From the NCBI RefSeq assembly GCF_001050275.1, contig NZ_BBYA01000010.1, forward strand, positions 186,001-250,000: a stretch of DNA of 64,000 nucleotides, read 5' to 3'. How positions within the stretch are numbered: position 1 is the stretch's first letter; each line of letters begins with the position of its first letter. The notes beneath the pieces were generated by a model. The model was not told where the DNA came from. It ran no database searches and was given only the letters and a program-made list of their open reading frames with translations. Shown here piece after piece: positions 1 to 64,000 of this stretch. Position numbers and translations under genes: made by a program. This DNA comes from Leptolinea tardivitalis. GTDB lineage: Bacteria > Chloroflexota > Anaerolineae > Anaerolineales > Anaerolineaceae.

Positions 1-10
1 AGGTAGATTT

Positions 11-835
11 ATGAAACTTCAACTCACAAACGGCTACCGGCCTCGTTTTGACCAAATCTCTCGCATCCTTCAATACCTTCTTTTGCAAGGAGATAAGAAA
101 AAGATATCTCGGCTAGAGATTGTCACCTCCTTAGGTATTCCCGAAAATCAAGTTGAGAATTTGATCAGTATGATGACCGGATTTGGATTAGTGCATCCGC
201 GAGTCACTACACTTACCCCTTTTGGGAAAGCCATTATACAAGCCGATCCATATTTCGATAAAGAAGAAACCCTTTGGATCATTCACTACATCGTATCGAG
301 CAATCCAGAATGGGTTGTGTGGCATAGAATTATCAATACGGTACTCCCGTCTCAGGATCATTATTCGGTCGAACAAATAAGCACCCAGTATTTCTCAGAC
401 CTTGCCATTCATTTTTCCGAAAGAACCATATCCGAAAAATTACCGAAAGAGGTTGGATCGGTCTTTGCTGCTTATTCACGAAGTGAATTGTCTCGTTTGG
501 GAATTCTTGGGGTAGAAGGAACAGGCAATTTTATTAAATCCAATCCAATAGAAATACCAAATCTGGCTTTCCTTTTCTGTTTACTTTATTATCGCGACAA
601 ATATTCACCGGGATCTTCAGCAGTGAATACTGAAGATGTATGCCTGGCTGAAAACAGTCCCGGTAGAGTCATTAACTTACCCGAGTACCAGGTGCGAACG
701 ATATTAGGGAACCTACATAACGCTGGTTTGGTTCGGTTAGAGCAATTAGCCAACCTCGATCAAGTGCGATTATCGGATACATTGACGCAAGAAGATGTAT
801 TAGGACGAATATATGGGGGAAAAAATGCCAATTAG
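11..835 (+). CDS. DUF4007-like winged-helix protein of a BREX-like operon
   Basis: A 274-residue soluble protein. The segment around residues 68-105 (LTPFGKAI, then TLWIIHYIV and a following WVVWHRI) resembles the conserved core of DUF4007 proteins, which occur with phosphorothioation, Pgl and BREX-type defence genes. The N-terminal 65 residues look like a winged helix (SRLEIVTSLGIPENQVENL), and a second such segment lies near the C-terminus (LPEYQVRTILGNLHNAGLV), so DNA binding is likely. The start is the ATG at 11; its ribosome site is partly cut by the window edge, so more operon genes may lie upstream. It overlaps the next gene by about 11 bases, showing co-translation. The family call rests on motif memory only; a BrxA/BrxE-type DNA-binding role is the alternative. 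Confidence 0.55.
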   Translation: MKLQLTNGYRPRFDQISRILQYLLLQGDKKKISRLEIVTSLGIPENQVENLISMMTGFGLVHPRVTTLTPFGKAIIQADPYFDKEETLWIIHYIVSSNPEWVVWHRIINTVLPSQDHYSVEQISTQYFSDLAIHFSERTISEKLPKEVGSVFAAYSRSELSRLGILGVEGTGNFIKSNPIEIPNLAFLFCLLYYRDKYSPGSSAVNTEDVCLAENSPGRVINLPEYQVRTILGNLHNAGLVRLEQLANLDQVRLSDTLTQEDVLGRIYGGKNAN

Positions 836-1304
836 CGTGTTCGACGCCATAAGTCATCTGGAACAAGAACGTTATCGGGCGGTTGTTATACATACGGTTC
901 CAGAAAAGAGCCCTTCTATGTCTTTATTTTTCCAGAAGCTTTGTAAACAAGCGAATGGAAAGTACTTGGATTTATTGGAATTTTTTATTCAGTCCCCAGC
1001 TCTAAGTGAGAGTATCGATCGTTTCAGTCCTGAGAAATTCAGGGGCTTGTTGATTGAACAAAGCCAGGGCCGGTCATTGCTTGTCGTTGATCGAGCTGAC
1101 TTTTTGCTGGATACCTGGCGCAAATCGGAACGGCAGGATTTTTTCCGATTTATCAACAACCAATGGGATAGTTATAAAGATGGCATGAAAGCTAAACTCA
1201 TCATCGGGTTGCAAACGTCACAAGAAATTGAGGCGTTGAAAATACTCGATTCGAAAGACCAAAGTCGCATATTCCGGTTGCATGATTTCAATGATATAGG
1301 ATAG
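825..1304 (+). CDS. BrxF/BrxB-like small BREX protein
   Basis: A 159-residue protein between the DUF4007-like gene and brxC. It has a strong Walker B-like strand (RSLLVVDRADFLL, residues 83-95), followed by a sensor-like KLIIGLQTS. The place where a P-loop should sit (VIHTVPEKSPSMS, near residue 20) lacks GK[ST]. That is the look of the small degenerate NTPase-fold proteins BrxF (type 3) or BrxB (type 1) that precede BrxC. An ATG at 813 is possible, but the one at 825 has GGGGG five bases upstream and fits better. The gene overlaps the end of the preceding gene and lies 14 bases before brxC, so it belongs to the operon. Exact family is uncertain. Confidence 0.55.
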   Translation: MPISVFDAISHLEQERYRAVVIHTVPEKSPSMSLFFQKLCKQANGKYLDLLEFFIQSPALSESIDRFSPEKFRGLLIEQSQGRSLLVVDRADFLLDTWRKSERQDFFRFINNQWDSYKDGMKAKLIIGLQTSQEIEALKILDSKDQSRIFRLHDFNDIG

Positions 1305-1318
1305 GGGAGTTCTTCACT

Positions 1319-4300
1319 ATGACCAAGATTCGAGACATCGTACAAATAAACAGTGGGTACACCAGTTACGTCGATCTGTATGAGGATTACTACGACCTGG
1401 TAAAAAATCGCGGCCGTATGGAGCGTTATAAGCCGATCGCCGCTCATCGACAGGTTTTTGAAAAAATTGCCAATGTACTCAACCCTTTAGATCGCCGATT
1501 CTATTTCCTTTCAGGTAGTTATGGTACTGGTAAGTCCCATTTACTGTTAATGTTCGCAAATTATTTTGCCAATCCAAGTGATCTTCCTGAAATAGAAGCG
1601 TTTTTCAAGAATTATGAAACCGCCCAAAACGAAGTCCTTCTGAAACCGGGAGAGTCGCTCAAGGAAAGAAAGGCTGCTTCGCTAAAGGAAGCCCGTAAAT
1701 CAGGTCGCTTTCTGGTTGCACTTTGCCGCTATAGTTTAAATCTTGATTTCGAAGGCGCAGTTTTAAGGGCCTTGGAAGAGGCTTTGCAGAAGGATGAATC
1801 GAATATCCTTTTGGATAGCCATTACCGAGAGGCTTTACGTCGGATCAAAGATTGGGAATCGCGACGGAATGAAACGCGTTTTTTCTCGGATCTTGAAGCT
1901 GTTATCAGTCGCTTATATCCAGATTGGACTGTCAATGATCTGATCGATGGTTTGGAAAAGTATGATGAGCAAGCGCTAAAAGCATTCAAGAGCTGCTTCC
2001 AGTCGGTTACTGATTCGGAATTTGCATATAAGAAAGACAATCTTCGTGACATTATTTCGGATTTCTTGAAAAATCCCGAATTCAAGGAACGTTACAAGGG
2101 TATCGTGTTCCTGTATGATGAATTTGGCGCGGCCATCGACGCCAACCTGGTCAATTACACGACTTTACTTGACTTTGCTCAATACTGCGCCAATTCTACT
2201 CTCGACAAAGGGGGAACAGTCGTCTTTATTGGTACCGGTCATAAAGCTTTCCGCAATCACGGCCAGATTGGGGACTTGAATGCAGAGACGTTAGAGGCGC
2301 GGGTCTCTGAAATTGGCCTGCAAACGCAAGGGATGGAAGACATTATTGCCGCAATCGTCCAACCGAAAAAAGATTCACCAGAGTGGATGCAACAAGTCCA
2401 ATCGCAATCCGGTAAATTCACCTGGTTCTCCAGTGAGTGTAATCGACTGCATTTATTCAATTGGCTGCCGGCGCCAAAGATAAAGAACAATATCATTCAG
2501 AACATCTATCCCATGCACCCGCTGGCAACTTTTGCACTCCTTCGACTTGCCGGTGAAGCCGGTTCTGATAACCGATCTGTATTTAAGTTTTTTGCTCCTG
2601 AATTTGAAACGGGTGAGCAAGGGTGGGTCAATGTACAGCCCAACTCTTATCCCTGGTTCTTGGAAAACAATGAAATTGTAAATCAAAGCAAACTGGCATT
2701 GTATACAGCCGATTTGCTGGTGGATTATTTCAAAGAAAGCCTGAAAGCCACCAACAGCCGTCTGGTTGACCGTGTAAAAAATGCAGTTATTAATTATGAG
2801 GCGACCATTCGGGAATTAAATGCCTATTTAGCCCGTAAATCGCAGCAGCAGTTATTTGAGGAAGCAGATGAACTCATGCTGCGCATCATCAAGGTGATGC
2901 TGGTCAATGAAATTGCCAGTACATCGGATGTAGCGATTGCCAATACTGCTCAGAATATTGAGTTCGCTTTGGAATTTGTTGCTCCTGACGAGAAAACTCA
3001 GGTCGAAGATCGTCTGAAACTTTTATGTGAAGCCGGCATTCTATTCAATAACCACGGCGTATATGAATTAGTGCGCGGCGACCGCAAAGACGTTCAGCGG
3101 CTTGTGGATCAATTCAAGTCCAATCCAGATAACCGTCCTACAAATTTGTTACAGAACTTTTTAGAGCTAAACCCATTACGGGGCGATGAGGTGTATCTTG
3201 AGGCTAAAGATTACAATGCTTCATTCAGCGAGGACAAGCGCTTGAAGGTGCTTTTTGCTACACCATCCATGCTTACCGAAAAACGCAGCATTAATGGAAA
3301 TTCAATTTCATTCTTTGCGGCGTTAGAGCAAGAACGCTTACAGACGGCTGGTGTGACCAATGGTTATGAAGGAGCCGCAGTTTTCGTCTATAGTGAAAAT
3401 GAAAACGACATCGATGCTGCGAAAAAAACTGTTGCTCAAAACAATCAACAGCGCGTAATGGTGGCTATTCCCCGTAATCCAATTAGCGTCTACGATGCGA
3501 TTTTCACGTTGAAAGCTCTCGAGAGCGATTGGTTCAAGAAACAGTCACAGAGTTTTAGCCCTTACGAAAAAGCGGAAGAGAAGAAAATTCGCGACGATGC
3601 TGCCAAAGCCCTGACTGATGCTAAAACGGATTATTTTACCAATGCAAAAGTATATTGGTTTGGTGTGAATGGGGTCGAGGTGCCGGTGCAAGAAAGTAAG
3701 CGCCACGATGCCGCAAACAGGATGATTCTCGAGCTTTATGGAAGTAAACGCAACACTTTTGGCCACAACGAATTTAACAAGGCACATATCAACTTATCTG
3801 GTCAAGTCCGCGCCATATTCAAAGAAGCTGGGGATATACTTTGCGACCTCTCACAACCCATCCGGGTCAATTGGTCCTGGCCGGATAACCGCGGTGGAAC
3901 GAAATATCTACGCAAGTGCTTTGTAGATCACCAGGCTCTGAGAGTGTTAACCGTTGAGGGAGATACACGCTATTTAGAGGCTGAAAAGGATATCAATAAA
4001 TTCCGTACAGCCTTGCCGGCTTACGCAAAACTTCTAGAAAACCTCGCCGCACTTGAAGGGAAAGGGCAGACAAACCTTTTGCCGTTCCTCAAGCCGTTCT
4101 TTGAGGAGTACGGTCAAGGAGAAATTGCAGTTTCTTTGATGCTATTGCTAGCCCGGCGGTTCTATGGCGACAGCTTACGCTTTAAACGCGAGCCCAATAA
4201 TCTGACGGACATCCAATTTACAAGCACCGACGATATGCTCGCCCTGGTTCAGGGTCAATATCCCTCTGCGGTGATTCTTTTTGAACCGGTGAGCGCTGAG

Positions 4301-5434
4301 GATCAGACATATTTTGGCAAAATCACGCAAATATTCACGAATCAACCAGCGCCGGCAGGCAAAGTTTACACGATTGGTGAGGCTTATCAAGCCGCGGTCA
4401 ATTGGTGGGGTAGTCTTCCGATCATTGCTCGTTCCCTCGGTTTTTATACAGGGGACGAAAAGTCGTTAGCTGAAATATTCAGCCAGGCAAAAACCAAAGA
4501 CCCATTTCGGTTCATCAAGTATGACCTGATGGAAATGCTCGGTCAAGTGCCGGGTGAAACCCTTACCCCAGTTAAAATCACGCATATCGAAGTTCACTTG
4601 AAAGCTTTCAAAAGCACAGCAGAGACTATTCAAGCGAGCGTGGAGGAACAGATTTTGGGCCAGGTGGCGGATATCTTTGGATCGTCTTCTCATTTGGATG
4701 TCGATATCCAGGATGCTTTCAAGAATTGGCACAACGGATTGAGCAGCACCCAAAAGGATCCTTTTGGCACTTACCACAACAACGACAGCAAACCTTTGGT
4801 GAAATTTACAGCGTATGCCAACATCCGCGAGCTGCTGTTTAAGACGTTACCAGAGGCTTATTCGCTGGGAAGTGTGGATACCTGGATGTCTAATTTCGTT
4901 TCGACGTTGGTTCAACGAATTCAAAGTGGCAAAAAACATATCGAAACCAACGCGCCGCAAATCAGCCAGCTCAAAGTGGATTTCACGAACGATCTGTCCC
5001 AACATGGCAACCAGGTCACCTATCAGGGTGAACTCGTGCTGCATGCAGACACTGAGGATGGCCAGGGAGTCATTTATTATACAGAAGATGGTTCCGATCC
5101 TACCTCCAGCAAACAGCGGCAAAAACTGACCCCTGGAGACATTTTGACGATCAAGGGCAACCGCAAAGTCAAGTTGGTCGTTGCGGATGAAAAAGGGAAT
5201 TACACCGCAGTAAAGACAGTTGAAGCAATTGACGAACTGGAGAAATATAAGATCGTTCGGCCAGCGCAGAAAACTGCCTTCGACGAAACGATCACCTTTG
5301 TTTTTCCGAAGAACAAAGAAGCAGCCAGGATTACCATTCTGTCTATGCTTTCGGAATTGGCAGAATCGAGCCTTTATGCTGATAACGAATTCCGCCAGGC
5401 TGTTCTTCGCGCTTTAGACGAGATTGAAAAATAA
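1319..5434 (+). CDS. brxC: BREX P-loop ATPase BrxC
   Basis: A 1371-residue ATPase. A Walker A motif, GSYGTGKSH, is at residues 66-74, and a Walker B strand, IVFLYDEFG, near residue 265. The length, the very N-terminal P-loop and the position between a BrxB/F-like gene and pglX match BrxC/PglY, the large ATPase needed for BREX methylation and phage exclusion. Near residues 1235-1290 is a segment with YYTEDGSDPTSS that resembles the chitobiase/hexosaminidase C-terminal beta-sandwich (CHB_HEX_C type), unusual for an intracellular ATPase. The start ATG has GGGGAG nine bases upstream. Role in the complex (assembly with PglX and PglZ) is known for the family and inferred here. Confidence 0.8.
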   Translation: MTKIRDIVQINSGYTSYVDLYEDYYDLVKNRGRMERYKPIAAHRQVFEKIANVLNPLDRRFYFLSGSYGTGKSHLLLMFANYFANPSDLPEIEAFFKNYETAQNEVLLKPGESLKERKAASLKEARKSGRFLVALCRYSLNLDFEGAVLRALEEALQKDESNILLDSHYREALRRIKDWESRRNETRFFSDLEAVISRLYPDWTVNDLIDGLEKYDEQALKAFKSCFQSVTDSEFAYKKDNLRDIISDFLKNPEFKERYKGIVFLYDEFGAAIDANLVNYTTLLDFAQYCANSTLDKGGTVVFIGTGHKAFRNHGQIGDLNAETLEARVSEIGLQTQGMEDIIAAIVQPKKDSPEWMQQVQSQSGKFTWFSSECNRLHLFNWLPAPKIKNNIIQNIYPMHPLATFALLRLAGEAGSDNRSVFKFFAPEFETGEQGWVNVQPNSYPWFLENNEIVNQSKLALYTADLLVDYFKESLKATNSRLVDRVKNAVINYEATIRELNAYLARKSQQQLFEEADELMLRIIKVMLVNEIASTSDVAIANTAQNIEFALEFVAPDEKTQVEDRLKLLCEAGILFNNHGVYELVRGDRKDVQRLVDQFKSNPDNRPTNLLQNFLELNPLRGDEVYLEAKDYNASFSEDKRLKVLFATPSMLTEKRSINGNSISFFAALEQERLQTAGVTNGYEGAAVFVYSENENDIDAAKKTVAQNNQQRVMVAIPRNPISVYDAIFTLKALESDWFKKQSQSFSPYEKAEEKKIRDDAAKALTDAKTDYFTNAKVYWFGVNGVEVPVQESKRHDAANRMILELYGSKRNTFGHNEFNKAHINLSGQVRAIFKEAGDILCDLSQPIRVNWSWPDNRGGTKYLRKCFVDHQALRVLTVEGDTRYLEAEKDINKFRTALPAYAKLLENLAALEGKGQTNLLPFLKPFFEEYGQGEIAVSLMLLLARRFYGDSLRFKREPNNLTDIQFTSTDDMLALVQGQYPSAVILFEPVSAEDQTYFGKITQIFTNQPAPAGKVYTIGEAYQAAVNWWGSLPIIARSLGFYTGDEKSLAEIFSQAKTKDPFRFIKYDLMEMLGQVPGETLTPVKITHIEVHLKAFKSTAETIQASVEEQILGQVADIFGSSSHLDVDIQDAFKNWHNGLSSTQKDPFGTYHNNDSKPLVKFTAYANIRELLFKTLPEAYSLGSVDTWMSNFVSTLVQRIQSGKKHIETNAPQISQLKVDFTNDLSQHGNQVTYQGELVLHADTEDGQGVIYYTEDGSDPTSSKQRQKLTPGDILTIKGNRKVKLVVADEKGNYTAVKTVEAIDELEKYKIVRPAQKTAFDETITFVFPKNKEAARITILSMLSELAESSLYADNEFRQAVLRALDEIEK

Positions 5435-5476
5435 GCGATATCCTGGTAGGGTATCGGGCGATAAGGATGAAACAAC

Positions 5477-8400
5477 ATGCCAATGTATTACCACAACGAA
5501 ACGCTCTTCTCTGAAATTTACCTCGAAGAAATTACGCGCCAGACCGAAAACGCTGACGTCCTGGCGTCCTTGAAAGTTTTAGGGGAATACCGGGAATATG
5601 CCGATACCCACAACTTGCAATCCTGGAAAGAGTCCTATGTCCACGAGGTGCTTTCAGCGTTGGGATTTTTCGCTCAATTCAAGAGTGACCACATCACATA
5701 CCTGTTTCCGATGGGGAGCAGCGGAGCGGAGAACCCTCTTTCGTTGTGCTATGTTCTTTTGCCGGAAGATAACCTGGATAACACGACCATCGGCCGTAAT
5801 TGGGCTGAGAAAATTATCCGAGCGCTGCGAGCGAATGATCTTCAATGGGGTCTGCTCACCAATGGCAAGCAGTGGCGCATCTATCACCAGGATGAACCCA
5901 CGCCGTACGAAACCTATTTGGAAATCGATCTCGAAGCGATCCTGGCAGATAAAGCCAAAGAGGCTTATCAGATCTTCCACAAATTCATGAAGGCGGAGAA
6001 TTTCGCGATTCATGAAGATGGCAAGTGTCAGTTTGACCGCTTTAAGCAAGAATCTCAGGACAAAATAGATTACATCGAGAAGGAGCTGGCCAACGCTCTC
6101 AAGCAGCGTGAAGAGGGTGGCAAGGGTGTTCTTTCGGATCTCTGCATGGGCTATGTGGAAGAACTGCGCCGTCGCAAGGAAGGTGATCTGGACGACGAAG
6201 GTCTGCGTAAGAAGATTTACCATGGCGCGATGTTGTATATGTTCCGCTTGCTCTTTTTGTTCTATGCAGATGCGCGCCGGCTGCTGAGCGACGAGAACCA
6301 TGATTTGTTGTCGAAAGTGGAAAGCGAATGTCGTGTTCGCCATGATGGTATTGATTCGGGCGATCTTACTTTCCCTATCTGGGACAGCCTTGAACACATC
6401 TTTGTAGATATCGACCAGACCTACAATGGCGGCCTGTTCAGCCCGCAGGAAAGTGAGTTTACCCGCTTCCTGTCAGATACCCGGATAGGTGACTCTTACC
6501 TGGCAAATGTCATTTTCAACCTGACCACCTACCGAGAAAAGAACGGGCAGGAAAAACCCATCAGCTACCGCGACATGAGTGTGCGCCATCTTGGAACTTT
6601 GTATGAAGGCCTCCTTGAACACAAGTTATTTATTGCCAAAGAAGATACTGAAGTCAAGGTTGCCAAAAGCGTAGTTCAATTTATCCCTGTTTCACAGGGC
6701 GGAAAATTAGTTATTGGTCAGTATCTTCCGGTCGGATCAGTTTATTTCGCTGGAGACCCAAGCGAACGAAAATCCACCGGATCGTATTACACACCTGAAT
6801 ATATTGTTGATTACATCGTGCGCAATTCGGTCGGTGAAAAGCTGAAAGAATTAAAAGCGACTTTTCTGGTAAAAGAAAAAGAAAATCTTGAAGCATTTAC
6901 CCAGGCTGTTGATGAAGTTGAGCGCAGTTCTTTAGCATCTATGCTAGAAGAAAATGCTCTGGAGTTTATTCGTCATAAAGTACTTCAGCTTTCGGTTTTG
7001 GACCCAGCAATGGGTAGCGGTCATTTCTTAGTCAACGCGACTAATTTAATCGCAAACAGCATTACAGTTCTACTCAACGAATTTGAAATTGAAGGTCAGC
7101 TTCCAAGCGGAACAGCTTATTGGCGCCGTTGGGTGGTGGAAAACTGCATTTATGGCGTTGACCTAAATCCGTTAGCAGTAGAACTTGCCAAACTCTCCCT
7201 GTGGATTCTCTCGATGGCGAAAGATCAACCTCTATCTTTCCTTAAACATCATCTCAAATGTGGCAATTCGCTTGTGGGTGCCAGGCTAGATGATATTGGT
7301 AATTATCCTTTCACATCTAACAAAAATGAAGCCGGACAAATCTCGTTATTCGAGAGGGATCCTGATTATAAAGCTGCCGTAGAAAAAGCTATTTTAAGAT
7401 CACAGATGATCGCATCCCAAAGTTCTTCTGTGCGACATGAAGTAGAAGAAAAGAAAGTCTGGCTTGATGAAATAGAACAAATACTAGCTGGTTACAAAGC
7501 GATATGCAATGTACATACAGGATTGTTTTTCAACAATACTGCTGTAAGTGAAAATCAATACAAAATGATGGTTGATAGGAAAGATTTTTCTTTGGCTTTT
7601 TCATTAGAAAAAGACAGCCAATACTTTAATTGGGAATTGGAATTCCCATTGATATTTATGAATCAAAATGGTTTTAATTGTGTTATTGGAAATCCCCCTT
7701 ATCTTTTCACACGAAATGAAGGAATTGTTAAGGCAGAAAAAGATTATTTTTATTCCGCATTCAAAACTCAGAGCGATCAGTTAAATACATTTTGTCTATT
7801 CCTAGAGCAATGCTTTCATATTCTTAGGGAGAATGGTGCTCTGGGTTTTATTACGCCTAACAATTGGTTAACAATTTCTAGTTTTTCGTCGCTAAGAAAG
7901 TTTCTACTTGAAAGTGCAAATAATATCAAAATAGCAAATGTCTTAGAAAAAGTTTTCGAGTCCGCTAATGTAGATTCGGCAATCCTTATCTTTTCTAAAG
8001 GCAGAGAATATTCAGATAATGTTTCCATGGTTGAATTACAAAATGGGCAAGAAGTCTTTTCTGTATTAACAAACTCATCCACATTTGTGTCCCCAATGTT
8101 CATTTTCAATATCAGTATGCTAAAAAATAAGGGGAGTTCAGATCTTATTGAACACATAGAAAATGAAGCAAAACCACTTTCGAATTTCTGTATAGTATCT
8201 ACAGGCCTAAAAGCATACCAAACAGGAAAAGGCAAACCTCCTCAAGGTGATGGAGATAAGAAAGACCGGGTGTATCACTCAAATAGAAAATTAGACAATA
8301 CTTACGAAAGGTATTTAGAAGGCCGAGATGTAAAGAGATATCAATTAACATGGTCAGGTCAATATCTAAGTTATGGTAATTGGTTAGCAGAACCGCGACG

Positions 8401-8896
8401 ATCAGTTCCCTTTGATGGTGAAAGAATCTTGGTTCGGCAAATACCCTCAAAACCACCCTTTATGGTGCTTGGAACACTAGTAAATGAAAAATATTACAAT
8501 GATATAAACAGTATGGTTGTTTTCTCACCTATGAAGGGGGTGTCGTTAAAATTTATCCTGGGAGTTATAAACTCTAGGTTAATCTCCTATTGGTTTCAAA
8601 AAAAGTACGACAAATTACAACGAACCATTTTCCCTCAATTTAAGGTGAATGAATTAGGTTCCTTTCCTATTGTTTACGATAGCAATAACCAAAGCCACCA
8701 ACAAATTAAAACTCATATTGAGGTATTAGTAAGTAAGATGTTGGAATTATTAAGTGTTGAAAACATAATTATTGGTGAAGCTGAAAATGCCAATGTGTTT
8801 GAGGATGTTAGGTATATCAATCTTGAATTAGATAGATTAATTTACAAACTATATAACTTATCAACCAAAGACATTGAGGAGATAGAAAAGGATTAA
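5477..8896 (+). CDS. pglX: BREX adenine-specific DNA methyltransferase PglX
   Basis: An 1139-residue class I N6-adenine methyltransferase. SAM-binding motif I is DPAMGSGHF (from residue 509), and the catalytic motif IV is NPPY at 739-742 within VIGNPPYLF. The N-terminal 170 residues form a nuclease-like or type I R-subunit-like domain that is also found in the DUF4268 protein of this operon. The C-terminal 400 residues carry the target-recognition region. Base use changes inside the gene: the first 1.4 kb is near 50% GC, but from about 7300 to the end it is strongly AT-rich, as expected if the recognition region was exchanged. An AAGGA ribosome site lies nine bases before the ATG. In known BREX systems PglX marks self DNA. 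Confidence 0.88.
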   Translation: MPMYYHNETLFSEIYLEEITRQTENADVLASLKVLGEYREYADTHNLQSWKESYVHEVLSALGFFAQFKSDHITYLFPMGSSGAENPLSLCYVLLPEDNLDNTTIGRNWAEKIIRALRANDLQWGLLTNGKQWRIYHQDEPTPYETYLEIDLEAILADKAKEAYQIFHKFMKAENFAIHEDGKCQFDRFKQESQDKIDYIEKELANALKQREEGGKGVLSDLCMGYVEELRRRKEGDLDDEGLRKKIYHGAMLYMFRLLFLFYADARRLLSDENHDLLSKVESECRVRHDGIDSGDLTFPIWDSLEHIFVDIDQTYNGGLFSPQESEFTRFLSDTRIGDSYLANVIFNLTTYREKNGQEKPISYRDMSVRHLGTLYEGLLEHKLFIAKEDTEVKVAKSVVQFIPVSQGGKLVIGQYLPVGSVYFAGDPSERKSTGSYYTPEYIVDYIVRNSVGEKLKELKATFLVKEKENLEAFTQAVDEVERSSLASMLEENALEFIRHKVLQLSVLDPAMGSGHFLVNATNLIANSITVLLNEFEIEGQLPSGTAYWRRWVVENCIYGVDLNPLAVELAKLSLWILSMAKDQPLSFLKHHLKCGNSLVGARLDDIGNYPFTSNKNEAGQISLFERDPDYKAAVEKAILRSQMIASQSSSVRHEVEEKKVWLDEIEQILAGYKAICNVHTGLFFNNTAVSENQYKMMVDRKDFSLAFSLEKDSQYFNWELEFPLIFMNQNGFNCVIGNPPYLFTRNEGIVKAEKDYFYSAFKTQSDQLNTFCLFLEQCFHILRENGALGFITPNNWLTISSFSSLRKFLLESANNIKIANVLEKVFESANVDSAILIFSKGREYSDNVSMVELQNGQEVFSVLTNSSTFVSPMFIFNISMLKNKGSSDLIEHIENEAKPLSNFCIVSTGLKAYQTGKGKPPQGDGDKKDRVYHSNRKLDNTYERYLEGRDVKRYQLTWSGQYLSYGNWLAEPRRSVPFDGERILVRQIPSKPPFMVLGTLVNEKYYNDINSMVVFSPMKGVSLKFILGVINSRLISYWFQKKYDKLQRTIFPQFKVNELGSFPIVYDSNNQSHQQIKTHIEVLVSKMLELLSVENIIIGEAENANVFEDVRYINLELDRLIYKLYNLSTKDIEEIEKD

Positions 8897-8943
8897 TTCT
8901 AATCGGAATTTAGCACATTACAGAGAAGAGCCACTGATCAGAT

Positions 8944-11292
8944 ATGATTAAAGTACACCTTGACCAAAATCAATTATTCCAGCATAGAAATACCACTATA
9001 GTTAGCAATTTTAGTGGTTATGTTTCCACTTATGCCATTATTCTTCGAATAATCGAAGATAAGGGTGATTCTACGATCGTTGTTTCAAATATTGCCATAT
9101 TTCAATGGCTAAAAAATATGGCAAACCGTTATCCAGATGGCACATTTGTTTTTGAAACGATTGACGCACGGGGTACATTGGCACAGCGCTGGGCGCTAGA
9201 TATTCCTACTGGTGTCACTAATGATGATATCCAAGGTGCCGGTCTCCTCTCGCTGGATTTACATCCCCAACCGGGTTTCAGCTTCGAAGATGTCCTTCTG
9301 GCGCATTTTTACGCCCCTATTTTAACCTCGACAACTTTTCCCCTTACCCAATTGGTTACATTGTTGAACGCAGTTAAACTGGAACAATGGAAAACAAACC
9401 TAGCTATCCCCTTATTGGCGCGCATCCTGCACACCCGCATGGAAGGATGGAAAAGCAAAACCCACTCCAGCGAGCAGCACCAGTTAGTAAATCTTTTTGC
9501 TGCTGATCCGGCGGGTCTCAAGCTGCTGCTGATGCGCTTCCGCGTGCTGCAATGGTATCCTACGCTGGGCGAAGTGCTGATGGGTGAGACCTTTCACCTC
9601 TTGCGGCTGCTCAAACTGCAACTGGACGACCTGGCGGTGGAAGAAGCCAGTATCCCCGAAACGATTCTGCAGGTGACCTACTTTCTCAATAACCAGCAGC
9701 CGCAAAACGCGGAGGAGCTTTCCGCCCTGCTGGAGCGAATGAGCGGGCTGCTGGCGGTGGAGTTCGAAACCATCGAAAAATATCTGCGAGACCATCCCGA
9801 TTGGATTACGCCGGAATTAATTGAACAAATCGAGGATAAGTTCAGCGGTCAATCTCTCCGGCTCGCTCGAAAAATAGCGACCTTGCGCGGGTTGATCCGT
9901 CCACCCAAGCCCGGAACCCCAGATCTTAACTGGAATGTGGACACCATGCTTTCCTGGACGACCGAGTCCTACCTGCCATACCAGGCCTGGTGTAACCGCC
10001 AAGAACAGTTTGACCCTGACCTGTATGCCATCGGCGACCGTTTTTCGGAATGGTTGATGCAAAATTGGGATAACATTCATGCCAATTCCAAACGCATGGT
10101 TTTCAATATCCTACCCAATAAAGCAGCGGATTTAAAACGCGCTGGAGTAGTGAACCTGGTTTTGGTGATCGATAACCTGGGTTGGGCTTTCTCGGAAATG
10201 CTGCGCGATCTGTTCCAGGAACGCGGCTATTTTCTGGCCGGCGCTGAGCCTTATATGGCCATGCTCCCCAGCGAAACGGAAATTTCCAAAAAATGCCTAC
10301 TGGCCGGAGCAGTGGGGTATCAGGCGATTGACGATAAGACCTATAAAGGCATGATCGAAAAAGGGTGGGTGCCTTATTTCAACGATAACGCCTTTCGCTA
10401 TATCAGCGATATCGGCAGCTTGAGTGCGATCGAAACCATCGACGCAGCTTCTTATGTGGTTAATTACCTGGCGGTGGATAAAGCGCTGCACAAATCTGCG
10501 GATGAAATCGGCATGCCTCACCGGGACCATATTCATCACCTGCTGGAAAAGCTGGTTGAGAATACGATCTTGTTTATTGAGAAGCATGGTTTGCAGGAAA
10601 ACATTCGCATTCATGTTGTCTCTGATCACGGCTCTACCCGTATTCCTGCCATGGTGCAGAATGACCTTGATCCGGTATTTTTCAAAACAAACGGTTTTGA
10701 TGCCCGTTCACACCGCTACGTAATTGTGAGCAATGACCGATTTGCTGGCTTGGCTGATAACCTAAAACTGGATTGTTTCTTTTTGCCAGCAAATGATTTT
10801 ATGAACCCGGAAAATGTTTTGTGCGCCAGGCGCGGCAACCGTTTTATTCCCACCGATAAGGATTTTTACGTTCACGGCGGGCTGCTGCCCGAAGAAATCA
10901 TAGTTCCGTATCTGGTTTTTGAACCGGCCACCGTCTCAACGCAGGACTTAACTGTTTTGCTCAAGAAAAATCAATACCGTTACCGCATGGAAACGATTGA
11001 ACTGGAAATCGGTAACCCCAATGATTCCGCTGTCGAGCAGGTTCAGGTCAACCTATTGAATGGGAATGTGGAAAGTGAACCTGTCCGGATAGCCTTATTG
11101 AATGGTAAGAAAAATATGGCGGTCCAGATCAAAGCGCGCTTCAAAGTGACCAGTATCCTTGAAGAACAGAACAGCCTGCACATTCGAGTTCGGTTCCACG
11201 CCCATGGTGAGCAGCACACTTTCGATGTGCAGCCCAAGATCATCATGAAGAAGATGATTGAAGAGAAAAGTACCAATGTGTTTGACGATTAA
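8944..11292 (+). CDS. pglZ: BREX alkaline-phosphatase-fold protein PglZ
   Basis: A 782-residue protein with the PglZ domain of the alkaline phosphatase superfamily: a first metal-site strand VLVIDNLGW with Asp near 410, and a later VVSDHGST with Asp561 and His562. A C-terminal beta-rich tail (about 640-782) follows. PglZ is the defining protein of BREX/Pgl systems and acts with BrxC and PglX. The gene begins 47 bases after pglX with only a weak ribosome site. Its first 250 bases remain AT-rich like the pglX 3' end, and then composition returns to about 52% GC, so the putative exchange tract reaches into this gene. Substrate is unknown. Confidence 0.85.
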   Translation: MIKVHLDQNQLFQHRNTTIVSNFSGYVSTYAIILRIIEDKGDSTIVVSNIAIFQWLKNMANRYPDGTFVFETIDARGTLAQRWALDIPTGVTNDDIQGAGLLSLDLHPQPGFSFEDVLLAHFYAPILTSTTFPLTQLVTLLNAVKLEQWKTNLAIPLLARILHTRMEGWKSKTHSSEQHQLVNLFAADPAGLKLLLMRFRVLQWYPTLGEVLMGETFHLLRLLKLQLDDLAVEEASIPETILQVTYFLNNQQPQNAEELSALLERMSGLLAVEFETIEKYLRDHPDWITPELIEQIEDKFSGQSLRLARKIATLRGLIRPPKPGTPDLNWNVDTMLSWTTESYLPYQAWCNRQEQFDPDLYAIGDRFSEWLMQNWDNIHANSKRMVFNILPNKAADLKRAGVVNLVLVIDNLGWAFSEMLRDLFQERGYFLAGAEPYMAMLPSETEISKKCLLAGAVGYQAIDDKTYKGMIEKGWVPYFNDNAFRYISDIGSLSAIETIDAASYVVNYLAVDKALHKSADEIGMPHRDHIHHLLEKLVENTILFIEKHGLQENIRIHVVSDHGSTRIPAMVQNDLDPVFFKTNGFDARSHRYVIVSNDRFAGLADNLKLDCFFLPANDFMNPENVLCARRGNRFIPTDKDFYVHGGLLPEEIIVPYLVFEPATVSTQDLTVLLKKNQYRYRMETIELEIGNPNDSAVEQVQVNLLNGNVESEPVRIALLNGKKNMAVQIKARFKVTSILEEQNSLHIRVRFHAHGEQHTFDVQPKIIMKKMIEEKSTNVFDD

Positions 11293-11342
11293 CATCAAGC
11301 CTTCATCCGCCAAAGATGAAGATCTTGTCCAAGGAGTGAGTG

Positions 11343-13412
11343 ATGGAGACATTTGAACAAAAGGCAGTAGACGTTTTTAGCGAAATTGTGATCAATAAGT
11401 CTTTTGTGCATAAAGCCGGTTTTGGCAGCCGGGCAATTCCTACCTATGTGCGGGAGTGGATCATCTCTCATTATCTGGACGACAGCACTGAATTAACGGA
11501 AACAGCGCGCCAGAAAATAGCCGGTTTTGTTCAGAAATATGTTCCTGATAAAAGCCAAAAAGAAACGATCAAGAACCAGCTTTTTGAACAAATGGAAGTT
11601 CAATTCTTAGACAATTATTCTGTTTATGTAAATTTGGAAAAAGGTGATCGGTATCTCAATATTCCATTTTTAGATGAAAGTGCTGCGTTTGCGATCCCAC
11701 AAATTATTCAAGATAATGAAATGTTGCTGAGTAGCGGACTTTGGGGGGTCGGAAAACTTTATTATGTCCCCAAGAACGATGATAATCCGCGTGGGCAAAT
11801 CTGGATGCGCGAATTCCGGCCCTTTCAATTGGCTAATATGGATTTGGAGTATTTTCGAGAATGCCGTAAGAGCTTTACAACCCAAGAATGGATTGATTTT
11901 CTGATTTCTTCGATGGGTTTTAATTACAAGCTCTATACCCAAAGGCAAAAGATCTTATTGGTCTGCCGGCTTATCCCGATGGTTGAACCGCGTTACAACC
12001 TGGTGGAACTGGCCCCGAAAGGGACCGGAAAGAGTTTCGTCTTTGAAAATATGTCACGGTATGTAGCCGTTCGCTCGGGTGCAATTTCACCAGCGGTGCT
12101 ATTTTTCAATGATTCACGCAAGACCCCTGGATTAATCACCCGATATGACAGCGTAGTGATTGACGAAGCTCAAAAAGTCAAAGCGGATACATCCGGCGAA
12201 TTGACCGCCCTGCTGAAATCTTACCTCGAAGCCGGCCGTTTCGCTCGCGGGAGCGCCAGTTCCATCAATGCGGAAGCCGGCCTGGTCATGCTGGCGAACA
12301 TCGACCTGGACCAAAATAAACGGCCTTTGAACGAACAGGTAGGCTTGTTCCGTGTTTTTCCGAATTTCCTGCGTGAAACCGCTTTTATTGACCGTTTCTC
12401 AGGGCTGCTGCCTGGATGGGATTTACCCAGGATTAGCAAGGATACACCTTCCAAGACGATGGGGCTCAAGGGGGATATCTTTGGTGAAATTCTGCATTCC
12501 CTGCGTAGTGACATTAGTTATCGAGATTACGTTAAAACAAACATGGAACTGCAAAACTGTGACGATATGCGTGACAGCAAAGCAGTCGAAGCGGGAGCCA
12601 CAGGTTTGCTGAAAATACTTTTCCCAGATCAAGACCCTACGGAAGAGGAGTTTTACCTATATTGTGCCAATCCGGCGCTGGAATTACGTCAACGCGTCAG
12701 GGATGAATTATGCAAATTAGATCGGGAATATGTTCCGGTTACTTTCAACTCAAAGATGCCTGATGAATTCCAAAGAGGGCACAGGCTTGTTAATTATTCC
12801 GATCCAAGTTCAATACCTGTCCCTACTGTATCACAACCTGTGCCAGAGCCACCCCCTGCTGCTGCGGATGAAGATGAAGCAGAGGTTCTACGATATTTTG
12901 GCGCTACTGAGGAACCGGCACCTAAGCCAGAAAACGGGTCAGAATTGACTGCAAAAACCATTCACATACGAGAGGGTGAGACTGGTTACAGCTACCAGAA
13001 TTTGTTTGGACCTTACCTCAGAGGTGCTAAAAAAATCTATGTGACTGACCCCTATGTCCGATTGGAATATCAACTCCGGAATTTTATTACGTTTGCTGGA
13101 ATCATCGATACCACTGCCGGCCAGGTGGAATTGAAACTCACCACTTCTGCCGAAGATGCCTACCAGGAAAAGATCCAAGAACAAAAGTTTAAAGAGATCA
13201 GCGCAAGTCTGGCTCAACATGGGATACTTTTTACTTTTGAATTCGATCCAGTCATTCATGACCGGAGTATCAAGGCAGATAATGGTTGGTGCATTTATCC
13301 GGGGCGCGGCTTGGATTTCTATCAAAAACCTGATTCAAAGTATGAATTGAGTGAAATCGATCAGACCAAACGGAAATGTCGGGAGACAGATATTATCTTC
13401 CAAAATGCATAA
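11343..13412 (+). CDS. brxL: BrxL-like AAA+ ATPase with a non-Lon C-terminal domain
   Basis: A 689-residue AAA+ protein. Walker A is APKGTGKSF near residues 224-232, and Walker B is SVVIDEAQK near 270-278. The N-terminal two thirds match BrxL-type 'Lon-related' proteins of BREX loci, which bind DNA and assemble as rings. After a Pro/Glu-rich linker (about 490-535) the C-terminal 145 residues contain IHDRSI...GW.IYPGRGLDF, a pattern like the MIT C-terminal (phospholipase-D-like) domain, and I see no Lon Ser-Lys protease core. A GTG at 11340 is possible, but the ATG at 11343 has AAGGAG six bases upstream. It is the sixth gene of the BREX operon. Confidence 0.72.
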   Translation: METFEQKAVDVFSEIVINKSFVHKAGFGSRAIPTYVREWIISHYLDDSTELTETARQKIAGFVQKYVPDKSQKETIKNQLFEQMEVQFLDNYSVYVNLEKGDRYLNIPFLDESAAFAIPQIIQDNEMLLSSGLWGVGKLYYVPKNDDNPRGQIWMREFRPFQLANMDLEYFRECRKSFTTQEWIDFLISSMGFNYKLYTQRQKILLVCRLIPMVEPRYNLVELAPKGTGKSFVFENMSRYVAVRSGAISPAVLFFNDSRKTPGLITRYDSVVIDEAQKVKADTSGELTALLKSYLEAGRFARGSASSINAEAGLVMLANIDLDQNKRPLNEQVGLFRVFPNFLRETAFIDRFSGLLPGWDLPRISKDTPSKTMGLKGDIFGEILHSLRSDISYRDYVKTNMELQNCDDMRDSKAVEAGATGLLKILFPDQDPTEEEFYLYCANPALELRQRVRDELCKLDREYVPVTFNSKMPDEFQRGHRLVNYSDPSSIPVPTVSQPVPEPPPAAADEDEAEVLRYFGATEEPAPKPENGSELTAKTIHIREGETGYSYQNLFGPYLRGAKKIYVTDPYVRLEYQLRNFITFAGIIDTTAGQVELKLTTSAEDAYQEKIQEQKFKEISASLAQHGILFTFEFDPVIHDRSIKADNGWCIYPGRGLDFYQKPDSKYELSEIDQTKRKCRETDIIFQNA

Positions 13413-13422
13413 GGGGGACGTT

Positions 13423-15012
13423 ATGGCAAGTTGGGTTGAAGATATTATCCAGGCATTGAAGAATTTGGGCGGGCAAGCCACTTTAGCCCAAATCTATGAA
13501 GAAGTAAAAAGGATTAGAACTGAACCTTTACCGGATACATACAAAGCAAGTATCCGAGAAAGGATTGAGGCTCACTCATCAGACTCTTCAAATTTCAAAG
13601 GTACGGATCACTTTCGGAAAGTGGAGAAAGGTGTTTGGGCTCTTAGGGACCATGCAGAAGTTGGATCGATAGATGTTGGGGTAGGACACCAAAGTCAGGT
13701 TTCCAATAGTTCAACTTCGATCCAGGGAAAGGATGAGTCAATGTCAACATGGATCGAAGATATTAATCAAGCACTAAAAAACCTCGGTGGACAGGCTACC
13801 CTTACCCAGATCTATGAGGAAGTGAAGCGGATTCGGCAAGGAACGCTGCCGAAAATGTGGCAACACATTATTCAAGACACAATATATCAACATTCATCTG
13901 ATACCCAAAAATTTCAAGGCAATGATTTGTATCATAAAGTGGATAAAGGGGTTTGGGCGCTTCGAAACCATACGGCTGCCCCACAACCCGTTCATCAAGC
14001 TTTAAAACAAAAAGATGCTGTTCCGCAAAACTATCTCCCCCCCGAGTCTTTCGAGGAAATTGCAAATATTCTAAGGACGATTAAGCAGTATCGAGATTAC
14101 CAACATCCAGATTCGCCTTCCTGGAAAGAATATGTGGATGAGTTTTTTCATATCCTGGGTTTTTCTACGAATGGAAAAAGTCAGCGCCTCATGACTTTGA
14201 GTCTTATGGGAACTAACCACACTCCCAAAGCTATTGTTTGTTACGTAAAGCCCGGAGAAAATTTTGACGAAATTACCCCTGGTTTAGAATGGGAATCCTA
14301 TCTATTTTATGCTGCAAAATTCCATCAAATTGATTGGGGCATATTAACAGATGGTCTACGGCTTAAGATCATCCATTTCAAAGATCAAGACAATAAGCAA
14401 CCGTCCTATTGGCCAGACCTTGATGGGATTGTCTGTCAAGAAAAGCTTGATACTTTTTGTTCGGTCTATAAGGTGTTTTCTTTTATCAAAGGATATGACG
14501 GCAAGCCAGCAATTGCGCAAGGGAATCAAAAGAAGTCACAACAGGGTCAAAATGATGGGGAGTTGGCTGAGCGGCATGTTCTCCGCCTGAAATTCTGGGG
14601 GGAGCTGCTTGAAAAAGCAAAAGCAAAGACAAAACTTCATGCCAAGGTCTCGCCAGGAATAGAGAATTGGATCAGTGCCGGCGCTGGGAAAAGCGGTCTT
14701 GGATTTAATTATGTTGTACGAATGGATGACGCCCAGGTGGAGTTGTACATTGATAAAGGTGAAGCCGAATGGAACAAAAAAGTTTTTAACACTTTCCTGC
14801 AGCAGAAAGTAGAAATAGAAGGACTCTTCGGCGACCCGTTGGATTGGCAATTACTTCCAGATAGACGAGCAAGCCGTGTTCGTTATGTGATTTCAGGTAT
14901 TGGATTGAAAAACGAAGATCAGTGGGATGAATTACAGGGTAAATTAGTCGATGCAATGATAAGACTTGAAAGAGCTTTTCGGTTAGTCATTGCCAAGGAC
15001 ATTCCGAAATAA
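13423..15012 (+). CDS. DUF4268 protein with two N-terminal winged helices and a PglX-like domain
   Basis: A 529-residue protein with clear modular layout. Two tandem winged-helix repeats occupy residues 1-78 and about 107-182; both start with W[VI]EDI.QALKNLGGQAT and end with KGVWALR[DN]H. A central domain (about 215-350) aligns with the PglX N-terminus (YRxY...SWKExVxE...LGF...WGxLTDG). The C-terminal 140 residues match DUF4268, a family found in restriction contexts. The ATG at 13423 has AAGGGGG just upstream and gives a start aligned with the first repeat; an in-frame ATG at 13351 inside brxL is less likely. Probably a DNA-binding, nuclease-like accessory of the BREX operon; the activity is unproven. 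Confidence 0.72.
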   Translation: MASWVEDIIQALKNLGGQATLAQIYEEVKRIRTEPLPDTYKASIRERIEAHSSDSSNFKGTDHFRKVEKGVWALRDHAEVGSIDVGVGHQSQVSNSSTSIQGKDESMSTWIEDINQALKNLGGQATLTQIYEEVKRIRQGTLPKMWQHIIQDTIYQHSSDTQKFQGNDLYHKVDKGVWALRNHTAAPQPVHQALKQKDAVPQNYLPPESFEEIANILRTIKQYRDYQHPDSPSWKEYVDEFFHILGFSTNGKSQRLMTLSLMGTNHTPKAIVCYVKPGENFDEITPGLEWESYLFYAAKFHQIDWGILTDGLRLKIIHFKDQDNKQPSYWPDLDGIVCQEKLDTFCSVYKVFSFIKGYDGKPAIAQGNQKKSQQGQNDGELAERHVLRLKFWGELLEKAKAKTKLHAKVSPGIENWISAGAGKSGLGFNYVVRMDDAQVELYIDKGEAEWNKKVFNTFLQQKVEIEGLFGDPLDWQLLPDRRASRVRYVISGIGLKNEDQWDELQGKLVDAMIRLERAFRLVIAKDIPK

Positions 15013-15093
15013 AAGGCGGGATCAAAAAAACAAGTTTTTGAGATAATCCTTGTGGTTTTTTCTCAACAACTTATTTTTCTCATAAGGAAAATC

Positions 15094-15891
15094 ATGGGCG
15101 CAGCCATCCGTAAACTTCAGAAAAGAAAAAAAGCAAGAAAAATATTATCCGAACTAATGGAAAATCCAGAACATGTTTTGGTAATCCATTACTCGTGTGA
15201 GAGCTTTTATGATCGCCCGAATGGTACTTCTCCAAGAATTACTTCCATTGCTGTCAGAAATTTTGCCTCGGGTCAAACAAAATCGTTTTCTGTTCATCAA
15301 ATAGCTGAACGACGAAATTTATTAAATACTATTGATCAAGAGTACGATGTTTTTGAAAAAGAAATGCTGGATGAATTTTATGAATATGTTCATGCTCACA
15401 CCGGTTTCAAATGGTTACATTGGAACATGAGAGACATGAATTATGGTTTTGAGGCCATAGAACATCGCCATAAAGTCTTAGGAGGGAAACCTTCAGAAAT
15501 TCCCGAGCAGAATCGAATTGATTTGAATCGATTATTGATTGATATATATGGTGTAGGTTATATAGGTCACCCACGACTAACGAAATTAATAGAGTTGAAC
15601 AAAATTAGCGATAAAGACTTTCTTACCGGCTCAGATGAGGCACAAGCATTTAATAATAAAGAATATGTACGGCTTCATTTTTCGACATTACGAAAGGTGG
15701 ATATTTTAGCTAATATAGCTGACAGAGCAGATCAAGGTTTATTAAAAACAAATTCTTCTTGGAAAGATGCCCTAAAATGTATTCCTCAAATGACTGGAGA
15801 ATGGTTTAAAGAAAACTGGTTAGCTAGTCTTATATTAGGCTTTGTAAGTATCATAGGATTAATAATTGGATTAATTCAATTGGTCAAATAA
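15094..15891 (+). CDS. Tail-anchored protein of unknown function, first gene of the PIWI cassette
   Basis: A 265-residue protein I do not recognise. A soluble domain of about 235 residues (HYSCESFYD near the start, WLHWNMRDMNYGF in the middle) ends in one hydrophobic helix, LASLILGFVSIIGLIIGLI, so it is probably anchored to the membrane by its C-terminus. The pattern faintly recalls a DEDD-type exonuclease fold, but the acidic first motif is not clear, so I do not call it a nuclease. A GTG start at 15052 is possible; the ATG at 15094 with TAAGGA upstream is better. It lies 13 bases before the next gene and is AT-rich compared with the BREX genes, so it belongs to the following genes rather than to BREX. 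Confidence 0.6.
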   Translation: MGAAIRKLQKRKKARKILSELMENPEHVLVIHYSCESFYDRPNGTSPRITSIAVRNFASGQTKSFSVHQIAERRNLLNTIDQEYDVFEKEMLDEFYEYVHAHTGFKWLHWNMRDMNYGFEAIEHRHKVLGGKPSEIPEQNRIDLNRLLIDIYGVGYIGHPRLTKLIELNKISDKDFLTGSDEAQAFNNKEYVRLHFSTLRKVDILANIADRADQGLLKTNSSWKDALKCIPQMTGEWFKENWLASLILGFVSIIGLIIGLIQLVK

Positions 15892-15904
15892 TTGGGGGTG
15901 TTCA

Positions 15905-17164
15905 ATGAGTGGCAAATTATATAAAAGTACGATTTATGAATACGCTCAAGCACTACAAGTACTTGAGCTGGTAAAAGTAGAAGCCTTAAGCCCGTATCTG
16001 GCTAGTCTATTAGCAATAATTTTTAAACACTCGGAGAAACAAAACTGTTTAGAAGAAATTCGTGAATGGTTGTTCAATTACATTACACCATACTTATATT
16101 CAGATCCAAGGGATCAAGCAGATTTGCGAGAGAAGACTTTAGCAATTTCCACATATTACTTAGTGGAAAATCCCAATGATCAAAAGTATTTACTCCCTAA
16201 TGAATTTCTCAATAGGTACCTGGAATATGCAAGCAAACAAGATTGGTATGGAGATTCATTTTTAGCTTTTACTGTTGGCTTACTATATGACAGAAATGCT
16301 ATCCATGAAAATGCTCTAAGCTATTTCAATCAGAGATATATGACTTTCCTAGCCCAGCAAGATATCCAAGCGATCAGTCAAGCATTGTTCTTAATCCCCG
16401 CCTTAGAAGAATCAACCAAAGAATCGGGACTTAATATAATCCGAACATCAATTGCGAATCCATATGCGCAAACTTATGAAAAATCTTGGGGATTAATTGG
16501 TATATCAAAGTCCATTAATCAAAGCGACATTGAATCGCTATTCCATTTAAAAACCATGCTGTACGAAGAACTTGCTCATATGACAACCTCGTTTTTTTCT
16601 GAACTTATTTCCAATGGCATCAAAAGCAAATATGGGCAAAGCGATAAAACAAACAGAGACATAGACCACGATGAGAATCGTGTATTGGTTGAAGAGGATA
16701 TCGAAGAAACTCAGACTAATCAATCTACAGATATTGATGTTGCCGAATTAAGCTTGGTCACTTTAAGCACATTATTGTCAGATACCTTCTTCAATCTAAG
16801 CATAGTTGGAATTCCCGAAAAACAAATTATTGAATTCCTCGACTACGAAAACAAGAATGAAAAGGGATTTGTTCAAATATCAAGGTCCGCTAATGTTATT
16901 GGGAATATATTGGCAATCGTATTCACTTTTCTGGCTGGAATATTAGCCAGTATTTACCTTTTTGGATTAAGAATTGAAAACAATCAAATTGTATTTACTT
17001 CGACTCCTGCGTTAAGTGATTTGCTTATTCTACCTGTATGGGCGGATTATCTGCTCTCCCAAATTCAGGCAGTCTCTCGTGGCGAAAGTGCACTTGAAGG
17101 AATGAAGGAGATACCATTGTTACGACATTTGCTCCACTTCAGGAAGAAAAAGGAGATCGAATAA
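15905..17164 (+). CDS. Membrane protein of unknown function, partner of the PIWI protein
   Basis: A 419-residue protein with no family I recognise. The first 230 residues look alpha-helical and repeat-like; an acidic, low-complexity linker (about 250-280, rich in Asp, Glu and Thr) follows. A strong hydrophobic helix, GNILAIVFTFLAGILASIYL, sits near residues 333-352, and a basic tail (RKKKEIE) ends the protein. GGGGG lies ten bases before the ATG. Its stop codon shares one base with the start of the PIWI gene (TAATG), which means tight translational coupling, so the two products probably work together. A membrane effector or scaffold is an inference from this coupling. Confidence 0.65.
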   Translation: MSGKLYKSTIYEYAQALQVLELVKVEALSPYLASLLAIIFKHSEKQNCLEEIREWLFNYITPYLYSDPRDQADLREKTLAISTYYLVENPNDQKYLLPNEFLNRYLEYASKQDWYGDSFLAFTVGLLYDRNAIHENALSYFNQRYMTFLAQQDIQAISQALFLIPALEESTKESGLNIIRTSIANPYAQTYEKSWGLIGISKSINQSDIESLFHLKTMLYEELAHMTTSFFSELISNGIKSKYGQSDKTNRDIDHDENRVLVEEDIEETQTNQSTDIDVAELSLVTLSTLLSDTFFNLSIVGIPEKQIIEFLDYENKNEKGFVQISRSANVIGNILAIVFTFLAGILASIYLFGLRIENNQIVFTSTPALSDLLILPVWADYLLSQIQAVSRGESALEGMKEIPLLRHLLHFRKKKEIE

Positions 17165-19710
17165 TGCAGGGAACAATCTCAATCAATGAAGTTCGTATTC
17201 AACTGAATACAATAAAAAATTTATCTGTGTTCAAATGTTCTTTATCTGGGATTAGCACTCGGCACAAGAATCAAATCGAGTTTATTTTACGGAGTGAGCA
17301 AAATAGAGTCTCTATTTTTGAAGGTGAAGTAATATTTGCGCTTCCCGTGGAACAGCAAAATTTAGAAAGAGATAAACAAGCCCTATTCTCATTTTTGGTA
17401 AAACAACAAAGGGATTTAAATCTAAAACAACTATCATTAGTTCCACTAAGAGAAGTTCCTGAACGTGTGATTGAACGTTTAACTTTTGCGATGGTTAGCT
17501 ATCAGGCTATGAAACAAGGTATTTTTTCGATATATGGTCACACATTTTTCAGGCCGACATTAATGACCGACAGATTGGCTCACAAAGCAGTCGAGGTTAC
17601 TACATGTATTGAAGATGGATTCTTAAAATTTTATCTCGACCCAACATATATAGCATTAACGTGTATTACTGACACAGCGAGAGAAAATCGTGAAAACTTA
17701 GAATTAGTTGGGCTGTGCTCATTTCGCAACAAGAATTTATGTTCACTGGTCCGCCCGGATGGTTCCTGTAACTGTTTAATTCCCGGGAAACTAGGATATT
17801 ATGTCCAAGAAATGGGTATAAAGGATGTTGAGGATGACTCAAAAGATTTTCTCGCAAAAAGGTTTAACTCTTGCCCAAGATTTTCAGAGCACACCAGATT
17901 CATTCAAGTGAAAGCGAGTAAAAGAGGTACAAAATATTCCTTGTTCCCCTCTTATGTAGTGTTCTCTCGTTTATCAAGAATGGACTTAAGTGCAAAACCG
18001 GATGTAAGGAGCAGTTATCGCAAAGCCACATTAATGGATTCCCATGAACGGTTAAATCTAACAAATGATTGGATAAGACAAATTTTTATGATTGGTCAAA
18101 AAGGTCTTCAAAACTGGGGAGTTATAAAAGTAAACCAAACGGAAATCCCAGTGGAAATTGTATTGACTATCGCACATGCAATTGCCCCTAAAACCTCTCA
18201 AGGAATATATAAAGCTATTTTCTTACCTGACCAACAAATCACCAATGATAGTAATAATCCAACTCCACAGACTTTGAGTGGTGGATGGCTATTTACTAAT
18301 AGAGGAGCGTTTGATAGAAGAGATCCCAATCGACCGTTTAAAGTCATATCTCCCTATATAATCGTTCCAAATAATGAGCAATCTATAAGCTCGTGCCGGC
18401 AATTAATAAACTATTTTTCGAATGGACGATATAAAGCACGTTGTAAGGGCGATCGGGATTTTATAGGAATAAGCTTGCCTGAAAACAAGGGGAAATATAA
18501 TACATCCTTTGTTAATGCTTTTGAAGAAGAAGATGGGTTATATTTTGTTGAAGAAACAATTCAGGGATATCAAAAGGCCTTACAGGATATTGTTCGAGAT
18601 TGGAATATAACCTCTAAAAGGGACATAAATAAACATGCAATAGTGATAATCCCTGGTGAAAATGATATCGATGACAATCCTTTTTATTACCAATTAAAAA
18701 AAGCTTTTGTCGAGGAAGGAATACCTTCCACTTTTATCACTTATGAAACAATGAATAAGATTAATGATCCGGACATTGCGTTTGGTCCCATTATGGATTC
18801 GCTTTGGCTAAATATATATTCTAAAATGGGTGGGAAACCCTGGCGTTTAGCGAATAGTCTTGGAAATGTTCATTGTTTTATTGGAATCGGGTTCGGAATC
18901 AATCCAGAAACGACAGGCAATCATATCTTTGCCGGTATTGCTCACATTTTTGATAATTATGGCAGTTGGATTGATGTCGCCTCTGATTCGGCCAATCTTT
19001 CCCAAAATGATCTAAATAGTTTTGAGGGAACAGAAAAATACACACAAGGGTCAGCTAGTTTCAAAATAAGCCAAAGTGTGTCACAGAGTATCGTTTATAA
19101 CGCATTAAAGTTATATCAACAAAAACAAACCAAAACTCATGAAAATGCGACAAATATTGTCTTACATAAATTAGGACAAATATATGAATGTGAAGTAATT
19201 GGTTTCTTAGAAGGAATTCGACAGGTTTTAGGTTCTCTTGGAGATTGTAAGTTAGGGTTACTGCAAATTGAACAAGAACATCATCTTAGGCTATATGGTG
19301 CTGCAGCCCAAACAGGCAAAGAAAATAATACAATATTTAGGGGTTCTGCCTTGCAACTGAATCCTGAGAAATTAGTAATCGCATCAACTGGACGTAGTTA
19401 TCGACAAACTTCATCAGGACTGTTTATGAATTACCCTGGTATCGGTACTCCCCAACCATTATTACTCACTTCGATAGTACCGAATCAGCAAATTCTTCAA
19501 AAATATGGATGCAACGCCAATCAATTTTACAGCAGTGAAGATTTAGCAAAACACGCAATGGCATTGACTCAGCTCCATTGGGGAAGCTTAAAAGATAATG
19601 TTAGATTGCCAATTACTACCCTATATGCACAAAAAGTGGCTGATCTCATTTCAAAAACAAATATGAGAATAAATCCTGGATTAGGTTATTTTAGACCCTG
19701 GTTTTTATAA
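17164..19710 (+). CDS. Prokaryotic Argonaute/PIWI protein, predicted catalytically inactive
   Basis: An 848-residue protein with the C-terminal half of an Argonaute. SKMGGKPWRLAN (about 555) is the typical entry to the PIWI domain; HCFIGIGFG (570-578), VLHKLGQIYECEV and LTQLHWGSL...LPITTLYAQKVADLI complete it. The first catalytic Asp is replaced by Gly576, the third position is in LQIEQEHHL (around 703), and the last position is Gln823 where active enzymes have His, Asp or Asn. A MID-like segment (YYQLKKAF...GIPSTFI) precedes it, with Thr where guide-binding Gln is usual. So it likely binds a guide without cutting. It is the last gene of a three-gene unit with two membrane-anchored proteins and ends before a strong terminator. 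Known inactive long Argonautes act with separate effectors. Confidence 0.82.
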   Translation: MQGTISINEVRIQLNTIKNLSVFKCSLSGISTRHKNQIEFILRSEQNRVSIFEGEVIFALPVEQQNLERDKQALFSFLVKQQRDLNLKQLSLVPLREVPERVIERLTFAMVSYQAMKQGIFSIYGHTFFRPTLMTDRLAHKAVEVTTCIEDGFLKFYLDPTYIALTCITDTARENRENLELVGLCSFRNKNLCSLVRPDGSCNCLIPGKLGYYVQEMGIKDVEDDSKDFLAKRFNSCPRFSEHTRFIQVKASKRGTKYSLFPSYVVFSRLSRMDLSAKPDVRSSYRKATLMDSHERLNLTNDWIRQIFMIGQKGLQNWGVIKVNQTEIPVEIVLTIAHAIAPKTSQGIYKAIFLPDQQITNDSNNPTPQTLSGGWLFTNRGAFDRRDPNRPFKVISPYIIVPNNEQSISSCRQLINYFSNGRYKARCKGDRDFIGISLPENKGKYNTSFVNAFEEEDGLYFVEETIQGYQKALQDIVRDWNITSKRDINKHAIVIIPGENDIDDNPFYYQLKKAFVEEGIPSTFITYETMNKINDPDIAFGPIMDSLWLNIYSKMGGKPWRLANSLGNVHCFIGIGFGINPETTGNHIFAGIAHIFDNYGSWIDVASDSANLSQNDLNSFEGTEKYTQGSASFKISQSVSQSIVYNALKLYQQKQTKTHENATNIVLHKLGQIYECEVIGFLEGIRQVLGSLGDCKLGLLQIEQEHHLRLYGAAAQTGKENNTIFRGSALQLNPEKLVIASTGRSYRQTSSGLFMNYPGIGTPQPLLLTSIVPNQQILQKYGCNANQFYSSEDLAKHAMALTQLHWGSLKDNVRLPITTLYAQKVADLISKTNMRINPGLGYFRPWFL

Positions 19711-19737
19711 TTATTTGTAATTTAATCCTGAAAAGGC

Positions 19738-19779
19738 CAAAAAAGAACGGCTTTAGGAGAACCTAAAGCCGCTTTTCTT
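19738..19779. terminator. Bidirectional intrinsic terminator
   Basis: A perfect 10-bp stem (CGGCTTTAGG at 19748-19757 and CCTAAAGCCG at 19762-19771) with an AGAA loop. It is followed by CTTTTCTT on the plus strand and preceded by an A-rich run that gives U-rich RNA on the minus strand. It separates the convergent PIWI and methyltransferase-helicase genes. Confidence 0.85.
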
Positions 19780-22700
19780 AAAATCCCAATCCCATCTGTC
19801 CCTCCGGAGCTACCTCCTTTCTTCTTGTCCTTCTGACAACTACGGTCTTTTGGCTAACCCAATCATCCCAGGTCATCACCTTTGGTCCAGTTATGATCAC
19901 GGCGCTAGGTGTGGTCAAACTACCCATCGGATTATGGCTCACTTGCAGGTCATCAGCAAACAAAGTCTGCAAGTCAGAGAGCTTTGCTCCGTCCAGTACA
20001 TCCCGAGCCAGTTGCGTAAGGAAGTCGCCTTCCTCTTCTGGCACGATTGCGCCTCCAACCTCATCGCCGTAGACGAGCTGCGCAGCCTTCATCTTTTTTC
20101 CCATGAGGGCCAGGGCTGTCGCTTCCATTGCCGTGGAGTAGACCGAGAAAATCGCCTTGACGGGCTGGGTCTGCCCCAATCGCCAAACACGCCGGACGCT
20201 TTGCCAAAGCGTATATAATGAATACTCGATCTCAAAAAAGACTACGGTAGAAAACTGCACCAGATCAAGACCGGTTTCCACAAGCCGCGGGTTGCAGATT
20301 AACGCATCGATGGTATTTACTCGTTTGGCGATCCATTCTTCCCGCTTACGCGGATCGACATTACCGCCCAGGATGGAGACTCTCAGGCCATTGGCTTGCA
20401 ATGGCATCTGCACCCGGTCTTGAATATCGCGGGTTCCGGTCTGGCGGACATAGATTAGCACCTTACGTCCTTGCTGCCTCTCGAGTTTGCAGAAGTCGGC
20501 CAGCCAGTTTTCTTTCGGCAGCCATTTGTGGCCGTTGGGATTTATCGCCGGCAGTTCCATCAACGGAACCTTGCGGACTGACTTTCCATTTTCGCCATCC
20601 ATCTCATCCACCACCACAACCTCATCCCGAAAAGCTGAATTCGGTCGCGCCAGGCTCCATTGCAGCCAGGTAGACAGGTAACGACTAGATTGGACAGCCA
20701 GTTGCTTCAGGCCACTATCCATACTGTGATATTGCCGCCCCTGGTCATCGAGCATATCCAGGGCAACCACCTCCTCTTTGTAAGCTGGTAACGCCAGGTT
20801 CAGGTCTTTCAAACTCAGGAATATGGTTGTGTCCAACAACCGGCTGACGATGGCCGGGCTGACACCCGGTTGTTCTTTCGCTTGATTGCGATACCGCCGA
20901 TTGCCTGTGTAAACGCCATCCTCATCGGCATCATCATCCCGTCTCCTTCGGCGCGTAGTTTCGAGTACACCGTACAGCCTTGCCCAGCGCTTTTCGTCAT
21001 GAAAGGCGAAGTCGCGTCGAACGCCATGATTCAAGCGGTGCAACAACCAAAAGATTGAAGTACTTTTTCCACCGAAGAACGTCCCCGTGAGGGTCAACGT
21101 CCACTTTGCGGCAGTAACTAACTGGTGAAAAGCTACTCCCCGGTCGGAGCTCTTGGACTTAAACTGATGCGATTCATCAGCGATCAACAGTTTGAATTTA
21201 CCCTGAGCATGTTTTGCAATGTAATCCGCAATGCTGTGTCGGCGGGCGCCGGCGAATTCAAACAAAGGCGTTTTGCATGCATGTGAGCCCCACACCGGAT
21301 CACCATTGGCGTCCAGTTTGATCCTCCCATCCGGGTCCAGTTCCCAACCTGGAACGTGATTACGACAGAACTGGCGTTTTTCGGCCAGCTCGTTCAGGTC
21401 GGTTACAGGGATGACAAAGCCATCCTTCTCAGCCGTCACCACCTTACCACAGCTTGGGCAGGCGCAAGCATCTACGACTTTGCCGGTTAATGGATCTCTG
21501 GTTTTACGCCAGACAACCGCCGGCTGCCAACCCGTTCCAAACTTGGCTGAGGTGTGCGCCACAATCGCAATCCATTTGGGTTTTGAACCTCCTGTTCTTT
21601 TTGCCGTTTCACTTGTCTGGTGATATTGATCCAAAAAATCACGTACGTCATTGACATCATAAGCATCATCGCTGTTACGCCCAATCCGGCGCAGCTCACG
21701 CGCATGTGCCCCCGGAATCACTTCTTCGATCTCGCGGATCCATTTGGGCACCAGGTGCGGCGGGCAAATGACAATAGCGGGGTAGGCATTCAGAAGTTCA
21801 ATGACCGCTGATCCAATGGTTGTTTTTCCCGAACCCATTTCAGCCTGGCAGTTGGCTACACCGTTTTTACGGATGGAGCGTGCAAGCGCCGCAGCTGCAT
21901 GGCGCTGTGCGGGTAATAAACCAGCCCGTTCCTGACCTGGCAACGGTTTACGCTGCGTGCCGATGGCATCCAGAACAGCGATCTCCTTCGGCGTCGGGTC
22001 CAGGTTGTAGAGCGGTTTATAGGTTTCCAGTACATGGGCGGCAATTTTTTCGCCGTGAGCTTTCATGAAGTCGGAAAGCCCCTTCACATCCTGGATGATC
22101 TGGATGCCGTCCTGTCGGAGTACCGCGACCGTGGTAACGAACCTGTCTTTGAAGGTCTCGATAACGGCGTCTGCATCTTTCGTGTCCGGCTGCTCGGTCT
22201 TTTCGACCACCTTGATAACCCGCCCTTTGATCAGCATAGGCTTTCCATCTTCATCCGTCAGCCGCACGGTGCCCATCATGCCAGAGGCCATGAGCATGGC
22301 GATGTGCCCCTTTTTCAACGGCATAACCGGTTGGGCGAGTTGTGTTAATCCACGGGTCGGATGGATCAGATCCAGCCATTCACTTGTATTTTGCACGCCT
22401 GCTTCCATTGTGGCCTCGACCACTTCTTCCGGCTCCCAGTCAGTGCGTTTAAACACAATCGGTTTGCCGTTTGCCCCTCGTGAAGGTGCTGCCAGCAGTT
22501 CATAAATTGGTTCAACCGCAATTTCAATGGGTTCAAGTTCTTCAGTGGCCAGGCTTTGCAGGGAGAGAACCTCCTTGTCGGTGGGCGGTTGATAAAGCTT
22601 ACGTTTGTAAGCCAGTACCACCACCTGCTTGAATTTTTCATACAATCCATCCGGGAAACGATAAACAGTTATGGCCTCATAATGCCCAGCAAGCAGGCGA

Positions 22701-23134
22701 GCAATTTCAATCATTCCCAGGATTTTCTGGGGGATGATATAGGTCAACAACCCGCCGCGCATCAGTTTGGAGGTGGTGGTCTTGAGGAAATCCCATTCGA
22801 GCCGCTTTTGGCCTTCAAACCGGTCAAACTCGTATGGCGGGTTTAAGTAGAGCCAGGTAACGCTCTCGTCGCTCAGGACACAGGACTGCCAGGGAGCCTG
22901 GTAGACCTTATCCATCACGTTCTGTGCTTTTTCAGCCCGATCCGGGGAAAGTTCAACGCCCCAGGTTTCACAGTTAAGTCCTTTTCCTAATGTAGAAGCT
23001 GCTTTACCTTCTCCGGCGCAGGGATCAAATAACCGTCCTTTTTCAACGGACGGTTTCAGGTAAGTGCGGATGATCTCAACAACCGGGTCATCCGTGGGGT
23101 AATACCCCATTCTTTCAATTGCTGGTGGACGCAT
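19778..23134 (-). CDS. DUF6094-type methyltransferase fused to an SNF2-like helicase
   Basis: An 1118-residue fusion. Residues 1-180 form a methyltransferase domain: FDPCAGEGKA is the SAM loop and LYLNPPYEF the NPPY catalytic motif, so it probably targets DNA adenine. About residues 420-1050 form a superfamily 2 helicase: AEMGSGKTTI (motif I), LLIADESHQF (DEAH-like motif II), a C-rich insert (CACPSCGKVV and a second CxxH-type segment) that looks zinc-binding, and a second RecA domain (LIYVRQTGTRD, RLVETGLDL, SVRRVWRLGQTQP). Such proteins sit on plasmids and integrative elements, where they may protect or process element DNA. The ribosome site is CACAAGGAG behind a leader hairpin, and the gene downstream in the same direction lies outside this operon block. 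Confidence 0.8.
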   Translation of the reverse strand: MRPPAIERMGYYPTDDPVVEIIRTYLKPSVEKGRLFDPCAGEGKAASTLGKGLNCETWGVELSPDRAEKAQNVMDKVYQAPWQSCVLSDESVTWLYLNPPYEFDRFEGQKRLEWDFLKTTTSKLMRGGLLTYIIPQKILGMIEIARLLAGHYEAITVYRFPDGLYEKFKQVVVLAYKRKLYQPPTDKEVLSLQSLATEELEPIEIAVEPIYELLAAPSRGANGKPIVFKRTDWEPEEVVEATMEAGVQNTSEWLDLIHPTRGLTQLAQPVMPLKKGHIAMLMASGMMGTVRLTDEDGKPMLIKGRVIKVVEKTEQPDTKDADAVIETFKDRFVTTVAVLRQDGIQIIQDVKGLSDFMKAHGEKIAAHVLETYKPLYNLDPTPKEIAVLDAIGTQRKPLPGQERAGLLPAQRHAAAALARSIRKNGVANCQAEMGSGKTTIGSAVIELLNAYPAIVICPPHLVPKWIREIEEVIPGAHARELRRIGRNSDDAYDVNDVRDFLDQYHQTSETAKRTGGSKPKWIAIVAHTSAKFGTGWQPAVVWRKTRDPLTGKVVDACACPSCGKVVTAEKDGFVIPVTDLNELAEKRQFCRNHVPGWELDPDGRIKLDANGDPVWGSHACKTPLFEFAGARRHSIADYIAKHAQGKFKLLIADESHQFKSKSSDRGVAFHQLVTAAKWTLTLTGTFFGGKSTSIFWLLHRLNHGVRRDFAFHDEKRWARLYGVLETTRRRRRDDDADEDGVYTGNRRYRNQAKEQPGVSPAIVSRLLDTTIFLSLKDLNLALPAYKEEVVALDMLDDQGRQYHSMDSGLKQLAVQSSRYLSTWLQWSLARPNSAFRDEVVVVDEMDGENGKSVRKVPLMELPAINPNGHKWLPKENWLADFCKLERQQGRKVLIYVRQTGTRDIQDRVQMPLQANGLRVSILGGNVDPRKREEWIAKRVNTIDALICNPRLVETGLDLVQFSTVVFFEIEYSLYTLWQSVRRVWRLGQTQPVKAIFSVYSTAMEATALALMGKKMKAAQLVYGDEVGGAIVPEEEGDFLTQLARDVLDGAKLSDLQTLFADDLQVSHNPMGSLTTPSAVIITGPKVMTWDDWVSQKTVVVRRTRRKEVAPEGQMGLGF

Positions 23135-23157
23135 TGTTCACTCCTTGTGTGAGAAAT

Positions 23158-23220
23158 AAAAAATCCCCGCAGGAGGCGCGTCCCACCCCTTGAGGGGATG
23201 AAAGCGCCCCCTCCGGGGTG
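23158..23220 (-). terminator. Leader hairpin with U-run (attenuator-like)
   Basis: In the minus-strand RNA just upstream of the methyltransferase-helicase start, CCCC(5)GGAGG pairs with CCTCC and GGGG to make a long stem with an inner CCCC-TTGA-GGGG type hairpin, followed by ATTTTTTA, then CACAAGGAG and the ATG. It closely resembles the element before radC at 30001-30045. It may end the upstream transcript or control read-through. Confidence 0.6.
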
Positions 23221-23247
23221 AAATTGACGGTGTTTTTACTTGTTTCT

Positions 23248-24324
23248 TTAGATAGCCAACGAGATCTCCTCTTGGGCCAATAGGTCGGCCAGTAATTCCT
23301 GCCAATCCATTTGTCCTGGTCGCAGGTCAATTCTGGCTCCCAGGATACAGTCGCCACCGGTGACCAAATCTTGTACCAGATTACGGTTTCGAGCCTGTTT
23401 CCAAAGGGTAGCGCCCCACTCGTCCAGGATTGGGACTTCAAGAACTTCTTTGATTCGTTCGATGAAGAGCCGGATCAGCTCTTGTCCTGGTTCAGGCGTT
23501 CCCTGAAAGACAAGTAGATAGGCACTAAGGTCTTCTGGCTCCCACTTTCCGGGTAATGCCAGCCGTGATACAAAACCCACATGGTGACTGGTGTACTCCG
23601 GCATGGCTTGCCAGGCCTGTTCATACTTATCGGCAGGGATCAGAGTGAAATCGCCAACCCCGTCTTGAGTCATCTGCAGCGGTTTTCCACACATGAGGGT
23701 CACCCGCAGCGATTCCAGGCTGGTCTTGTAACCGACCAGGCCGATGTATGCCAAGTTATGATCTGCATCATAGGCATACCCCGTTATATGCGCCAGCGCC
23801 TGTCCGTTGCGCAGTTTTGGAACCGCTTCAGGAAACAGACGCTCGCCTGGTCTGGTCTTGTTATTTTCCTCTGGAATGATTTTCCAAACGACGATGCCGG
23901 CGTTAACCCGCTCCAGTTCTTCGTTGACTTCCCGTAAAACATCGTACAACCCTTTCCAGGGCTGCACACCGGTGAAAGCAACATTGGTTTCACCGCTTTG
24001 GATATTGATTCTCCTGTTTTGCACATCCAGGATGGCTTCGGCCAGGGTCAAAGGCCTGTAGTTTGCCAGCACTGGGGGCAGCTTCTCACCCGATTTTGCA
24101 ACAAACAGGTATGCGCCAAGTTCCGAATCGTACTTGAGAAAACCGGCTTTCCCAACCGCATAATCGTATGGGTACGCTGCCCGAGTCAGTTCCTGACCGA
24201 GATCCTCTCTGGTCGGCAGACCGCTGCCATCCTTATGGGCAGCAATAACAATCTTGCCTTCCTTCTGCCTGGCGATGATGCGGTTCACTTTTTCGCGCAG
24301 GTACTTGTCTTCGTACACATTCAT
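23248..24324 (-). CDS. Conserved-looking hypothetical protein
   Basis: A 358-residue soluble protein I do not recognise. It starts with a basic helical region (EKVNRIIARQKEGKI), has no signal peptide or membrane segment and no clear catalytic motif; a central LREVNEELERVNAGIVVWK and a C-terminal acidic DWQELLADLLAQEE are its most distinct parts. The chosen ATG at 24324 has AAAGGAGG upstream; a longer frame to 24459 exists, but its extra part is translated from two direct repeats that look like operators. It is the first gene of a minus-strand unit running into the methyltransferase-helicase, so a role in element DNA metabolism is possible. Confidence 0.6.
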   Translation of the reverse strand: MNVYEDKYLREKVNRIIARQKEGKIVIAAHKDGSGLPTREDLGQELTRAAYPYDYAVGKAGFLKYDSELGAYLFVAKSGEKLPPVLANYRPLTLAEAILDVQNRRINIQSGETNVAFTGVQPWKGLYDVLREVNEELERVNAGIVVWKIIPEENNKTRPGERLFPEAVPKLRNGQALAHITGYAYDADHNLAYIGLVGYKTSLESLRVTLMCGKPLQMTQDGVGDFTLIPADKYEQAWQAMPEYTSHHVGFVSRLALPGKWEPEDLSAYLLVFQGTPEPGQELIRLFIERIKEVLEVPILDEWGATLWKQARNRNLVQDLVTGGDCILGARIDLRPGQMDWQELLADLLAQEEISLAI

Positions 24325-24354
24325 GTAATCCTCCTTTGGGTTTAATATGGATTG

Positions 24355-24394
24355 AATAACCAACGTTAAAATTAAGAAAATAACCAACGTTAAA
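24355..24394 (-). repeat. Two 16-bp direct repeats, likely operator
   Basis: AATAACCAACGTTAAA occurs at 24355-24370 and again at 24379-24394, just upstream of the start at 24324 and overlapping a possible minus-strand promoter (TATTAA as -10). The core AATAACCAACGTT recurs at 32632-32644 upstream of the Rad52-like gene. It looks like a shared regulator site. Confidence 0.55.
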
Positions 24395-24704
24395 GCCTGT
24401 TCATATGCAAATGCATGACAGAACAGCAAAAATAATTCGCCGATGTAGAAATCAGCCAATCGTTTTTGCTGCCAAACAGGTATGTTTTGATTAAATGGAG
24501 AGAAGATGTATTTACTTTGATGTCAAAATTTGTTCGGCACAAAATCCAAAAAACGGTTCACGTAAAATGATGGAAATTGATGATATCAATGCAAAAGTAA
24601 TTGAGTTCCATCAGATTTATTTCTATTTAGAGCGATAATGGTGATAGAGTTAACCTGGTACGGAATCCGGCTAATAACAATTTGTGGTAAATGGGGCAGT
24701 TTTT
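24395..24704. other. AT-rich intergenic region between divergent genes
   Basis: About 310 bases between the hypothetical gene on the minus strand and the SIR2-domain gene on the plus strand. It is AT-rich and must hold the plus-strand promoter of the SIR2 gene, but I cannot single out a convincing -35/-10 pair. No RNA gene or repeat is apparent apart from the direct repeats at its left edge. Confidence 0.4.
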
Positions 24705-26123
24705 ATGAAATCATTACTCATTGGCAATGGAATAAATATTCAGTTTGGCGGAAAAGCATATTCAAATGATTTTGTTATGAAAAGAATTAAATATAGGGCA
24801 AAATTAGAAAGCTATGAGCAAATTTTTGGACATATCTTACTGGGCAACGAAATAATTGATATTTTAAATAACTTTGTAACAATAGCCAATGAAATTAGAA
24901 ATAATGACTATGATAAGTATGTTCCGGACGAAGATACGGCATTTGCATTATGCGATTTTAAGCGCAGATATTTTAAGGAAGTACATGCATCTTATGAAAT
25001 TATGCTTGAAGATTGGTTTTTTATTCTTCATATGTTTTTACTGAAAAATGATGATTTAAAAGATAAGAGAACATCAGCTGTTCAAGGATTTGAAAAATTA
25101 TTTCTGGATGCTATATATAACAATTCAAAAATCCAAGAATTATATTTAAAAATTCCTAAAAAGGCCAAATATTTTTTCAATGGTTTCGATAATATATTTA
25201 CCTTAAACTACGATAATAACATCGAAAGGCTCACTAAAAAGAGGGTATATCATTTGCACGGTGACTTTTCTGTTCTTGCCAATAGTGAAAATCTTAATAA
25301 TATTCAAGGATATATTCGCACTCAAGAAAACAGCACAGTAATTGTGAGTGGTATGGAGCATTGTTATTGTAATGCTCTATTGAACTATAGTGGAAAGTTG
25401 AAATATGAAACCGCAAAAGCATTTCACAATTTGATTATTGCATCTGAAGACTTTCAAAATAAATATATTAACGACCCTGTTTTTACTGCCCAGTTATTCG
25501 ACCTGAAAGTTAACAGACCTTTTGAATATGAGATGATAATGACAAAAATTATTCATCCAGAACTTAACATGGCAACAGAATATTTTTTCGAGGAATTTGA
25601 GTCGATACAGGACGATCTTTATATCATTGGTATGTCACCAAATAACGATGGACATATATTTGATTTAATACTTAATAACAAGTTGTTGCACAAGGTAAAT
25701 TTTTACTATTTTTCAGAAACTGATAGGAAATTTATTGAAGAGCACTATCCAGCTGACTTATTTAAACCTAAAAGCGTGCAAAAATTATGGAAATTATTAG
25801 ATTGCGTAACCCCTAAATACAATTGCAACTATGCCATTCCGTCGGAAATTGACAAATTTATTGACTGCTTTAATGCACTATCTGGTGACAATGCAACAAA
25901 GGAGGAGATTTTAAAGGAAATATCACGAACACCTCAATTTGAAATGGATCGTTTATGCCGCCTTGTCAAGGCTGATATGCTTCTACGAAATCCTGAGCAC
26001 AAAACGACTGACGAAGCTGGATTTATAAAATCAAGTGCAAGCATTAGTTACATAGCACTCCAAGAGGGTTTTTTGCCATCAACTTTATATATGATTTACG
26101 TTATGAATTTTAGCAAAATATAA
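24705..26123 (+). CDS. SIR2-domain protein, probable anti-phage NADase
   Basis: A 472-residue protein with SIR2-like motifs: LLIGNGINI at residues 4-12 (NAD-binding loop), FTLNYDNNIE near 165 and VYHLHGDFS near 182 (the His of the catalytic region). Such stand-alone SIR2_2-type proteins usually drain NAD+ during phage infection. The C-terminal 200 residues have no family I recognise. A GTG at 24684 is possible, but the ATG at 24705 puts the NAD loop at the very N-terminus as usual. The gene is strongly AT-rich, stands alone on the plus strand within a minus-strand block, and is followed by a hairpin terminator, which suggests a separate acquisition. Confidence 0.75.
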   Translation: MKSLLIGNGINIQFGGKAYSNDFVMKRIKYRAKLESYEQIFGHILLGNEIIDILNNFVTIANEIRNNDYDKYVPDEDTAFALCDFKRRYFKEVHASYEIMLEDWFFILHMFLLKNDDLKDKRTSAVQGFEKLFLDAIYNNSKIQELYLKIPKKAKYFFNGFDNIFTLNYDNNIERLTKKRVYHLHGDFSVLANSENLNNIQGYIRTQENSTVIVSGMEHCYCNALLNYSGKLKYETAKAFHNLIIASEDFQNKYINDPVFTAQLFDLKVNRPFEYEMIMTKIIHPELNMATEYFFEEFESIQDDLYIIGMSPNNDGHIFDLILNNKLLHKVNFYYFSETDRKFIEEHYPADLFKPKSVQKLWKLLDCVTPKYNCNYAIPSEIDKFIDCFNALSGDNATKEEILKEISRTPQFEMDRLCRLVKADMLLRNPEHKTTDEAGFIKSSASISYIALQEGFLPSTLYMIYVMNFSKI

Positions 26124-26202
26124 GATTGCGCCGTATTTTATTAACCTATAATCCAGTTGGTTGCGAAAAACAATTAAGCTATACTAAACACTATGATGTT
26201 TT

Positions 26203-26238
26203 ATAAGAGTCGCTTTGCAAAGTGACTCTTATTTTTTA
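26203..26238 (+). terminator. Intrinsic terminator after the SIR2 gene
   Basis: ATAAGAGTC (26203-26211) pairs with GACTCTTAT (26224-26232) around a self-complementary CTTTGCAAAG centre, followed by TTTTT. It lies 80 bases after the SIR2 stop codon. Confidence 0.75.
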
Positions 26239-26363
26239 CCCCAAGGGGTGTTTTTTTCTGTGGCAACCTGTCCCCGGGACACTTAATCTCCAAACATACC
26301 GCGAAGAAAGTGATTATTTTGAGATATATTTTGGGGGAGCTTTTTTCTACTCCCCCCATTCTG

Positions 26364-27500
26364 TTACTTCCCATCAATATGCATGGGCATCAAAACGTAT
26401 AAATTCTCCTCCTCTCCTGTCGAACGAATAACTGCCGGCGTATTGTGGGCATTTGCTTCGATGACGACATTCTTGGCAGTGATCGCTTCCAAACCATCTT
26501 GCATGAATTTCACATTGAATGCGATCTCCAGCTCCTGCCCTTCAACCGTGGCATCCAACTCGATTTCACTCACGCCGGTTTCATCGGATTCGGCCAACAA
26601 TTTGACCTTCCCGGTTTGATCAGATCCAGGCTGAAGGTGAAAACGCACTACGTTGCTTCCCTCGCGGGCAATGATACTGGCCTGTTTACAGGCTTTGAGC
26701 AGGTCGGCTGTGGCAATTACCGTTCTGGTTTTGTACCCTTTGGGCAAAATTGCCTGGTAATCAGGGTATTTGCCGTCGATCAGCTGCGAGACAATTTGCA
26801 CATTCTCGCAGCGAAATACCACCTGGCTTCCGGTTAATGGCAGAAACAGGGTGATCTTGCTGGCTTTTGTGGCTCCTATAATTCGCACAACTTCCTTCAA
26901 GGTTGAAGCGGGGACGATCATTTGTCTCTTAGCGAAAGTCACCGGTAAATCAACCTTGCAGATCGCCAGGCGAAAACCATCCGTACCGACCATCGACAGG
27001 GACTTTCCCTCCATATTTATCAATACTCCGGTCAGAACCGGCCGGCTATCATCGACTGATGCGGCGAAGGCAACGTTCAGGATCATTTCCTTGAGTATGT
27101 TTGCATCCAGGGAAATGCCACTGGAGACATCGAATTCCGGTATCGTGGGAAACTCAGATGCTTCGATACCTTTAACAACGCCTTTGTAAGCGCCACATTT
27201 CAGAGCCGCTTCCGGTTTCCCATTGACCGAAAATACGACCTCGGGTTCCACCAGAGAATTAACCACGTCCGCTAGTGTCTTGGCTGGTAAAGTCAATCCA
27301 AGTTCACCATCCATATGAGCATCCAACCAGACCGTCACGCCCAGGGTCAGGTCGGTAGCCGAAAGACGTAGTTGCCCTTCATCTTTGCTGAGCAAGACAT
27401 TGGATAGGATAGGCAGGTGAGTATGAGAACCTACCGCCCGACCAACAATAGCCAGGCTCTCAGCAAATGTATTCTTTTGTACCGTTACTTTACAGGTCAT
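26364..27500 (-). CDS. dnaN: DNA polymerase III sliding clamp (beta subunit)
   Basis: A 378-residue beta clamp, the usual length for the family. It begins with CKVTVQKNTFAESLAIVGRA and shows the expected LPILSNVLL, TDLTLGVTV, GTDGFRLA and SQLIDGKYPDY motifs of the three clamp domains. It ends in YVLMPMHIDG, close to the canonical LMPMRL tail. It would tether a DNA polymerase to the template. Being placed with ssb, rad52, radC and orphan genes rather than with dnaA and recF, it is probably the element's own clamp and not the chromosomal gene. The ribosome site CACAAGGAGG is nearly perfect. It is followed by small orphan genes upstream in the same direction. Confidence 0.9.
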   Translation of the reverse strand: MTCKVTVQKNTFAESLAIVGRAVGSHTHLPILSNVLLSKDEGQLRLSATDLTLGVTVWLDAHMDGELGLTLPAKTLADVVNSLVEPEVVFSVNGKPEAALKCGAYKGVVKGIEASEFPTIPEFDVSSGISLDANILKEMILNVAFAASVDDSRPVLTGVLINMEGKSLSMVGTDGFRLAICKVDLPVTFAKRQMIVPASTLKEVVRIIGATKASKITLFLPLTGSQVVFRCENVQIVSQLIDGKYPDYQAILPKGYKTRTVIATADLLKACKQASIIAREGSNVVRFHLQPGSDQTGKVKLLAESDETGVSEIELDATVEGQELEIAFNVKFMQDGLEAITAKNVVIEANAHNTPAVIRSTGEEENLYVLMPMHIDGK

Positions 27501-27532
27501 AATGATCCTCCTTGTGAATTCTTCTATTTGAT

Positions 27533-28051
27533 TTACGGAATTTGGTCATCCAGCCAATGCTGGAGGGTCTCAACATGTTTTTGATCCTCGGCCATCTGGC
27601 TCAACAGTTCATCCATACTGGGGAAATGGGATAGCTGCTCGGTTAAATCCACCAACCATGTTTCCATCTCCGCAGGTGAAATCGTGACAGGTTTCTCTTG
27701 AGGATTACCCCATTGGGAAGTCACCAATCTCTCAGCTTCCCGGCAGGGAGCGATAAACGCCAGCCTCTCATCGAGATCGATGACCAGACGATATTCTGCC
27801 GGCTCCTCGGATGAGCCCAGGTTATAAGCAGCCACCTGAGGATGAACTGCTCGATGCTGTACAAACGCCAAATATCCTGGCCAGAGGCCCGTAAAGGTTA
27901 CTAAACCATCGGATACCATGACTTCGTCGCCACAGGGTTCCCACCAGAGGGCAAGATAACGTGCACCTCGGTAATTTCGATATCCGACTGCCTGTTCCAA
28001 AATAGGCGCAGGCGGTACAGGGATGTTGAGCTGGGTCATTTGTGTTTCCAT
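27533..28051 (-). CDS. Hypothetical protein upstream of dnaN
   Basis: A 172-residue acidic protein of unknown function, with no signal peptide or membrane helix. The middle is rich in aromatic residues (ARYLALWWEP, GLWPGYLAFVQ), and the C-terminus is helical and acidic (MDELLSQMAEDQKHVE). The ATG at 28051 with GGAGA upstream is preferred to an in-frame ATG at 28081 with no ribosome site. It is 32 bases from dnaN and lies in the same minus-strand unit, so it is part of the element's DNA-processing block. Confidence 0.55.
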   Translation of the reverse strand: METQMTQLNIPVPPAPILEQAVGYRNYRGARYLALWWEPCGDEVMVSDGLVTFTGLWPGYLAFVQHRAVHPQVAAYNLGSSEEPAEYRLVIDLDERLAFIAPCREAERLVTSQWGNPQEKPVTISPAEMETWLVDLTEQLSHFPSMDELLSQMAEDQKHVETLQHWLDDQIP

Positions 28052-28114
28052 AATTCTCCATATCGACATTGGGAAAGGCACGCAAGGTGAAAAACCATCT
28101 TGCGTGTCTGAGGT

Positions 28115-28549
28115 CTAAAAGTCGTCAAAGAAGTCGGCGGAGGCGCCACCGTCTGGCCAATATGCTTCGTCGTCACCCAGACGGGTGGCATTCTCATACA
28201 GCTCGGTCAATGGGCCTTCGTCGTCTTCCATATCCGGCAGCTCGAGAAACGCCATAATTCCCGGATTGGAAGTGGCATTTGCGCGGAGAATATCGCGCCA
28301 GGAAAACACATGATCGTTTTCCAACGCCTTCTGTGCATCCTGTACCAGGTCAATTAACAGGCTTTTGTCCAACCGGTCAGGGGTCAGACCGTAATCGGCG
28401 AGTGTGTGCGCCAGCACTTCAGCAACCTGGCCCCAGGTAATCACAAAAGCGGGAGCTTCCATTCCGTATCCAGCTTGTGCCAGAATTTTGGACACTTCAA
28501 AGCCTGTTTCCAGGTATTCCAGGTGTTGTAATGTGGTGAGTTGATCCAT
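28115..28549 (-). CDS. Hypothetical acidic protein
   Basis: A 144-residue, very acidic protein of unknown function. It is mainly helical, and its last 50 residues are rich in Asp and Glu (LPDMEDDEG, GDDEAYWPDGG), which could mimic DNA or contact a basic partner. The ribosome site ACACAAGGAGG is ideal and lies in the gap after the exonuclease gene. It sits between the exonuclease and dnaN-side genes in the same direction; no function can be assigned. Confidence 0.6.
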   Translation of the reverse strand: MDQLTTLQHLEYLETGFEVSKILAQAGYGMEAPAFVITWGQVAEVLAHTLADYGLTPDRLDKSLLIDLVQDAQKALENDHVFSWRDILRANATSNPGIMAFLELPDMEDDEGPLTELYENATRLGDDEAYWPDGGASADFFDDF

Positions 28550-28564
28550 TCGATCCTCCTTGTG

Positions 28565-29236
28565 TTAGCGATTAAAGAAAGCGGGCTGGTAAGCATTTAT
28601 CGCCGGCAGGTACACCCCACACATGCGCTTGTACAGTTCCACGACCAGGGACACATCATTTCCAGCGTACTTGCGCAGCGTTTCCGGATCCATATTGGCT
28701 ACTTGAGAGCCATCCAGATCAGGCAAGGGGTTCTTAATCCCGTAACGCTTGCAGACCCATTTCAAACCTTTGGCCGGTCCCCAGTTGTAGAGGATGGCCA
28801 TTAGATCAGTGGTGGGTTCAGTGCGAAATTTAGACAGCTGGGGTTGGATTTGGACCTGGATACCCAGGTCAAACGAACGCCTGAGCAGGTAAGGCAGATC
28901 AAAACCGATGATGTTGTAGCCGCAAGATCGGCCATCCGCTTTTGCAAATGCGGCCCAGAACCAGCGGATCAGATCACTTTCGGTTTTGGTTTCAGGGTCG
29001 CCGGTCAGGTGAACTTCTACCTGGCATTCAATCCCGCTTTGCAGCGAGATGGCGATGACCTTGCCCAGATCGGCATCCAGAGGTGCCTGTGCAATCTGTT
29101 CGGATTTCTTTTCGGTGATGTACTGCGCAATTTTGTCAGCGTCTTTGTAATTGGCCGGAGCAGTTGGCTCGGGTAGGAGCGCAATTGCATCCGGGTTGGC
29201 CGTCGTTTCAATGTCAAAAAATAAAATCGGTTTCAT
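28565..29236 (-). CDS. PolB-type 3'-5' exonuclease (DEDD)
   Basis: A 223-residue exonuclease of the RNase H-like DEDD group. Exo I is LFFDIETT with Asp8 and Glu10, Exo II is GYNIIGFDLPYL, and Exo III is YAGNDVSLVVELY. This is the predicted stand-alone relative of the exonuclease domain of family B polymerases. It would remove nucleotides from 3' ends during repair or replication of element DNA. The CACAAGGAG ribosome site is seven bases from the ATG. It is 27 bases from radC in a run of DNA-processing genes. Confidence 0.82.
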   Translation of the reverse strand: MKPILFFDIETTANPDAIALLPEPTAPANYKDADKIAQYITEKKSEQIAQAPLDADLGKVIAISLQSGIECQVEVHLTGDPETKTESDLIRWFWAAFAKADGRSCGYNIIGFDLPYLLRRSFDLGIQVQIQPQLSKFRTEPTTDLMAILYNWGPAKGLKWVCKRYGIKNPLPDLDGSQVANMDPETLRKYAGNDVSLVVELYKRMCGVYLPAINAYQPAFFNR

Positions 29237-29263
29237 GTAATTCTCCTTGTGATGATTCTTGAG

Positions 29264-29983
29264 TTACGAAAATCCCAGCCCTTTTTCCTTGAGGGATACC
29301 CATCGGGATAATCCGATGACCAGGTGGTCCAGGACGGACACATCCAATAGCTTGCCGGCCTGAACAATGGCGCGGGTAACACTGATATCTTCTGGACTGG
29401 GGGTCGGGTCTGTGGATGGGTGATTGTGAGCGATCAGGATCGCAGCCGCATTCCGCTGCAGCGCCGGTTTGAATAACTCACCGACGCGCACCATCGAGGA
29501 ATTGAGCGAGCCGTGGTAGATCTCAATCACGTCCAGCATTCGGTTGCGTGTGTCGAGCGGCATCACCACCATGTATTCCTGCTCGCGGTGGGCCAGCATC
29601 GGCATCAGAATCTGGGCTGCATCTTCGGGTGAATGAATAACAGGACGTTCGTCCTCCGGTTGGAGCAGCTTGCGCCCTAACGCCAAGGCAGCTTTGAGCC
29701 GCAGGGCAGTCAGGTTACTTACACCCTGCACCTTGGCGATTTCGTTCACATGCGCCTGAGCAATCTTCTGGATCGTGCCAAACTGAGCCAGCAATCGTTC
29801 AGCGGTTTCGATTTGAGTCGAACCACCAATGATGACGGCCAGCAGTTCAGCCAGGCTGCATGCATCCGAGTCTTTGGCCACTCGAAAAGCGGGTTGCTCT
29901 CGAACGGGCAGGTGCTTCAGCCGGGGCAAGGTGTAGGTTTGAGGATGGGCGTTTTGTATCAGGTAGGGTTGAAAGTCGTTCAT
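29264..29983 (-). CDS. radC: RadC-family JAB/MPN protein
   Basis: A 239-residue protein with the RadC layout: a helix-hairpin-helix part (IAKVQGVSNLTALRLKAAL, about residues 75-95) and a JAB/MPN metal site near residues 178-195 (AHNHPSTD.TPSPED). RadC-like proteins are common on mobile elements; their biochemical role is unsettled despite the name. The ATG at 29983 has GGAG upstream; a longer frame to 30115 would run through a terminator hairpin and is rejected. It sits between the exonuclease and an orphan zinc-finger gene. Confidence 0.85.
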   Translation of the reverse strand: MNDFQPYLIQNAHPQTYTLPRLKHLPVREQPAFRVAKDSDACSLAELLAVIIGGSTQIETAERLLAQFGTIQKIAQAHVNEIAKVQGVSNLTALRLKAALALGRKLLQPEDERPVIHSPEDAAQILMPMLAHREQEYMVVMPLDTRNRMLDVIEIYHGSLNSSMVRVGELFKPALQRNAAAILIAHNHPSTDPTPSPEDISVTRAIVQAGKLLDVSVLDHLVIGLSRWVSLKEKGLGFS

Positions 29984-30000
29984 GTCTGTCTCCTTTGAAA

Positions 30001-30045
30001 AAAAGGGGACAGACCACCCCTGGAGGGATGCTGCCCCCTCCGTTG
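30001..30045 (-). terminator. Leader or intergenic hairpin before radC
   Basis: On the minus strand GGGGGCAG pairs with CTGTCCCC (8 bp with one G-U) and is followed by a run of seven T, then the radC ribosome site. The upstream flank (ACCCCTGGAGGG and CCCCCTCCG) closely matches the leader at 23158-23220, so it is probably one of a family of attenuators. Confidence 0.65.
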
Positions 30046-30057
30046 GGGTTATATGAT

Positions 30058-30630
30058 TCATGCAGTTGGTTCGTAACCGGTTTCGATAAAGATCTTGCGA
30101 TTGATCGCTTCGCACTCTTCCCAGGTCATCAGTTCATCTCGCCGGACACCTGGATATCCAGGCGCTGGCGGGATCAGCCAGGGATTTTCTGCAAGCCGTT
30201 TCTTGATCCGTTCAGCTTTGGCATCCAAAAAGTGGCGTAAACCACCTTTAGCGCAGCGCCAACCCAACTCTTTGGTGTATTTGCCATTCCAATCCCGGTC
30301 GCGGAACGTCTTACTTCCGCAGATCGGACAAGGCGGCATGCCTTCTGGATCAGGAGCACGTGCGCCGCCAGATTGAAGATACAGTCTTACCGCTTCAATG
30401 GCTTCACAGTAGGGTGCCCCGCACGAACATTCTTTGTTTTTGTTGACCCGGTGAAAGCGTGTTGGGTTGCTATTACCAAAGTCCACCAGGTATTGATACC
30501 CCTGGATTGTGACTGTAGGTGCGACAAGCAATACGGTTTCTCGGATACCCGGTCCTTTCCGATATCTCTGGATTGGAATATTCCTCCTTTCCAACAAAGC
30601 CAAATCATTCGATGAATGTTCGGTCTTCAT
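30058..30630 (-). CDS. Hypothetical protein with cysteine clusters
   Basis: A 190-residue protein. Two Cys clusters look zinc-binding: KECSCGAPYCEAI (residues 67-79) and PPCPICGSKTF with a later RCAKGG. The basic C-terminal region is helical. It could bind nucleic acid, but I recognise no family. It overlaps the upstream gene by 26 bases. An oddity: a perfect ribosome site (GGAAAGGAGG) lies inside the coding region near codon 15 and is followed by AAT ATT rather than a normal start, so the true N-terminus may be shorter with an ATT start. Confidence 0.6.
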   Translation of the reverse strand: MKTEHSSNDLALLERRNIPIQRYRKGPGIRETVLLVAPTVTIQGYQYLVDFGNSNPTRFHRVNKNKECSCGAPYCEAIEAVRLYLQSGGARAPDPEGMPPCPICGSKTFRDRDWNGKYTKELGWRCAKGGLRHFLDAKAERIKKRLAENPWLIPPAPGYPGVRRDELMTWEECEAINRKIFIETGYEPTA

Positions 30631-30973
30631 AGGCGCTTTCCAGGAACCAATCCTCCACGGGGATGTTCCGATCTTCTACAGGAATGCGCTTTTCAGAAAT
30701 CGGGAGTTGAACTTCGATGCCGTCTTCCTGAAGCAATTCCTCTTCGATACTTTCGTCTGGATCTTTTTCAATGTGGACTTCCCGTAGGTGGGGTATAAGA
30801 ACAATTGAGGTTGAGTCTTGAAACGGACCACCATGACTGATCTTGGTAAATGGCTCCAAACCATTTAAAGCGCGCACCCAAGCCGTACCAGGACGTGGTC
30901 CTTTTCCCAATACTTCAACGGGAATAACCACATCTCCATAACAAGTTCCAACTGTAATTTCTGCTTTAACCAT
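30605..30973 (-). CDS. Hypothetical protein
   Basis: A 122-residue soluble protein without recognisable domain. The N-terminal 60 residues are beta-rich (KAEITVGTCYGDVVIPVEVL), and the C-terminal half is acidic with Glu and Asp clusters. The ribosome site is CAGGAGGAA. It follows ssb with a terminator-like hairpin (31003-31032) between them, so its expression may be lower or separately controlled. Confidence 0.55.
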   Translation of the reverse strand: MVKAEITVGTCYGDVVIPVEVLGKGPRPGTAWVRALNGLEPFTKISHGGPFQDSTSIVLIPHLREVHIEKDPDESIEEELLQEDGIEVQLPISEKRIPVEDRNIPVEDWFLESAYEDRTFIE

Positions 30974-31002
30974 GTGTTCCTCCTGTATCTGTTTCTGAAA
31001 AT

Positions 31003-31032
31003 AGAAAAGGACACGCCCGGGTCGGCATGTCC
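31003..31032 (-). terminator. Hairpin after ssb
   Basis: On the minus strand AAGGACA...TGTCCTT forms a stem extended by TGCC/GGCG-type pairs, followed by TTCTATTTT. It lies between ssb and the next gene and probably acts as a partial terminator. Confidence 0.55.
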
Positions 31033-31062
31033 TTTGTTGTGATTCTCGATGTAAATGGTGGG

Positions 31063-31467
31063 TTAGAACGGGATGTCGCTTTCGCTTGAAGTGTTCATGT
31101 GCGTTTCGCTTTCTTCGGAGTCTTCACGACCAGAAACGAAGCGCACTGCAGAAGCGTTTACCTCATAGGAAGCGCCATATTTACCTTTATTTTCCCAAAT
31201 GTGCGGCCCACCCGTTTCGGGGTCAGGCGTTAATCGGCCTTCCACTAGAACACGGCTCCCTTTGTGGAGATGTTGGTTGCAAGCCTCTGCTTGTTTGCCC
31301 CAAACTGTGATGCGAAACCATGTCGTTTCTTTGACAGGTTGCCCATTCGGGTTGTTGTAGCGGCGATTTGTGGCAACAGACAAAGTGGTGACCGGTTGAC
31401 CGGAAGGTGTAAAACGCATTTCAGGGTCTTTTCCGAGATTCCCGATGAGGATGATCGTTTGGTACAT
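31063..31467 (-). CDS. ssb: Single-stranded DNA-binding protein
   Basis: A 134-residue SSB with a full OB-fold: LIGNLGKDPEMRFTPSGQPV, FRITVWGKQAE and GSRVLVEGRL are the family signatures. It ends in the acidic tip SESDIPF that recruits partner proteins. It would coat single-stranded element DNA during replication, repair or transfer. The linker is short for the family. Upstream in the same direction is the Rad52-like gene, whose annealing activity would act on SSB-coated DNA. Confidence 0.93.
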   Translation of the reverse strand: MYQTIILIGNLGKDPEMRFTPSGQPVTTLSVATNRRYNNPNGQPVKETTWFRITVWGKQAEACNQHLHKGSRVLVEGRLTPDPETGGPHIWENKGKYGASYEVNASAVRFVSGREDSEESETHMNTSSESDIPF

Positions 31468-31506
31468 TGTGATTTTCCTTTCTGAGTAATGTGATTGTCA
31501 GGTGGG

Positions 31507-32616
31507 TCAGGCGACAACAGAAGCAGGTGCAGGTTGATGCTCCATATGAGTGGAGCGTTGGCCTGCCAGCCAGCTACGAAGTTCATCTTTCGAGGCGGGA
31601 GACTTGCCCATTTTGGTTTTGAACTGGTCATAGGCTTCCTGCTCGGGAACATTCCCGTTAACCAGGACACCGTCGCCGTATTTACGAACAATCGGCGCAG
31701 TTGTTGTTCGAGAAGCTTGTGAAGTCGTTGATGCAGCCGGGTTATTGGTTTGACCATTTTCCCGACCTTGTTCTAAACCGGCATTCTGGGCAATTTCCTT
31801 GTCATACAGCGAATTCCCGAACTGCTCACCCATTTGACGAAAACAGCGTTTCAGGCAGTCCGTCGCCGAACCAGCTAAAGCCATATCCAATGCTTCCGGA
31901 GTATCGCCAGTGAAAATGCAGCGACCCAGGTCGGCATGGCTATAAAACTTACCATCCAGGTCTACGGACACCTTGCCGGTGATATAGACCAGCCCGACTT
32001 CCTCTGTCTGAACATTGCCATTGGCATCGATCAGCGGAACCTTACGTTTTTCCTGCTGGTTCCAGGCCAATACCTTTTTCTGCCAGCGAACAATAACTGG
32101 CTCGCCGATTAAGTCAAACGACCAGGCAAAACCGAAGACGGTATTTGCTCGATCAATGACATCGTAGCCTTCCAGGTAAGGGACAGAACCCATTCCTGGC
32201 GCTTGCCGGCGTTTGACCCTGGACATATCCAGCGGTTGACGCAATTCCCATAATATGCGGCTCAACCGATCCCCCAGGCTCCCATCTGATAAGGGTTGTT
32301 CGTTCATTTGCATCTCCTTGTTAATGTCTGAATAGGATTGGTTTTGCGCTGTCTCTGAGAGACGAACGCCTTCGATATGTTTGCAGAGAATCTGCGGCCC
32401 ACGCTGCTGGTAGTCCATACAGGTGCATGCCCAGTAATCACCATTCAAAGAAACGGCGTATGGCAATGTGCGTCCGAAACGGACGCCATCGCCATTTTGT
32501 ACCGTCCATTGCTGAGGGGCGATGCGGGTAACCAGGAACTTTCCAGCCAGGATGGCAGATCGCGCCCGTTCGGTGCGTTCAGCTTGTGCTTGTTTCAATT
32601 CTTGGCTTTCTTGCAT
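31507..32616 (-). CDS. SWIM zinc finger-Rad52 fusion, single-strand annealing protein
   Basis: A 369-residue protein. Residues about 60-85 hold a SWIM-type zinc site (WACTCMDY...CKHIEGV). Residues about 110-255 match the Rad52/Rad22 annealing domain (GYDVIDRANTVFGFAWSF, VYITGKVSVDL, LAGSATDCLKRCFRQMG). A disordered Ser/Thr/Gln-rich linker leads to a small C-terminal helical segment. It would anneal complementary single strands during element recombination. The ATG at 32616 has CACAAGGAGG six bases upstream. One copy of the AATAACCAACGTT operator-like repeat sits just before that ribosome site. Confidence 0.8.
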   Translation of the reverse strand: MQESQELKQAQAERTERARSAILAGKFLVTRIAPQQWTVQNGDGVRFGRTLPYAVSLNGDYWACTCMDYQQRGPQILCKHIEGVRLSETAQNQSYSDINKEMQMNEQPLSDGSLGDRLSRILWELRQPLDMSRVKRRQAPGMGSVPYLEGYDVIDRANTVFGFAWSFDLIGEPVIVRWQKKVLAWNQQEKRKVPLIDANGNVQTEEVGLVYITGKVSVDLDGKFYSHADLGRCIFTGDTPEALDMALAGSATDCLKRCFRQMGEQFGNSLYDKEIAQNAGLEQGRENGQTNNPAASTTSQASRTTTAPIVRKYGDGVLVNGNVPEQEAYDQFKTKMGKSPASKDELRSWLAGQRSTHMEHQPAPASVVA

Positions 32617-32631
32617 ATTCCTCCTTGTGAA

Positions 32632-32644
32632 AATAACCAACGTT
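32632..32644 (-). promoter_or_regulatory. Third copy of the AATAACCAACGTT motif
   Basis: The 13-base core of the direct repeats at 24355-24394 recurs here, immediately upstream of the ribosome site of the Rad52-like gene, suggesting a shared regulator of the two operons. Confidence 0.5.
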
Positions 32645-32796
32645 GAATAAAGTCCAAATGATGTGAAGTACCGGCCCTCGAAATAACATCAAGAGCGTTC
32701 CAGCGTTTAAAACTACCCGTGTGAAATTACAGGGCAGCAAACGCCAGGGAAAAAGGCAGATACTTTTTCACTCGCATTTATTGCCTTGTTTAAGTC

Positions 32797-32833
32797 TGCG
32801 TGGGTAGGCGGGGCAACCCCGACCACCCACGCA
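32797..32833. ncRNA. Strong GC-rich hairpin
   Basis: TGCGTGGGT pairs with ACCCACGCA, and inside it CGGGG pairs with CCCCG around a CAA loop. No U-run follows on either strand, so it is not a simple terminator. Confidence 0.5.
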
Positions 32834-32965
32834 AAGATCCCCTTCAATGGGGTAATGTTCTCCATGTCATATGAACCCTTCTGCTTTTCAGCACGCCAAA
32901 AAGCCTCAAAAGAGGAAAAGGTTGTTTATTAATGTGCTGCCCCGTCCAAAGGGGGTAAACAAAAA

Positions 32966-33070
32966 GGAGGATCACTCGCCCCGAGAAACTTTCGGGAGCT
33001 TGAGGTGGCGGCTCTTAGTAACTATCTTGCTTTATGAGCAAGAGGGATGAGCACCACCTTGTGATCCTCC
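32966..33070. ncRNA. Branched structured RNA candidate
   Basis: A perfect 10-bp outer stem (GGAGGATCAC with GTGATCCTCC) closes a 105-base element. Inside are a hairpin (CCCGA with TCGGG), then a long arm built from AGGTGG/CCACCT, GCTC/GAGC and TCTTGCT/AGCAAGA with a five-base loop. On the minus strand the outer stem is followed by TTTTTG, so that strand is the likelier transcript. I recognise no known RNA family. Confidence 0.55.
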
Positions 33071-33206
33071 ATGTGAACCTAAAGCGAATAAACCTATCGC
33101 TTCAGGTCAGAAAAACCTTTTATCTGCAAATGACAACCCGACGCAGTTTTTACTAGACAATTAACCGATTAGACTCATTCATCATGAAATGTTTAGAGAT
33201 TTTTTG

Positions 33207-33232
33207 GCGCATGATTATCCACAAGTATGCGC
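33207..33232. other. DnaA box within an inverted repeat (possible origin element)
   Basis: TTATCCACA at 33215-33223 is a perfect DnaA box. It sits between GCGCAT (33207-33212) and ATGCGC (33227-33232). Nearby, CCGATTAGACTCATTC and AATCGGTT...GAATGAGTC form further inverted repeats. Only one consensus box is seen, so origin function is unproven. Confidence 0.4.
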
Positions 33233-33259
33233 ACATTAATCGGTTGTGAATGGAATGAG

Positions 33260-33838
33260 TCAATCTGTGGTTAAATCACGGTCTCCATTGGTGGAGACTT
33301 CTTCCGGCGAACTATCTCCCGGGTCGATGTTTCTGGTCTGGACTTTTCTCGTTGCAGGTTTTGGTTTTTTCTCGCTTTGTGTTTCATCATCACTTTCGCC
33401 CTTCGTACCGCTCGAATTGCCTGTTGGGGTTGGGTTTGGGCGTTCCAAAACGATGATGCGTTTAGCAACAACCTCAACAACATTGCGGTCAATCTGTATC
33501 TGGCCGGGTTTGAAATCATTGTTTTTGATCTCAATCGCCAGTTCGCCAAAGGGTTTGGATTTGCGAGCTTTGCCGATAAATTCCTCCAGGCTTTCACGAT
33601 AGTCCCGTGATTGGAGAAACCCATGGACACGCAGACGCATACCCCGATGGATGTGAATTAAGCCGTTTGCGCCACCGTTGACCCGGACGTTGATGTAATC
33701 ACCGGCATCTCGCTCCAAATCCAACTTCTTGGACGGCTGATCGCTATCGCGATAGACGACCAGGCGGAAGAACAGGTCTTCCATGAACTTCCACGGATCG
33801 CGGACGACAATTCCTTCGACAATAACATCATTGATCAA
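33260..33838 (-). CDS. OB-fold SSB-like protein
   Basis: A 192-residue protein whose first 115 residues look like an SSB/OB fold (NDVIVEGIVVRDPWKF, FFRLVVYRD, YINVRVNG, GMRLRVHGFLQ). A second beta strand pair is followed by a disordered, Lys/Ser/Glu-rich tail without the acidic DIPF tip. It is a second, divergent single-strand DNA-binding protein beside the true ssb. The start is TTG at 33838, decided by a perfect AAGGAGG five bases upstream. An inverted repeat (CTCCTC...GAGGAG) in the leader could hide that site. The gene is led by the same promoter-hairpin module as the pilus operons. Confidence 0.72.
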   Translation of the reverse strand: MINDVIVEGIVVRDPWKFMEDLFFRLVVYRDSDQPSKKLDLERDAGDYINVRVNGGANGLIHIHRGMRLRVHGFLQSRDYRESLEEFIGKARKSKPFGELAIEIKNNDFKPGQIQIDRNVVEVVAKRIIVLERPNPTPTGNSSGTKGESDDETQSEKKPKPATRKVQTRNIDPGDSSPEEVSTNGDRDLTTD

Positions 33839-33891
33839 TAGAGCCTCCTTGTGTCATACTCCTCTAGATCGAGGAGCCATTAAAACAAAAT

Positions 33892-33929
33892 GCCGGACAA
33901 ACGTAGCACCCAGTAGGTACATGTCCGGC
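33892..33929 (-). promoter_or_regulatory. Leader hairpin, copy A of the four-copy module
   Basis: GCCGGACA at 33892-33899 pairs perfectly with TGTCCGGC at 33922-33929; the minus-strand RNA then runs into ATTTTGTTTT. The loop has CCTACTGGG. It sits between the promoter at 33967-33995 and the ribosome site of the OB-fold gene. Confidence 0.7.
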
Positions 33930-33966
33930 CGACGATGATAATGAATAGCATTTAGTGTCAAATTTA

Positions 33967-33995
33967 AGTATAATTTAAAAAAAAGCCTTTCCAAG
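33967..33995 (-). promoter_or_regulatory. Promoter of copy A
   Basis: On the minus strand CTTGGA (33990-33995) is followed after 17 bases by TATACT (33967-33972), with CCCC directly upstream of the -35. It matches the promoters at 37018, 49832 and 55148. Confidence 0.6.
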
Positions 33996-34169
33996 GGGAA
34001 ATAATTGATTAATATTTTTAAAATACAATTTGCAATTTTATATTTATCTTTCCTCTTTTACTTATTACGGCTGCGATTTAATCTAGTTAGGGAATATCCC
34101 TTCAATCTCCCTTCTAAAAATCCAACCCTTCTCAAGTACGGATTGATGTCTGTTTGATAGGGAATACAT

Positions 34170-35228
34170 ATGGATATATTTTTTGAATTATATAGCCTTC
34201 AATCTGTAAGAACTGTTTTATACATTTTAAAAACATTAAAAATCAACCATAATTATCCGTTATCAATTATTGAGAGAGACTTAAACAATTTGTTTTATTC
34301 TGAATTCCAAGCTGCGCAAAATGAGATAACAACATTATTGGGAAAATCATCAGCAAGTATTGAAACAATAGACAGTATTTTTAAAATCAATGACCCATAT
34401 TATTCCTACCTGTTGTCTATAAAAAAACCAATAGAAATACTAATTTATGTTTTTTTATTAAAATATTATTTCCGCGTTGAAGATGGATTTTTTTTAGAAA
34501 AATTACAGAATGATTGCGGTAAGTATGGCGTAGTTCGTATTGAAAATCATGAGGATATCAACTTTCAAGGGATCTTTTATTCAGGAAAATTTTATTATCA
34601 TAGTATGTTTCTACCAATTTATTGGAATATAAATAATTTATCCCCACTAATAAAAACAATCACATCATTACCAGGGAATAACAATATTTTTTTTAGATTG
34701 GATGATAATTTGGCAATTCCTTCTGATAAGTATCAAGAAATAAAACATGATGCTTATGCGATGTTTTATGGGAAAGAAATCAATTTGGATGATATTCGAT
34801 TTCCAAAATACCCATCTGGTATCCCAATGTGTGTTTATGATCCTAAAACAAATAAAAAGATTCAATTTTTCACAACACGTGAGAAAGATGGGGAAACTTG
34901 GATACATATTGAAGAGCTCTTTCCATTCGATAAGGATAAAATTCAAGTAACGAAATATTTACATTCCATATTTGACGAACAAACTAAAACTTTTAATCAT
35001 ATTGACGGATCGGTGAATTTATACAATACGGATTGTTATAAACTAAGACTCTCACAAAAAATGAATACTCACGCAACCGAACACAAGAAAATTTGGTTGG
35101 TAGAAGGTAATTTTAATATTCTGGATTGGGGAAAATTGGTTTTGTACTATTTTGACGATTATGATCTAATTTTTGATGCTTTTACCGGAAAACTAGCAGA
35201 AGATATAATTACTGAAATTTTAATATAA
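34170..35228 (+). CDS. AT-rich orphan protein
   Basis: A 352-residue soluble protein I do not recognise. It is rich in Ile, Asn, Lys and Tyr, with no membrane helix, and I see no catalytic motif; FYYHSMFLPIYWN and WLVEGNFNILDWGKLVLYYFDDYD are its most distinct segments. The gene is near 30% GC, far below its neighbours, and sits alone on the plus strand between minus-strand operons. That is the pattern of the other inserted defence-type genes here, so a defence role is possible but only inferred from context. Confidence 0.6.
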   Translation: MDIFFELYSLQSVRTVLYILKTLKINHNYPLSIIERDLNNLFYSEFQAAQNEITTLLGKSSASIETIDSIFKINDPYYSYLLSIKKPIEILIYVFLLKYYFRVEDGFFLEKLQNDCGKYGVVRIENHEDINFQGIFYSGKFYYHSMFLPIYWNINNLSPLIKTITSLPGNNNIFFRLDDNLAIPSDKYQEIKHDAYAMFYGKEINLDDIRFPKYPSGIPMCVYDPKTNKKIQFFTTREKDGETWIHIEELFPFDKDKIQVTKYLHSIFDEQTKTFNHIDGSVNLYNTDCYKLRLSQKMNTHATEHKKIWLVEGNFNILDWGKLVLYYFDDYDLIFDAFTGKLAEDIITEILI

Positions 35229-35315
35229 GATATATTGACCAGTAGACTGTTTTAAATTGATATTTTCAGAAGAAATAAACAAGAATAAAATAAATTCATC
35301 CTATCAAACAAGTTA

Positions 35316-35756
35316 TCAATGCGTAAACGCTCGCAGTTTGGCAATGCCGGTCTGGGTGACTGTAACATTTGGCACTACAGATGGAAACAAAATGGATAGG
35401 TTGGCCGATACGTTGACACGAACCGTATTATCGCCACCACTTACCTGAATGCCGGTGACGAAAGCATGAACCCCTTTAGCGGATAAACCGAACGTGTTGG
35501 AATTGACGTAGGATTGAGCGTTCGCCCAGGTCTTTGATGTGGATGTGAGACTGCCCGTATCCTGGAACACCCGCTGGTTAATCTCGGCGGCAGCGGCAAC
35601 GGCTGCTGCATCCGCTGCTTTCTGAACCTCAGAAATTGCATAGAAATACCGGCCTAACTCGATAGCAAAAGCCAAAGCAGGAATCAATACGAGTCCAATA
35701 AACACAGCCCAGAAGGTCATGGAATATCCGCGCCGGTCACGCCGCAAATTATCCAT
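35316..35756 (-). CDS. TadG/TadE-like minor pilin
   Basis: A 146-residue protein with an N-terminal cytoplasmic stub (RRDRRGYSMTFWAVF), one membrane helix (residues about 12-33, IGLVLIPALAFAIELGRYF) and an outer domain rich in Ala, Ser and Val. The pattern, with Ala-rich KAADAAAVAAAAE after the helix, is that of Tad pilus TadG/TadE-like proteins. It shares its start with the stop of the preceding TadE-like gene (one-base overlap). It is the last gene of the operon starting at 36900. Confidence 0.72.
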   Translation of the reverse strand: MDNLRRDRRGYSMTFWAVFIGLVLIPALAFAIELGRYFYAISEVQKAADAAAVAAAAEINQRVFQDTGSLTSTSKTWANAQSYVNSNTFGLSAKGVHAFVTGIQVSGGDNTVRVNVSANLSILFPSVVPNVTVTQTGIAKLRAFTH

Positions 35757-36166
35757 TACCAGCCCTCCTGCCGGAAGGTGGAATCGGCGCTGACATTGAA
35801 CGTTTGCCCCGGTAAGCCTGGAAACAGGCTGGTCAAAGGAGCAAGAAAGTTAGGTACGCTTCCGCTCACTTGAATCTTCAGAATACTTCCGGCGCTGCCA
35901 CCCGGAGCTAAAACGCTTACGGAAGTGTTTTCCAAAATGCCTGCCTGAGCTATAGCAGATTTAGCGCCGCTCATGGCATAACAGGCGGGGCATTGTTGCG
36001 CGACACTTCCCATCCGTGCGCCATGCCTGGCGGCAGCCTGAACTGCCTGTTGAGCATAGACAACCATCCCCAGGTTGACAATGGCCAGCATAACCAGAAT
36101 GGCAATCGGGGTTGTGATGGCTGCTTCCAGCATTTCCATCCCTCGTTTATCTTTCAGAAATTTCAT
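35756..36166 (-). CDS. TadE-like minor pilin
   Basis: A 136-residue protein with MKFLKDKRGMEMLEAAI followed by a single membrane helix and a small exported domain that contains a CPAC pair. The polar RG.E.LEAA start is the TadE hallmark and parallels the pilin upstream (RFLKDNRGIESTE). It would assemble with the Flp-type pilus. CTGGAGG gives the ribosome site. A terminator hairpin lies between it and the pilin, so it should be made in smaller amounts. Confidence 0.78.
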   Translation of the reverse strand: MKFLKDKRGMEMLEAAITTPIAILVMLAIVNLGMVVYAQQAVQAAARHGARMGSVAQQCPACYAMSGAKSAIAQAGILENTSVSVLAPGGSAGSILKIQVSGSVPNFLAPLTSLFPGLPGQTFNVSADSTFRQEGW

Positions 36167-36174
36167 AAACCTCC

Positions 36175-36219
36175 AGGCAAAAAATGAGGTTCTGCCGGAT
36201 TCTCCTGGGCCGGCAGAAC
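36175..36219 (-). terminator. Partial terminator after pilin gene
   Basis: GTTCTGCCGG (36189-36198) pairs perfectly with CCGGCAGAAC (36210-36219); the minus-strand RNA then has CTCATTTTTT. It lies between the pilin and the TadE-like gene, as expected for high pilin and low minor-pilin expression. Confidence 0.75.
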
Positions 36220-36230
36220 TTTAAGACCTA

Positions 36231-36377
36231 TTAGATTTTTCCGGCGATATCATTCACTTTGGCGGCGATGTTCTGCCCCAACAGCCGGTAGGCACCATAG
36301 CTGACCAGGACGACCACTGCAATAATCAAGGCGACTTCGGTCGACTCGATCCCTCGGTTATCTTTCAGAAAACGCAA
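36231..36377 (-). CDS. Flp-type major pilin
   Basis: A 48-residue small pilin: RFLKDNRGIESTEVALIIA, then a hydrophobic helix and a short polar tail ending AAKVNDIAGKI. The G|IE.TE start with Glu five residues after the cleavage site is typical of Flp/Fap pilins. The TTG at 36377 is chosen because it gives a start parallel to the next gene's MKFLKDKRG and has GAGGAGG nine bases upstream; a TTG at 36383 is only three bases from that site. The short open frame is easily overlooked. It sits between a prepilin peptidase gene and TadE-like genes. Confidence 0.75.
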   Translation of the reverse strand: MRFLKDNRGIESTEVALIIAVVVLVSYGAYRLLGQNIAAKVNDIAGKI

Positions 36378-36399
36378 AGCCAATCACCTCCTCTCTTTG

Positions 36400-36900
36400 T
36401 TAAATTAGCGGGAATAGTACAAAAAATAGCGCCCCGCAGAAAATCGAAACCACAAAAGGGATTTCCCTTTGTTTTCGCAAGCTGGCAATCACGCCCTGGA
36501 TCCCACCTGCTACTGCGATAGGGATCAGAATGGTAGCGTTGCCAATCATGATTGTGATGGCGATCAGCAGCTTTACGTCTGCGCCGCCCATAATGCCGAA
36601 CTCCCATAACATCCAAATACTGAGGATCACCGCGCAGAGTAAAGCGGCATCGGGTTGGAATATTCCGGCGAATGCTGACAGGGTCAATGCAAAAGCCAGG
36701 CGTTTTTCCCTGGGATTAAAATCTGCCACATGGGTTAACGCGATGGTCAATAAAACTGGAGACCAAAGTCCATGAAACAATCCCAATACCCCTGCACCGA
36801 CCAGGCCTCCCAGGGTTAATGGCATAGGTACTTCACGATCCTTCAAATCGTAGATCATGCAAACGAAAAGCAGGACAAGTAATACAAAATTGACGACCAG
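36400..36900 (-). CDS. Prepilin peptidase, A24 family
   Basis: An integral membrane aspartic peptidase of about 166 residues. The catalytic sites are MIYDLKDREVP (first Asp) and MGGADVKLLIA (GxGD-like). It has about six membrane helices and no N-methyltransferase domain. It would cleave the leader of the neighbouring pilins. The longest frame reaches an ATG at 36993, but that part is translated from the leader hairpin and terminator, so a start inside about 36900 is more likely. CTG at 36900 has AAAGGAG six bases upstream; it would be a rare start and is uncertain. Confidence 0.72.
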   Translation of the reverse strand: MVVNFVLLVLLFVCMIYDLKDREVPMPLTLGGLVGAGVLGLFHGLWSPVLLTIALTHVADFNPREKRLAFALTLSAFAGIFQPDAALLCAVILSIWMLWEFGIMGGADVKLLIAITIMIGNATILIPIAVAGGIQGVIASLRKQREIPFVVSIFCGALFFVLFPLI

Positions 36901-36941
36901 GTACAGCTCCTTTGCCCCATAACAAAAGGGGCGCTCTAGAT

Positions 36942-36990
36942 AAAAAAAGCCGGACACGCATACTGCGAATCCAGCAGTTACATGTCCGGC
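36942..36990 (-). promoter_or_regulatory. Leader hairpin, copy B of the four-copy module
   Basis: GCCGGACA (36949-36956) pairs with TGTCCGGC (36983-36990); the minus-strand RNA then has seven U. The loop contains AACTGCTGGAT. It lies 28 bases after the -10 of the promoter at 37018. Confidence 0.75.
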
Positions 36991-37017
36991 CAACGATTGA
37001 TTGACTATCTACTTTTT

Positions 37018-37046
37018 ATTATAGAGATTGTACGGTGCTATCCCAG
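37018..37046 (-). promoter_or_regulatory. Promoter of copy B
   Basis: On the minus strand CTGGGA (37041-37046, preceded by CCCC) is followed after 17 bases by TATAAT (37018-37023). It drives the prepilin peptidase-pilin operon. Confidence 0.7.
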
Positions 37047-37049
37047 GGG

Positions 37050-37390
37050 GATAGGAGAAATAACCATCTTACGAAGAATAATTACTCACAACAAATCAAA
37101 GGTAATATTTCCCTCTAATAAATAGGTCACAAAGCCGAAGGTTGAGTTTACAAAATATTTGTCATTGCCTGACAAATATGGTCTTCTTCCGTTTAATTTT
37201 ATTTGTAAATACTCAGGCAGGTAGCAAGGCAAAAAGAGAGTAGTAAGGCTTCCCATCCAAAGCCAGGCGAAGGGCCGCCAGCATGGGCTGTCCAGTCTTT
37301 CGAGCACTAGAAAGGTAGCTCCAATACTTACTAACCCTGAGAGTTACAAGATTGTGATGAAATACTCTTAATCGCATTAATATGTCGATT
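37050..37390. other. Intergenic region with no convincing gene
   Basis: About 340 bases between the minus-strand promoter and the plus-strand RloA promoter. One 73-codon frame exists on the minus strand (37086-37307), but it lacks a ribosome site and a recognisable protein pattern, so I leave it out. I see no RNA structure here. Confidence 0.4.
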
Positions 37391-37393
37391 TAT

Positions 37394-37422
37394 TTGACAA
37401 TTTCGCATAAATACTGTAATAT
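37394..37422 (+). promoter_or_regulatory. Sigma-70-type promoter of rloA
   Basis: TTGACA (37394-37399), a 17-base spacer, TAATAT (37417-37422), then AAGGAGG and the ATG at 37450. It is a consensus-like, strong promoter. Confidence 0.8.
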
Positions 37423-37449
37423 CTATTTATAATTAAGGAGGTATGCACG

Positions 37450-38676
37450 ATGTTAGTCGAATTTCGCCTGAAGAATTATCGCTGTTTCAAAGACGAACAG
37501 GTTTTGAACCTGACTGCCGGTTCGGATCTATCTTTGTCCGATAACGTTATTAAACCTCCTGACACTTCAAAATTTAAAATACTCCGCAGCGTTGTAATTT
37601 ACGGCCCAAATGCTTCCGGCAAAACGAAAGTTTTAGAGGCGTTAAAATTCATTCGGGATTTTGTCCGCGAATCGGCCAACCGCAAACCGGATGAAACGAT
37701 CGATACTCAGCCATTCCTGTTAGATCCTGTTACCTCCGATGCTCCATCTACTTTCGAAATCACTTTTATACAGGACCGGGTACGCTATCAATATGGAATT
37801 TCGGTGGATCATACCCATGTATGGAATGAATACCTATATGCTGCGCCTAAGGGTCGAACCGTACCTTATTTTCAACGTGCCTGGAATAAGAACACAAAGA
37901 AAGAAGAATACTATTTTGGTCCATCGCTCAAGGGCCAGAATGAAAAGATCAGTTTACTCACCCGCGACAATGCGCTGTTTTTGTCAGTGGCGGCAACTTT
38001 CAAACACCCCATGCTTTCTGCGGTCTATCAGTGGTTTTCTGGAATTATTCTGGAACTCAACCCATTACAGGAAACCAGCCTGGATCTGGTCAATTTAAAT
38101 GGAGACTATCACCAAGGTATCCGTGATCTGTTACGTTATGCGGATCTGGGTATCTGGGACTACAAGGTCAAAGAACCCTCTATCCCTGAAAACAAATTTC
38201 AATGGATTGGCGAACGTATTGAAATGCTTCACCAAACCCATGATAATAAGGTGGTTGCATTTCCGTTATCTTCGGAATCAAATGGTACAAAGCACATTCT
38301 CTTTCTGAGTCAGTTGGTTCTACGTGCTCTGGAAACTGGCAATGTTCTGGTTGTTGATGAAATGGATGCCAGTATGCATCCGCTCCTGGTGCGTGCCATT
38401 GTTGAAATGTTCCATAACCCGGCCATCAACCAACATAACGCTCAATTAATCTTCAATACCCACGATACAACATTGTTGGATAATACCCTCTTCCGACGAG
38501 ATCAAATTTGGTTTACGGAAAAAGATCAAGAAGGTGCATCACATTTATATTCACTTCTGGAATATAGCCCCCGCAAAGGTGAATCCCTAGCAAAAGGTTA
38601 TCTACAAGGGCGTTATGGTGCTATTCCTTTCTTAGGTGATGTGTATACTCTCCTCGAGAAGGATGGCGTGCAATGA
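37450..38676 (+). CDS. rloA: RloA-like AAA ATPase (AAA15 family)
   Basis: A 408-residue ABC-type ATPase. It opens with LVEFRLKNYRCFKDEQ (the RecF/OLD-type start), has Walker A GPNASGKTK near residue 52, and Walker B VLVVDEMDASMHPLL near 302, with NTHDTTLLD afterwards as the switch His. This is the RloA/AbiL-like ATPase that pairs with RloB in anti-phage abortive infection. Its stop overlaps the start of rloB by four bases (ATGA), so they are co-translated. It has a strong promoter and AAGGAGG. It may sense a phage protein and release or activate RloB; this is inferred from related systems. Confidence 0.82.
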   Translation: MLVEFRLKNYRCFKDEQVLNLTAGSDLSLSDNVIKPPDTSKFKILRSVVIYGPNASGKTKVLEALKFIRDFVRESANRKPDETIDTQPFLLDPVTSDAPSTFEITFIQDRVRYQYGISVDHTHVWNEYLYAAPKGRTVPYFQRAWNKNTKKEEYYFGPSLKGQNEKISLLTRDNALFLSVAATFKHPMLSAVYQWFSGIILELNPLQETSLDLVNLNGDYHQGIRDLLRYADLGIWDYKVKEPSIPENKFQWIGERIEMLHQTHDNKVVAFPLSSESNGTKHILFLSQLVLRALETGNVLVVDEMDASMHPLLVRAIVEMFHNPAINQHNAQLIFNTHDTTLLDNTLFRRDQIWFTEKDQEGASHLYSLLEYSPRKGESLAKGYLQGRYGAIPFLGDVYTLLEKDGVQ

Positions 38677-39335
38677 GTCGTAAGAAAAAATCGTCCGGAC
38701 GTCAGCCATTATTTGACAAGGGAAAGCGTTGGGCAAATTATCAACGCCGTCAGAATCTCCTCACTCCACGAAAAACAATTCTCATCGTTTGTGAAGGAAG
38801 ACAAACGGAACCAAATTATTTCAACGCGCTTCGCGATGAACTCAGAAATAAGAACATTCGGGTAAGGATCATCCCTGGCGGCGAAAGCCGGGTTACGCCG
38901 CTTTATCTGGTACAAAGCCTGGCAACAGAAATTCAGCGTCTTGACTGGGATTCAACCCACGATGAGGCTTGGTGCGTTTTTGACATTGAACAATCCGGCA
39001 CACATACGACCTTACAAAGGGCTCTTGCTAGCGCAAAAAAGCAGAACTACCACCTTGCAGTATCCAATCCATCCTTTGAATATTGGATTATGTTACATTA
39101 TGAGCGCTCGAACAGAGAATTTCTCAATGCAGCCGATGTGGTCAGCGCACTTACCAGGTATATTCCCAATTATTCGAAGTCAATGTCCGTGTATTCTCTT
39201 GTTCGGAGGCTTACGAATCAGGCCATTGAAAACGCTGAAACGCTCCGATTATTATGTGATAGACATTGGGAGGATTTCCCTAATCCATCCACCGGAATTG
39301 ATATTCTGGTTAAGAAATTAAATTCTTCAATATAA
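38673..39335 (+). CDS. rloB: RloB family protein (TOPRIM-like effector)
   Basis: A 220-residue protein of the RloB family: ILIVCEGRQTEPNYF at about residues 36-50 holds the TOPRIM-type Glu, CVFDIEQSG near residue 102 the acidic second site, and SNPSFEYWIMLHYE near 130 the conserved third block. The N-terminal 30 residues are basic. It is the presumed nuclease-like effector of the RloAB pair. It overlaps rloA by four bases and is followed after 15 bases by a HEPN-like gene with its own ribosome site. Confidence 0.85.
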   Translation: MSRKKKSSGRQPLFDKGKRWANYQRRQNLLTPRKTILIVCEGRQTEPNYFNALRDELRNKNIRVRIIPGGESRVTPLYLVQSLATEIQRLDWDSTHDEAWCVFDIEQSGTHTTLQRALASAKKQNYHLAVSNPSFEYWIMLHYERSNREFLNAADVVSALTRYIPNYSKSMSVYSLVRRLTNQAIENAETLRLLCDRHWEDFPNPSTGIDILVKKLNSSI

Positions 39336-39350
39336 TAGGAGAAAACAATA

Positions 39351-40205
39351 ATGTACAGAATTAATTTACTCGATAACGCCGTGGCCGCTTACGAAAGCGC
39401 ATTAGATGCGCTCCGAAAAATCCTAGATGGTGAAGGCTCTTATATAAATTATCGTTCTTATGTATTAAATTTACACAGCGCTTTAGAATTATTTTTTAAA
39501 AAGATGCTATTAAATAAAAATGAGTTTATGATTTTTTCCTTTGATGGGAATAATTACTCCAAGGTATTAGAAAAGTATGAAAAATCAAAAAAGGCAAATA
39601 AGACACTTTTTCAATATGTGACAGAAACTAAAGATGCAAAACTCCCGAACACAGTGACATTTGTTGATGCTTATAACAGGTTAGCTTACTTTTACAACGA
39701 AGAAATTTTTGAATATAAATTTCTTGAAAATTTATCTCGATTAAATGAGATACGTAATAATATTACTCATTTTGAAATTGAAGTTCCAGATGAAGAATTT
39801 ATCATTCTTAATGAATGCTTCCTAAAATGTGCAGAGATTTATTCTGAGCAAGCAGAATGGGGGTATTCAATTGATCCACAAGTAAAAGCTAAAATTTTAG
39901 AAAAGGATATCTCTGTCCGAAAGCTGATCATCAAGGATGAGTACAACAGAAAAATATTAAACTGCATTCAATCCGACTATACTCAAGGCATGGATGCAAG
40001 TGATTATTTGGGATTGGCCAATGTGCTGATTGAATCATGTGGCTTTGAAAATTCAGATCGAGAAAAAATAATTAAACGACTTCAAATATTTTATGATATT
40101 GGCTTTACGGAAAGCCACAATGTATTTATAGACGAGCATACTGACTTCGAATGTTTTAATATTACTGAATCGTGCCAAAAAATGTTGGATGAGTTCAAAT
40201 CGTAA
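39351..40205 (+). CDS. HEPN-like protein, third gene of the RloAB unit
   Basis: A 284-residue helical protein. LNEIRNNITHFEIE around residues 132-145 has the Rx4H motif of HEPN ribonucleases (Arg135, His140), and the N-terminal LNLHSALELFFKKML is a common HEPN/AbiV-like helix. The C-terminal 100 residues are unknown. AGGAG lies nine bases before the ATG. The gene is more AT-rich than rloA and rloB. If active it would cut RNA as a toxin; alternatively it is a non-catalytic HEPN partner. Confidence 0.6.
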   Translation: MYRINLLDNAVAAYESALDALRKILDGEGSYINYRSYVLNLHSALELFFKKMLLNKNEFMIFSFDGNNYSKVLEKYEKSKKANKTLFQYVTETKDAKLPNTVTFVDAYNRLAYFYNEEIFEYKFLENLSRLNEIRNNITHFEIEVPDEEFIILNECFLKCAEIYSEQAEWGYSIDPQVKAKILEKDISVRKLIIKDEYNRKILNCIQSDYTQGMDASDYLGLANVLIESCGFENSDREKIIKRLQIFYDIGFTESHNVFIDEHTDFECFNITESCQKMLDEFKS

Positions 40206-40246
40206 TCTATTGCAACTGTAACCCCAAGGAAATTCAAAGTCGATCT

Positions 40247-40804
40247 TTATTTCCCGATTAATTGGAGTGATACGACCGCCAGCAATAGTAAAGGTAGCCC
40301 GGGGATCTTATGTAATTGGATTGATTTTTCTTTCATCAAAGACCTTATCGCCAAACCTATCGTGACAAAAACATGCACGCAAAGAAAAGCCACAATAAAG
40401 ATCAGTTCAGGATAAATCAGGATGAGGGTTATCGCCGCCGTTGCATCCGCCCCTCCCCACCATTTCAATTCCCAGGCTGCCCAAAAGCCAATGATCGCCA
40501 AAGCCGCAATGGGTGATAGTTGCACGGCGAAAAAAGCCCCAAGAAATAAGAGTGGAAGCCAGGTAATGATTCGCCCCAACTCATTCATCTGAAACAGGAT
40601 TGAGATCCTTTCCCGTTCGCTGACAACCACGACAAAAGCAGTTAGCAAGACTAAGGGCCACCCGCCCTGCCAGATTCGATAGGCACTTGCCAGGATGATT
40701 GGAATAATCACCCAGGCGCTGTGTGGTATCTCGCTTTTACGAATATCGAACCATGAAACCATTGCCAGCCAGATAACAACCAGGCCAAAAATAATCCAAT
40801 CCAT
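40247..40804 (-). CDS. Second prepilin peptidase, A24 family
   Basis: A 185-residue membrane protein with the two Asp motifs of short A24 peptidases: WFDIRKSEIPH near residue 19 and WGGADATAAI near 118. It has about six membrane helices and no methyltransferase domain. It serves the second set of pilins in the operon that begins at 49725; it is the last gene of that unit and follows the lytic transglycosylase by 12 bases. Confidence 0.78.
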   Translation of the reverse strand: MDWIIFGLVVIWLAMVSWFDIRKSEIPHSAWVIIPIILASAYRIWQGGWPLVLLTAFVVVVSERERISILFQMNELGRIITWLPLLFLGAFFAVQLSPIAALAIIGFWAAWELKWWGGADATAAITLILIYPELIFIVAFLCVHVFVTIGLAIRSLMKEKSIQLHKIPGLPLLLLAVVSLQLIGK

Positions 40805-40816
40805 ATCGCATCCTTC

Positions 40817-41785
40817 CTAAGGTTTGATTTGTTCTTCAATTCGCCGAATGTATTCTGAGCCGCTCGAACACCCGATTGAAAAATTGGCCGCAATGCTGTT
40901 CCAGCTGCTCGGTGTACCGACCCTTCGAATTGCTTGATAGGTACATCCGGCGCCGGCATGGTAATTTGCCAACGCCAATCGCCAAAAGTCCTCATAACTC
41001 ATCAGGGAAGATGGCGACAGGCCGGTTGCCATGCGAACGATATGTGCGGATTGAGAACAACTGGCGTTTAGAGTCTCGGCTAAAACTTCCACAGTCTGGC
41101 CTCCTTTTTCAACATCCACCCCACCAGAACAGGTCGCGCAGGTAGCATCAATTTCCTTTAAGACCAATCCGCGTAAGAGCCGTTGTGTGGATAGATCAAG
41201 GAACCGATAGCCGGTACTGCAGCCAGCGCTACCAAAAGCCTGCCGGCATATTCCCTGGAAATAAGCTGTCTGCCAGGACAGAACCAGATCAGCTCCAAAC
41301 TCAGTCATCTGCCCTAACCCTATTTCTCCCCGGATCCAGTTTGCGGCTGGCCAGAATTGAGATTCGACCCCAATCACTGCCTTTAATACCTTGGGGGGGA
41401 GATCATTGGCTTGAGCTGCTGTCAGGATGACCGAGTCATATCGGTTTTGCCAGGCGATCGTTTGATTTCTGGACACGTCTAATCCACATGCATTCGGAGA
41501 GCCGTCCGGGTTTAATCCCCCGGATGGGCATGAACTTCCATCTACCAGTTTTGTTGATAAGAGGCTGCCGGACAATAGATCATATCGGTAGGATGTGCTC
41601 AGATCCATGCCTTCCTGAGCAGGTTGGAGCCATTCCGGGATGGAAGAAGGTGATTGACCATAGGCAGACTGGCAAGTTCCACCGCTCTCGGCTTTCACCG
41701 GATAGGAAGGATATCCAGCTGTGCAAATCATGATGACCGTTATGAGACCAAATCGTTTTATGGTTGACCATGCACGGGATGCCAT
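40817..41785 (-). CDS. Secreted lytic transglycosylase-like protein
   Basis: A 322-residue exported protein. An N-terminal signal peptide (STIKRFGLITVIMICTAG) is followed by a Cys-rich region and an SLT-type fold: VLKAVIGVESQFWPAAN (catalytic Glu), then GEIGLGQMTEFGADL, and later ALANYHAGAGC. It would open peptidoglycan for pilus or transfer-machine passage. Many Cys residues suggest disulfides outside the cell. The ATG at 41785 has GGGAGG upstream; an in-frame TTG at 41797 is weaker. It overlaps the preceding gene by 28 bases. Confidence 0.8.
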   Translation of the reverse strand: MASRAWSTIKRFGLITVIMICTAGYPSYPVKAESGGTCQSAYGQSPSSIPEWLQPAQEGMDLSTSYRYDLLSGSLLSTKLVDGSSCPSGGLNPDGSPNACGLDVSRNQTIAWQNRYDSVILTAAQANDLPPKVLKAVIGVESQFWPAANWIRGEIGLGQMTEFGADLVLSWQTAYFQGICRQAFGSAGCSTGYRFLDLSTQRLLRGLVLKEIDATCATCSGGVDVEKGGQTVEVLAETLNASCSQSAHIVRMATGLSPSSLMSYEDFWRLALANYHAGAGCTYQAIRRVGTPSSWNSIAANFSIGCSSGSEYIRRIEEQIKP

Positions 41786-43407
41786 GCCACCTCCCAAATT
41801 GCGCTGGATGTCCGGTATGTCCGTCCCGCGCTGTCGGTCAAATCAGCCCAGGCTGTCCATATGCCTTGTTCAGCGGTGCCAAAATTGATATCTCCAGAAT
41901 TTTGAGGAGTTGCCATCCAGCTAGCTCCGCTGCGGGACAGGCTTATCTCAACTCCGGATGGAGCTCGAACATGAACTGAGATGGTATAGGGCGGTTCTCC
42001 TCCCGTTGCAGCGCCCAATAAAGTTTGAGCGGGCTGCCCCAGGTTTGGAGCGAATAAAAGTAAACGAGCATATGTAACCGAAATAGTTCCGCTCAGTGGC
42101 GCGACAACATACACGGTGACCGTATCACTGGCTGTACCGGACACATTCGAACAGGTAACCGTATAGGTATGGGCACCTATCGGAATGCTGGCAAAGGCCC
42201 GGTTTCCACTCAGGATAATGCTCCCTGTCCAACCGCCATCCGAGCTGGAAACGGAGCAAGTGGTTGCATATTGGCTGACCCAGCTCAGGGTATAACTTGC
42301 CGGGGAGACGCGTGTAATCGGCCCATTAACTCCTTCAACTCGCAAATCGACTGTGGGAGGCAGCGGATTGATCCTGACTTGAACAGTGTCTACGACCTGG
42401 GCTCCAACCGGGTTGAAGCAGCGAACAGTATAGTTGTAAGTTCCCTGGAGCATATTGGTGAAAGGCTGGCTGCCATTTAATCCAATGGAGCCTGTAAGAT
42501 TCCCTTCAGCCTGGCATGAACTGGCGTTGGCGCTGCTCCAGGTTACTGTATAGGAAGCCGGTTCAAACAGGGATAGAGGACCATCCAGGTTATTGGCCTT
42601 CACATCCACTGAAGGCGGGGCAAACACATAGGCAGTGACACTGTCCGATGCGGAACCGGTTGGGTTTGTGCAGGTCAGGGTATAGGTATATGTGCCGGCT
42701 GTAATATTGCTATACCCTTGTGAGCCGGATACGGGCTGCGTTCCACTCCAGATTCCGGAAGCTGTACAAGAAGAGGCATTGGTACTGGTCCAACTAAGGG
42801 TATATCCACCCGGAGCTGTTTGTGATAATGGTCCCTGAGAATTATTGATTTGGAGATCCACGGTGGGCGGGGGTGAATCCCGATAAGAGGTCGTAACTGC
42901 CCGGAAGTCAACATACCCGCCGGAAGCGGTAATCGACCAGGTGCAATCTCCGGATGTAGGAACACTCCAGGCCGGACTGGGAAAGTTATTGAATCCCGGC
43001 GCGCCGGAACCAGGTGTGTAAAGATCGACAGTAGCAATGACCGTTCCGCAAGCTCGGATAATGGCTTTCCCCACGGAACTATCCCCGGTGTACGCAACCT
43101 GGACGTTAAAAGTCTTCAAGAACGTGAAATTTCCGGAGACGGAGCTGCCATTCTGAATACGGGTGACGGTTTCGGTGCATCCGTTACCGCAACTCGCTCC
43201 ACCTTCAGAAGCAGGCAAGGAAGTATTATCCCGGTGATAAAGAGATACATAGGACACAGAACCATTCCATTGGATGTAAGTTCGCTCCTGGTCATACGTA
43301 CGACCGCTCTTGAGATAATCCGGTGATATTGCAAGAACAGTTTGAACCGTCAAAACTGCCATCAACAAGGCAGAAAAAAGTGCAATGGAATATTTTTTCC
43401 TGAGCAT
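41758..43407 (-). CDS. Secreted protein with three Ig-like repeats
   Basis: A 549-residue exported protein with signal peptide (KKYSIALFSALLMAVLTVQTVLA). Three tandem repeats of about 85 residues lie between residues about 180 and 440; each has the pattern VDL...G P..Y.L.W.S..A..C..., then GTYTYTLTC.NP.G.A.DSVT, an Ig-like or PKD-like fold with a conserved Cys pair. A further beta domain ends the protein. It may be a pilus-associated adhesin or surface protein. The ATG at 43407 has AAAGGA five bases upstream. Confidence 0.72.
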   Translation of the reverse strand: MLRKKYSIALFSALLMAVLTVQTVLAISPDYLKSGRTYDQERTYIQWNGSVSYVSLYHRDNTSLPASEGGASCGNGCTETVTRIQNGSSVSGNFTFLKTFNVQVAYTGDSSVGKAIIRACGTVIATVDLYTPGSGAPGFNNFPSPAWSVPTSGDCTWSITASGGYVDFRAVTTSYRDSPPPTVDLQINNSQGPLSQTAPGGYTLSWTSTNASSCTASGIWSGTQPVSGSQGYSNITAGTYTYTLTCTNPTGSASDSVTAYVFAPPSVDVKANNLDGPLSLFEPASYTVTWSSANASSCQAEGNLTGSIGLNGSQPFTNMLQGTYNYTVRCFNPVGAQVVDTVQVRINPLPPTVDLRVEGVNGPITRVSPASYTLSWVSQYATTCSVSSSDGGWTGSIILSGNRAFASIPIGAHTYTVTCSNVSGTASDTVTVYVVAPLSGTISVTYARLLLFAPNLGQPAQTLLGAATGGEPPYTISVHVRAPSGVEISLSRSGASWMATPQNSGDINFGTAEQGIWTAWADLTDSAGRTYRTSSAIWEVAWHPVHGQP

Positions 43408-43415
43408 ACGATCCT

Positions 43416-43955
43416 TTATTGGGCAACCCCGGCTGAGGCAAATACGCAGACTGATTTTTCTATGATTCCGATGCGATCCAGCAATAGCCATTCAACAGGG
43501 ACAGATAGATAAACTCCAACCGCGGGTTCATTCGTGCTCCAATCTCCCCGGGCATTTCCGAGTCGTACAGGCCGAGGCGGGTAGCCCGTTATCGTTCCTC
43601 CGCTGGGATCAGGCAATACGCGGATATCCGCGTTGTAACCAGATACTCTACGGGCGTTCATTTCTGCCGTGATGATCTGCTGGGCTTGTGAAGCGGCGAT
43701 TTCAGGAGTAAGCCGGATAGAGCCAGTCGCGGCCACGTAAGTCCAATCTCTGCCCCGTGAAGCGCCGGCTAAGGCAGCCTCCTGAGCAACGGAGTACGCC
43801 CAATTGCGAGCGGAATAAAGGCGGTAAATATCCACCAACCCGGCAGCAATCAGGATAAAAACCAGGATCGTCAACAATCCCCATACCGCCGATTGAGCTC
43901 TCCGATCTCGGATCATTCCTTTACCGTAAAAAGCACAAGGATGAAATAGGGTCAT
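43416..43955 (-). CDS. TadG-like pilus protein
   Basis: A 179-residue protein with MIRDRRAQSAVWGLLTILVFI: a polar stub, one membrane helix, and an Ala-rich exported domain (EAALAGASRGRDWTY) as in TadG/TadE family members. Its ATG shares bases with the stop of the TadE-like gene upstream (ATGA overlap), so the start at 43955 is supported. It has a longer out-of-register alternative that I reject. It belongs to the second pilus set. Confidence 0.75.
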   Translation of the reverse strand: MTLFHPCAFYGKGMIRDRRAQSAVWGLLTILVFILIAAGLVDIYRLYSARNWAYSVAQEAALAGASRGRDWTYVAATGSIRLTPEIAASQAQQIITAEMNARRVSGYNADIRVLPDPSGGTITGYPPRPVRLGNARGDWSTNEPAVGVYLSVPVEWLLLDRIGIIEKSVCVFASAGVAQ

Positions 43956-44398
43956 GGATAACGTTCCACGATACCCCAATGGCGCACCCGAATCGTCATC
44001 GCAGGTTCAGCCAGGAATGGGATATCTGCCTGAAATGGAGCAGACGCTTCCAAAATAAAAGAGGTGCCAAATGGGCTTCCGGAAAGCCAGGCTGAACTGC
44101 GAAGATTGCCGGAAGCATCATAAACTTGCAGGGTTATGGTGCTATTCGCTCCCATCACATTTTGATTGACACCTTGCTGGACGACATTGCCGGCAAAACT
44201 CCATTGAGTGGGGTCCAGCGATAAGGCGCGAACAGCAGCACCAGATCCGCTATCCAATGCCTGCCGAATGGCTACGCCGCGGCTAAGTTCAATCCCACCG
44301 AAAATGACCAGCGCCAGGATCATCAAAACCAGCAGCGCTTCAACCGCAGCTTGTCCTGCCTGATCCTGGCTAAGACCCAATTTCGGTGTTGACATCAT
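43952..44398 (-). CDS. TadE-like minor pilin
   Basis: A 148-residue protein with QAGQAAVEALLVLMILALVIF, the classic TadE start with Glu and a membrane helix, and an exported beta-rich domain. It overlaps the pilin gene upstream by about 29 bases and the TadG-like gene downstream by 4 bases, so the genes are translationally linked. Two adjacent ATGs (44398 and 44395) could serve as starts. Confidence 0.8.
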   Translation of the reverse strand: MMSTPKLGLSQDQAGQAAVEALLVLMILALVIFGGIELSRGVAIRQALDSGSGAAVRALSLDPTQWSFAGNVVQQGVNQNVMGANSTITLQVYDASGNLRSSAWLSGSPFGTSFILEASAPFQADIPFLAEPAMTIRVRHWGIVERYP

Positions 44399-44516
44399 TA
44401 AATTTGACTCTTAAGGTGCTAAATATTTCCCAAAGCGCGCCGCCCACCAGGCTTATTAAAATGGCCAGGATGACGATGTATTCGACAACGCTCTGCCCAT
44501 TACGATCATGCAACAT
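44370..44516 (-). CDS. Flp/TadE-type small pilin
   Basis: A 48-residue protein: LHDRNGQSVVEYIVILAI followed by one hydrophobic helix and a short tail. NGQSVVEY with its Glu is the Flp pilin processing-site pattern. AAGGAGG lies five bases before the ATG at 44516. It is preceded by a 14-bp hairpin and overlaps the TadE-like gene. Confidence 0.78.
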   Translation of the reverse strand: MLHDRNGQSVVEYIVILAILISLVGGALWEIFSTLRVKFNDVNTEIGS

Positions 44517-44572
44517 ACTTCCTCCTTCTCCCAGAACACCCCAAGGCAAGTGCATATAAGGCAAGGGATGAT

Positions 44573-44606
44573 GGCGGTCGGTTCTCTAAAGGGAGAACCG
44601 ACCGCC
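44573..44606 (-). repeat. Perfect 14-bp hairpin between pilin genes
   Basis: GGCGGTCGGTTCTC (44573-44586) pairs with GAGAACCGACCGCC (44593-44606) over a six-base loop. There is no U-run, so it is more likely an mRNA-stabilising or processing structure that sets unequal pilin expression than a terminator. Confidence 0.7.
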
Positions 44607-44657
44607 CATTCTCAGTATTCGCCTGGCATACAAACACCAAGGGCGATCAATCGACGA

Positions 44658-44828
44658 TTATGGGTGCGCTGCAGGCACCGCAATGCTGTCGATCCAGTCC
44701 GCGATACTGCCGCCCTGGGTGCCGACATTGCTCAGGATGGCCCAGATGGCCACTGCGCCCAGAACAACGGCAATTCCCAGAACGACAACAAACTGCGGAA
44801 TTTCAGATGCGGATCTTTCAAACAACAT
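44658..44828 (-). CDS. Small pilin-like membrane protein
   Basis: A 56-residue protein: MLFERSASEIPQF, one long hydrophobic helix rich in Val and Ala, then a polar tail ending AVPAAHP. It resembles a Flp-type pilin but lacks a clear G|xxxxE site (SEIPQF instead). GGAAAGGAGA precedes the ATG at 44828. It lies between the pilus ATPase/TadBC genes and the other pilin, so it is probably a structural or minor pilin. Too short for many gene finders. Confidence 0.68.
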   Translation of the reverse strand: MLFERSASEIPQFVVVLGIAVVLGAVAIWAILSNVGTQGGSIADWIDSIAVPAAHP

Positions 44829-44901
44829 GTACAGTCTCCTTTCCCCTCATGGGGCCATAAAAAGATGGGATAGAACAACCCTATCGCACCACGCGAATGG
44901 G

Positions 44902-45756
44902 TTAAAAACCGCTGCCGACTGCTACCCCGGAGAGGGTTTTCAGGATGCGGTCGACCAGCGGGTAAAACAAAAGGATCACGATGGGACCGAGTAAAAATGG
45001 CATGGCCAACAGGGTAATGCGCAGGGGTAATCGCTGCATCTGTTCTTCCGATTGGTAGCCGATCTCTTCATTCAACTCTTCAATGGCACCGGCAATTGCC
45101 TGGTCGATATCCGAAACGCCGCCTGATTGTTGAGCCGCCTGGATACGCTGGACAAGCCTGGTAAAAAGGGGCGATTGTAGATCTTCGGCAATCTGGTTTA
45201 GGAGTTCCAGTCCGCTGCGAGCAGAACTGCCAGCCAATCTTCGCTTGAGCGATTGATAAACTGCTGACGTTTCCAGGGTGGTTTTGGAGATGCTTTCCAG
45301 ACCTAACAAAAGCGAACCCTGCAGGCTCATGTGCAGGCGCACATCAATTAAGAACTGGCGAATTTGACCGACCATGAAACGTTTGCGCTGCTGGATCAGA
45401 TATCGTTTGGCCAGCCAGACGAAAGCCGGCAGGGTCAGAAAACCGAATCGAATACTGGGCAGGGAAGGTCCAAGCGTAGCCAACAGAATGAGGCCTACTA
45501 ACGCTGCGCCTGCATACAAACTGTTCCATGGAACCTGACTCAAGCCAAGAATGGTCTCTTCAGTGTGGCTTCCTTCTTGTGCGTTGTGTATTCCGTTATG
45601 ATCCCGAATGCCGAGCCCGAGCGCCTGTAGACGCCCACGACTTACACTTCGGCTTAACCTCCTTCCTGTTTCAATAATGATCGATAGAACGGTATTGGCA
45701 ATCATGCCCACTCCAATTGCCAGGCTAAAGCCCACCACCAGGGAATAGGTATCCAT
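44902..45756 (-). CDS. TadC-like pilus assembly membrane protein
   Basis: A 284-residue type II secretion F-domain protein: several membrane helices, with the cytoplasmic F domain (about residues 135-230, LIDVRLHMSLQGSLLLGLESI, then QRIQAAQQSGGVSDIDQAI) between them, and a C-terminal pair of helices. It works with TadB in the inner-membrane platform that the TadA ATPase drives. Its ATG overlaps the stop of the TadB-like gene (TAATG). Confidence 0.8.
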   Translation of the reverse strand: MDTYSLVVGFSLAIGVGMIANTVLSIIIETGRRLSRSVSRGRLQALGLGIRDHNGIHNAQEGSHTEETILGLSQVPWNSLYAGAALVGLILLATLGPSLPSIRFGFLTLPAFVWLAKRYLIQQRKRFMVGQIRQFLIDVRLHMSLQGSLLLGLESISKTTLETSAVYQSLKRRLAGSSARSGLELLNQIAEDLQSPLFTRLVQRIQAAQQSGGVSDIDQAIAGAIEELNEEIGYQSEEQMQRLPLRITLLAMPFLLGPIVILLFYPLVDRILKTLSGVAVGSGF

Positions 45757-46643
45757 TAAGCCCCCTCCCCGTAACTCAATTGGTAGACTTCATATTCAAA
45801 ATACAGGCTGGCCAGTGCTGCCGCGCAGATCAAGACAGTCAGTAACACCCGATGGGAAACATCTTGAAGGAAAAACTCCCGCCAGGCTGGGGAAAGCACC
45901 ACAAATAGGATCGCCCCGGCCACGACGCCTTGAAGCAGCCGGATGGTGCCGCGCACCAGTGAGAGAGTCTGGTGTGTTTTCGAACGCAGCAGCTTTTGCC
46001 GGTGGGCTTCCTGCTCCAATGAAATAAGCAGCCCATCTTGGGTTTCATCTGTCAATTGGGCGCTATGGGCAATCAAAGCAGACAATCGGGCAGTGACATT
46101 CCCTGGAAGTCCTTTGAAGGCTTGGGCAGCCTGCTCAGGCGGCTGGTGCATCCGTAAACGACTGGCGACCTGGTCAATCGCGTGTTTCATCATGCCAGTT
46201 GGCAGCTCGACTCTGGTCAAAGCATTTAAAATCGAACGGTCAACACTCATCAAGGAGCGGATTTGGAGTGCAACCACTTCGGCATCTTCATTTATGTGAG
46301 CGCGTTCGATCTGGCGTTTTTGAAAATCAGCCCAGATCAGGATAACCAGGCCGATCAGCAACACCAGGGGGGAAAGCATGAAATCATGGACGGCCAGGGC
46401 CATCACCGGGATTGTTATCAACAGGATCAATCGTTTCCAATCCAATTCAATCTGCGCCTGGTAAGGTTTTTCCTGAATAATGCCCATATCGCGCAGCCGG
46501 CGGCCCGCCCAACTGATAAATGTTTTCCGCCAGGCGCGAACAATCACTTCTGTCCCGGTTACCAGCAGGTTATAAAACGTGAGAAAGACGCCGGAGGCCA
46601 GGAAAACTGCGCCGGCATCGATCAAGAAGCGGAATGGAGTCAT
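45756..46643 (-). CDS. TadB-like pilus assembly membrane protein
   Basis: A 295-residue membrane protein of the T2SSF type: N-terminal helix, a paired helix segment (KRLILLITIPVMALAVHDFML), a cytoplasmic helical domain and two C-terminal helices. Partner of the TadC-like protein. The ATG at 46643 forms an ATGA overlap with the stop of the preceding gene, which decides this start. Confidence 0.78.
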   Translation of the reverse strand: MTPFRFLIDAGAVFLASGVFLTFYNLLVTGTEVIVRAWRKTFISWAGRRLRDMGIIQEKPYQAQIELDWKRLILLITIPVMALAVHDFMLSPLVLLIGLVILIWADFQKRQIERAHINEDAEVVALQIRSLMSVDRSILNALTRVELPTGMMKHAIDQVASRLRMHQPPEQAAQAFKGLPGNVTARLSALIAHSAQLTDETQDGLLISLEQEAHRQKLLRSKTHQTLSLVRGTIRLLQGVVAGAILFVVLSPAWREFFLQDVSHRVLLTVLICAAALASLYFEYEVYQLSYGEGA

Positions 46644-47023
46644 GCTGGATCCTCTGGATTTAATCGTTGATCGCTTTTCGATTGGAACTGGTAATCTTGG
46701 ACATCCCATGAAATTCCAAAGGCTCGACAGCGTTTTTCAATATCTCTTTTTGAGACGCCATAGAGGGTTGCCACTTCAGTAATAGGAATTTCCTGGATCA
46801 ACTGATACAGTTCTTCTGGATCGATTTCCAATTTCTGTGAAACCAATCTCCGGTGTGTACGGTTATGGAAAAATTGCCTGTTTTTGCCTGAAGTGAGCAG
46901 TAAATGAGACAGGGACACTTTATAAAAAGCTCCACAAATCGGGCAAAAGAGAATAAGGTTTGTAAAAGGATGTTCGGTGCAATCCCATAAGGAAATGATT
47001 GGAATGGTTTCGTCAGGTTGCAT
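46640..47023 (-). CDS. Hypothetical protein with a zinc-ribbon-like half and a helix-turn-helix
   Basis: A 127-residue soluble protein. Near residue 25 is LFCPICGAFYKV, half a zinc ribbon, and the C-terminal region has an HTH-like segment (ITEVATLYGVSKRDIEKRCRAFG). It may bind DNA and act as a regulator, unusual inside a pilus operon. GGTGGAG precedes the ATG at 47023; it overlaps the TadB-like gene by four bases. Confidence 0.6.
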   Translation of the reverse strand: MQPDETIPIISLWDCTEHPFTNLILFCPICGAFYKVSLSHLLLTSGKNRQFFHNRTHRRLVSQKLEIDPEELYQLIQEIPITEVATLYGVSKRDIEKRCRAFGISWDVQDYQFQSKSDQRLNPEDPA

Positions 47024-47033
47024 ACACTCCACC

Positions 47034-47690
47034 TTAATTCAAAGATGAAACGAGCATTTTCGGGGATGTTGCCGGTTCAATCTGCCAACACAGAAAACCA
47101 TACATAGGGTATGTCGGCGGCTCCCAGCCGTAGCGAATGAAACCATTGGAGATACCGGTTCCCTGGTCGTCCAACACCAGGATGGTGTCAATCATCTGAG
47201 CCAGGTGACAATAATCCGAATCGCAATCTTCCCAAAATACGCCATTCTGGTTGACATATTCGCCTTTGAGTTGCACTGCAACCAATTGGCCTTCTTGTAT
47301 GGCTTCGCTGGCTGTTTTGAAGACCGGTTTACCTGGAAATTGGATTTCGGTCGTGACCCAGGTGTAACTGATGTCGCCGTCTGATTCGAGAAAGTAAACT
47401 TTCACCAGGCTGATTGGATCTATCAAGTCGATCTGTCTGGTTTCTCCAGCAACCCCATAGAAGCGCCATTCTTTTTGCTCCCTGATGTAACGCAGCCCTT
47501 GCCAGGGTGCGGTACGTAACTCGTTATCAATTTTCTGGTTGCCCCGGAGAAGATCATCAGCCACTTCGATTGGGGTAGGGACAGGGTCGACAGGCGCCAA
47601 TCGATTAAGTTGGCTCAGTCCTATGATGATCCCAGTCAGAATAAGTACCGCTAACATGATCAATAAAAGCTTTTTACTCACCCGGTTCAT
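47034..47690 (-). CDS. Membrane-anchored hypothetical protein
   Basis: A 218-residue protein with a basic N-terminus and one membrane helix (KKLLLIMLAVLILTGIIIGL), then an exported domain of mostly beta strands with a DCDSDYC pair. No family recognised. It overlaps the TadA-type ATPase gene by four bases (ATGA) and the next gene follows after 10 bases, so it is part of the pilus operon. Confidence 0.62.
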   Translation of the reverse strand: MNRVSKKLLLIMLAVLILTGIIIGLSQLNRLAPVDPVPTPIEVADDLLRGNQKIDNELRTAPWQGLRYIREQKEWRFYGVAGETRQIDLIDPISLVKVYFLESDGDISYTWVTTEIQFPGKPVFKTASEAIQEGQLVAVQLKGEYVNQNGVFWEDCDSDYCHLAQMIDTILVLDDQGTGISNGFIRYGWEPPTYPMYGFLCWQIEPATSPKMLVSSLN

Positions 47691-49039
47691 GCCAATTCCT
47701 CCATACTTTGAAATGCTTCTTCAAAAACCGGCATGCTCCGCTCGCCTTCAGCGCGATACAAATAATTCAAACGATAATTTCCACGTTCGTCCAATCCCTG
47801 AATCACGGCAATTGCTTGCAAGGTGCGCTGAACTCGTCCGGATTGATTCACCCTTCCCATCAAAGCAACCACATCCAACCCCATCGCTACCATGGAACGG
47901 ACAGCGGCCAACCCTAATTCGGGCGCGGAAGCCAATGCAAGCTGTTCCAGGCGCATCAAGGCTTCTTCAACCGTTCCACCGTGGATGGTGGTGAGTGCTT
48001 TTCGTCCCAGGCAAGTGGCTTTCAGGAACTGTAATGCTTCAGGGCCTACCACTTCCCCTACCAGGATGGCGGCCGGATTCATGCGGGTATAGATCACGTT
48101 CAATACCCAGTCCAACGAAACCCCTGGGGTTCCCGGTGGAAGCTCGGCAGGAGCGACAGCTCGCAGCAAAAAAGGATGTTGGATTTCCAACTCTCGAAAA
48201 GTTTCCAGGGCGGCTAAGGGTGCAGTTGTTGGTAAAAATCCAGACAAAGCATTCAACAGAGTCGTTTTCCCGGATCCCATTTCACCAGCAATCATCAGGC
48301 TTCCAGAAAGGGTAGCCACCAACCAGGCTAGAAAACGATCAGGGGTATTTTGCAAACCCTGGATACGGCATTGTTGTTCAGGGTCGGCGATGTCATCCAG
48401 CGATCCGGATAACGAGAGATTACGTCTGGCGAAAGTTCCGGTCTTTTCCATTTCTTCCAGGGTTCGCACCCGCCTGCCAAAAGTACGGATATTTATCGCG
48501 GTCCCTTCGGTTGAAAGGCGCGGGACGATGGCGGTGAAGCGTTCGCCGCCGGGTAAGTCGATCAGCACCGCCGGACGGTCACCGCGCAGGGTAGCGCCGC
48601 CTTGATCGGCTACATGCACGGCAAGATTTTCAAAATAACTATCATCCGCCAGTTTTCCCAGGTGGTGAAAAGTTCCATCATATTCGACCGCTACGTACCC
48701 ATTGCGAACAAAGATCTCTTCCACATAAGGATCACGGAGAAGTTGATCGAGTAAGCCTACCCCGGACAAAGCATCTGTGATCATTTGAGCGTTACGGTTA
48801 ACCGCTGTCCGATCGCGCAGCACACTTCGTGTTTCACCCTGGTCGATAAGGATCGAGCGAACTTCATCAAAAAAGCGACGCCGTTTGTCCGGATCGGATT
48901 CACGCCAGGAAGGGGGATTAATCCCTCGTTTAACCAGTTCTTCACGAACTCGTTCGATCAATTTCAGGTCGTTCTGATTGAGGGGATGTACTTGTGGCGG
49001 TTGTAATGCCGTGTTTAAGGGGTTGCGAGTGTCGTCCAC
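47687..49039 (-). CDS. tadA: CpaF/TadA-type pilus ATPase
   Basis: A 450-residue secretion ATPase. Walker A is MIAGEMGSGKTTLLNAL near residue 250, the Asp-box region DWVLNVIYTRMNP and Walker B AAILVGEVVGPEAL follow, with TTIHGGTVEEALMRL as the conserved His box. The N-terminal 150 residues contain the all-helical and linker domains (LDQLLRDPYVEEIFV). It would power pilus assembly with the TadB/TadC proteins. The gene overlaps the CpaB-like gene by 25 bases. Confidence 0.9.
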   Translation of the reverse strand: MDDTRNPLNTALQPPQVHPLNQNDLKLIERVREELVKRGINPPSWRESDPDKRRRFFDEVRSILIDQGETRSVLRDRTAVNRNAQMITDALSGVGLLDQLLRDPYVEEIFVRNGYVAVEYDGTFHHLGKLADDSYFENLAVHVADQGGATLRGDRPAVLIDLPGGERFTAIVPRLSTEGTAINIRTFGRRVRTLEEMEKTGTFARRNLSLSGSLDDIADPEQQCRIQGLQNTPDRFLAWLVATLSGSLMIAGEMGSGKTTLLNALSGFLPTTAPLAALETFRELEIQHPFLLRAVAPAELPPGTPGVSLDWVLNVIYTRMNPAAILVGEVVGPEALQFLKATCLGRKALTTIHGGTVEEALMRLEQLALASAPELGLAAVRSMVAMGLDVVALMGRVNQSGRVQRTLQAIAVIQGLDERGNYRLNYLYRAEGERSMPVFEEAFQSMEELA

Positions 49040-49725
49040 AATAGGCCTCCTTGTTTTTTGGCGTTTGCGACCGCATTCAGGATGTCATTAACCGCTTCTG
49101 GCTTAACCGCCAATGTCAGAATTTGAACCTGCTCAGTCTGTGGGCTGCTGTTGAAAGTCGAATTACTGTCACTTTTTTGACTTGTTTCAGCAGCTACGCC
49201 TTGTGCATTCCGCACATCCACAACCAGGATACTGCCGGCGATGAGTTCAACCTTGAACCCGGTTTGATTATTCGCTTTTGGATCTGTGTTACCGGGGGCA
49301 GCAGCTTCCTCTGACACCTGATAAAGATTGACGTGTTCTCCAATCCGGATCTGGCCGCCCACTGCGGATACCGGTTCAACGGGGATAGAAATTACTTCAA
49401 AACCAGCATCCGCCAAACGGAATTGCGCAACCGGTACAGCATTTGCCTGCGCGATGGGCAACCCTGCCGGCAATGGAACTGCGCTGATCATTCCATCTAA
49501 GGCCTGGATCGATTGGTAATATGGCAAAGATTCCATTGTGCGTGGCATTTCACGCATCTGGAATAGTTCTGGATTGAGGATAGTGTAGGCGGGGATTGCA
49601 TTGACCGGGACAGGCACCTGGTAAGTGGAGACTTCTTTGAGATACAGGGTTCTCCCATAAAACCCGGCTCCCAAAGCCAGTGCGATAGCGATCAAACCAA
49701 TAATGAATTGGGTGATGCGGTTCAT
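49015..49725 (-). CDS. CpaB/FlgA-like SAF-domain pilus assembly protein
   Basis: A 236-residue protein with an N-terminal signal anchor (FIIGLIAIALALGAGFYGR) and a SAF domain (VPVNAIPAYTILNPELFQ, AQANAVPVAQF) as in CpaB/RcpC, which helps form the pilus channel. It opens the operon that runs to 40247. The start at 49725 lies after the shared leader module (copy C). Confidence 0.78.
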   Translation of the reverse strand: MNRITQFIIGLIAIALALGAGFYGRTLYLKEVSTYQVPVPVNAIPAYTILNPELFQMREMPRTMESLPYYQSIQALDGMISAVPLPAGLPIAQANAVPVAQFRLADAGFEVISIPVEPVSAVGGQIRIGEHVNLYQVSEEAAAPGNTDPKANNQTGFKVELIAGSILVVDVRNAQGVAAETSQKSDSNSTFNSSPQTEQVQILTLAVKPEAVNDILNAVANAKKQGGLLWTTLATP

Positions 49726-49754
49726 GACTTCTCCTTTAGTGGATTAAATAAAAA

Positions 49755-49787
49755 GCCGAACAAGATACCCAGAAGGTTCTGTCCGGC
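49755..49787 (-). promoter_or_regulatory. Leader hairpin, copy C of the four-copy module
   Basis: GCCGAACA (49755-49762) pairs with TGTCCGGC (49780-49787). The single change gives a G-U pair in the minus-strand RNA, keeping the stem. Five U follow. The loop has CCTTCTGGGT. Confidence 0.72.
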
Positions 49788-49831
49788 CAACGATTGAATG
49801 AATAATAGATATTCGGCTGTTTTCTACTATC

Positions 49832-49861
49832 AGTCTAGCAATCTGGGATGCCTTATCCCAG
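49832..49861 (-). promoter_or_regulatory. Promoter of copy C
   Basis: On the minus strand CTGGGA (49856-49861, preceded by CCCCC) is followed after 18 bases by TAGACT (49832-49837). It drives the large pilus operon. Confidence 0.62.
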
Positions 49862-49981
49862 GGGGAAGCAAACGTTAATATTCCTTCGAAAAGCATTGAT
49901 TTATATACGGCAATGCCGGATAATCATTTTATAGAAATATACCAGCTCATATCTTGCGGAAGATTGCAGAGGAAATACAAA

Positions 49982-50269
49982 ATGTCTAAACGGGATATTG
50001 GTCAGGAAATACTGGATGGAATCCAAGAGATTAAAGCGTTCAAAGCAAGTCGTGGGGACTTACGCACCCATTCGTTAAAAGAACCAGCATCCCCGCAGGT
50101 GATTCGTGCCAAACTTAATTTGTCTCAGTCTGCATTTGCAGGTTTGATGGGCGTTAGCTTACGAACCGTTCAAGACTGGGAGCAAGGCCGGCGTAAACCC
50201 AGCGGCCCGGCAGAAGCATTGTTGCGGATTGCAGAACAAAAGCCCGAAGTGTTTTTAGATCTGGTATAG
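49982..50269 (+). CDS. XRE-family regulator, antitoxin-like
   Basis: A 95-residue protein with a helix-turn-helix in the middle (RAKLNLSQSAFAGLMGVSLRTVQDWEQG) of the type found in HigA/NadS-like antitoxins. No partner toxin lies beside it, so it may be an orphan antitoxin or a plain repressor. GAGGAA precedes the ATG at 49982; longer starts from 49913 lack a good site. Confidence 0.7.
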   Translation: MSKRDIGQEILDGIQEIKAFKASRGDLRTHSLKEPASPQVIRAKLNLSQSAFAGLMGVSLRTVQDWEQGRRKPSGPAEALLRIAEQKPEVFLDLV

Positions 50270-50366
50270 ACCTTTCCCTCTCGTATTTTTACATCATACC
50301 GAATATCAATAATGACTCCAAATACATTTTACTGTTGCCCTATTCAGCCAAGGTATTGGTGGAAAA

Positions 50367-50396
50367 TCTCCCAAATTGGGAGAAAAGTGTTATAAT
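50367..50396 (+). promoter_or_regulatory. higBA promoter and operator
   Basis: A palindrome TCTCCCA-AAT-TGGGAGA (50367-50383) lies just upstream of TATAAT (50391-50396) and the higB ATG at 50402. It is the likely HigA autoregulation site; the mRNA leader is very short or absent. Confidence 0.7.
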
Positions 50397-50401
50397 AAAT
50401 T

Positions 50402-50695
50402 ATGCGGATCATCTCACGTCGCCGTCTCGTTGAATTCTGGGAAGTCCATCCAGATGCTGAACAACCGCTGCGGGCTTGGTACACAGAAACGAAAAAAGCC
50501 AGTTGGAATTCGCCGGCAGAAATCAAAGAGATCTATCGCAGCGTCAGTATCCTTTCCAACAACCGGGTTGTATTCAACATTAAAGGCAATACCTACCGGT
50601 TGATCGTGGTAGTTGAATACTCCCAAGGGAAGATGTTCATCCGGTTTGTGGGCACCCATGCGGAATATGACCGGATTGATGCGACCAGCATCTAG
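50402..50695 (+). CDS. higB: HigB toxin, mRNA interferase
   Basis: A 97-residue toxin of the HigB family. It starts MRIISRRRLVEFWEVHPDAE and keeps the family pattern (LRAWYTETKKASWNSPAEIK, NRVVFNIKGNTYRLIVVV, FIRFVGTHAEYDRID). HigB cuts mRNA on the ribosome when its antitoxin is lost. It is followed at once by higA. Function is known for the family. Confidence 0.92.
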   Translation: MRIISRRRLVEFWEVHPDAEQPLRAWYTETKKASWNSPAEIKEIYRSVSILSNNRVVFNIKGNTYRLIVVVEYSQGKMFIRFVGTHAEYDRIDATSI

Positions 50696-50712
50696 ATTTG
50701 AGGATTATGTCT

Positions 50713-51078
50713 ATGGAAATAAAACCAATTCGAACCGAAACAGATTATGAAGCAGCCCTGGCTGAAGTCGAACGGTTGTGGGGATCCGAACCTGGCACAC
50801 CGGACGGGGACCGTTTCGAGGTGCTCTTTACATTGGTTGAAGCTTATGAGGAAAAGCAATACCCCATCCTGCCGCCTGATCCGGTTGAGGCGATCAAGTA
50901 TTATATGGAAAGCCGCGGATTAGACCGGCACGATCTAGAGCAATTCATCGGACCGAGTGGACGGGTTTCCGAAGTTTTAAGCCGAAAGCGACCATTGACC
51001 CTGGCGATGATCCGTAAATTAAATGCGGGGCTAGGTATTCCAGCAGAAGTGCTGATTCAGAATTCAACACATAGCTAA
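50713..51078 (+). CDS. higA: HigA antitoxin
   Basis: A 121-residue HigA-type antitoxin. The N-terminal half is helical (TETDYEAALAEVERLWG) and the C-terminal part is an HTH (IGPSGRVSEVLSRKRPLTLAMIRKLNAGLGIP). It would bind HigB and the palindrome upstream of the pair. ATG at 50713 has GAGGA eight bases upstream; the ATG at 50707 is too close to it. Confidence 0.9.
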   Translation: MEIKPIRTETDYEAALAEVERLWGSEPGTPDGDRFEVLFTLVEAYEEKQYPILPPDPVEAIKYYMESRGLDRHDLEQFIGPSGRVSEVLSRKRPLTLAMIRKLNAGLGIPAEVLIQNSTHS

Positions 51079-51113
51079 CGACAGAAGACAAAGCTAATTG
51101 AGAACGTTATTTT

Positions 51114-51144
51114 GGCCACCTTTACCACATCAGGCAAGGTGGCC
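51114..51144 (+). terminator. Hairpin after higBA
   Basis: GGCCACCTT (51114-51122) pairs with AAGGTGGCC (51136-51144), followed by ACTTTAT. It is a plausible terminator for higBA, but the U-run is weak. Confidence 0.5.
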
Positions 51145-51356
51145 ACTTTATACCTTGTTCCAGCACCATCATCTTTTTACTTCTGGTCAAACCTCACTTG
51201 CGACTCTACGAACTGCCGGGTTACTGTCGGTTGTGTCATCAACTTGCCTGTATTCATCTATAACTGAACGAATTATTCGAGGGTGCAGGTGTTTTCGATT
51301 TAAGGATACAGTATCCTATAAGTGAATAAGTTTTAGGTGAAGGTGTGGATATTGGG
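51145..51356. other. Intergenic region with a 15-bp palindrome
   Basis: No gene is seen. AGGATAC-A-GTATCCT at 51303-51317 is a perfect 7+1+7 palindrome downstream of the convergent genes; its role is unknown. Confidence 0.4.
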
Positions 51357-52337
51357 TTATTTCCCCTTCGTTTTCCAACCCTTATAGACCAGTTCCAGTA
51401 TTGGATCAGCCAGGCGTGGATCAGAGGATTGTGCCCAGGTTTCGTTGTAGGGAAGTACAACGGATACACCTGTTTCAGTTCGATCAGCCAATGATTTGGT
51501 CATATTTAACACCAGGTGAGAAGGTTCGGAAACCTCGTTCATTAAGCGTCTGGCCTGCAAAATCGAGTCATCTCGCGGGGAAGTTACAACCAGGTTAACC
51601 AACCCTGACATAGGTTTCGATAGTTCTGGAAAAAGAGGGTGCCCTGGAAAACAATCCACCACGAACAATGTGTGCTTCCGACGAATCTCTGCCAGTACCT
51701 TTCGCACCCCTTCCGGATCTTCACCCCACAACACATCGATAGTGCGTCCATCCATTGGATAGAGGCTAACACCATACCAGAGTGCAGGCTCTTCTTTATG
51801 AGTAGCGATGCTGAAAAATTCAGGTAAATCGGGTGTGATGCGGGCATGCAAAGCGCTGCCGCCCATACTGAGCTCAAGCAAGGCGGCCGGCAACCCGGTA
51901 CGCTGAACAAATCGTTTACAAATTGCCATTGCCAGGGTAGTTTTGCCGACTCCGCCCGACCAGTTCACCAGGTTGATCTGGCGAGCTGGCAAGAATGAAA
52001 TCCGCTTTGCATTGGTCAGGCGAGCGCGCCCCAACCATTCATTCGGGTCAGCTAAAAACCCTTCCTGAGAAACCATCGGGATACCGCTCATTTCAAGCGC
52101 ACGATGCAGGACTTCAGTCGATGTGTCAGCCAGGGAAATGAGTTCATCAAGGATTACCAGGTGAACGCCGGGCAAATCTTGCAGAACGCCTCGTGTGGTG
52201 AATGCCTCACGCACGATGAGATCACTATTTTTTGAAAGCACATCCAGCACATTCTGATTGGGTTTTTCCGCGCCGAGAAGGACCACCAGGGATGGTTCTG
52301 TATTCGTTTTCAACAAATCTGATAATTTAAACTTCAT
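51357..52337 (-). CDS. CpaE/TadZ- or ParA-like P-loop ATPase
   Basis: A 326-residue protein. After a receiver-like N-terminal domain of about 130 residues, NLVNWSGGVGKTTLAMAI holds a canonical GGVGKTT P-loop (near residue 135), without the extra signature Lys of ParA/MinD proteins; LFVVDCFPG resembles Walker B. It is the last gene of the operon that starts with tadB at 55024, so a polar-localising CpaE-like role in pilus assembly is likely. Confidence 0.75.
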   Translation of the reverse strand: MKFKLSDLLKTNTEPSLVVLLGAEKPNQNVLDVLSKNSDLIVREAFTTRGVLQDLPGVHLVILDELISLADTSTEVLHRALEMSGIPMVSQEGFLADPNEWLGRARLTNAKRISFLPARQINLVNWSGGVGKTTLAMAICKRFVQRTGLPAALLELSMGGSALHARITPDLPEFFSIATHKEEPALWYGVSLYPMDGRTIDVLWGEDPEGVRKVLAEIRRKHTLFVVDCFPGHPLFPELSKPMSGLVNLVVTSPRDDSILQARRLMNEVSEPSHLVLNMTKSLADRTETGVSVVLPYNETWAQSSDPRLADPILELVYKGWKTKGK

Positions 52338-52657
52338 CCTGTTTTTTTTTCTCCTTGTTTTGAATTGGATAAATCCGCAAATATTGCCAAAAGAACTGCA
52401 GAAGATAATAAAACTGCTGTTATGACGGTCAGAATTGTCCCTGGAAGAGAGCTTCCCCCTAATTTCATATAAACCAGAGATAGACCGCTAATACCTGCAA
52501 TCCCTATCGAGCGGATCCACATGAAATTGGTCAGAATGGCAGATAGCAGGACACTAAAAACTGCCAATCCAACCAGTTCATCCTGGATGGCAAAGGATTT
52601 CATCAGCAGCGCACTGCTTAAAGCCAACCCGAAAAGGGTATTAGAGAATTGGCGCAT
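52334..52657 (-). CDS. Small membrane protein, unknown
   Basis: A 107-residue protein with about four hydrophobic segments (LFGLALSSALLMKS, LVGLAVFSVLLSAILTNF, IGIAGISGLSLVY, TILTVITAVLLSSAVLLAI). No family recognised. It overlaps the P-loop gene by four bases, so it is co-translated in the pilus operon. Confidence 0.6.
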   Translation of the reverse strand: MRQFSNTLFGLALSSALLMKSFAIQDELVGLAVFSVLLSAILTNFMWIRSIGIAGISGLSLVYMKLGGSSLPGTILTVITAVLLSSAVLLAIFADLSNSKQGEKKTG

Positions 52658-52664
52658 GATTGCC

Positions 52665-53282
52665 TCACCAGAGCCCGGGCACTAACCGCCAGGGAACGAT
52701 GCGGGTGTAACAGGCGTATCCTTCAATCATCTTTTCTTCTCGAACAATGCGCCAACACTGGATACCTACCAGAGTTAAGGCCATCAATCCCGCGAACAGC
52801 ACGTTGGGAGAGCAAAATACCATCGCCACACGAAAGACAAGCTCTCCCAGATACATCGGGTGGCGCAGAAGGCGATAGGGTCCCTGACAGGTCAATCCGC
52901 GATCTGCAGGAGCGATTCCAAAACGAGATCCCAGCGTGAATAATGACCAAAGAATCAATCCATAACCAGCCAATGCTGGGACCAACAAGAACCAACCCCC
53001 AACGGGAATGATTCCAGCAGCTGATGTTGAAAAAGTTGGTAAAAACGCAGCGATCATCCCTAGCCATAAACCGGTGCGATCATAACTTTTTGCTGGTTGC
53101 CGCCTGGCGTAAAAGAACGCCAGCAAACAATTATGGGCGGCATATAACCAGGCTAAAAGGGAGGGATGCTCCCATGCTGCGGCAATTGACACCAATGCGG
53201 CAAAAGCAAAAAAGGCAAAACCTGCCAGATCCCGCAAATGACCGGAACGCTCCCGAAGGAAATGGAGGATGTTGATTGCCAT
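52665..53282 (-). CDS. Isoprenylcysteine/PEMT-type membrane methyltransferase
   Basis: A 205-residue membrane protein. The C-terminal GPYRLLRHPMYLGELVF, with a later REEKMIEGYACY, is the SAM-binding hallmark of the ICMT/PEMT family, and several membrane helices precede it. Its start overlaps the stop of the TadC-like gene (TAATG), so it is a true member of the pilus operon. Bacterial members methylate small or lipid substrates; here the substrate is unknown. As both prepilin peptidases lack a methylase domain, pilin or lipid modification is a tempting guess only. Confidence 0.75.
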   Translation of the reverse strand: MAINILHFLRERSGHLRDLAGFAFFAFAALVSIAAAWEHPSLLAWLYAAHNCLLAFFYARRQPAKSYDRTGLWLGMIAAFLPTFSTSAAGIIPVGGWFLLVPALAGYGLILWSLFTLGSRFGIAPADRGLTCQGPYRLLRHPMYLGELVFRVAMVFCSPNVLFAGLMALTLVGIQCWRIVREEKMIEGYACYTRIVPWRLVPGLW

Positions 53283-54142
53283 TACATCCCACCCATATTT
53301 TGAACAATCGGCCACCCAATTACTGCCAGTAGGGTTACCAGGAAAGGAAGGAAATAAAAAACGACCATGGGGATCACCAATTCCGATCCTACCTTTTCAG
53401 CACGTTGTTCGGCGCTGCCAATATAATCCGCTGCAATACTGGTAGCCAATTGCCCCATCAGTTCCTGTTGGGCTGTGCCGCGCCGGATGAATTCCAGTTG
53501 GACCGACATACCGATCAGTTCAGGTAAATGCGCCTCTTGGGCTTCACGCTGCATCTGCTCAATCAGATCACGGCCTTGTGCCATCTGCAGCACCCGTCGC
53601 ATCCACTTCCCTGCCAGGCTCTGCGCCTGAGAAGTACGCCGCAGGGCTTCATCCATGGATACATTGGCCGACATCTGGGCTGAAACCAACTGAACATATT
53701 CGGGGAGCTGAGCAATGAACTGCCGGCGATACCGCCGGGCAATCCCCCCCATCGCCATTGCCGGGTATTGGAAGCCAACCAAACCACCAATCAGCGCAAA
53801 TACCGGTTCACCAGTGGCAACCATGCCAAGCCCAAACCCTGCAACGGCCAGAGCCACTCGCAAAGAAGTGAACTGAACCTCGTTCCAATCATTCCAGCGA
53901 TCGCCAATTTGCGCCCAATACAAATCGGCGCGCGTTTGACGCAGCAAGCCAGCCGGCGTACATTTAGAAACCGGCTTATCCAAGGGTGAAAGGGATCTGC
54001 GCCAACCTGTCAAAACCACCCCATCGGCAGGCGTCAGAGTTTCTGCCAGACGACCAGTCGGTGTTGCCGGGGCCAATTCGAGGGTCAGGTAAATCACCAG
54101 GGCAAATACAGCAATTCCGGTCAGGTAAATCAAAGCGGTCAT
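53282..54142 (-). CDS. TadC-like pilus assembly membrane protein
   Basis: A 286-residue protein with an N-terminal membrane helix (LTGIAVFALVIYLTLELAP), a central helix pair, a cytoplasmic F domain (YVQLVSAQMSANVSMDEAL, about residues 145-200) and a C-terminal membrane region. It is the TadC-like partner of the following gene in the second TadBC pair of this window. It ends at the methyltransferase gene with a one-base overlap. Confidence 0.8.
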   Translation of the reverse strand: MTALIYLTGIAVFALVIYLTLELAPATPTGRLAETLTPADGVVLTGWRRSLSPLDKPVSKCTPAGLLRQTRADLYWAQIGDRWNDWNEVQFTSLRVALAVAGFGLGMVATGEPVFALIGGLVGFQYPAMAMGGIARRYRRQFIAQLPEYVQLVSAQMSANVSMDEALRRTSQAQSLAGKWMRRVLQMAQGRDLIEQMQREAQEAHLPELIGMSVQLEFIRRGTAQQELMGQLATSIAADYIGSAEQRAEKVGSELVIPMVVFYFLPFLVTLLAVIGWPIVQNMGGM

Positions 54143-55024
54143 CTACACAGCCTCCATAATCATAGAGCGAATGATGACATATCCAAATACCATAGCGGCC
54201 ATCGTCACCCCGATCACAATTTGTACGGGAATGGCATTGAGCGAGGCGCGCACCATGGGATCCTGGCTAAGATAAACCAGAATCAAAACCAAAACGGCCG
54301 GAAGAACTTTGGCTGAAACCAGAGAATCTCCAGCTTTGGCCTGGGCGCGATTCCTAGCAATCAGAATCTGTTGAACCCGCATCGAAATATCCATCAAAAC
54401 ACCGGTATACGCACGTCCGCCAGCCTCGGTATATCCTTCCAACAGTTGAGCCAGGTTGGCAAGGGAGACGGATGGGCTGCGAGAAGCCAAACCGCGCAGG
54501 GCTTCTACGCGATCCTTGATGCGCATTTCTGAAGCTGTCAGCACAAACTCAGGAGTGAGTGGGTTGGTCTTTTCGATTTCCAAAGATTCGCCGACTTGCT
54601 GAAGCACGTCGGGAACGGAGCCACCCGCCAGAAGTCCAGCGGCGATTCGGCCGATGCCGATCGGTAGCAATTGATCAATCTTGCGCCCACGGCTTTTTAC
54701 CCGGTCATCCAACCAGGCATTCGGAACGTAGAAAACAATTCCCCCCACCACAATCGCCGGTAATCCCGGTAAAAATAACCAGGTAATCACAGCGCCGCCA
54801 ATTCCGGCGGCCACGCAAAGCAGTCGAAACGTGACGGGTTTTATCGGCAAACCGGCTGCGAGCAGTTTGTAATCCAGAGTTTTCTGGTCGAGAGATGATA
54901 ACGTCCGGGCTGAATCAACGGTGTAAAGATCTGCCAGTTTACCGGTTCGGGTTGGCTTTGGATACCACAATAAGAGCACCAAGGTGGTGCATAACAATCC
55001 CACTACGGGGATTAATAGGGTCAT
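54143..55024 (-). CDS. TadB-like pilus assembly membrane protein
   Basis: A 293-residue T2SSF-type membrane protein. After an N-terminal helix and two central hydrophobic segments comes a cytoplasmic helical domain (LLPIGIGRIAAGLLAGGSVPDVL, ASEMRIKDRVEALRGLA) and two C-terminal helices. It opens the operon of 55024 to 51357. The CAGGAGG ribosome site follows leader hairpin copy D. Confidence 0.8.
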   Translation of the reverse strand: MTLLIPVVGLLCTTLVLLLWYPKPTRTGKLADLYTVDSARTLSSLDQKTLDYKLLAAGLPIKPVTFRLLCVAAGIGGAVITWLFLPGLPAIVVGGIVFYVPNAWLDDRVKSRGRKIDQLLPIGIGRIAAGLLAGGSVPDVLQQVGESLEIEKTNPLTPEFVLTASEMRIKDRVEALRGLASRSPSVSLANLAQLLEGYTEAGGRAYTGVLMDISMRVQQILIARNRAQAKAGDSLVSAKVLPAVLVLILVYLSQDPMVRASLNAIPVQIVIGVTMAAMVFGYVIIRSMIMEAV

Positions 55025-55038
55025 TGATCCTCCTGTCT

Positions 55039-55105
55039 CACCCTGTTTGGGTGAATTAAATTAAAAAAGCCGGACAATCTCTGATTCCAGAAGGATTTGT
55101 CCGGC
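55039..55105 (-). promoter_or_regulatory. Leader hairpins, copy D of the four-copy module
   Basis: GCCGGACA (55069-55076) pairs with TGTCCGGC (55098-55105); six U follow in the minus-strand RNA. A second small stem (TCACCC with GGGTGA, 55038-55054) lies before the ribosome site. The loop has CCTTCTGGAAT. Confidence 0.75.
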
Positions 55106-55147
55106 TGACGATTATGGATAAGGATATTCGGTTGTTATTCTAAAACG

Positions 55148-55177
55148 AGTATAACAAACGGGTCCGGCCAATCCCAG
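55148..55177 (-). promoter_or_regulatory. Promoter of copy D
   Basis: On the minus strand CTGGGA (55172-55177, preceded by CCCCC) is followed after 18 bases by TATACT (55148-55153). It drives the TadBC-methyltransferase-CpaE operon. Confidence 0.68.
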
Positions 55178-55243
55178 GGGGGAAGAGACCATTCCATTTT
55201 TCCAGCGCCCTAAAAATGTTTTTAATCATCCGTTGGGTTTATT

Positions 55244-56908
55244 TTATAAGATTTGTTTGCGTAAAATTTCCAATCTGTCTTTATCGGTTATGAAAATATC
55301 ATTCTCAATCGCATATTGAATGGCATCCGCTGAAAAGCCCGATCTGGAAACAAACCAGGCTCGGGCTTTTCGTGCTTGGGCATGGGTATGAAGTTTTTGA
55401 AGTTCCTTAATCCCTGCTCGCTTGTTGCGCCATTTTACTTCAACTACCCAGCGTTCTTGACCCTCACCCACTGCGTCCAGTTCGATTTGTCCATCCGGTG
55501 AAACCTCATCCTTTACATCCTTGAAAATCGGTAAGGTTACCACGCCTGGTGTATGAAAAACCTCATTAGAGACAACCTGTCCGTTGAACTGGCGCATCAA
55601 CTCACGGACCGTACTTTCTTTCGCATCCCCCAATTCTTCGGAGACCCGTTGAAATTGTTGATCCAGGCGGTGTATCAACCCCTTGAGATCCATCGGTTCG
55701 GCAGTTAGGCTCACCTCGATCCCTTTGATCACGTTCCCCACCCAAAAGCGCAGTACTGGATCACGGAAGTAATACGCCTGATCTTTTTCAACCACCAAGT
55801 CGACCTCACATAACCAGCGCAGATAATCGCTGGCGCTGCCAGAAGTGACGCGCAACTGACGGGCAACATCGGATGCAGAAAGCCCTTCCTCTTGCGCCAG
55901 GATCTGTAACACCGATTTTAATGCGCCATATCCTTTGGCTTTTTGCAAGGAGAGATCATAAACATACTGACAAAAATCATAGATCCGACCCCCAGGGGAG
56001 AGAGTCTCCACCAGGAAAGCTTGTTTGATGACATCCGGAGATGGAAGCCGCTGAACCACATCCAGCAGATAACTCACACGCCTGGCAACTGCAGTGATGT
56101 AAAAAGGATGCCCACCGGTGAGAGCGTGCAGCAGGGGATACAAATCCGGTTCCAAAGGCTCAGACAAGAGCTTATTGGCCAATTCCTGGGTGCTCTCGCG
56201 ATCAAACGGTTCAACGGAAATCCGTGTAAACTGGGCGAATAAAGGGCTATCGGGATTGGATAACAATCCCGCCAGAACACTGATGGCAGAACCGGCCAGA
56301 ATATATTGCACCGCGCTTTGAGATTGCAGTTCAGCGCGCAACAGAGCGACTACATTTTGACTATTTGGATAATTCTCAAGGGTGCGGATTTCTTGAAATT
56401 CATCACAAATCAAAACAAGTTTTTTGTCCAAAGTAGTTGCGGCTTGCCGAGGAAATCGAAAAGCCTGACGCAACAATGCCTGGCGATCCGGGCGAGCCCG
56501 CTGCAGTTCTTGCAGGATGGGTTGGATCTCTTCATAGAGCTTATCACCGCCTGCTCTTAAGATAGCTGTTCCCAGTGTGGCTGGATTCAGAAATGGTTCA
56601 GGATCGCTTTTCCCTTCTTCCAGCAACCAGTAACAAATTGAGCCGATAAAGCCCAGGGTAAAATTTTCTGGTGAGCTGCAAATCACAGAAAAATCAAGGA
56701 ATACAGGCTTTTCTTCAGGAGTCGACGCGCTCAGTTGGCGCATGAACTCTTTCAATAAAAGCGTTTTTCCAATTCGGCGCAGTCCAAACAGCGCGACATG
56801 TTCCACCGGCCCGTTATTCAGACTACGATGGTAATGATCCAGGGTAGCCAGTTCTTGACGGCGGTTGGTGAAAAGAGCTTGTTGGTCGGAAGGGTAAAAA
56901 TAGTTCAT
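55244..56908 (-). CDS. AAA ATPase with C-terminal DUF234-like nuclease fold
   Basis: A 554-residue protein. VALFGLRRIGKTLLLKEF (about residues 38-55) is a Walker A of the archaeal-type AAA_2/ATPase family, and LVLICDEFQEI (about 165) its Walker B. A winged helix sits near residue 340 (LSASDVARQLRVTSGSASDYL). The C-terminal part has ELDAVGEGQERWVVEVKWRN, the E-x-K pattern of the PD-(D/E)XK-like DUF234 domain. Possibly a defence or DNA-handling ATPase. Its start is next to two palindromes that look like an operator. Confidence 0.78.
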   Translation of the reverse strand: MNYFYPSDQQALFTNRRQELATLDHYHRSLNNGPVEHVALFGLRRIGKTLLLKEFMRQLSASTPEEKPVFLDFSVICSSPENFTLGFIGSICYWLLEEGKSDPEPFLNPATLGTAILRAGGDKLYEEIQPILQELQRARPDRQALLRQAFRFPRQAATTLDKKLVLICDEFQEIRTLENYPNSQNVVALLRAELQSQSAVQYILAGSAISVLAGLLSNPDSPLFAQFTRISVEPFDRESTQELANKLLSEPLEPDLYPLLHALTGGHPFYITAVARRVSYLLDVVQRLPSPDVIKQAFLVETLSPGGRIYDFCQYVYDLSLQKAKGYGALKSVLQILAQEEGLSASDVARQLRVTSGSASDYLRWLCEVDLVVEKDQAYYFRDPVLRFWVGNVIKGIEVSLTAEPMDLKGLIHRLDQQFQRVSEELGDAKESTVRELMRQFNGQVVSNEVFHTPGVVTLPIFKDVKDEVSPDGQIELDAVGEGQERWVVEVKWRNKRAGIKELQKLHTHAQARKARAWFVSRSGFSADAIQYAIENDIFITDKDRLEILRKQIL

Positions 56909-56910
56909 TT

Positions 56911-56944
56911 TAGGTTAACTGACCTTTAGGTTAATTAACCTAAT
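56911..56944 (-). promoter_or_regulatory. Palindromic operator-like repeats
   Basis: TAGGTTAATTAACCTA (56929-56944) is a perfect 16-bp palindrome, and a related imperfect copy (TTAGGTTAACTGACCT, about 56911-56926) lies next to it, all within 36 bases of the ATPase start. This suggests autoregulation. Confidence 0.6.
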
Positions 56945-57103
56945 TATTGATCAAAACAGCAAAAAAGTCAACTGAAAATCTTGTTTAACTTATCTTCCGG
57001 GTTGATTTCCATTATGCTGTCTACGATTAATTTCAAAGTATCCATCATCGAAATTTGAATTATGATAACGAAAATTACAATAGGAATCCGCCATTACAAA
57101 AAT

Positions 57104-57637
57104 CTATATCAAGTGCTTTATTATGTCCTGTAATCTCCAGGGACGGTATTCCCTGACCTCAACGCTCATATTAAGATGCCGTGGTCCCAGGTTGGAGCCT
57201 TCAGGGGGTGGAGGCACGTTGTGTATGTGACCGTGGAGATTGATGAGGTCATCAGGTAAGGGAATAATAGGGCGGTGAGAAAAAACAAGCTTTACGCGAT
57301 CGTAATAATCAACATGCAATGGCTCATTCAGCAAAGTTACAGCATGTGCCTCACAATAAGTCTTACTCAACCGATCGTGGTTTCCACGAATCAAAAATAA
57401 TTTCCCATTTAAACTTCCAGTGAGAAGTTCAAAATTCATCTTTTTTCCAAGTGCAAAATCCCCTAGATGAAGCACCTGTTCATCCGGAGCAATCAGATTA
57501 TTCCAATTATTGATAATCAAGTCTTGCCAGTTCTCGGGGCGGTTACAGTATCTTCCGATATTTTCGTGGAAGAAATGGGTATCTGAAATGATCCAGATAT
57601 CAGGGGTAATTATCAGTTCGTTGTTTGCGATAAACAT
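57104..57637 (-). CDS. Metallophosphoesterase
   Basis: A 177-residue calcineurin-like phosphoesterase. Motifs in order are WIISDTHFFHENI, LHLGDFALG, LIRGNHDR, VFSHRPI and LHGHIHN, which supply the two-metal site. The substrate is unknown; such small stand-alone members are often carried by phages and mobile elements. The ATG at 57637 has GGAGAGG directly before it, and a TTG at 57667 is an alternative start. Confidence 0.85.
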   Translation of the reverse strand: MFIANNELIITPDIWIISDTHFFHENIGRYCNRPENWQDLIINNWNNLIAPDEQVLHLGDFALGKKMNFELLTGSLNGKLFLIRGNHDRLSKTYCEAHAVTLLNEPLHVDYYDRVKLVFSHRPIIPLPDDLINLHGHIHNVPPPPEGSNLGPRHLNMSVEVREYRPWRLQDIIKHLI

Positions 57638-57814
57638 CCTCTCCAAATTGATAAAATCGATTTTCAACCATAGAGGTAGAAATTGCCCTCTATTTTACTC
57701 TTTCGTCTTTATAATGAACATTGTATCTACAATTTTCGCAAATCATCACTTTTTATGCTTTATTGACAATTTGCGAAAATCGTATCAGACTCTATTTTTC
57801 CGAAAACAACATTT

Positions 57815-59098
57815 TTACGATAACTCGCCCAATTTCTCCCAACATGGCTCTGTTGCAGACGATTCCTCTAAGTAGCGATAAATCGGTTCGAAGAACACAT
57901 CGCCATTCTTCAAGTCCTTGGCCACATTTGAAATCGCTACCACCCGGCGAACTTCATGCCGGATGCCGATCTGTACCAACAAATCCACTGCATCAGAAAT
58001 CATTTGATTGGCTTCATGCGGTTTCACCCCCGCATCTGCTCCCATCACGGTCGCCAGCCGGCGGGCGGCTTCACGCGGGCTGTCCGCGTGGAAGGTGCAG
58101 GCTCCACTGTGACCGGTCATCAAGGCCCGAAATAAGCTCATGGCTGCCATTCCATCGCGTACTTCGCCGATGACCAGGTAATCAGGGGACATGCGCATGG
58201 CGTCATCCACCCCATCTGCCAGGGTATAGGGTTTTACCTCTGTGCCTACTGCTTGTGGGCGAGCTTCTACGGTCTGAACGGTTGGGCGGTCGACCCAAAT
58301 TTCCTCCGGATCTTCAATCTTCACGATACGCCAGGCTGGTGGCAGGAAATTGCATAGAGCGCTGAGTAAAGTGGTCTTGCCAGTGCGGGTGCCACCTGAA
58401 ATCAGGATGCGCCGGCCCTGCTCCATCGCCTGCTGAAGGATATCCATCATATCGGGGTTCATCACCCCGCGTTCCAGCAACCATTCTGGTTTAACCGGCT
58501 TTTGCTCATATAGACGGATGTTAATGGATGGGTTTCTTCCCGGAGGAGCAATCACCGGATGCAAAGCCTTGATACGGCCACCGCCCGGATTATCTTTCGT
58601 CGCCGGCAGCTTGGCGTTGATGCTCGGATTGGTTTCGTTCAGGGTTTTATTTTGGGGGCCGATCAACCGATCCAGTACGCGCCAAATCTCTCCGGCTTCC
58701 GGTCGCAGGTCAATCGTTTCCCAACGCACCGATCCTTTGCGCATGATCTGCACTAACCCGCTGGAGTAAATCGTAATTTCCGAGATATCCGTGCGCGCCG
58801 GTGGTAATAGCATATCCAGAAACCCTAATCCCAAGATCCGCCGGGTGAGTTCTTCTGAGAGAAGTCCTTCTTGTTGCACACCTGGCCGGCAGTTCCGTTT
58901 CCTTAAAGCCGCGGCAATCAGGGCTTCGACCCGTTCCCGGATTCGCCGCCGATCTGTTTCACTGGGGCTTTGCAACACAGCAGGCTGGAATTCCTGGTTG
59001 ATCTGGTCAATGACTTCGTTGAAAACTGCGCTGCGGGTAACTTCGTCTAAAACAATGTCGTTTGCCGGCGCATCATATAACCCTAAAATACCTGGCAT
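57815..59098 (-). CDS. Second CpaF/TadA-type pilus ATPase
   Basis: A 427-residue secretion ATPase. RILISGGTRTGKTTLLSAL is the Walker A (about residue 238), LVIGEVRDGMAAM the Walker B, and GACTFHADSPREAARRL the His box. It is clearly different from the ATPase at 47687 (T2SSE but with GTRTGKTT), so this is a second pilus or transfer motor. It is the last gene of an operon that begins beyond the right edge, downstream of a CpaE-like and a CpaB-like gene. Confidence 0.9.
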   Translation of the reverse strand: MPGILGLYDAPANDIVLDEVTRSAVFNEVIDQINQEFQPAVLQSPSETDRRRIRERVEALIAAALRKRNCRPGVQQEGLLSEELTRRILGLGFLDMLLPPARTDISEITIYSSGLVQIMRKGSVRWETIDLRPEAGEIWRVLDRLIGPQNKTLNETNPSINAKLPATKDNPGGGRIKALHPVIAPPGRNPSINIRLYEQKPVKPEWLLERGVMNPDMMDILQQAMEQGRRILISGGTRTGKTTLLSALCNFLPPAWRIVKIEDPEEIWVDRPTVQTVEARPQAVGTEVKPYTLADGVDDAMRMSPDYLVIGEVRDGMAAMSLFRALMTGHSGACTFHADSPREAARRLATVMGADAGVKPHEANQMISDAVDLLVQIGIRHEVRRVVAISNVAKDLKNGDVFFEPIYRYLEESSATEPCWEKLGELS

Positions 59099-59145
59099 AT
59101 AAAATGATCTCCTCTTTGAAAAGCGCCAAGAAGCGACGCTATGGA

Positions 59146-60459
59146 TTAAGTAAAACGAATTTTGGGCAAGCGCAGGACGCTTTTATGTTCGTTTGAGCTG
59201 CTGATTGTATTCCCGACGGATGGGAACAACGTGTTGACAATCGCCCGGATACCCTTTGCAAATTCATCCCCACGTGTCACCGGAGGTGTGCCATCATCCT
59301 GTGCTTGCGGAACTCCGGGATCATAGGGCACAATCGCGGCCAGAGGCGGCGCCCAACCCAGGGTTTTGGATAATTCCTCCTGGAAACTGCGCGGGGTAAA
59401 CCCGCTGCGATCGGTGAACTGGTTGAGTACCAGATAGATCGATTCACGCGCCAGGCGTTTTTCACTTTTCAGGCCGGAGAGCAGCAGGCTCAGGGTGTGC
59501 CGGACGGCGGCCAGGTCTGCCAGGGTAGGTCGGGCGACGATCAAGGCATAATTGGCGAAGATGATCGAGTGCGCCATCCACAAATCCTCCGATGAAGGCA
59601 CATCCATCACAATCGACGCATAGCGGCCATCTTCGGAGTCGATCAACATCCCGTTGATACTGCCTTCCCCAGTCCCGTGATTGGAGTTCTCTAGTATCCG
59701 CATATAATCCAGGGAAGATTCTGGGGCCAACAGGACCTCCAGGTTCTCCCGCCGTTGAATGGCCGCCTGAAAGGTGGCTTTTCCAGGACGGTCAAAGTAC
59801 TCGGTCAGGTTGGGCAGATAGCGTAATCGCAGATGAGGAGCAGCGGCCGGCGGTAGTCCCATGGAAACCAGCAAGGTTTTTACGCTGAGCCGGACAGATA
59901 ATTCGTAAGCCAGATTTTCGGCAATGGTTGAACAGCCAGCCCCACCCGCATGGGATAACACCGCAATTCGTTTGGTACCGGTGATGTAGGCGGATGCGCC
60001 GCCCGGCGAAAAGCCAGAAACGTTTTGCTGCATTGGCGCTGCCTGATTGAGTTTGGCTCGGGCAGTGATTGCCGCGCCGTATGCGGCCTGGACAATCTCG
60101 GTCCAGTTGACCGGGGCCACAAAGATCCCGCGCACGGTGTCTACCTTACCAAACGCTCCCTGAAAATCCTTATGCGCCAGTGGCAACACGACAATCGCAA
60201 TCCCGCTCCAGGCTGAGATTTTCTGCAAGGCGCGGATCAGGGTGTCCGGATCCGGGGCGATATCGGTTTGAACAATTACCAGGTCAGGGCGCAAATTGTT
60301 CAAGTTGGTTTCAAACATGGACCACTGCGCCGCATGCCCCGAGATCATGAACCGTTGGTCGGCCAATAACGGCGGCTGCATCTGATAGTAGACCACCTCG
60401 TGTCCGGCCCCCGCCAGCATGACTGTTACCTTGTTGGTTTGGTAAGCGTTATCGCTCAT
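59146..60459 (-). CDS. CpaE/TadZ-like protein with a degenerate P-loop
   Basis: A 437-residue protein. A receiver-like N-terminal domain (about 1-130) precedes the P-loop domain: AVLSHAGGAGCSTIAENLAYEL (shown in part) has GGAGCST in place of GGxGK[ST], so the Walker Lys is Cys and the upstream signature Lys is also missing. YASIVMDVPSSED resembles Walker B. TadZ proteins localise Tad pili to the pole; loss of Lys suggests weak or no ATP hydrolysis. It sits seven bases from the CpaB-like gene. Confidence 0.78.
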   Translation of the reverse strand: MSDNAYQTNKVTVMLAGAGHEVVYYQMQPPLLADQRFMISGHAAQWSMFETNLNNLRPDLVIVQTDIAPDPDTLIRALQKISAWSGIAIVVLPLAHKDFQGAFGKVDTVRGIFVAPVNWTEIVQAAYGAAITARAKLNQAAPMQQNVSGFSPGGASAYITGTKRIAVLSHAGGAGCSTIAENLAYELSVRLSVKTLLVSMGLPPAAAPHLRLRYLPNLTEYFDRPGKATFQAAIQRRENLEVLLAPESSLDYMRILENSNHGTGEGSINGMLIDSEDGRYASIVMDVPSSEDLWMAHSIIFANYALIVARPTLADLAAVRHTLSLLLSGLKSEKRLARESIYLVLNQFTDRSGFTPRSFQEELSKTLGWAPPLAAIVPYDPGVPQAQDDGTPPVTRGDEFAKGIRAIVNTLFPSVGNTISSSNEHKSVLRLPKIRFT

Positions 60460-60465
60460 GATGAC

Positions 60466-61377
60466 CTACTTTTTCCGATATTCGTTCATCTCTTTATACA
60501 ATTCGCCCAGATTGAGGGTCAGCACATCGGAGACATCCAATCCCAATCCCTTGGTTGGTTCCAACGCCAGGTGGATCAGTCCATACTGGTCCAGTGCTGA
60601 AAGCAGGGTGGCCGGATCGACTTTGAATCCAGGGGTGACTTCGATCAATCCTGTGGGGACATCAAGGACGATCACACTGCCTTCCTGAGCAGACATGGTG
60701 GTGCGCGCGGAAGAATACAATTGATCTTCGCTTGCGCCGGCAGGGACTTCTTCATAACGGAAAGATTGGGGAACCATCAGGACCCGTAACCCGGTGATCG
60801 CCAGACGAGCCAGAGGGGATGATGGCGCAGCCGGCGTGGGGGTTGGCGTCGGTGTGACAGTCGCTTGTGTCATCGGGGTAAGCGACAGGGTCGGCGACAT
60901 AAATTGTTCAATCGGAGCGGAAATAACGTTGGTCGTGTTTTCCTTGAGAATATCAGGAGCGATCATGCCAATAACCGTAACCGTTTGACCGGGGCGCAGC
61001 AAGCCGGCAACACCGCTGGCCATATCCACGTGAATCGCCAAGGCAACGTGTCCTTCGGGAAGTTCAGCCGGGATACCCGCACCGGCGATTTCTCCCAGCA
61101 CAGAAGTGACGATGAAGTCACCAGGGGCGCGCCCCACAGCCAACATTTTCCCGTTGACATCCTCAATGCGCGTGGCGGCATCGGACGGCTTGGCGCCCAT
61201 CGGAATGGTGCGCAGTTCGACCAGGGAATCGGTCAAGATCGTCCCTGGCGCAATCGAAACCTTTGCGACCACCACCTGGGTCGGTCGGATCACCCCGTTC
61301 AAAAGGGCAATTACCAGTAAACCAATGACGACGGCCAGCACAATCGCGGTTAAAGGTGAACGTTTTTTGGGTTGCAT
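60466..61377 (-). CDS. CpaB/RcpC-like SAF-domain protein
   Basis: A 303-residue protein. An N-terminal helix (LTAIVLAVVIGLLVIALLNG) is followed by a SAF domain (VVVAKVSIAPGTILTDSLV, about residue 40) and an RcpC-like part (GHVALAIHVDMASGVAGLL...RPGQTVTVIG). A Thr/Pro-rich linker (TQATVTPTPTPTPAAP) leads to a C-terminal domain. Partner of the second pilus ATPase set. Confidence 0.8.
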   Translation of the reverse strand: MQPKKRSPLTAIVLAVVIGLLVIALLNGVIRPTQVVVAKVSIAPGTILTDSLVELRTIPMGAKPSDAATRIEDVNGKMLAVGRAPGDFIVTSVLGEIAGAGIPAELPEGHVALAIHVDMASGVAGLLRPGQTVTVIGMIAPDILKENTTNVISAPIEQFMSPTLSLTPMTQATVTPTPTPTPAAPSSPLARLAITGLRVLMVPQSFRYEEVPAGASEDQLYSSARTTMSAQEGSVIVLDVPTGLIEVTPGFKVDPATLLSALDQYGLIHLALEPTKGLGLDVSDVLTLNLGELYKEMNEYRKK

Positions 61378-61433
61378 AGTTTTTCTTTTCTCCTTGTTTT
61401 ACAAAATTGATTCGGAACGCCTTGAAGGAGGCG

Positions 61434-64000
61434 TCAAAGGGATGGATGAGAGGCCAGGATATCGGACGCGGAGCGTTCCAGTGAGACCGCCCCCAATTCC
61501 TGAACGATATCCAAATCAGAGGGTTCACTACAGCGGATGATCATTGGGCGCACCAATACCGGCTCCAGCCAGAGCACATCGTCGCTGTATCCCAACTTGG
61601 CAATTGCATATGTTCTCGGGATACGCGCCAGGTAGCGTTTATATTCTGTGTTGACCAAACCTTTCTCGGAGCGTCCCAGGTGAGGCAGGATCAAATCCCG
61701 GTCTTTTGGATCTTTGGTCTGGAATACAAACACGTTGGCACAGGAGGAGAGAATACCTGAGGGCAACTCGCTCACGGTCTGAGCCATCAGGTGTAAAAAG
61801 ATGCTGTACTTACGCCCATCCCGCCACATAGCCTGGAAAAGATGACTGACCGGATTGCCCGACTCGCCTGAGCCCTGATCGGAAGCTGCCCCACCGGATA
61901 CGCCGGTTAACACCTTGTTGGCCTCTTCAAAAAAGATTTGCATGGGCGGAAAATGTTTACCATCCAGCATTTCACGCCGGCGGGCAACCGCGTCTGAATA
62001 CAAAATACTGGCCAACAAAGAGAGCAAGGCTGCCTTGGGGTATTCGTCCATTTCAGCGCCGCCTTCAATGACGGTAATGCCCCAGGGGTTGGCGGGATCG
62101 CCCATCAACCCGAGGTCTTCGACGCCGACGCCACTTTCACAGGGGCCATATTGGCGGGCCATATGTCCTTCAGAAAACTGTTCCAGGCGCAACAAGACTC
62201 CCTCCAGGCTGGTGCGGCTGACCTGGTCGCGTTCCAACTTTTCCTTGTAGGTTCTCAGCCGGTCCACCCATTTGGAGACATCCAGTTGTTTGCTGCGATA
62301 CACTGCCAGCGCCTGCAATTCCAAAGGTGAGAGCGACTCCAGAAGCGTACCGGGATGCAACGTGTCTGGAAGTTCCCCGGGGGGTTGTTGACGGGCATTC
62401 CGAACAACCTGCACTTCGTACTCATTTTGCAAATGTCCCAAGGGACCATTTTGCAGCTTGGGATCCCCTGTCAACACACCGGCCTCGAGGTATAACTCGG
62501 TTAATGCCCGGCGCATAAAACCCAGTTGTCTGGCTCCCATGCGTCCAGCGTTGGCGAACAGTTCTGCGATCATGCTGCGATAACGGCCCGGTTCAATTCG
62601 TCGTGGAACCTGGAGAATATTCCAGCGCAGCGGGCGCGGCGAACCGGGGTAGAGCTGGCGGATATCTACGTGACTCTGCCCATCCTCGGAACCATTCGCG
62701 CCGATGCCAGGCCAGTTCAGCGCCTTTCGCCAGCCCTGGCCAAAGTCCAGTACAATGGTGCGATAATGCCAGAACCGAGTGGTTTCATACGCCAGGCGTT
62801 CGGCGGCAATGGATTTTCCAAACCCCGTGTCGCCGACAAAGGCGGTGTGAAAATGCCGGTCCGGAGATAATTTTAGAAAAGTATCGGTCAACAGCCCTGT
62901 TTCAGTCGACCACTGCCTGGCCAGGGTGATATTGCCCGGCATGTCCGGATAAAAAGCAAAAGAAGGCGTTTCCTCCTGGGTGGTTAAGGCAACTCCCTGC
63001 TCAAAGGTTCCGGGAGCCGTGTAGGCTGCTACCTGGAGCATGGTCAGGAGGGTTGAATCGGCATAACCGCTCATCGCCTCAGGAATGGTCTCAATGCGCG
63101 TGGAGGGCGTAAAGGCCCGAGCGTGCAAGCCAATGTAAGCCTGCTCCTCGCTGGTGAGCGTGCGCGTCTGAACACCGGCCACCACATCTTCCGTGCCATG
63201 AAAAGCTTCTGGAATAAGCCCCATTAACGCCTGTACACCCTGCTCCGTGCGGGCCAGCGCATATAAATCGGTATAAAAAGCACCTTCCCGACTGGCGATA
63301 TCCAAAAGCTTGCGCTGCGTACGCATGATGTCGACCAATAAAATATAGGGATCATCCTGCCACTGATATGCGTTGGAAAGTGAAAAAGATGGCGCTACCC
63401 CCACACTCATTCCTGCGCTAATCCCCCGCCCAATGGTTTGTCCCAAGCCCACCGCATCCGCTTCGGATCGAGCCGTGCTTTTGGTGTCCGCATGGCTCTG
63501 AGTGGCGGATGTGCTATTGGTGTCAGCCACCGAATCGGTCTCAGCACCCGAGGTCGTCCAGGCTTCTGAATTGGTCGTGGAGTGGCTTTGCGAGGTTGTA
63601 TTGGATTGGCTTTGGGTGGTGCTTTGAGAAACGGTATCGGATTGGCTGGAGGTTACCGAGTGCATGGTCGAGTCCGCGACGCCGCTGCTATTGGATACGC
63701 CATCTGCCGATCCCCAACTGGCATTGCCGCCCACGTTGGCGGACACCCCGACGCCTGCAGGGGCAATGCTGCCTCCTAATCCGCCGTTCACGCCATAAGA
63801 CGAGCTATCCGTATGCGACACGGCTACGCCTGACGAATCGGTGTGGGACGTTCCATCCGTCACCGCTGTTCCTTCGGTATGAGCGGTTCCGTGGCTGATT
63901 GCTGTACCAACTGTCGAAGATGTGCCAGTGGTATCGGTTTCGGAAACGCCAACGGTATGCGCCCAACCGCGTGTGCTGGCGTGACCCTCGGTGTGGGCCT
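61434..64000 (-). CDS. HerA/VirB4-like ATPase with Ser/Thr/Gly/His-rich N-terminus, cut by the window edge
   Basis: At least 855 residues; the 5' end lies beyond the right edge because the frame stays open to base 64000. The C-terminal 650 residues form a P-loop ATPase: AFVGDTGFGKSIAAERL is Walker A (plus-strand position about 62810-62835), IFFEEANKVLTG is Walker B, and later HLMAQTVSELP is a sensor-like block. It resembles conjugation-type VirB4/TraC or HerA translocases. The N-terminal 200 residues visible are low complexity, rich in Ser, Thr, His, Gly with recurring SH(T)xS and AHTxG patterns. It is the first visible gene of the second pilus operon. Confidence 0.78.
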   Translation of the reverse strand, partial: AHTEGHASTRGWAHTVGVSETDTTGTSSTVGTAISHGTAHTEGTAVTDGTSHTDSSGVAVSHTDSSSYGVNGGLGGSIAPAGVGVSANVGGNASWGSADGVSNSSGVADSTMHSVTSSQSDTVSQSTTQSQSNTTSQSHSTTNSEAWTTSGAETDSVADTNSTSATQSHADTKSTARSEADAVGLGQTIGRGISAGMSVGVAPSFSLSNAYQWQDDPYILLVDIMRTQRKLLDIASREGAFYTDLYALARTEQGVQALMGLIPEAFHGTEDVVAGVQTRTLTSEEQAYIGLHARAFTPSTRIETIPEAMSGYADSTLLTMLQVAAYTAPGTFEQGVALTTQEETPSFAFYPDMPGNITLARQWSTETGLLTDTFLKLSPDRHFHTAFVGDTGFGKSIAAERLAYETTRFWHYRTIVLDFGQGWRKALNWPGIGANGSEDGQSHVDIRQLYPGSPRPLRWNILQVPRRIEPGRYRSMIAELFANAGRMGARQLGFMRRALTELYLEAGVLTGDPKLQNGPLGHLQNEYEVQVVRNARQQPPGELPDTLHPGTLLESLSPLELQALAVYRSKQLDVSKWVDRLRTYKEKLERDQVSRTSLEGVLLRLEQFSEGHMARQYGPCESGVGVEDLGLMGDPANPWGITVIEGGAEMDEYPKAALLSLLASILYSDAVARRREMLDGKHFPPMQIFFEEANKVLTGVSGGAASDQGSGESGNPVSHLFQAMWRDGRKYSIFLHLMAQTVSELPSGILSSCANVFVFQTKDPKDRDLILPHLGRSEKGLVNTEYKRYLARIPRTYAIAKLGYSDDVLWLEPVLVRPMIIRCSEPSDLDIVQELGAVSLERSASDILASHPSL

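Follow-up and report, generated by a model that had tools for sequence, protein, structure and literature searches.

Few structured RNAs are known to control entire mobile-element operons, namely put, conAn2 and canT, with EAR as a comparable case of operon-wide RNA control in exopolysaccharide operons (PMC9378689, PMC8955417, PMC11658703). The put sites of HK022 (putL and putR) consist of two adjacent stem-loops of ~70 nt, occur in two copies per mobile genome, each copy 3' of an early promoter, and act in cis on RNA polymerase (PMC9378689). The conjugation operon of pLS20 contains internal terminators and begins with the conAn2 RNA, which works together with the ConAn1 protein (PMC8955417). 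Tn916 is an integrative conjugative element equipped with an insulating terminator as well; its canT is located between orf8 and xis, spans 452 nt with a complex multi-stem predicted fold, and has been tested with reporters (PMC11658703). STAXI are repeated pseudoknots near ssb and other DNA-handling genes (PMC2864571).

Here we analyzed a 64,000-nt stretch of the Leptolinea tardivitalis genome (G000:C10:186001-250000, G000 being the own genome; hereafter the window). An RNA of ~600 bases is modelled as a folded leader ahead of a rad52-like gene that Anaerolineaceae-type bacteria carry on a mobile element. By computation, the fold of this RNA is conserved, the gene-sense strand is preferred, the RNA is linked to rad52, and its P4–P5–repeat arrangement recurs at the head of another gene string. 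The sequences suggest an uncatalogued RNA switch that may control the genes of the element, and a cis-acting role of one kind or another is probable for the modelled leader.

The rad52 locus and its distribution

The gap of 643 nt separates a 192-aa gene from rad52, both on the minus strand (Table 1). The rad52-like protein showed an N-terminal CxC..CxH pattern in the alignment. The 192-aa protein had no matches in Pfam, NCBIfam or PHROGs and one match with E near 1 among solved structures; only by eye does its sequence pattern look SSB/OB-like. Genes for SSB, RadC, an exonuclease-like protein and the beta clamp lie downstream of rad52, whereas the opposite side holds genes for a Tad-type pilus and for secretion ATPases. 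The ATPases found were of the Tad/T2SS type, with weak, below-cut-off similarity to HerA ATPases. This setting, together with the several gene copies held by some genomes (below), points to a mobile element; calling it conjugative would be a guess, because no relaxase or integrase was found among the proteins scanned.

The 20 named loci with a Rad52 relative were mostly from Chloroflexota (Leptolinea, Levilinea, Ornatilinea, Flexilinea and MAGs; Leptolinea sp. HRD-7 is L030 and Ornatilinea apprima is L036), and two of these contigs were binned as Micrarchaeota and Bacteroidota. The Micrarchaeota assignment of L022, a 6.6-kb MAG contig with an element closely related to that of the window, is probably a binning error. 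The order 192-aa gene, gap, rad52, SSB was found in 13 of the 16 named loci searched (out of 20); the sequences of the other three (L022, L028, L040) start within the gap or within rad52. Multiple gene copies per genome were present in G034, G107, G164 and G168. A pPIWI_RE defence-type gene pair (an RNase H/MID protein and its partner; L167:5928-12100, G000:C10), just beyond the window, is cargo of the same region, and an AAA_21 ATPase and RloB pair at 37450-39335, amid the pilus genes, is likely defence cargo. ARAGORN reported a tRNA-Ile (tat) at 8455-8538 on the minus strand, antisense within a 1139-aa ORF, which is possibly a false call.

Rad52 relatives were found in 22/147 genomes of the family (E 1e-20), in 27/400 genomes of the order (profile, E 1e-15; match partial in at least seven), and in 2/396 genomes of the class draw (E 1e-40). 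The gap DNA itself matched five other genomes of 61 (own genome included) at 69-72% identity over ~255 nt, and matched G014 over just 58 nt. The gap was conserved beside rad52 in Anaerolineaceae-type genomes and in family f14 (L076, L077). A model of domain D2 (R1) identified 19 places in 16 of the 400 genomes of the order, all upstream of a rad52 match, 18 of them close and one (G089) ~1.55 kb away. R1 was blind to group G, with no match in G006, G105, G621 and G690. In Flexilinea flocculi (L038, 4523-5842), the rad52 leader carries an insertion of ~1.3 kb, and the spacing in G089 is the same. A D2-like place elsewhere in the own genome (C11, 21 bits) was rejected as resembling a plain terminator, and no similar leader was seen by eye at the distant Rad52 matches L079, L081 and L082.

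The earlier note on this DNA had recognized no known RNA here, and Rfam 15 agreed: no match exceeded the gathering threshold, only three scattered sub-threshold matches appeared at E up to 5, and no known riboswitch aptamer was found. The comparison with omega-RNA and retron RNAs proposed in that note found no support, with no Rfam match and no transposase or reverse transcriptase among the 40 Pfam-scanned window proteins. By blastn, the gap had no matches in plasmid and phage collections, and the second copy of its 3' module (see below) had none in phages; the peptide patterns used revealed no viral contigs encoding a relative of the window Rad52. Among the matches listed from the open-licence literature on such RNAs, on Chloroflexi/Anaerolineae elements and on antitermination, the RNA was undescribed.

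GOLLD, ROOL and OLE are examples of large noncoding RNAs, and the leader could likewise be a trans-acting RNA, processed from the rad52 transcript and working with element proteins. Its size, its several branched domains and the conserved unpaired flanks of D2 are consistent with such an RNA. We consider this improbable, as no solitary copies were among the R1 matches in 400 genomes, Rfam gave no match, and the 3' module recurs as the leader of another gene.

Table 1. Positions of the leader domains, module copies, terminator-like hairpins and associated genes (window coordinates unless a contig is named)
Feature	Position	Strand	Remarks
Upstream gene, 192 aa	33260..33838	minus	without family match
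rad52 leader RNA (predicted)	32617..33259	minus	entire intercistronic gap; conserved part from ~33112 to rad52 ribosome site
Hairpin i	33076..33108	minus	ACCTGAAGCG / CGCTTTAGGT; predicted fold
D1	32957..33070	minus	105-nt element at 32966-33070 with its U-run; closed by GGAGGAUCAC/GUGAUCCUCC, with variable inner stems; resembles a terminator
D2	32862..32938	minus	covarying stem P2 between the conserved flanks GCACyTTAACAAACA and TCATAwCACA
Hairpin iv	32797..32833	minus	long, sequence variable, without U-run
P4	32730..32788	minus	long imperfect hairpin with covariation; in relatives the lower stem reads CAGGGC.gcAAA / UUUGCUGCCCUG
P5	32700..32747	minus	alternative hairpin re-using P4 3' strand; covariation weak
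Repeat X3	32700..32707	minus	AACGCTGG; from sequence
Repeat X4	32637..32644	minus	AACGTTGG; ~10 nt upstream of rad52 ribosome site
rad52-like gene	31507..32616	minus	Rad52_Rad22 domain; start codon at 32616
Second module copy (P4', P5', first repeat)	24379..24476	minus	leader of gene 23248-24324
Two AACGTTGG repeats, second copy	24360..24391 (24384-24391, 24360-24367)	minus	from sequence
Gene headed by second copy	23248..24324	minus	without family match
Possible third copy	G000:C10:251397-251490 (L167)		1.4 kb beyond window; leader of 134-aa membrane-protein gene
Terminator-like hairpin with U-run	33885..33917	minus	ahead of ribosome site of 192-aa gene
Terminator-like hairpin with U-rich tail	30996..31035	minus	between SSB and next gene
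Terminator-like branched hairpin with U-run	23151..23218	minus	between gene 23248-24324 and helicase gene 19778-23134

Domain structure, covariation and strand preference of the leader

Within the gap, the earlier note had reported a 105-base element closed by a 10-bp perfect stem, with at least three inner stems, hairpins on both sides, and a U-run on the minus strand. The closing stem (32966-32975 / 33061-33070), the flanking hairpins on both sides, and the U-run TTTTTGTTT 3' of the element on the minus strand were all confirmed. The three inner stems are present in the window but are not universal, the interior being simpler in L036, L057, L066 and L058. As a unit, the element folds far beyond chance, with -48.6 kcal/mol (z -6.0) on the minus strand and -53.0 kcal/mol (z -6.3) on the plus strand, and 0/200 shuffles as good in either case. 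It does not stand alone, but forms domain D1 within a conserved RNA of greater length; a 544-nt minus-strand segment (32617-33160) had a z of -8.1, with 0/100 shuffles as good.

The view that D1 is not a plain terminator holds for its large branched loop, which in the window is 85 nt long with three stems rather than short, but D1 alone is built like an intrinsic terminator: it has a GC-rich stem and a U-tract, with TTTTTnTTT or a near variant in distinct D1 sequences and a broken tract in L058. In group G (L059, L060, L067, L076, L077), which belongs to another lineage, a different hairpin replaces D1. A leader peptide within D1 (ribosome-like site and start codon) was rejected because the frame is not conserved by eye, and pairing between the D1 U-run and a D2 flank was rejected as inconsistent among relatives, also by eye. 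No sigma-70-like promoter was found in the gap.

Very different sequences shared a similar order of parts: hairpin i, D1, GCACyTTAACAAACA-P2-TCATAwCACA, hairpin iv, P4, P5, repeats and ribosome site. At the position of hairpin i, a hairpin of different sequence was found in L036, L057, L058 and L061. L058 and L036 were without a clear P6, a third pairing partner near rad52 in some lineages, and L026 was missing part of D2.

Covariation among homologues had been suggested as a check, and homologues covary, P2 and P4 clearly and D1 modestly; the shuffles ignore relatedness, so the following counts are not probabilities. In P2 (alignment A2, 11 distinct D2 sequences; group G, L026 with its deletion, and near copies excluded), 5/7 pairs had double-side changes and 97.3% of cells were paired. 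P4 (A3, 18 distinct sequences, L058 excluded) had 24 double-changed cells versus 8.5 ± 2.5 in shuffles (0/500) and 9/17 double-changed pairs versus 5.5 ± 1.4 (4/500), while its pair-type diversity was not above shuffles (283/500). Three double-changed pairs were found in D1 versus 0.9 ± 0.6 in shuffles (2/500), with pair types not above shuffles (500/500; A6, 10 of 22 distinct sequences; L036, L057, L066, L058 and near copies excluded); its closing stem is nearly invariant and therefore silent for covariation. For P5, 92.9% of cells were paired and only two pairs were double-changed (38/500; A4, 12 sequences), an alignment that covers only part of the lineages because the excluded loci (group G, L057, L066, L058) have a differing P5. 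Shifting the partner by 1-3 columns lowered pairing to 27-58% in P2, P4, D1 and P5.

The gene-sense strand was more stable than the antisense strand in 14/16 relatives for both P4 and the 560-nt leader, some of these relatives being near copies. The sense strand was also the more stable for D1 in 9/11 and for the P6 region in 13/16, but for D2 in only 7/16, and in the window D1 alone was slightly more stable on the plus strand. Watson-Crick-only folds leaned just mildly to the sense strand, with G-T at 29 versus A-C at 20. An antisense reading of the entire region was rejected, being less stable in 14/16 relatives.

The strand preference and the G-U pairs among the pair types also argue against a DNA structure that would act as a single strand in transfer or replication (oriT, single-strand origin, or in the way proposed for STAXI). 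Such a structure would suit the many palindromes and the DNA-handling neighbours (Rad52, SSB, beta clamp, RadC), but each copy of the module described below ends close to a ribosome site, and we regard this explanation as improbable.

Recurrence of the 3' module at another gene and possibly at a third

The 3' module of the leader is composed of the imperfect hairpin P4, the hairpin P5 sharing one of its strands, and AACGTTGG repeats before the ribosome site. A survey of other gaps yielded a second copy, in the leader of gene 23248-24324 (hereafter gene 23248). This gene had no matches in Pfam, NCBIfam or PHROGs and one match with E near 1 among solved structures, and orthologues were present in 19/22 genomes queried. 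The orthologue leaders had an identical anatomy, with quite different P4' stem sequences. In P4'/P5' (A5, 12 sequences; L108, L122 and near copies excluded), 13/22 pairs were double-changed versus 6.7 ± 1.5 in shuffles (0/500). In both copies, own arms paired better than swapped arms (permutation p 0.0002; 12 sequences each, some of them near copies; L108, L121, L122 and L058 excluded).

Repeats were found in 23/31 leaders of gene 23248 (the window and 22 of 30 relatives), including the second copies of L115, L126 and L133. They were present in none of the five leaders with a same-strand ORF whose end lies 27-46 nt upstream of the inferred start (L119, L120, L124, L125, L134) and in 23/26 of the remaining leaders, 3/26 being non-abutting and without repeats. 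The module thus seems to mark the heads of gene strings, although the absence at abutting genes is suggestive and not independent, because four of the five abutting loci represent one lineage. The last repeat was located 22-27 nt before the ribosome site in 19/20 second copies measured, and 15 nt before it in L122. Across L107-L136, several unrelated upstream sequences run up to the first base of P4' and give way to the module there, a pattern that would be expected if cargo upstream of gene 23248 were exchanged as far as this junction. The ACGTyGG motif alone was rejected as an element-wide signal, being no commoner than chance in the window.

A model trained solely on second-copy leaders (R3) was run on 23 whole genomes and gave 39 places at E 0.1. 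These comprised 23 second copies (mostly training sequences or near copies), two rad52 leaders, three possible third copies, one copy in a distant element (L151, G015), eight antisense shadows, and two unexplained places (G006, G163:C43); the match in G006 (L153) was rejected, since the module was not seen there. The rad52 leaders recovered in 2/23 genomes were those of G105 (3.8e-6) and G621 (0.048), and none was returned at E 0.1 for G000 or G690. On loci, R3 recovered 8/12 existing rad52 leaders, best in L076 (5.8e-9) and L060 (9.7e-8) and at 4.6e-4 to 3.9e-3 in L057, L059, L021, L077, L025 and L061, with an equally good antisense match at L077; it missed those of L067, L036, L023 and L030. 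The rad52 leader of the window scored E 0.033. Two chance matches in 396 whole genomes, up to E 1.7e-4, set a noise floor of ~1e-4, so strong R3 matches argue for relatedness and weak ones merely agree with it. R3 matches L168 and L169, outside the element family, were rejected as chance from their surroundings. Most second copies scored far higher in sense than in antisense, e.g., 91.3 versus 28.4 bits in G163, which also speaks against the DNA structure considered above.

The possible third copy of the own genome lies in the leader of a membrane-protein gene, and comparable leaders stand before the same gene in L160 (G163) and L161 (G023); G034:C51 gave a further match. The evidence is weak, each match falling below the whole-genome noise floor and the G000 copy being unlisted by R3, but the location agrees, and L160 compared with G000 shows some pair-preserving changes.

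Candidate modes of action and comparison with known systems

Terminator-like hairpins occur inside the gene strings. The downstream gap of gene 23248 was read in 13 of 30 loci, and a hairpin was found before the helicase gene in all 13, with a poor outer stem and U-tract in L123. The branched hairpin at 23151-23218, with a conserved CCCCGGAGG..CTCC..CGGGG and U-run in the window and the 13 loci, has the look of a separate, additional structured RNA. The SSB-gap hairpin was kept in the window and in 5/5 relatives read, but its U-tail was clear in no more than three of them (the window, L021 and L036); L023 had a weaker tail, and L025 and L030 a poor one. Counterparts of the hairpin at 33885-33917 were seen by eye in L061, L076 and L077. 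Between 19700 and 36500, 26 terminator-like sites were counted versus 19.9 ± 3.9 expected, barely above chance.

Our tentative first choice among the cis-acting roles is a leader that would control transcription read-through (antitermination), which we favour slightly over translational control. We infer that the leader is transcribed together with its downstream genes and would act at the level of the transcription unit. The nascent P4/P5 may act jointly with the AACGUUGG repeats, and perhaps with a protein encoded by the element, to modify RNA polymerase, and the modified polymerase would then pass the terminator-like hairpins of the SSB gap and of the gap between gene 23248 and the helicase gene, where transcription may otherwise end. 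In other mobile elements, put, conAn2 and canT are reported to act in this manner. Insulation from stray transcription might be provided by two terminators, D1 and the hairpin at 33885-33917; both are upstream of the module, so the module could not relieve them. Two adjacent stem-loops, as in put, are repeated at the heads of predicted units, in two copies by fold and position, while the hairpins downstream are conserved in the strings with uneven U-tails and weak regional enrichment. The full version of this scheme would be a novel RNA-based system of processive antitermination in Chloroflexota elements, in which every transcription unit would begin with a module (two such modules within the window and a third just beyond it), would be shielded by insulating terminators ahead of it, and would contain internal terminators passed only by module-marked polymerases; as a whole, we consider it doubtful.

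The same module may instead work without processive antitermination, as a switch of attenuation or of translation. In that case P4 would compete with P5, or with P6 in some lineages, and a ligand or protein reading the AACGUUGG repeats would decide translation or termination at D1. P4 and P5 share one strand in both copies, a build that would suit the expression platform of a riboswitch, and P5 is largely paired across its 12 sequences; its covariation is weak, and group G, L057 and L058 are excluded from it. Pairing between the shared strand and downstream sequence exceeded the shuffle mean in 15/15 relatives, with p below 0.05 in 7/15 and individual values up to 0.38; combined by Fisher's method over nine lineages, chosen in two ways, p was 1e-5 to 3e-5 in a region picked post hoc. 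P6 pairing failed in the five group C sequences folded. The near-fixed distance from the repeats to the ribosome site suits translational control too, and by eye the 3' strand of D1 complements the rad52 ribosome site, as would any CCTCC. The repeats of L108 and L121 pair poorly by eye, and X3:X4 pairing was rejected as a general helix, being absent in group C and, by eye, in L108 and L121. Repeats missing at genes that abut another would be odd for gene-specific translation control. Taken together, such a switch is possible, and we hold it with reserve.

The leader RNA is unmatched in Rfam, is found more than once in a single element, and shows covariation enough to design compensatory mutants. 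If it acts on read-through, as we tentatively prefer, RNA antitermination would extend to elements of Chloroflexota; an effect on translation would instead make it an element-wide RNA regulon.

The likeness to put, conAn2 and canT is one of build and place. Like put, the leader has two adjacent stem-loops in two copies within one mobile element, similar by build and place only; unlike put, P4 and P5 share a strand, a ribosome site as well as AACGUUGG repeats lie downstream of them, the host is outside the enterobacteria, and antitermination is only proposed. Compared to conAn2, a partner of the ConAn1 type would here be at most a guess, the 192-aa gene being the candidate. With canT the leader has in common an intergenic location, a multi-stem predicted fold and a mobile element, again by build and place only, and it differs in its repeated 3' module and in being known from sequence alone. 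As with STAXI, a repeated structured motif is found near ssb and DNA-handling genes, but the motif here consists of hairpins and direct repeats at the heads of gene strings.
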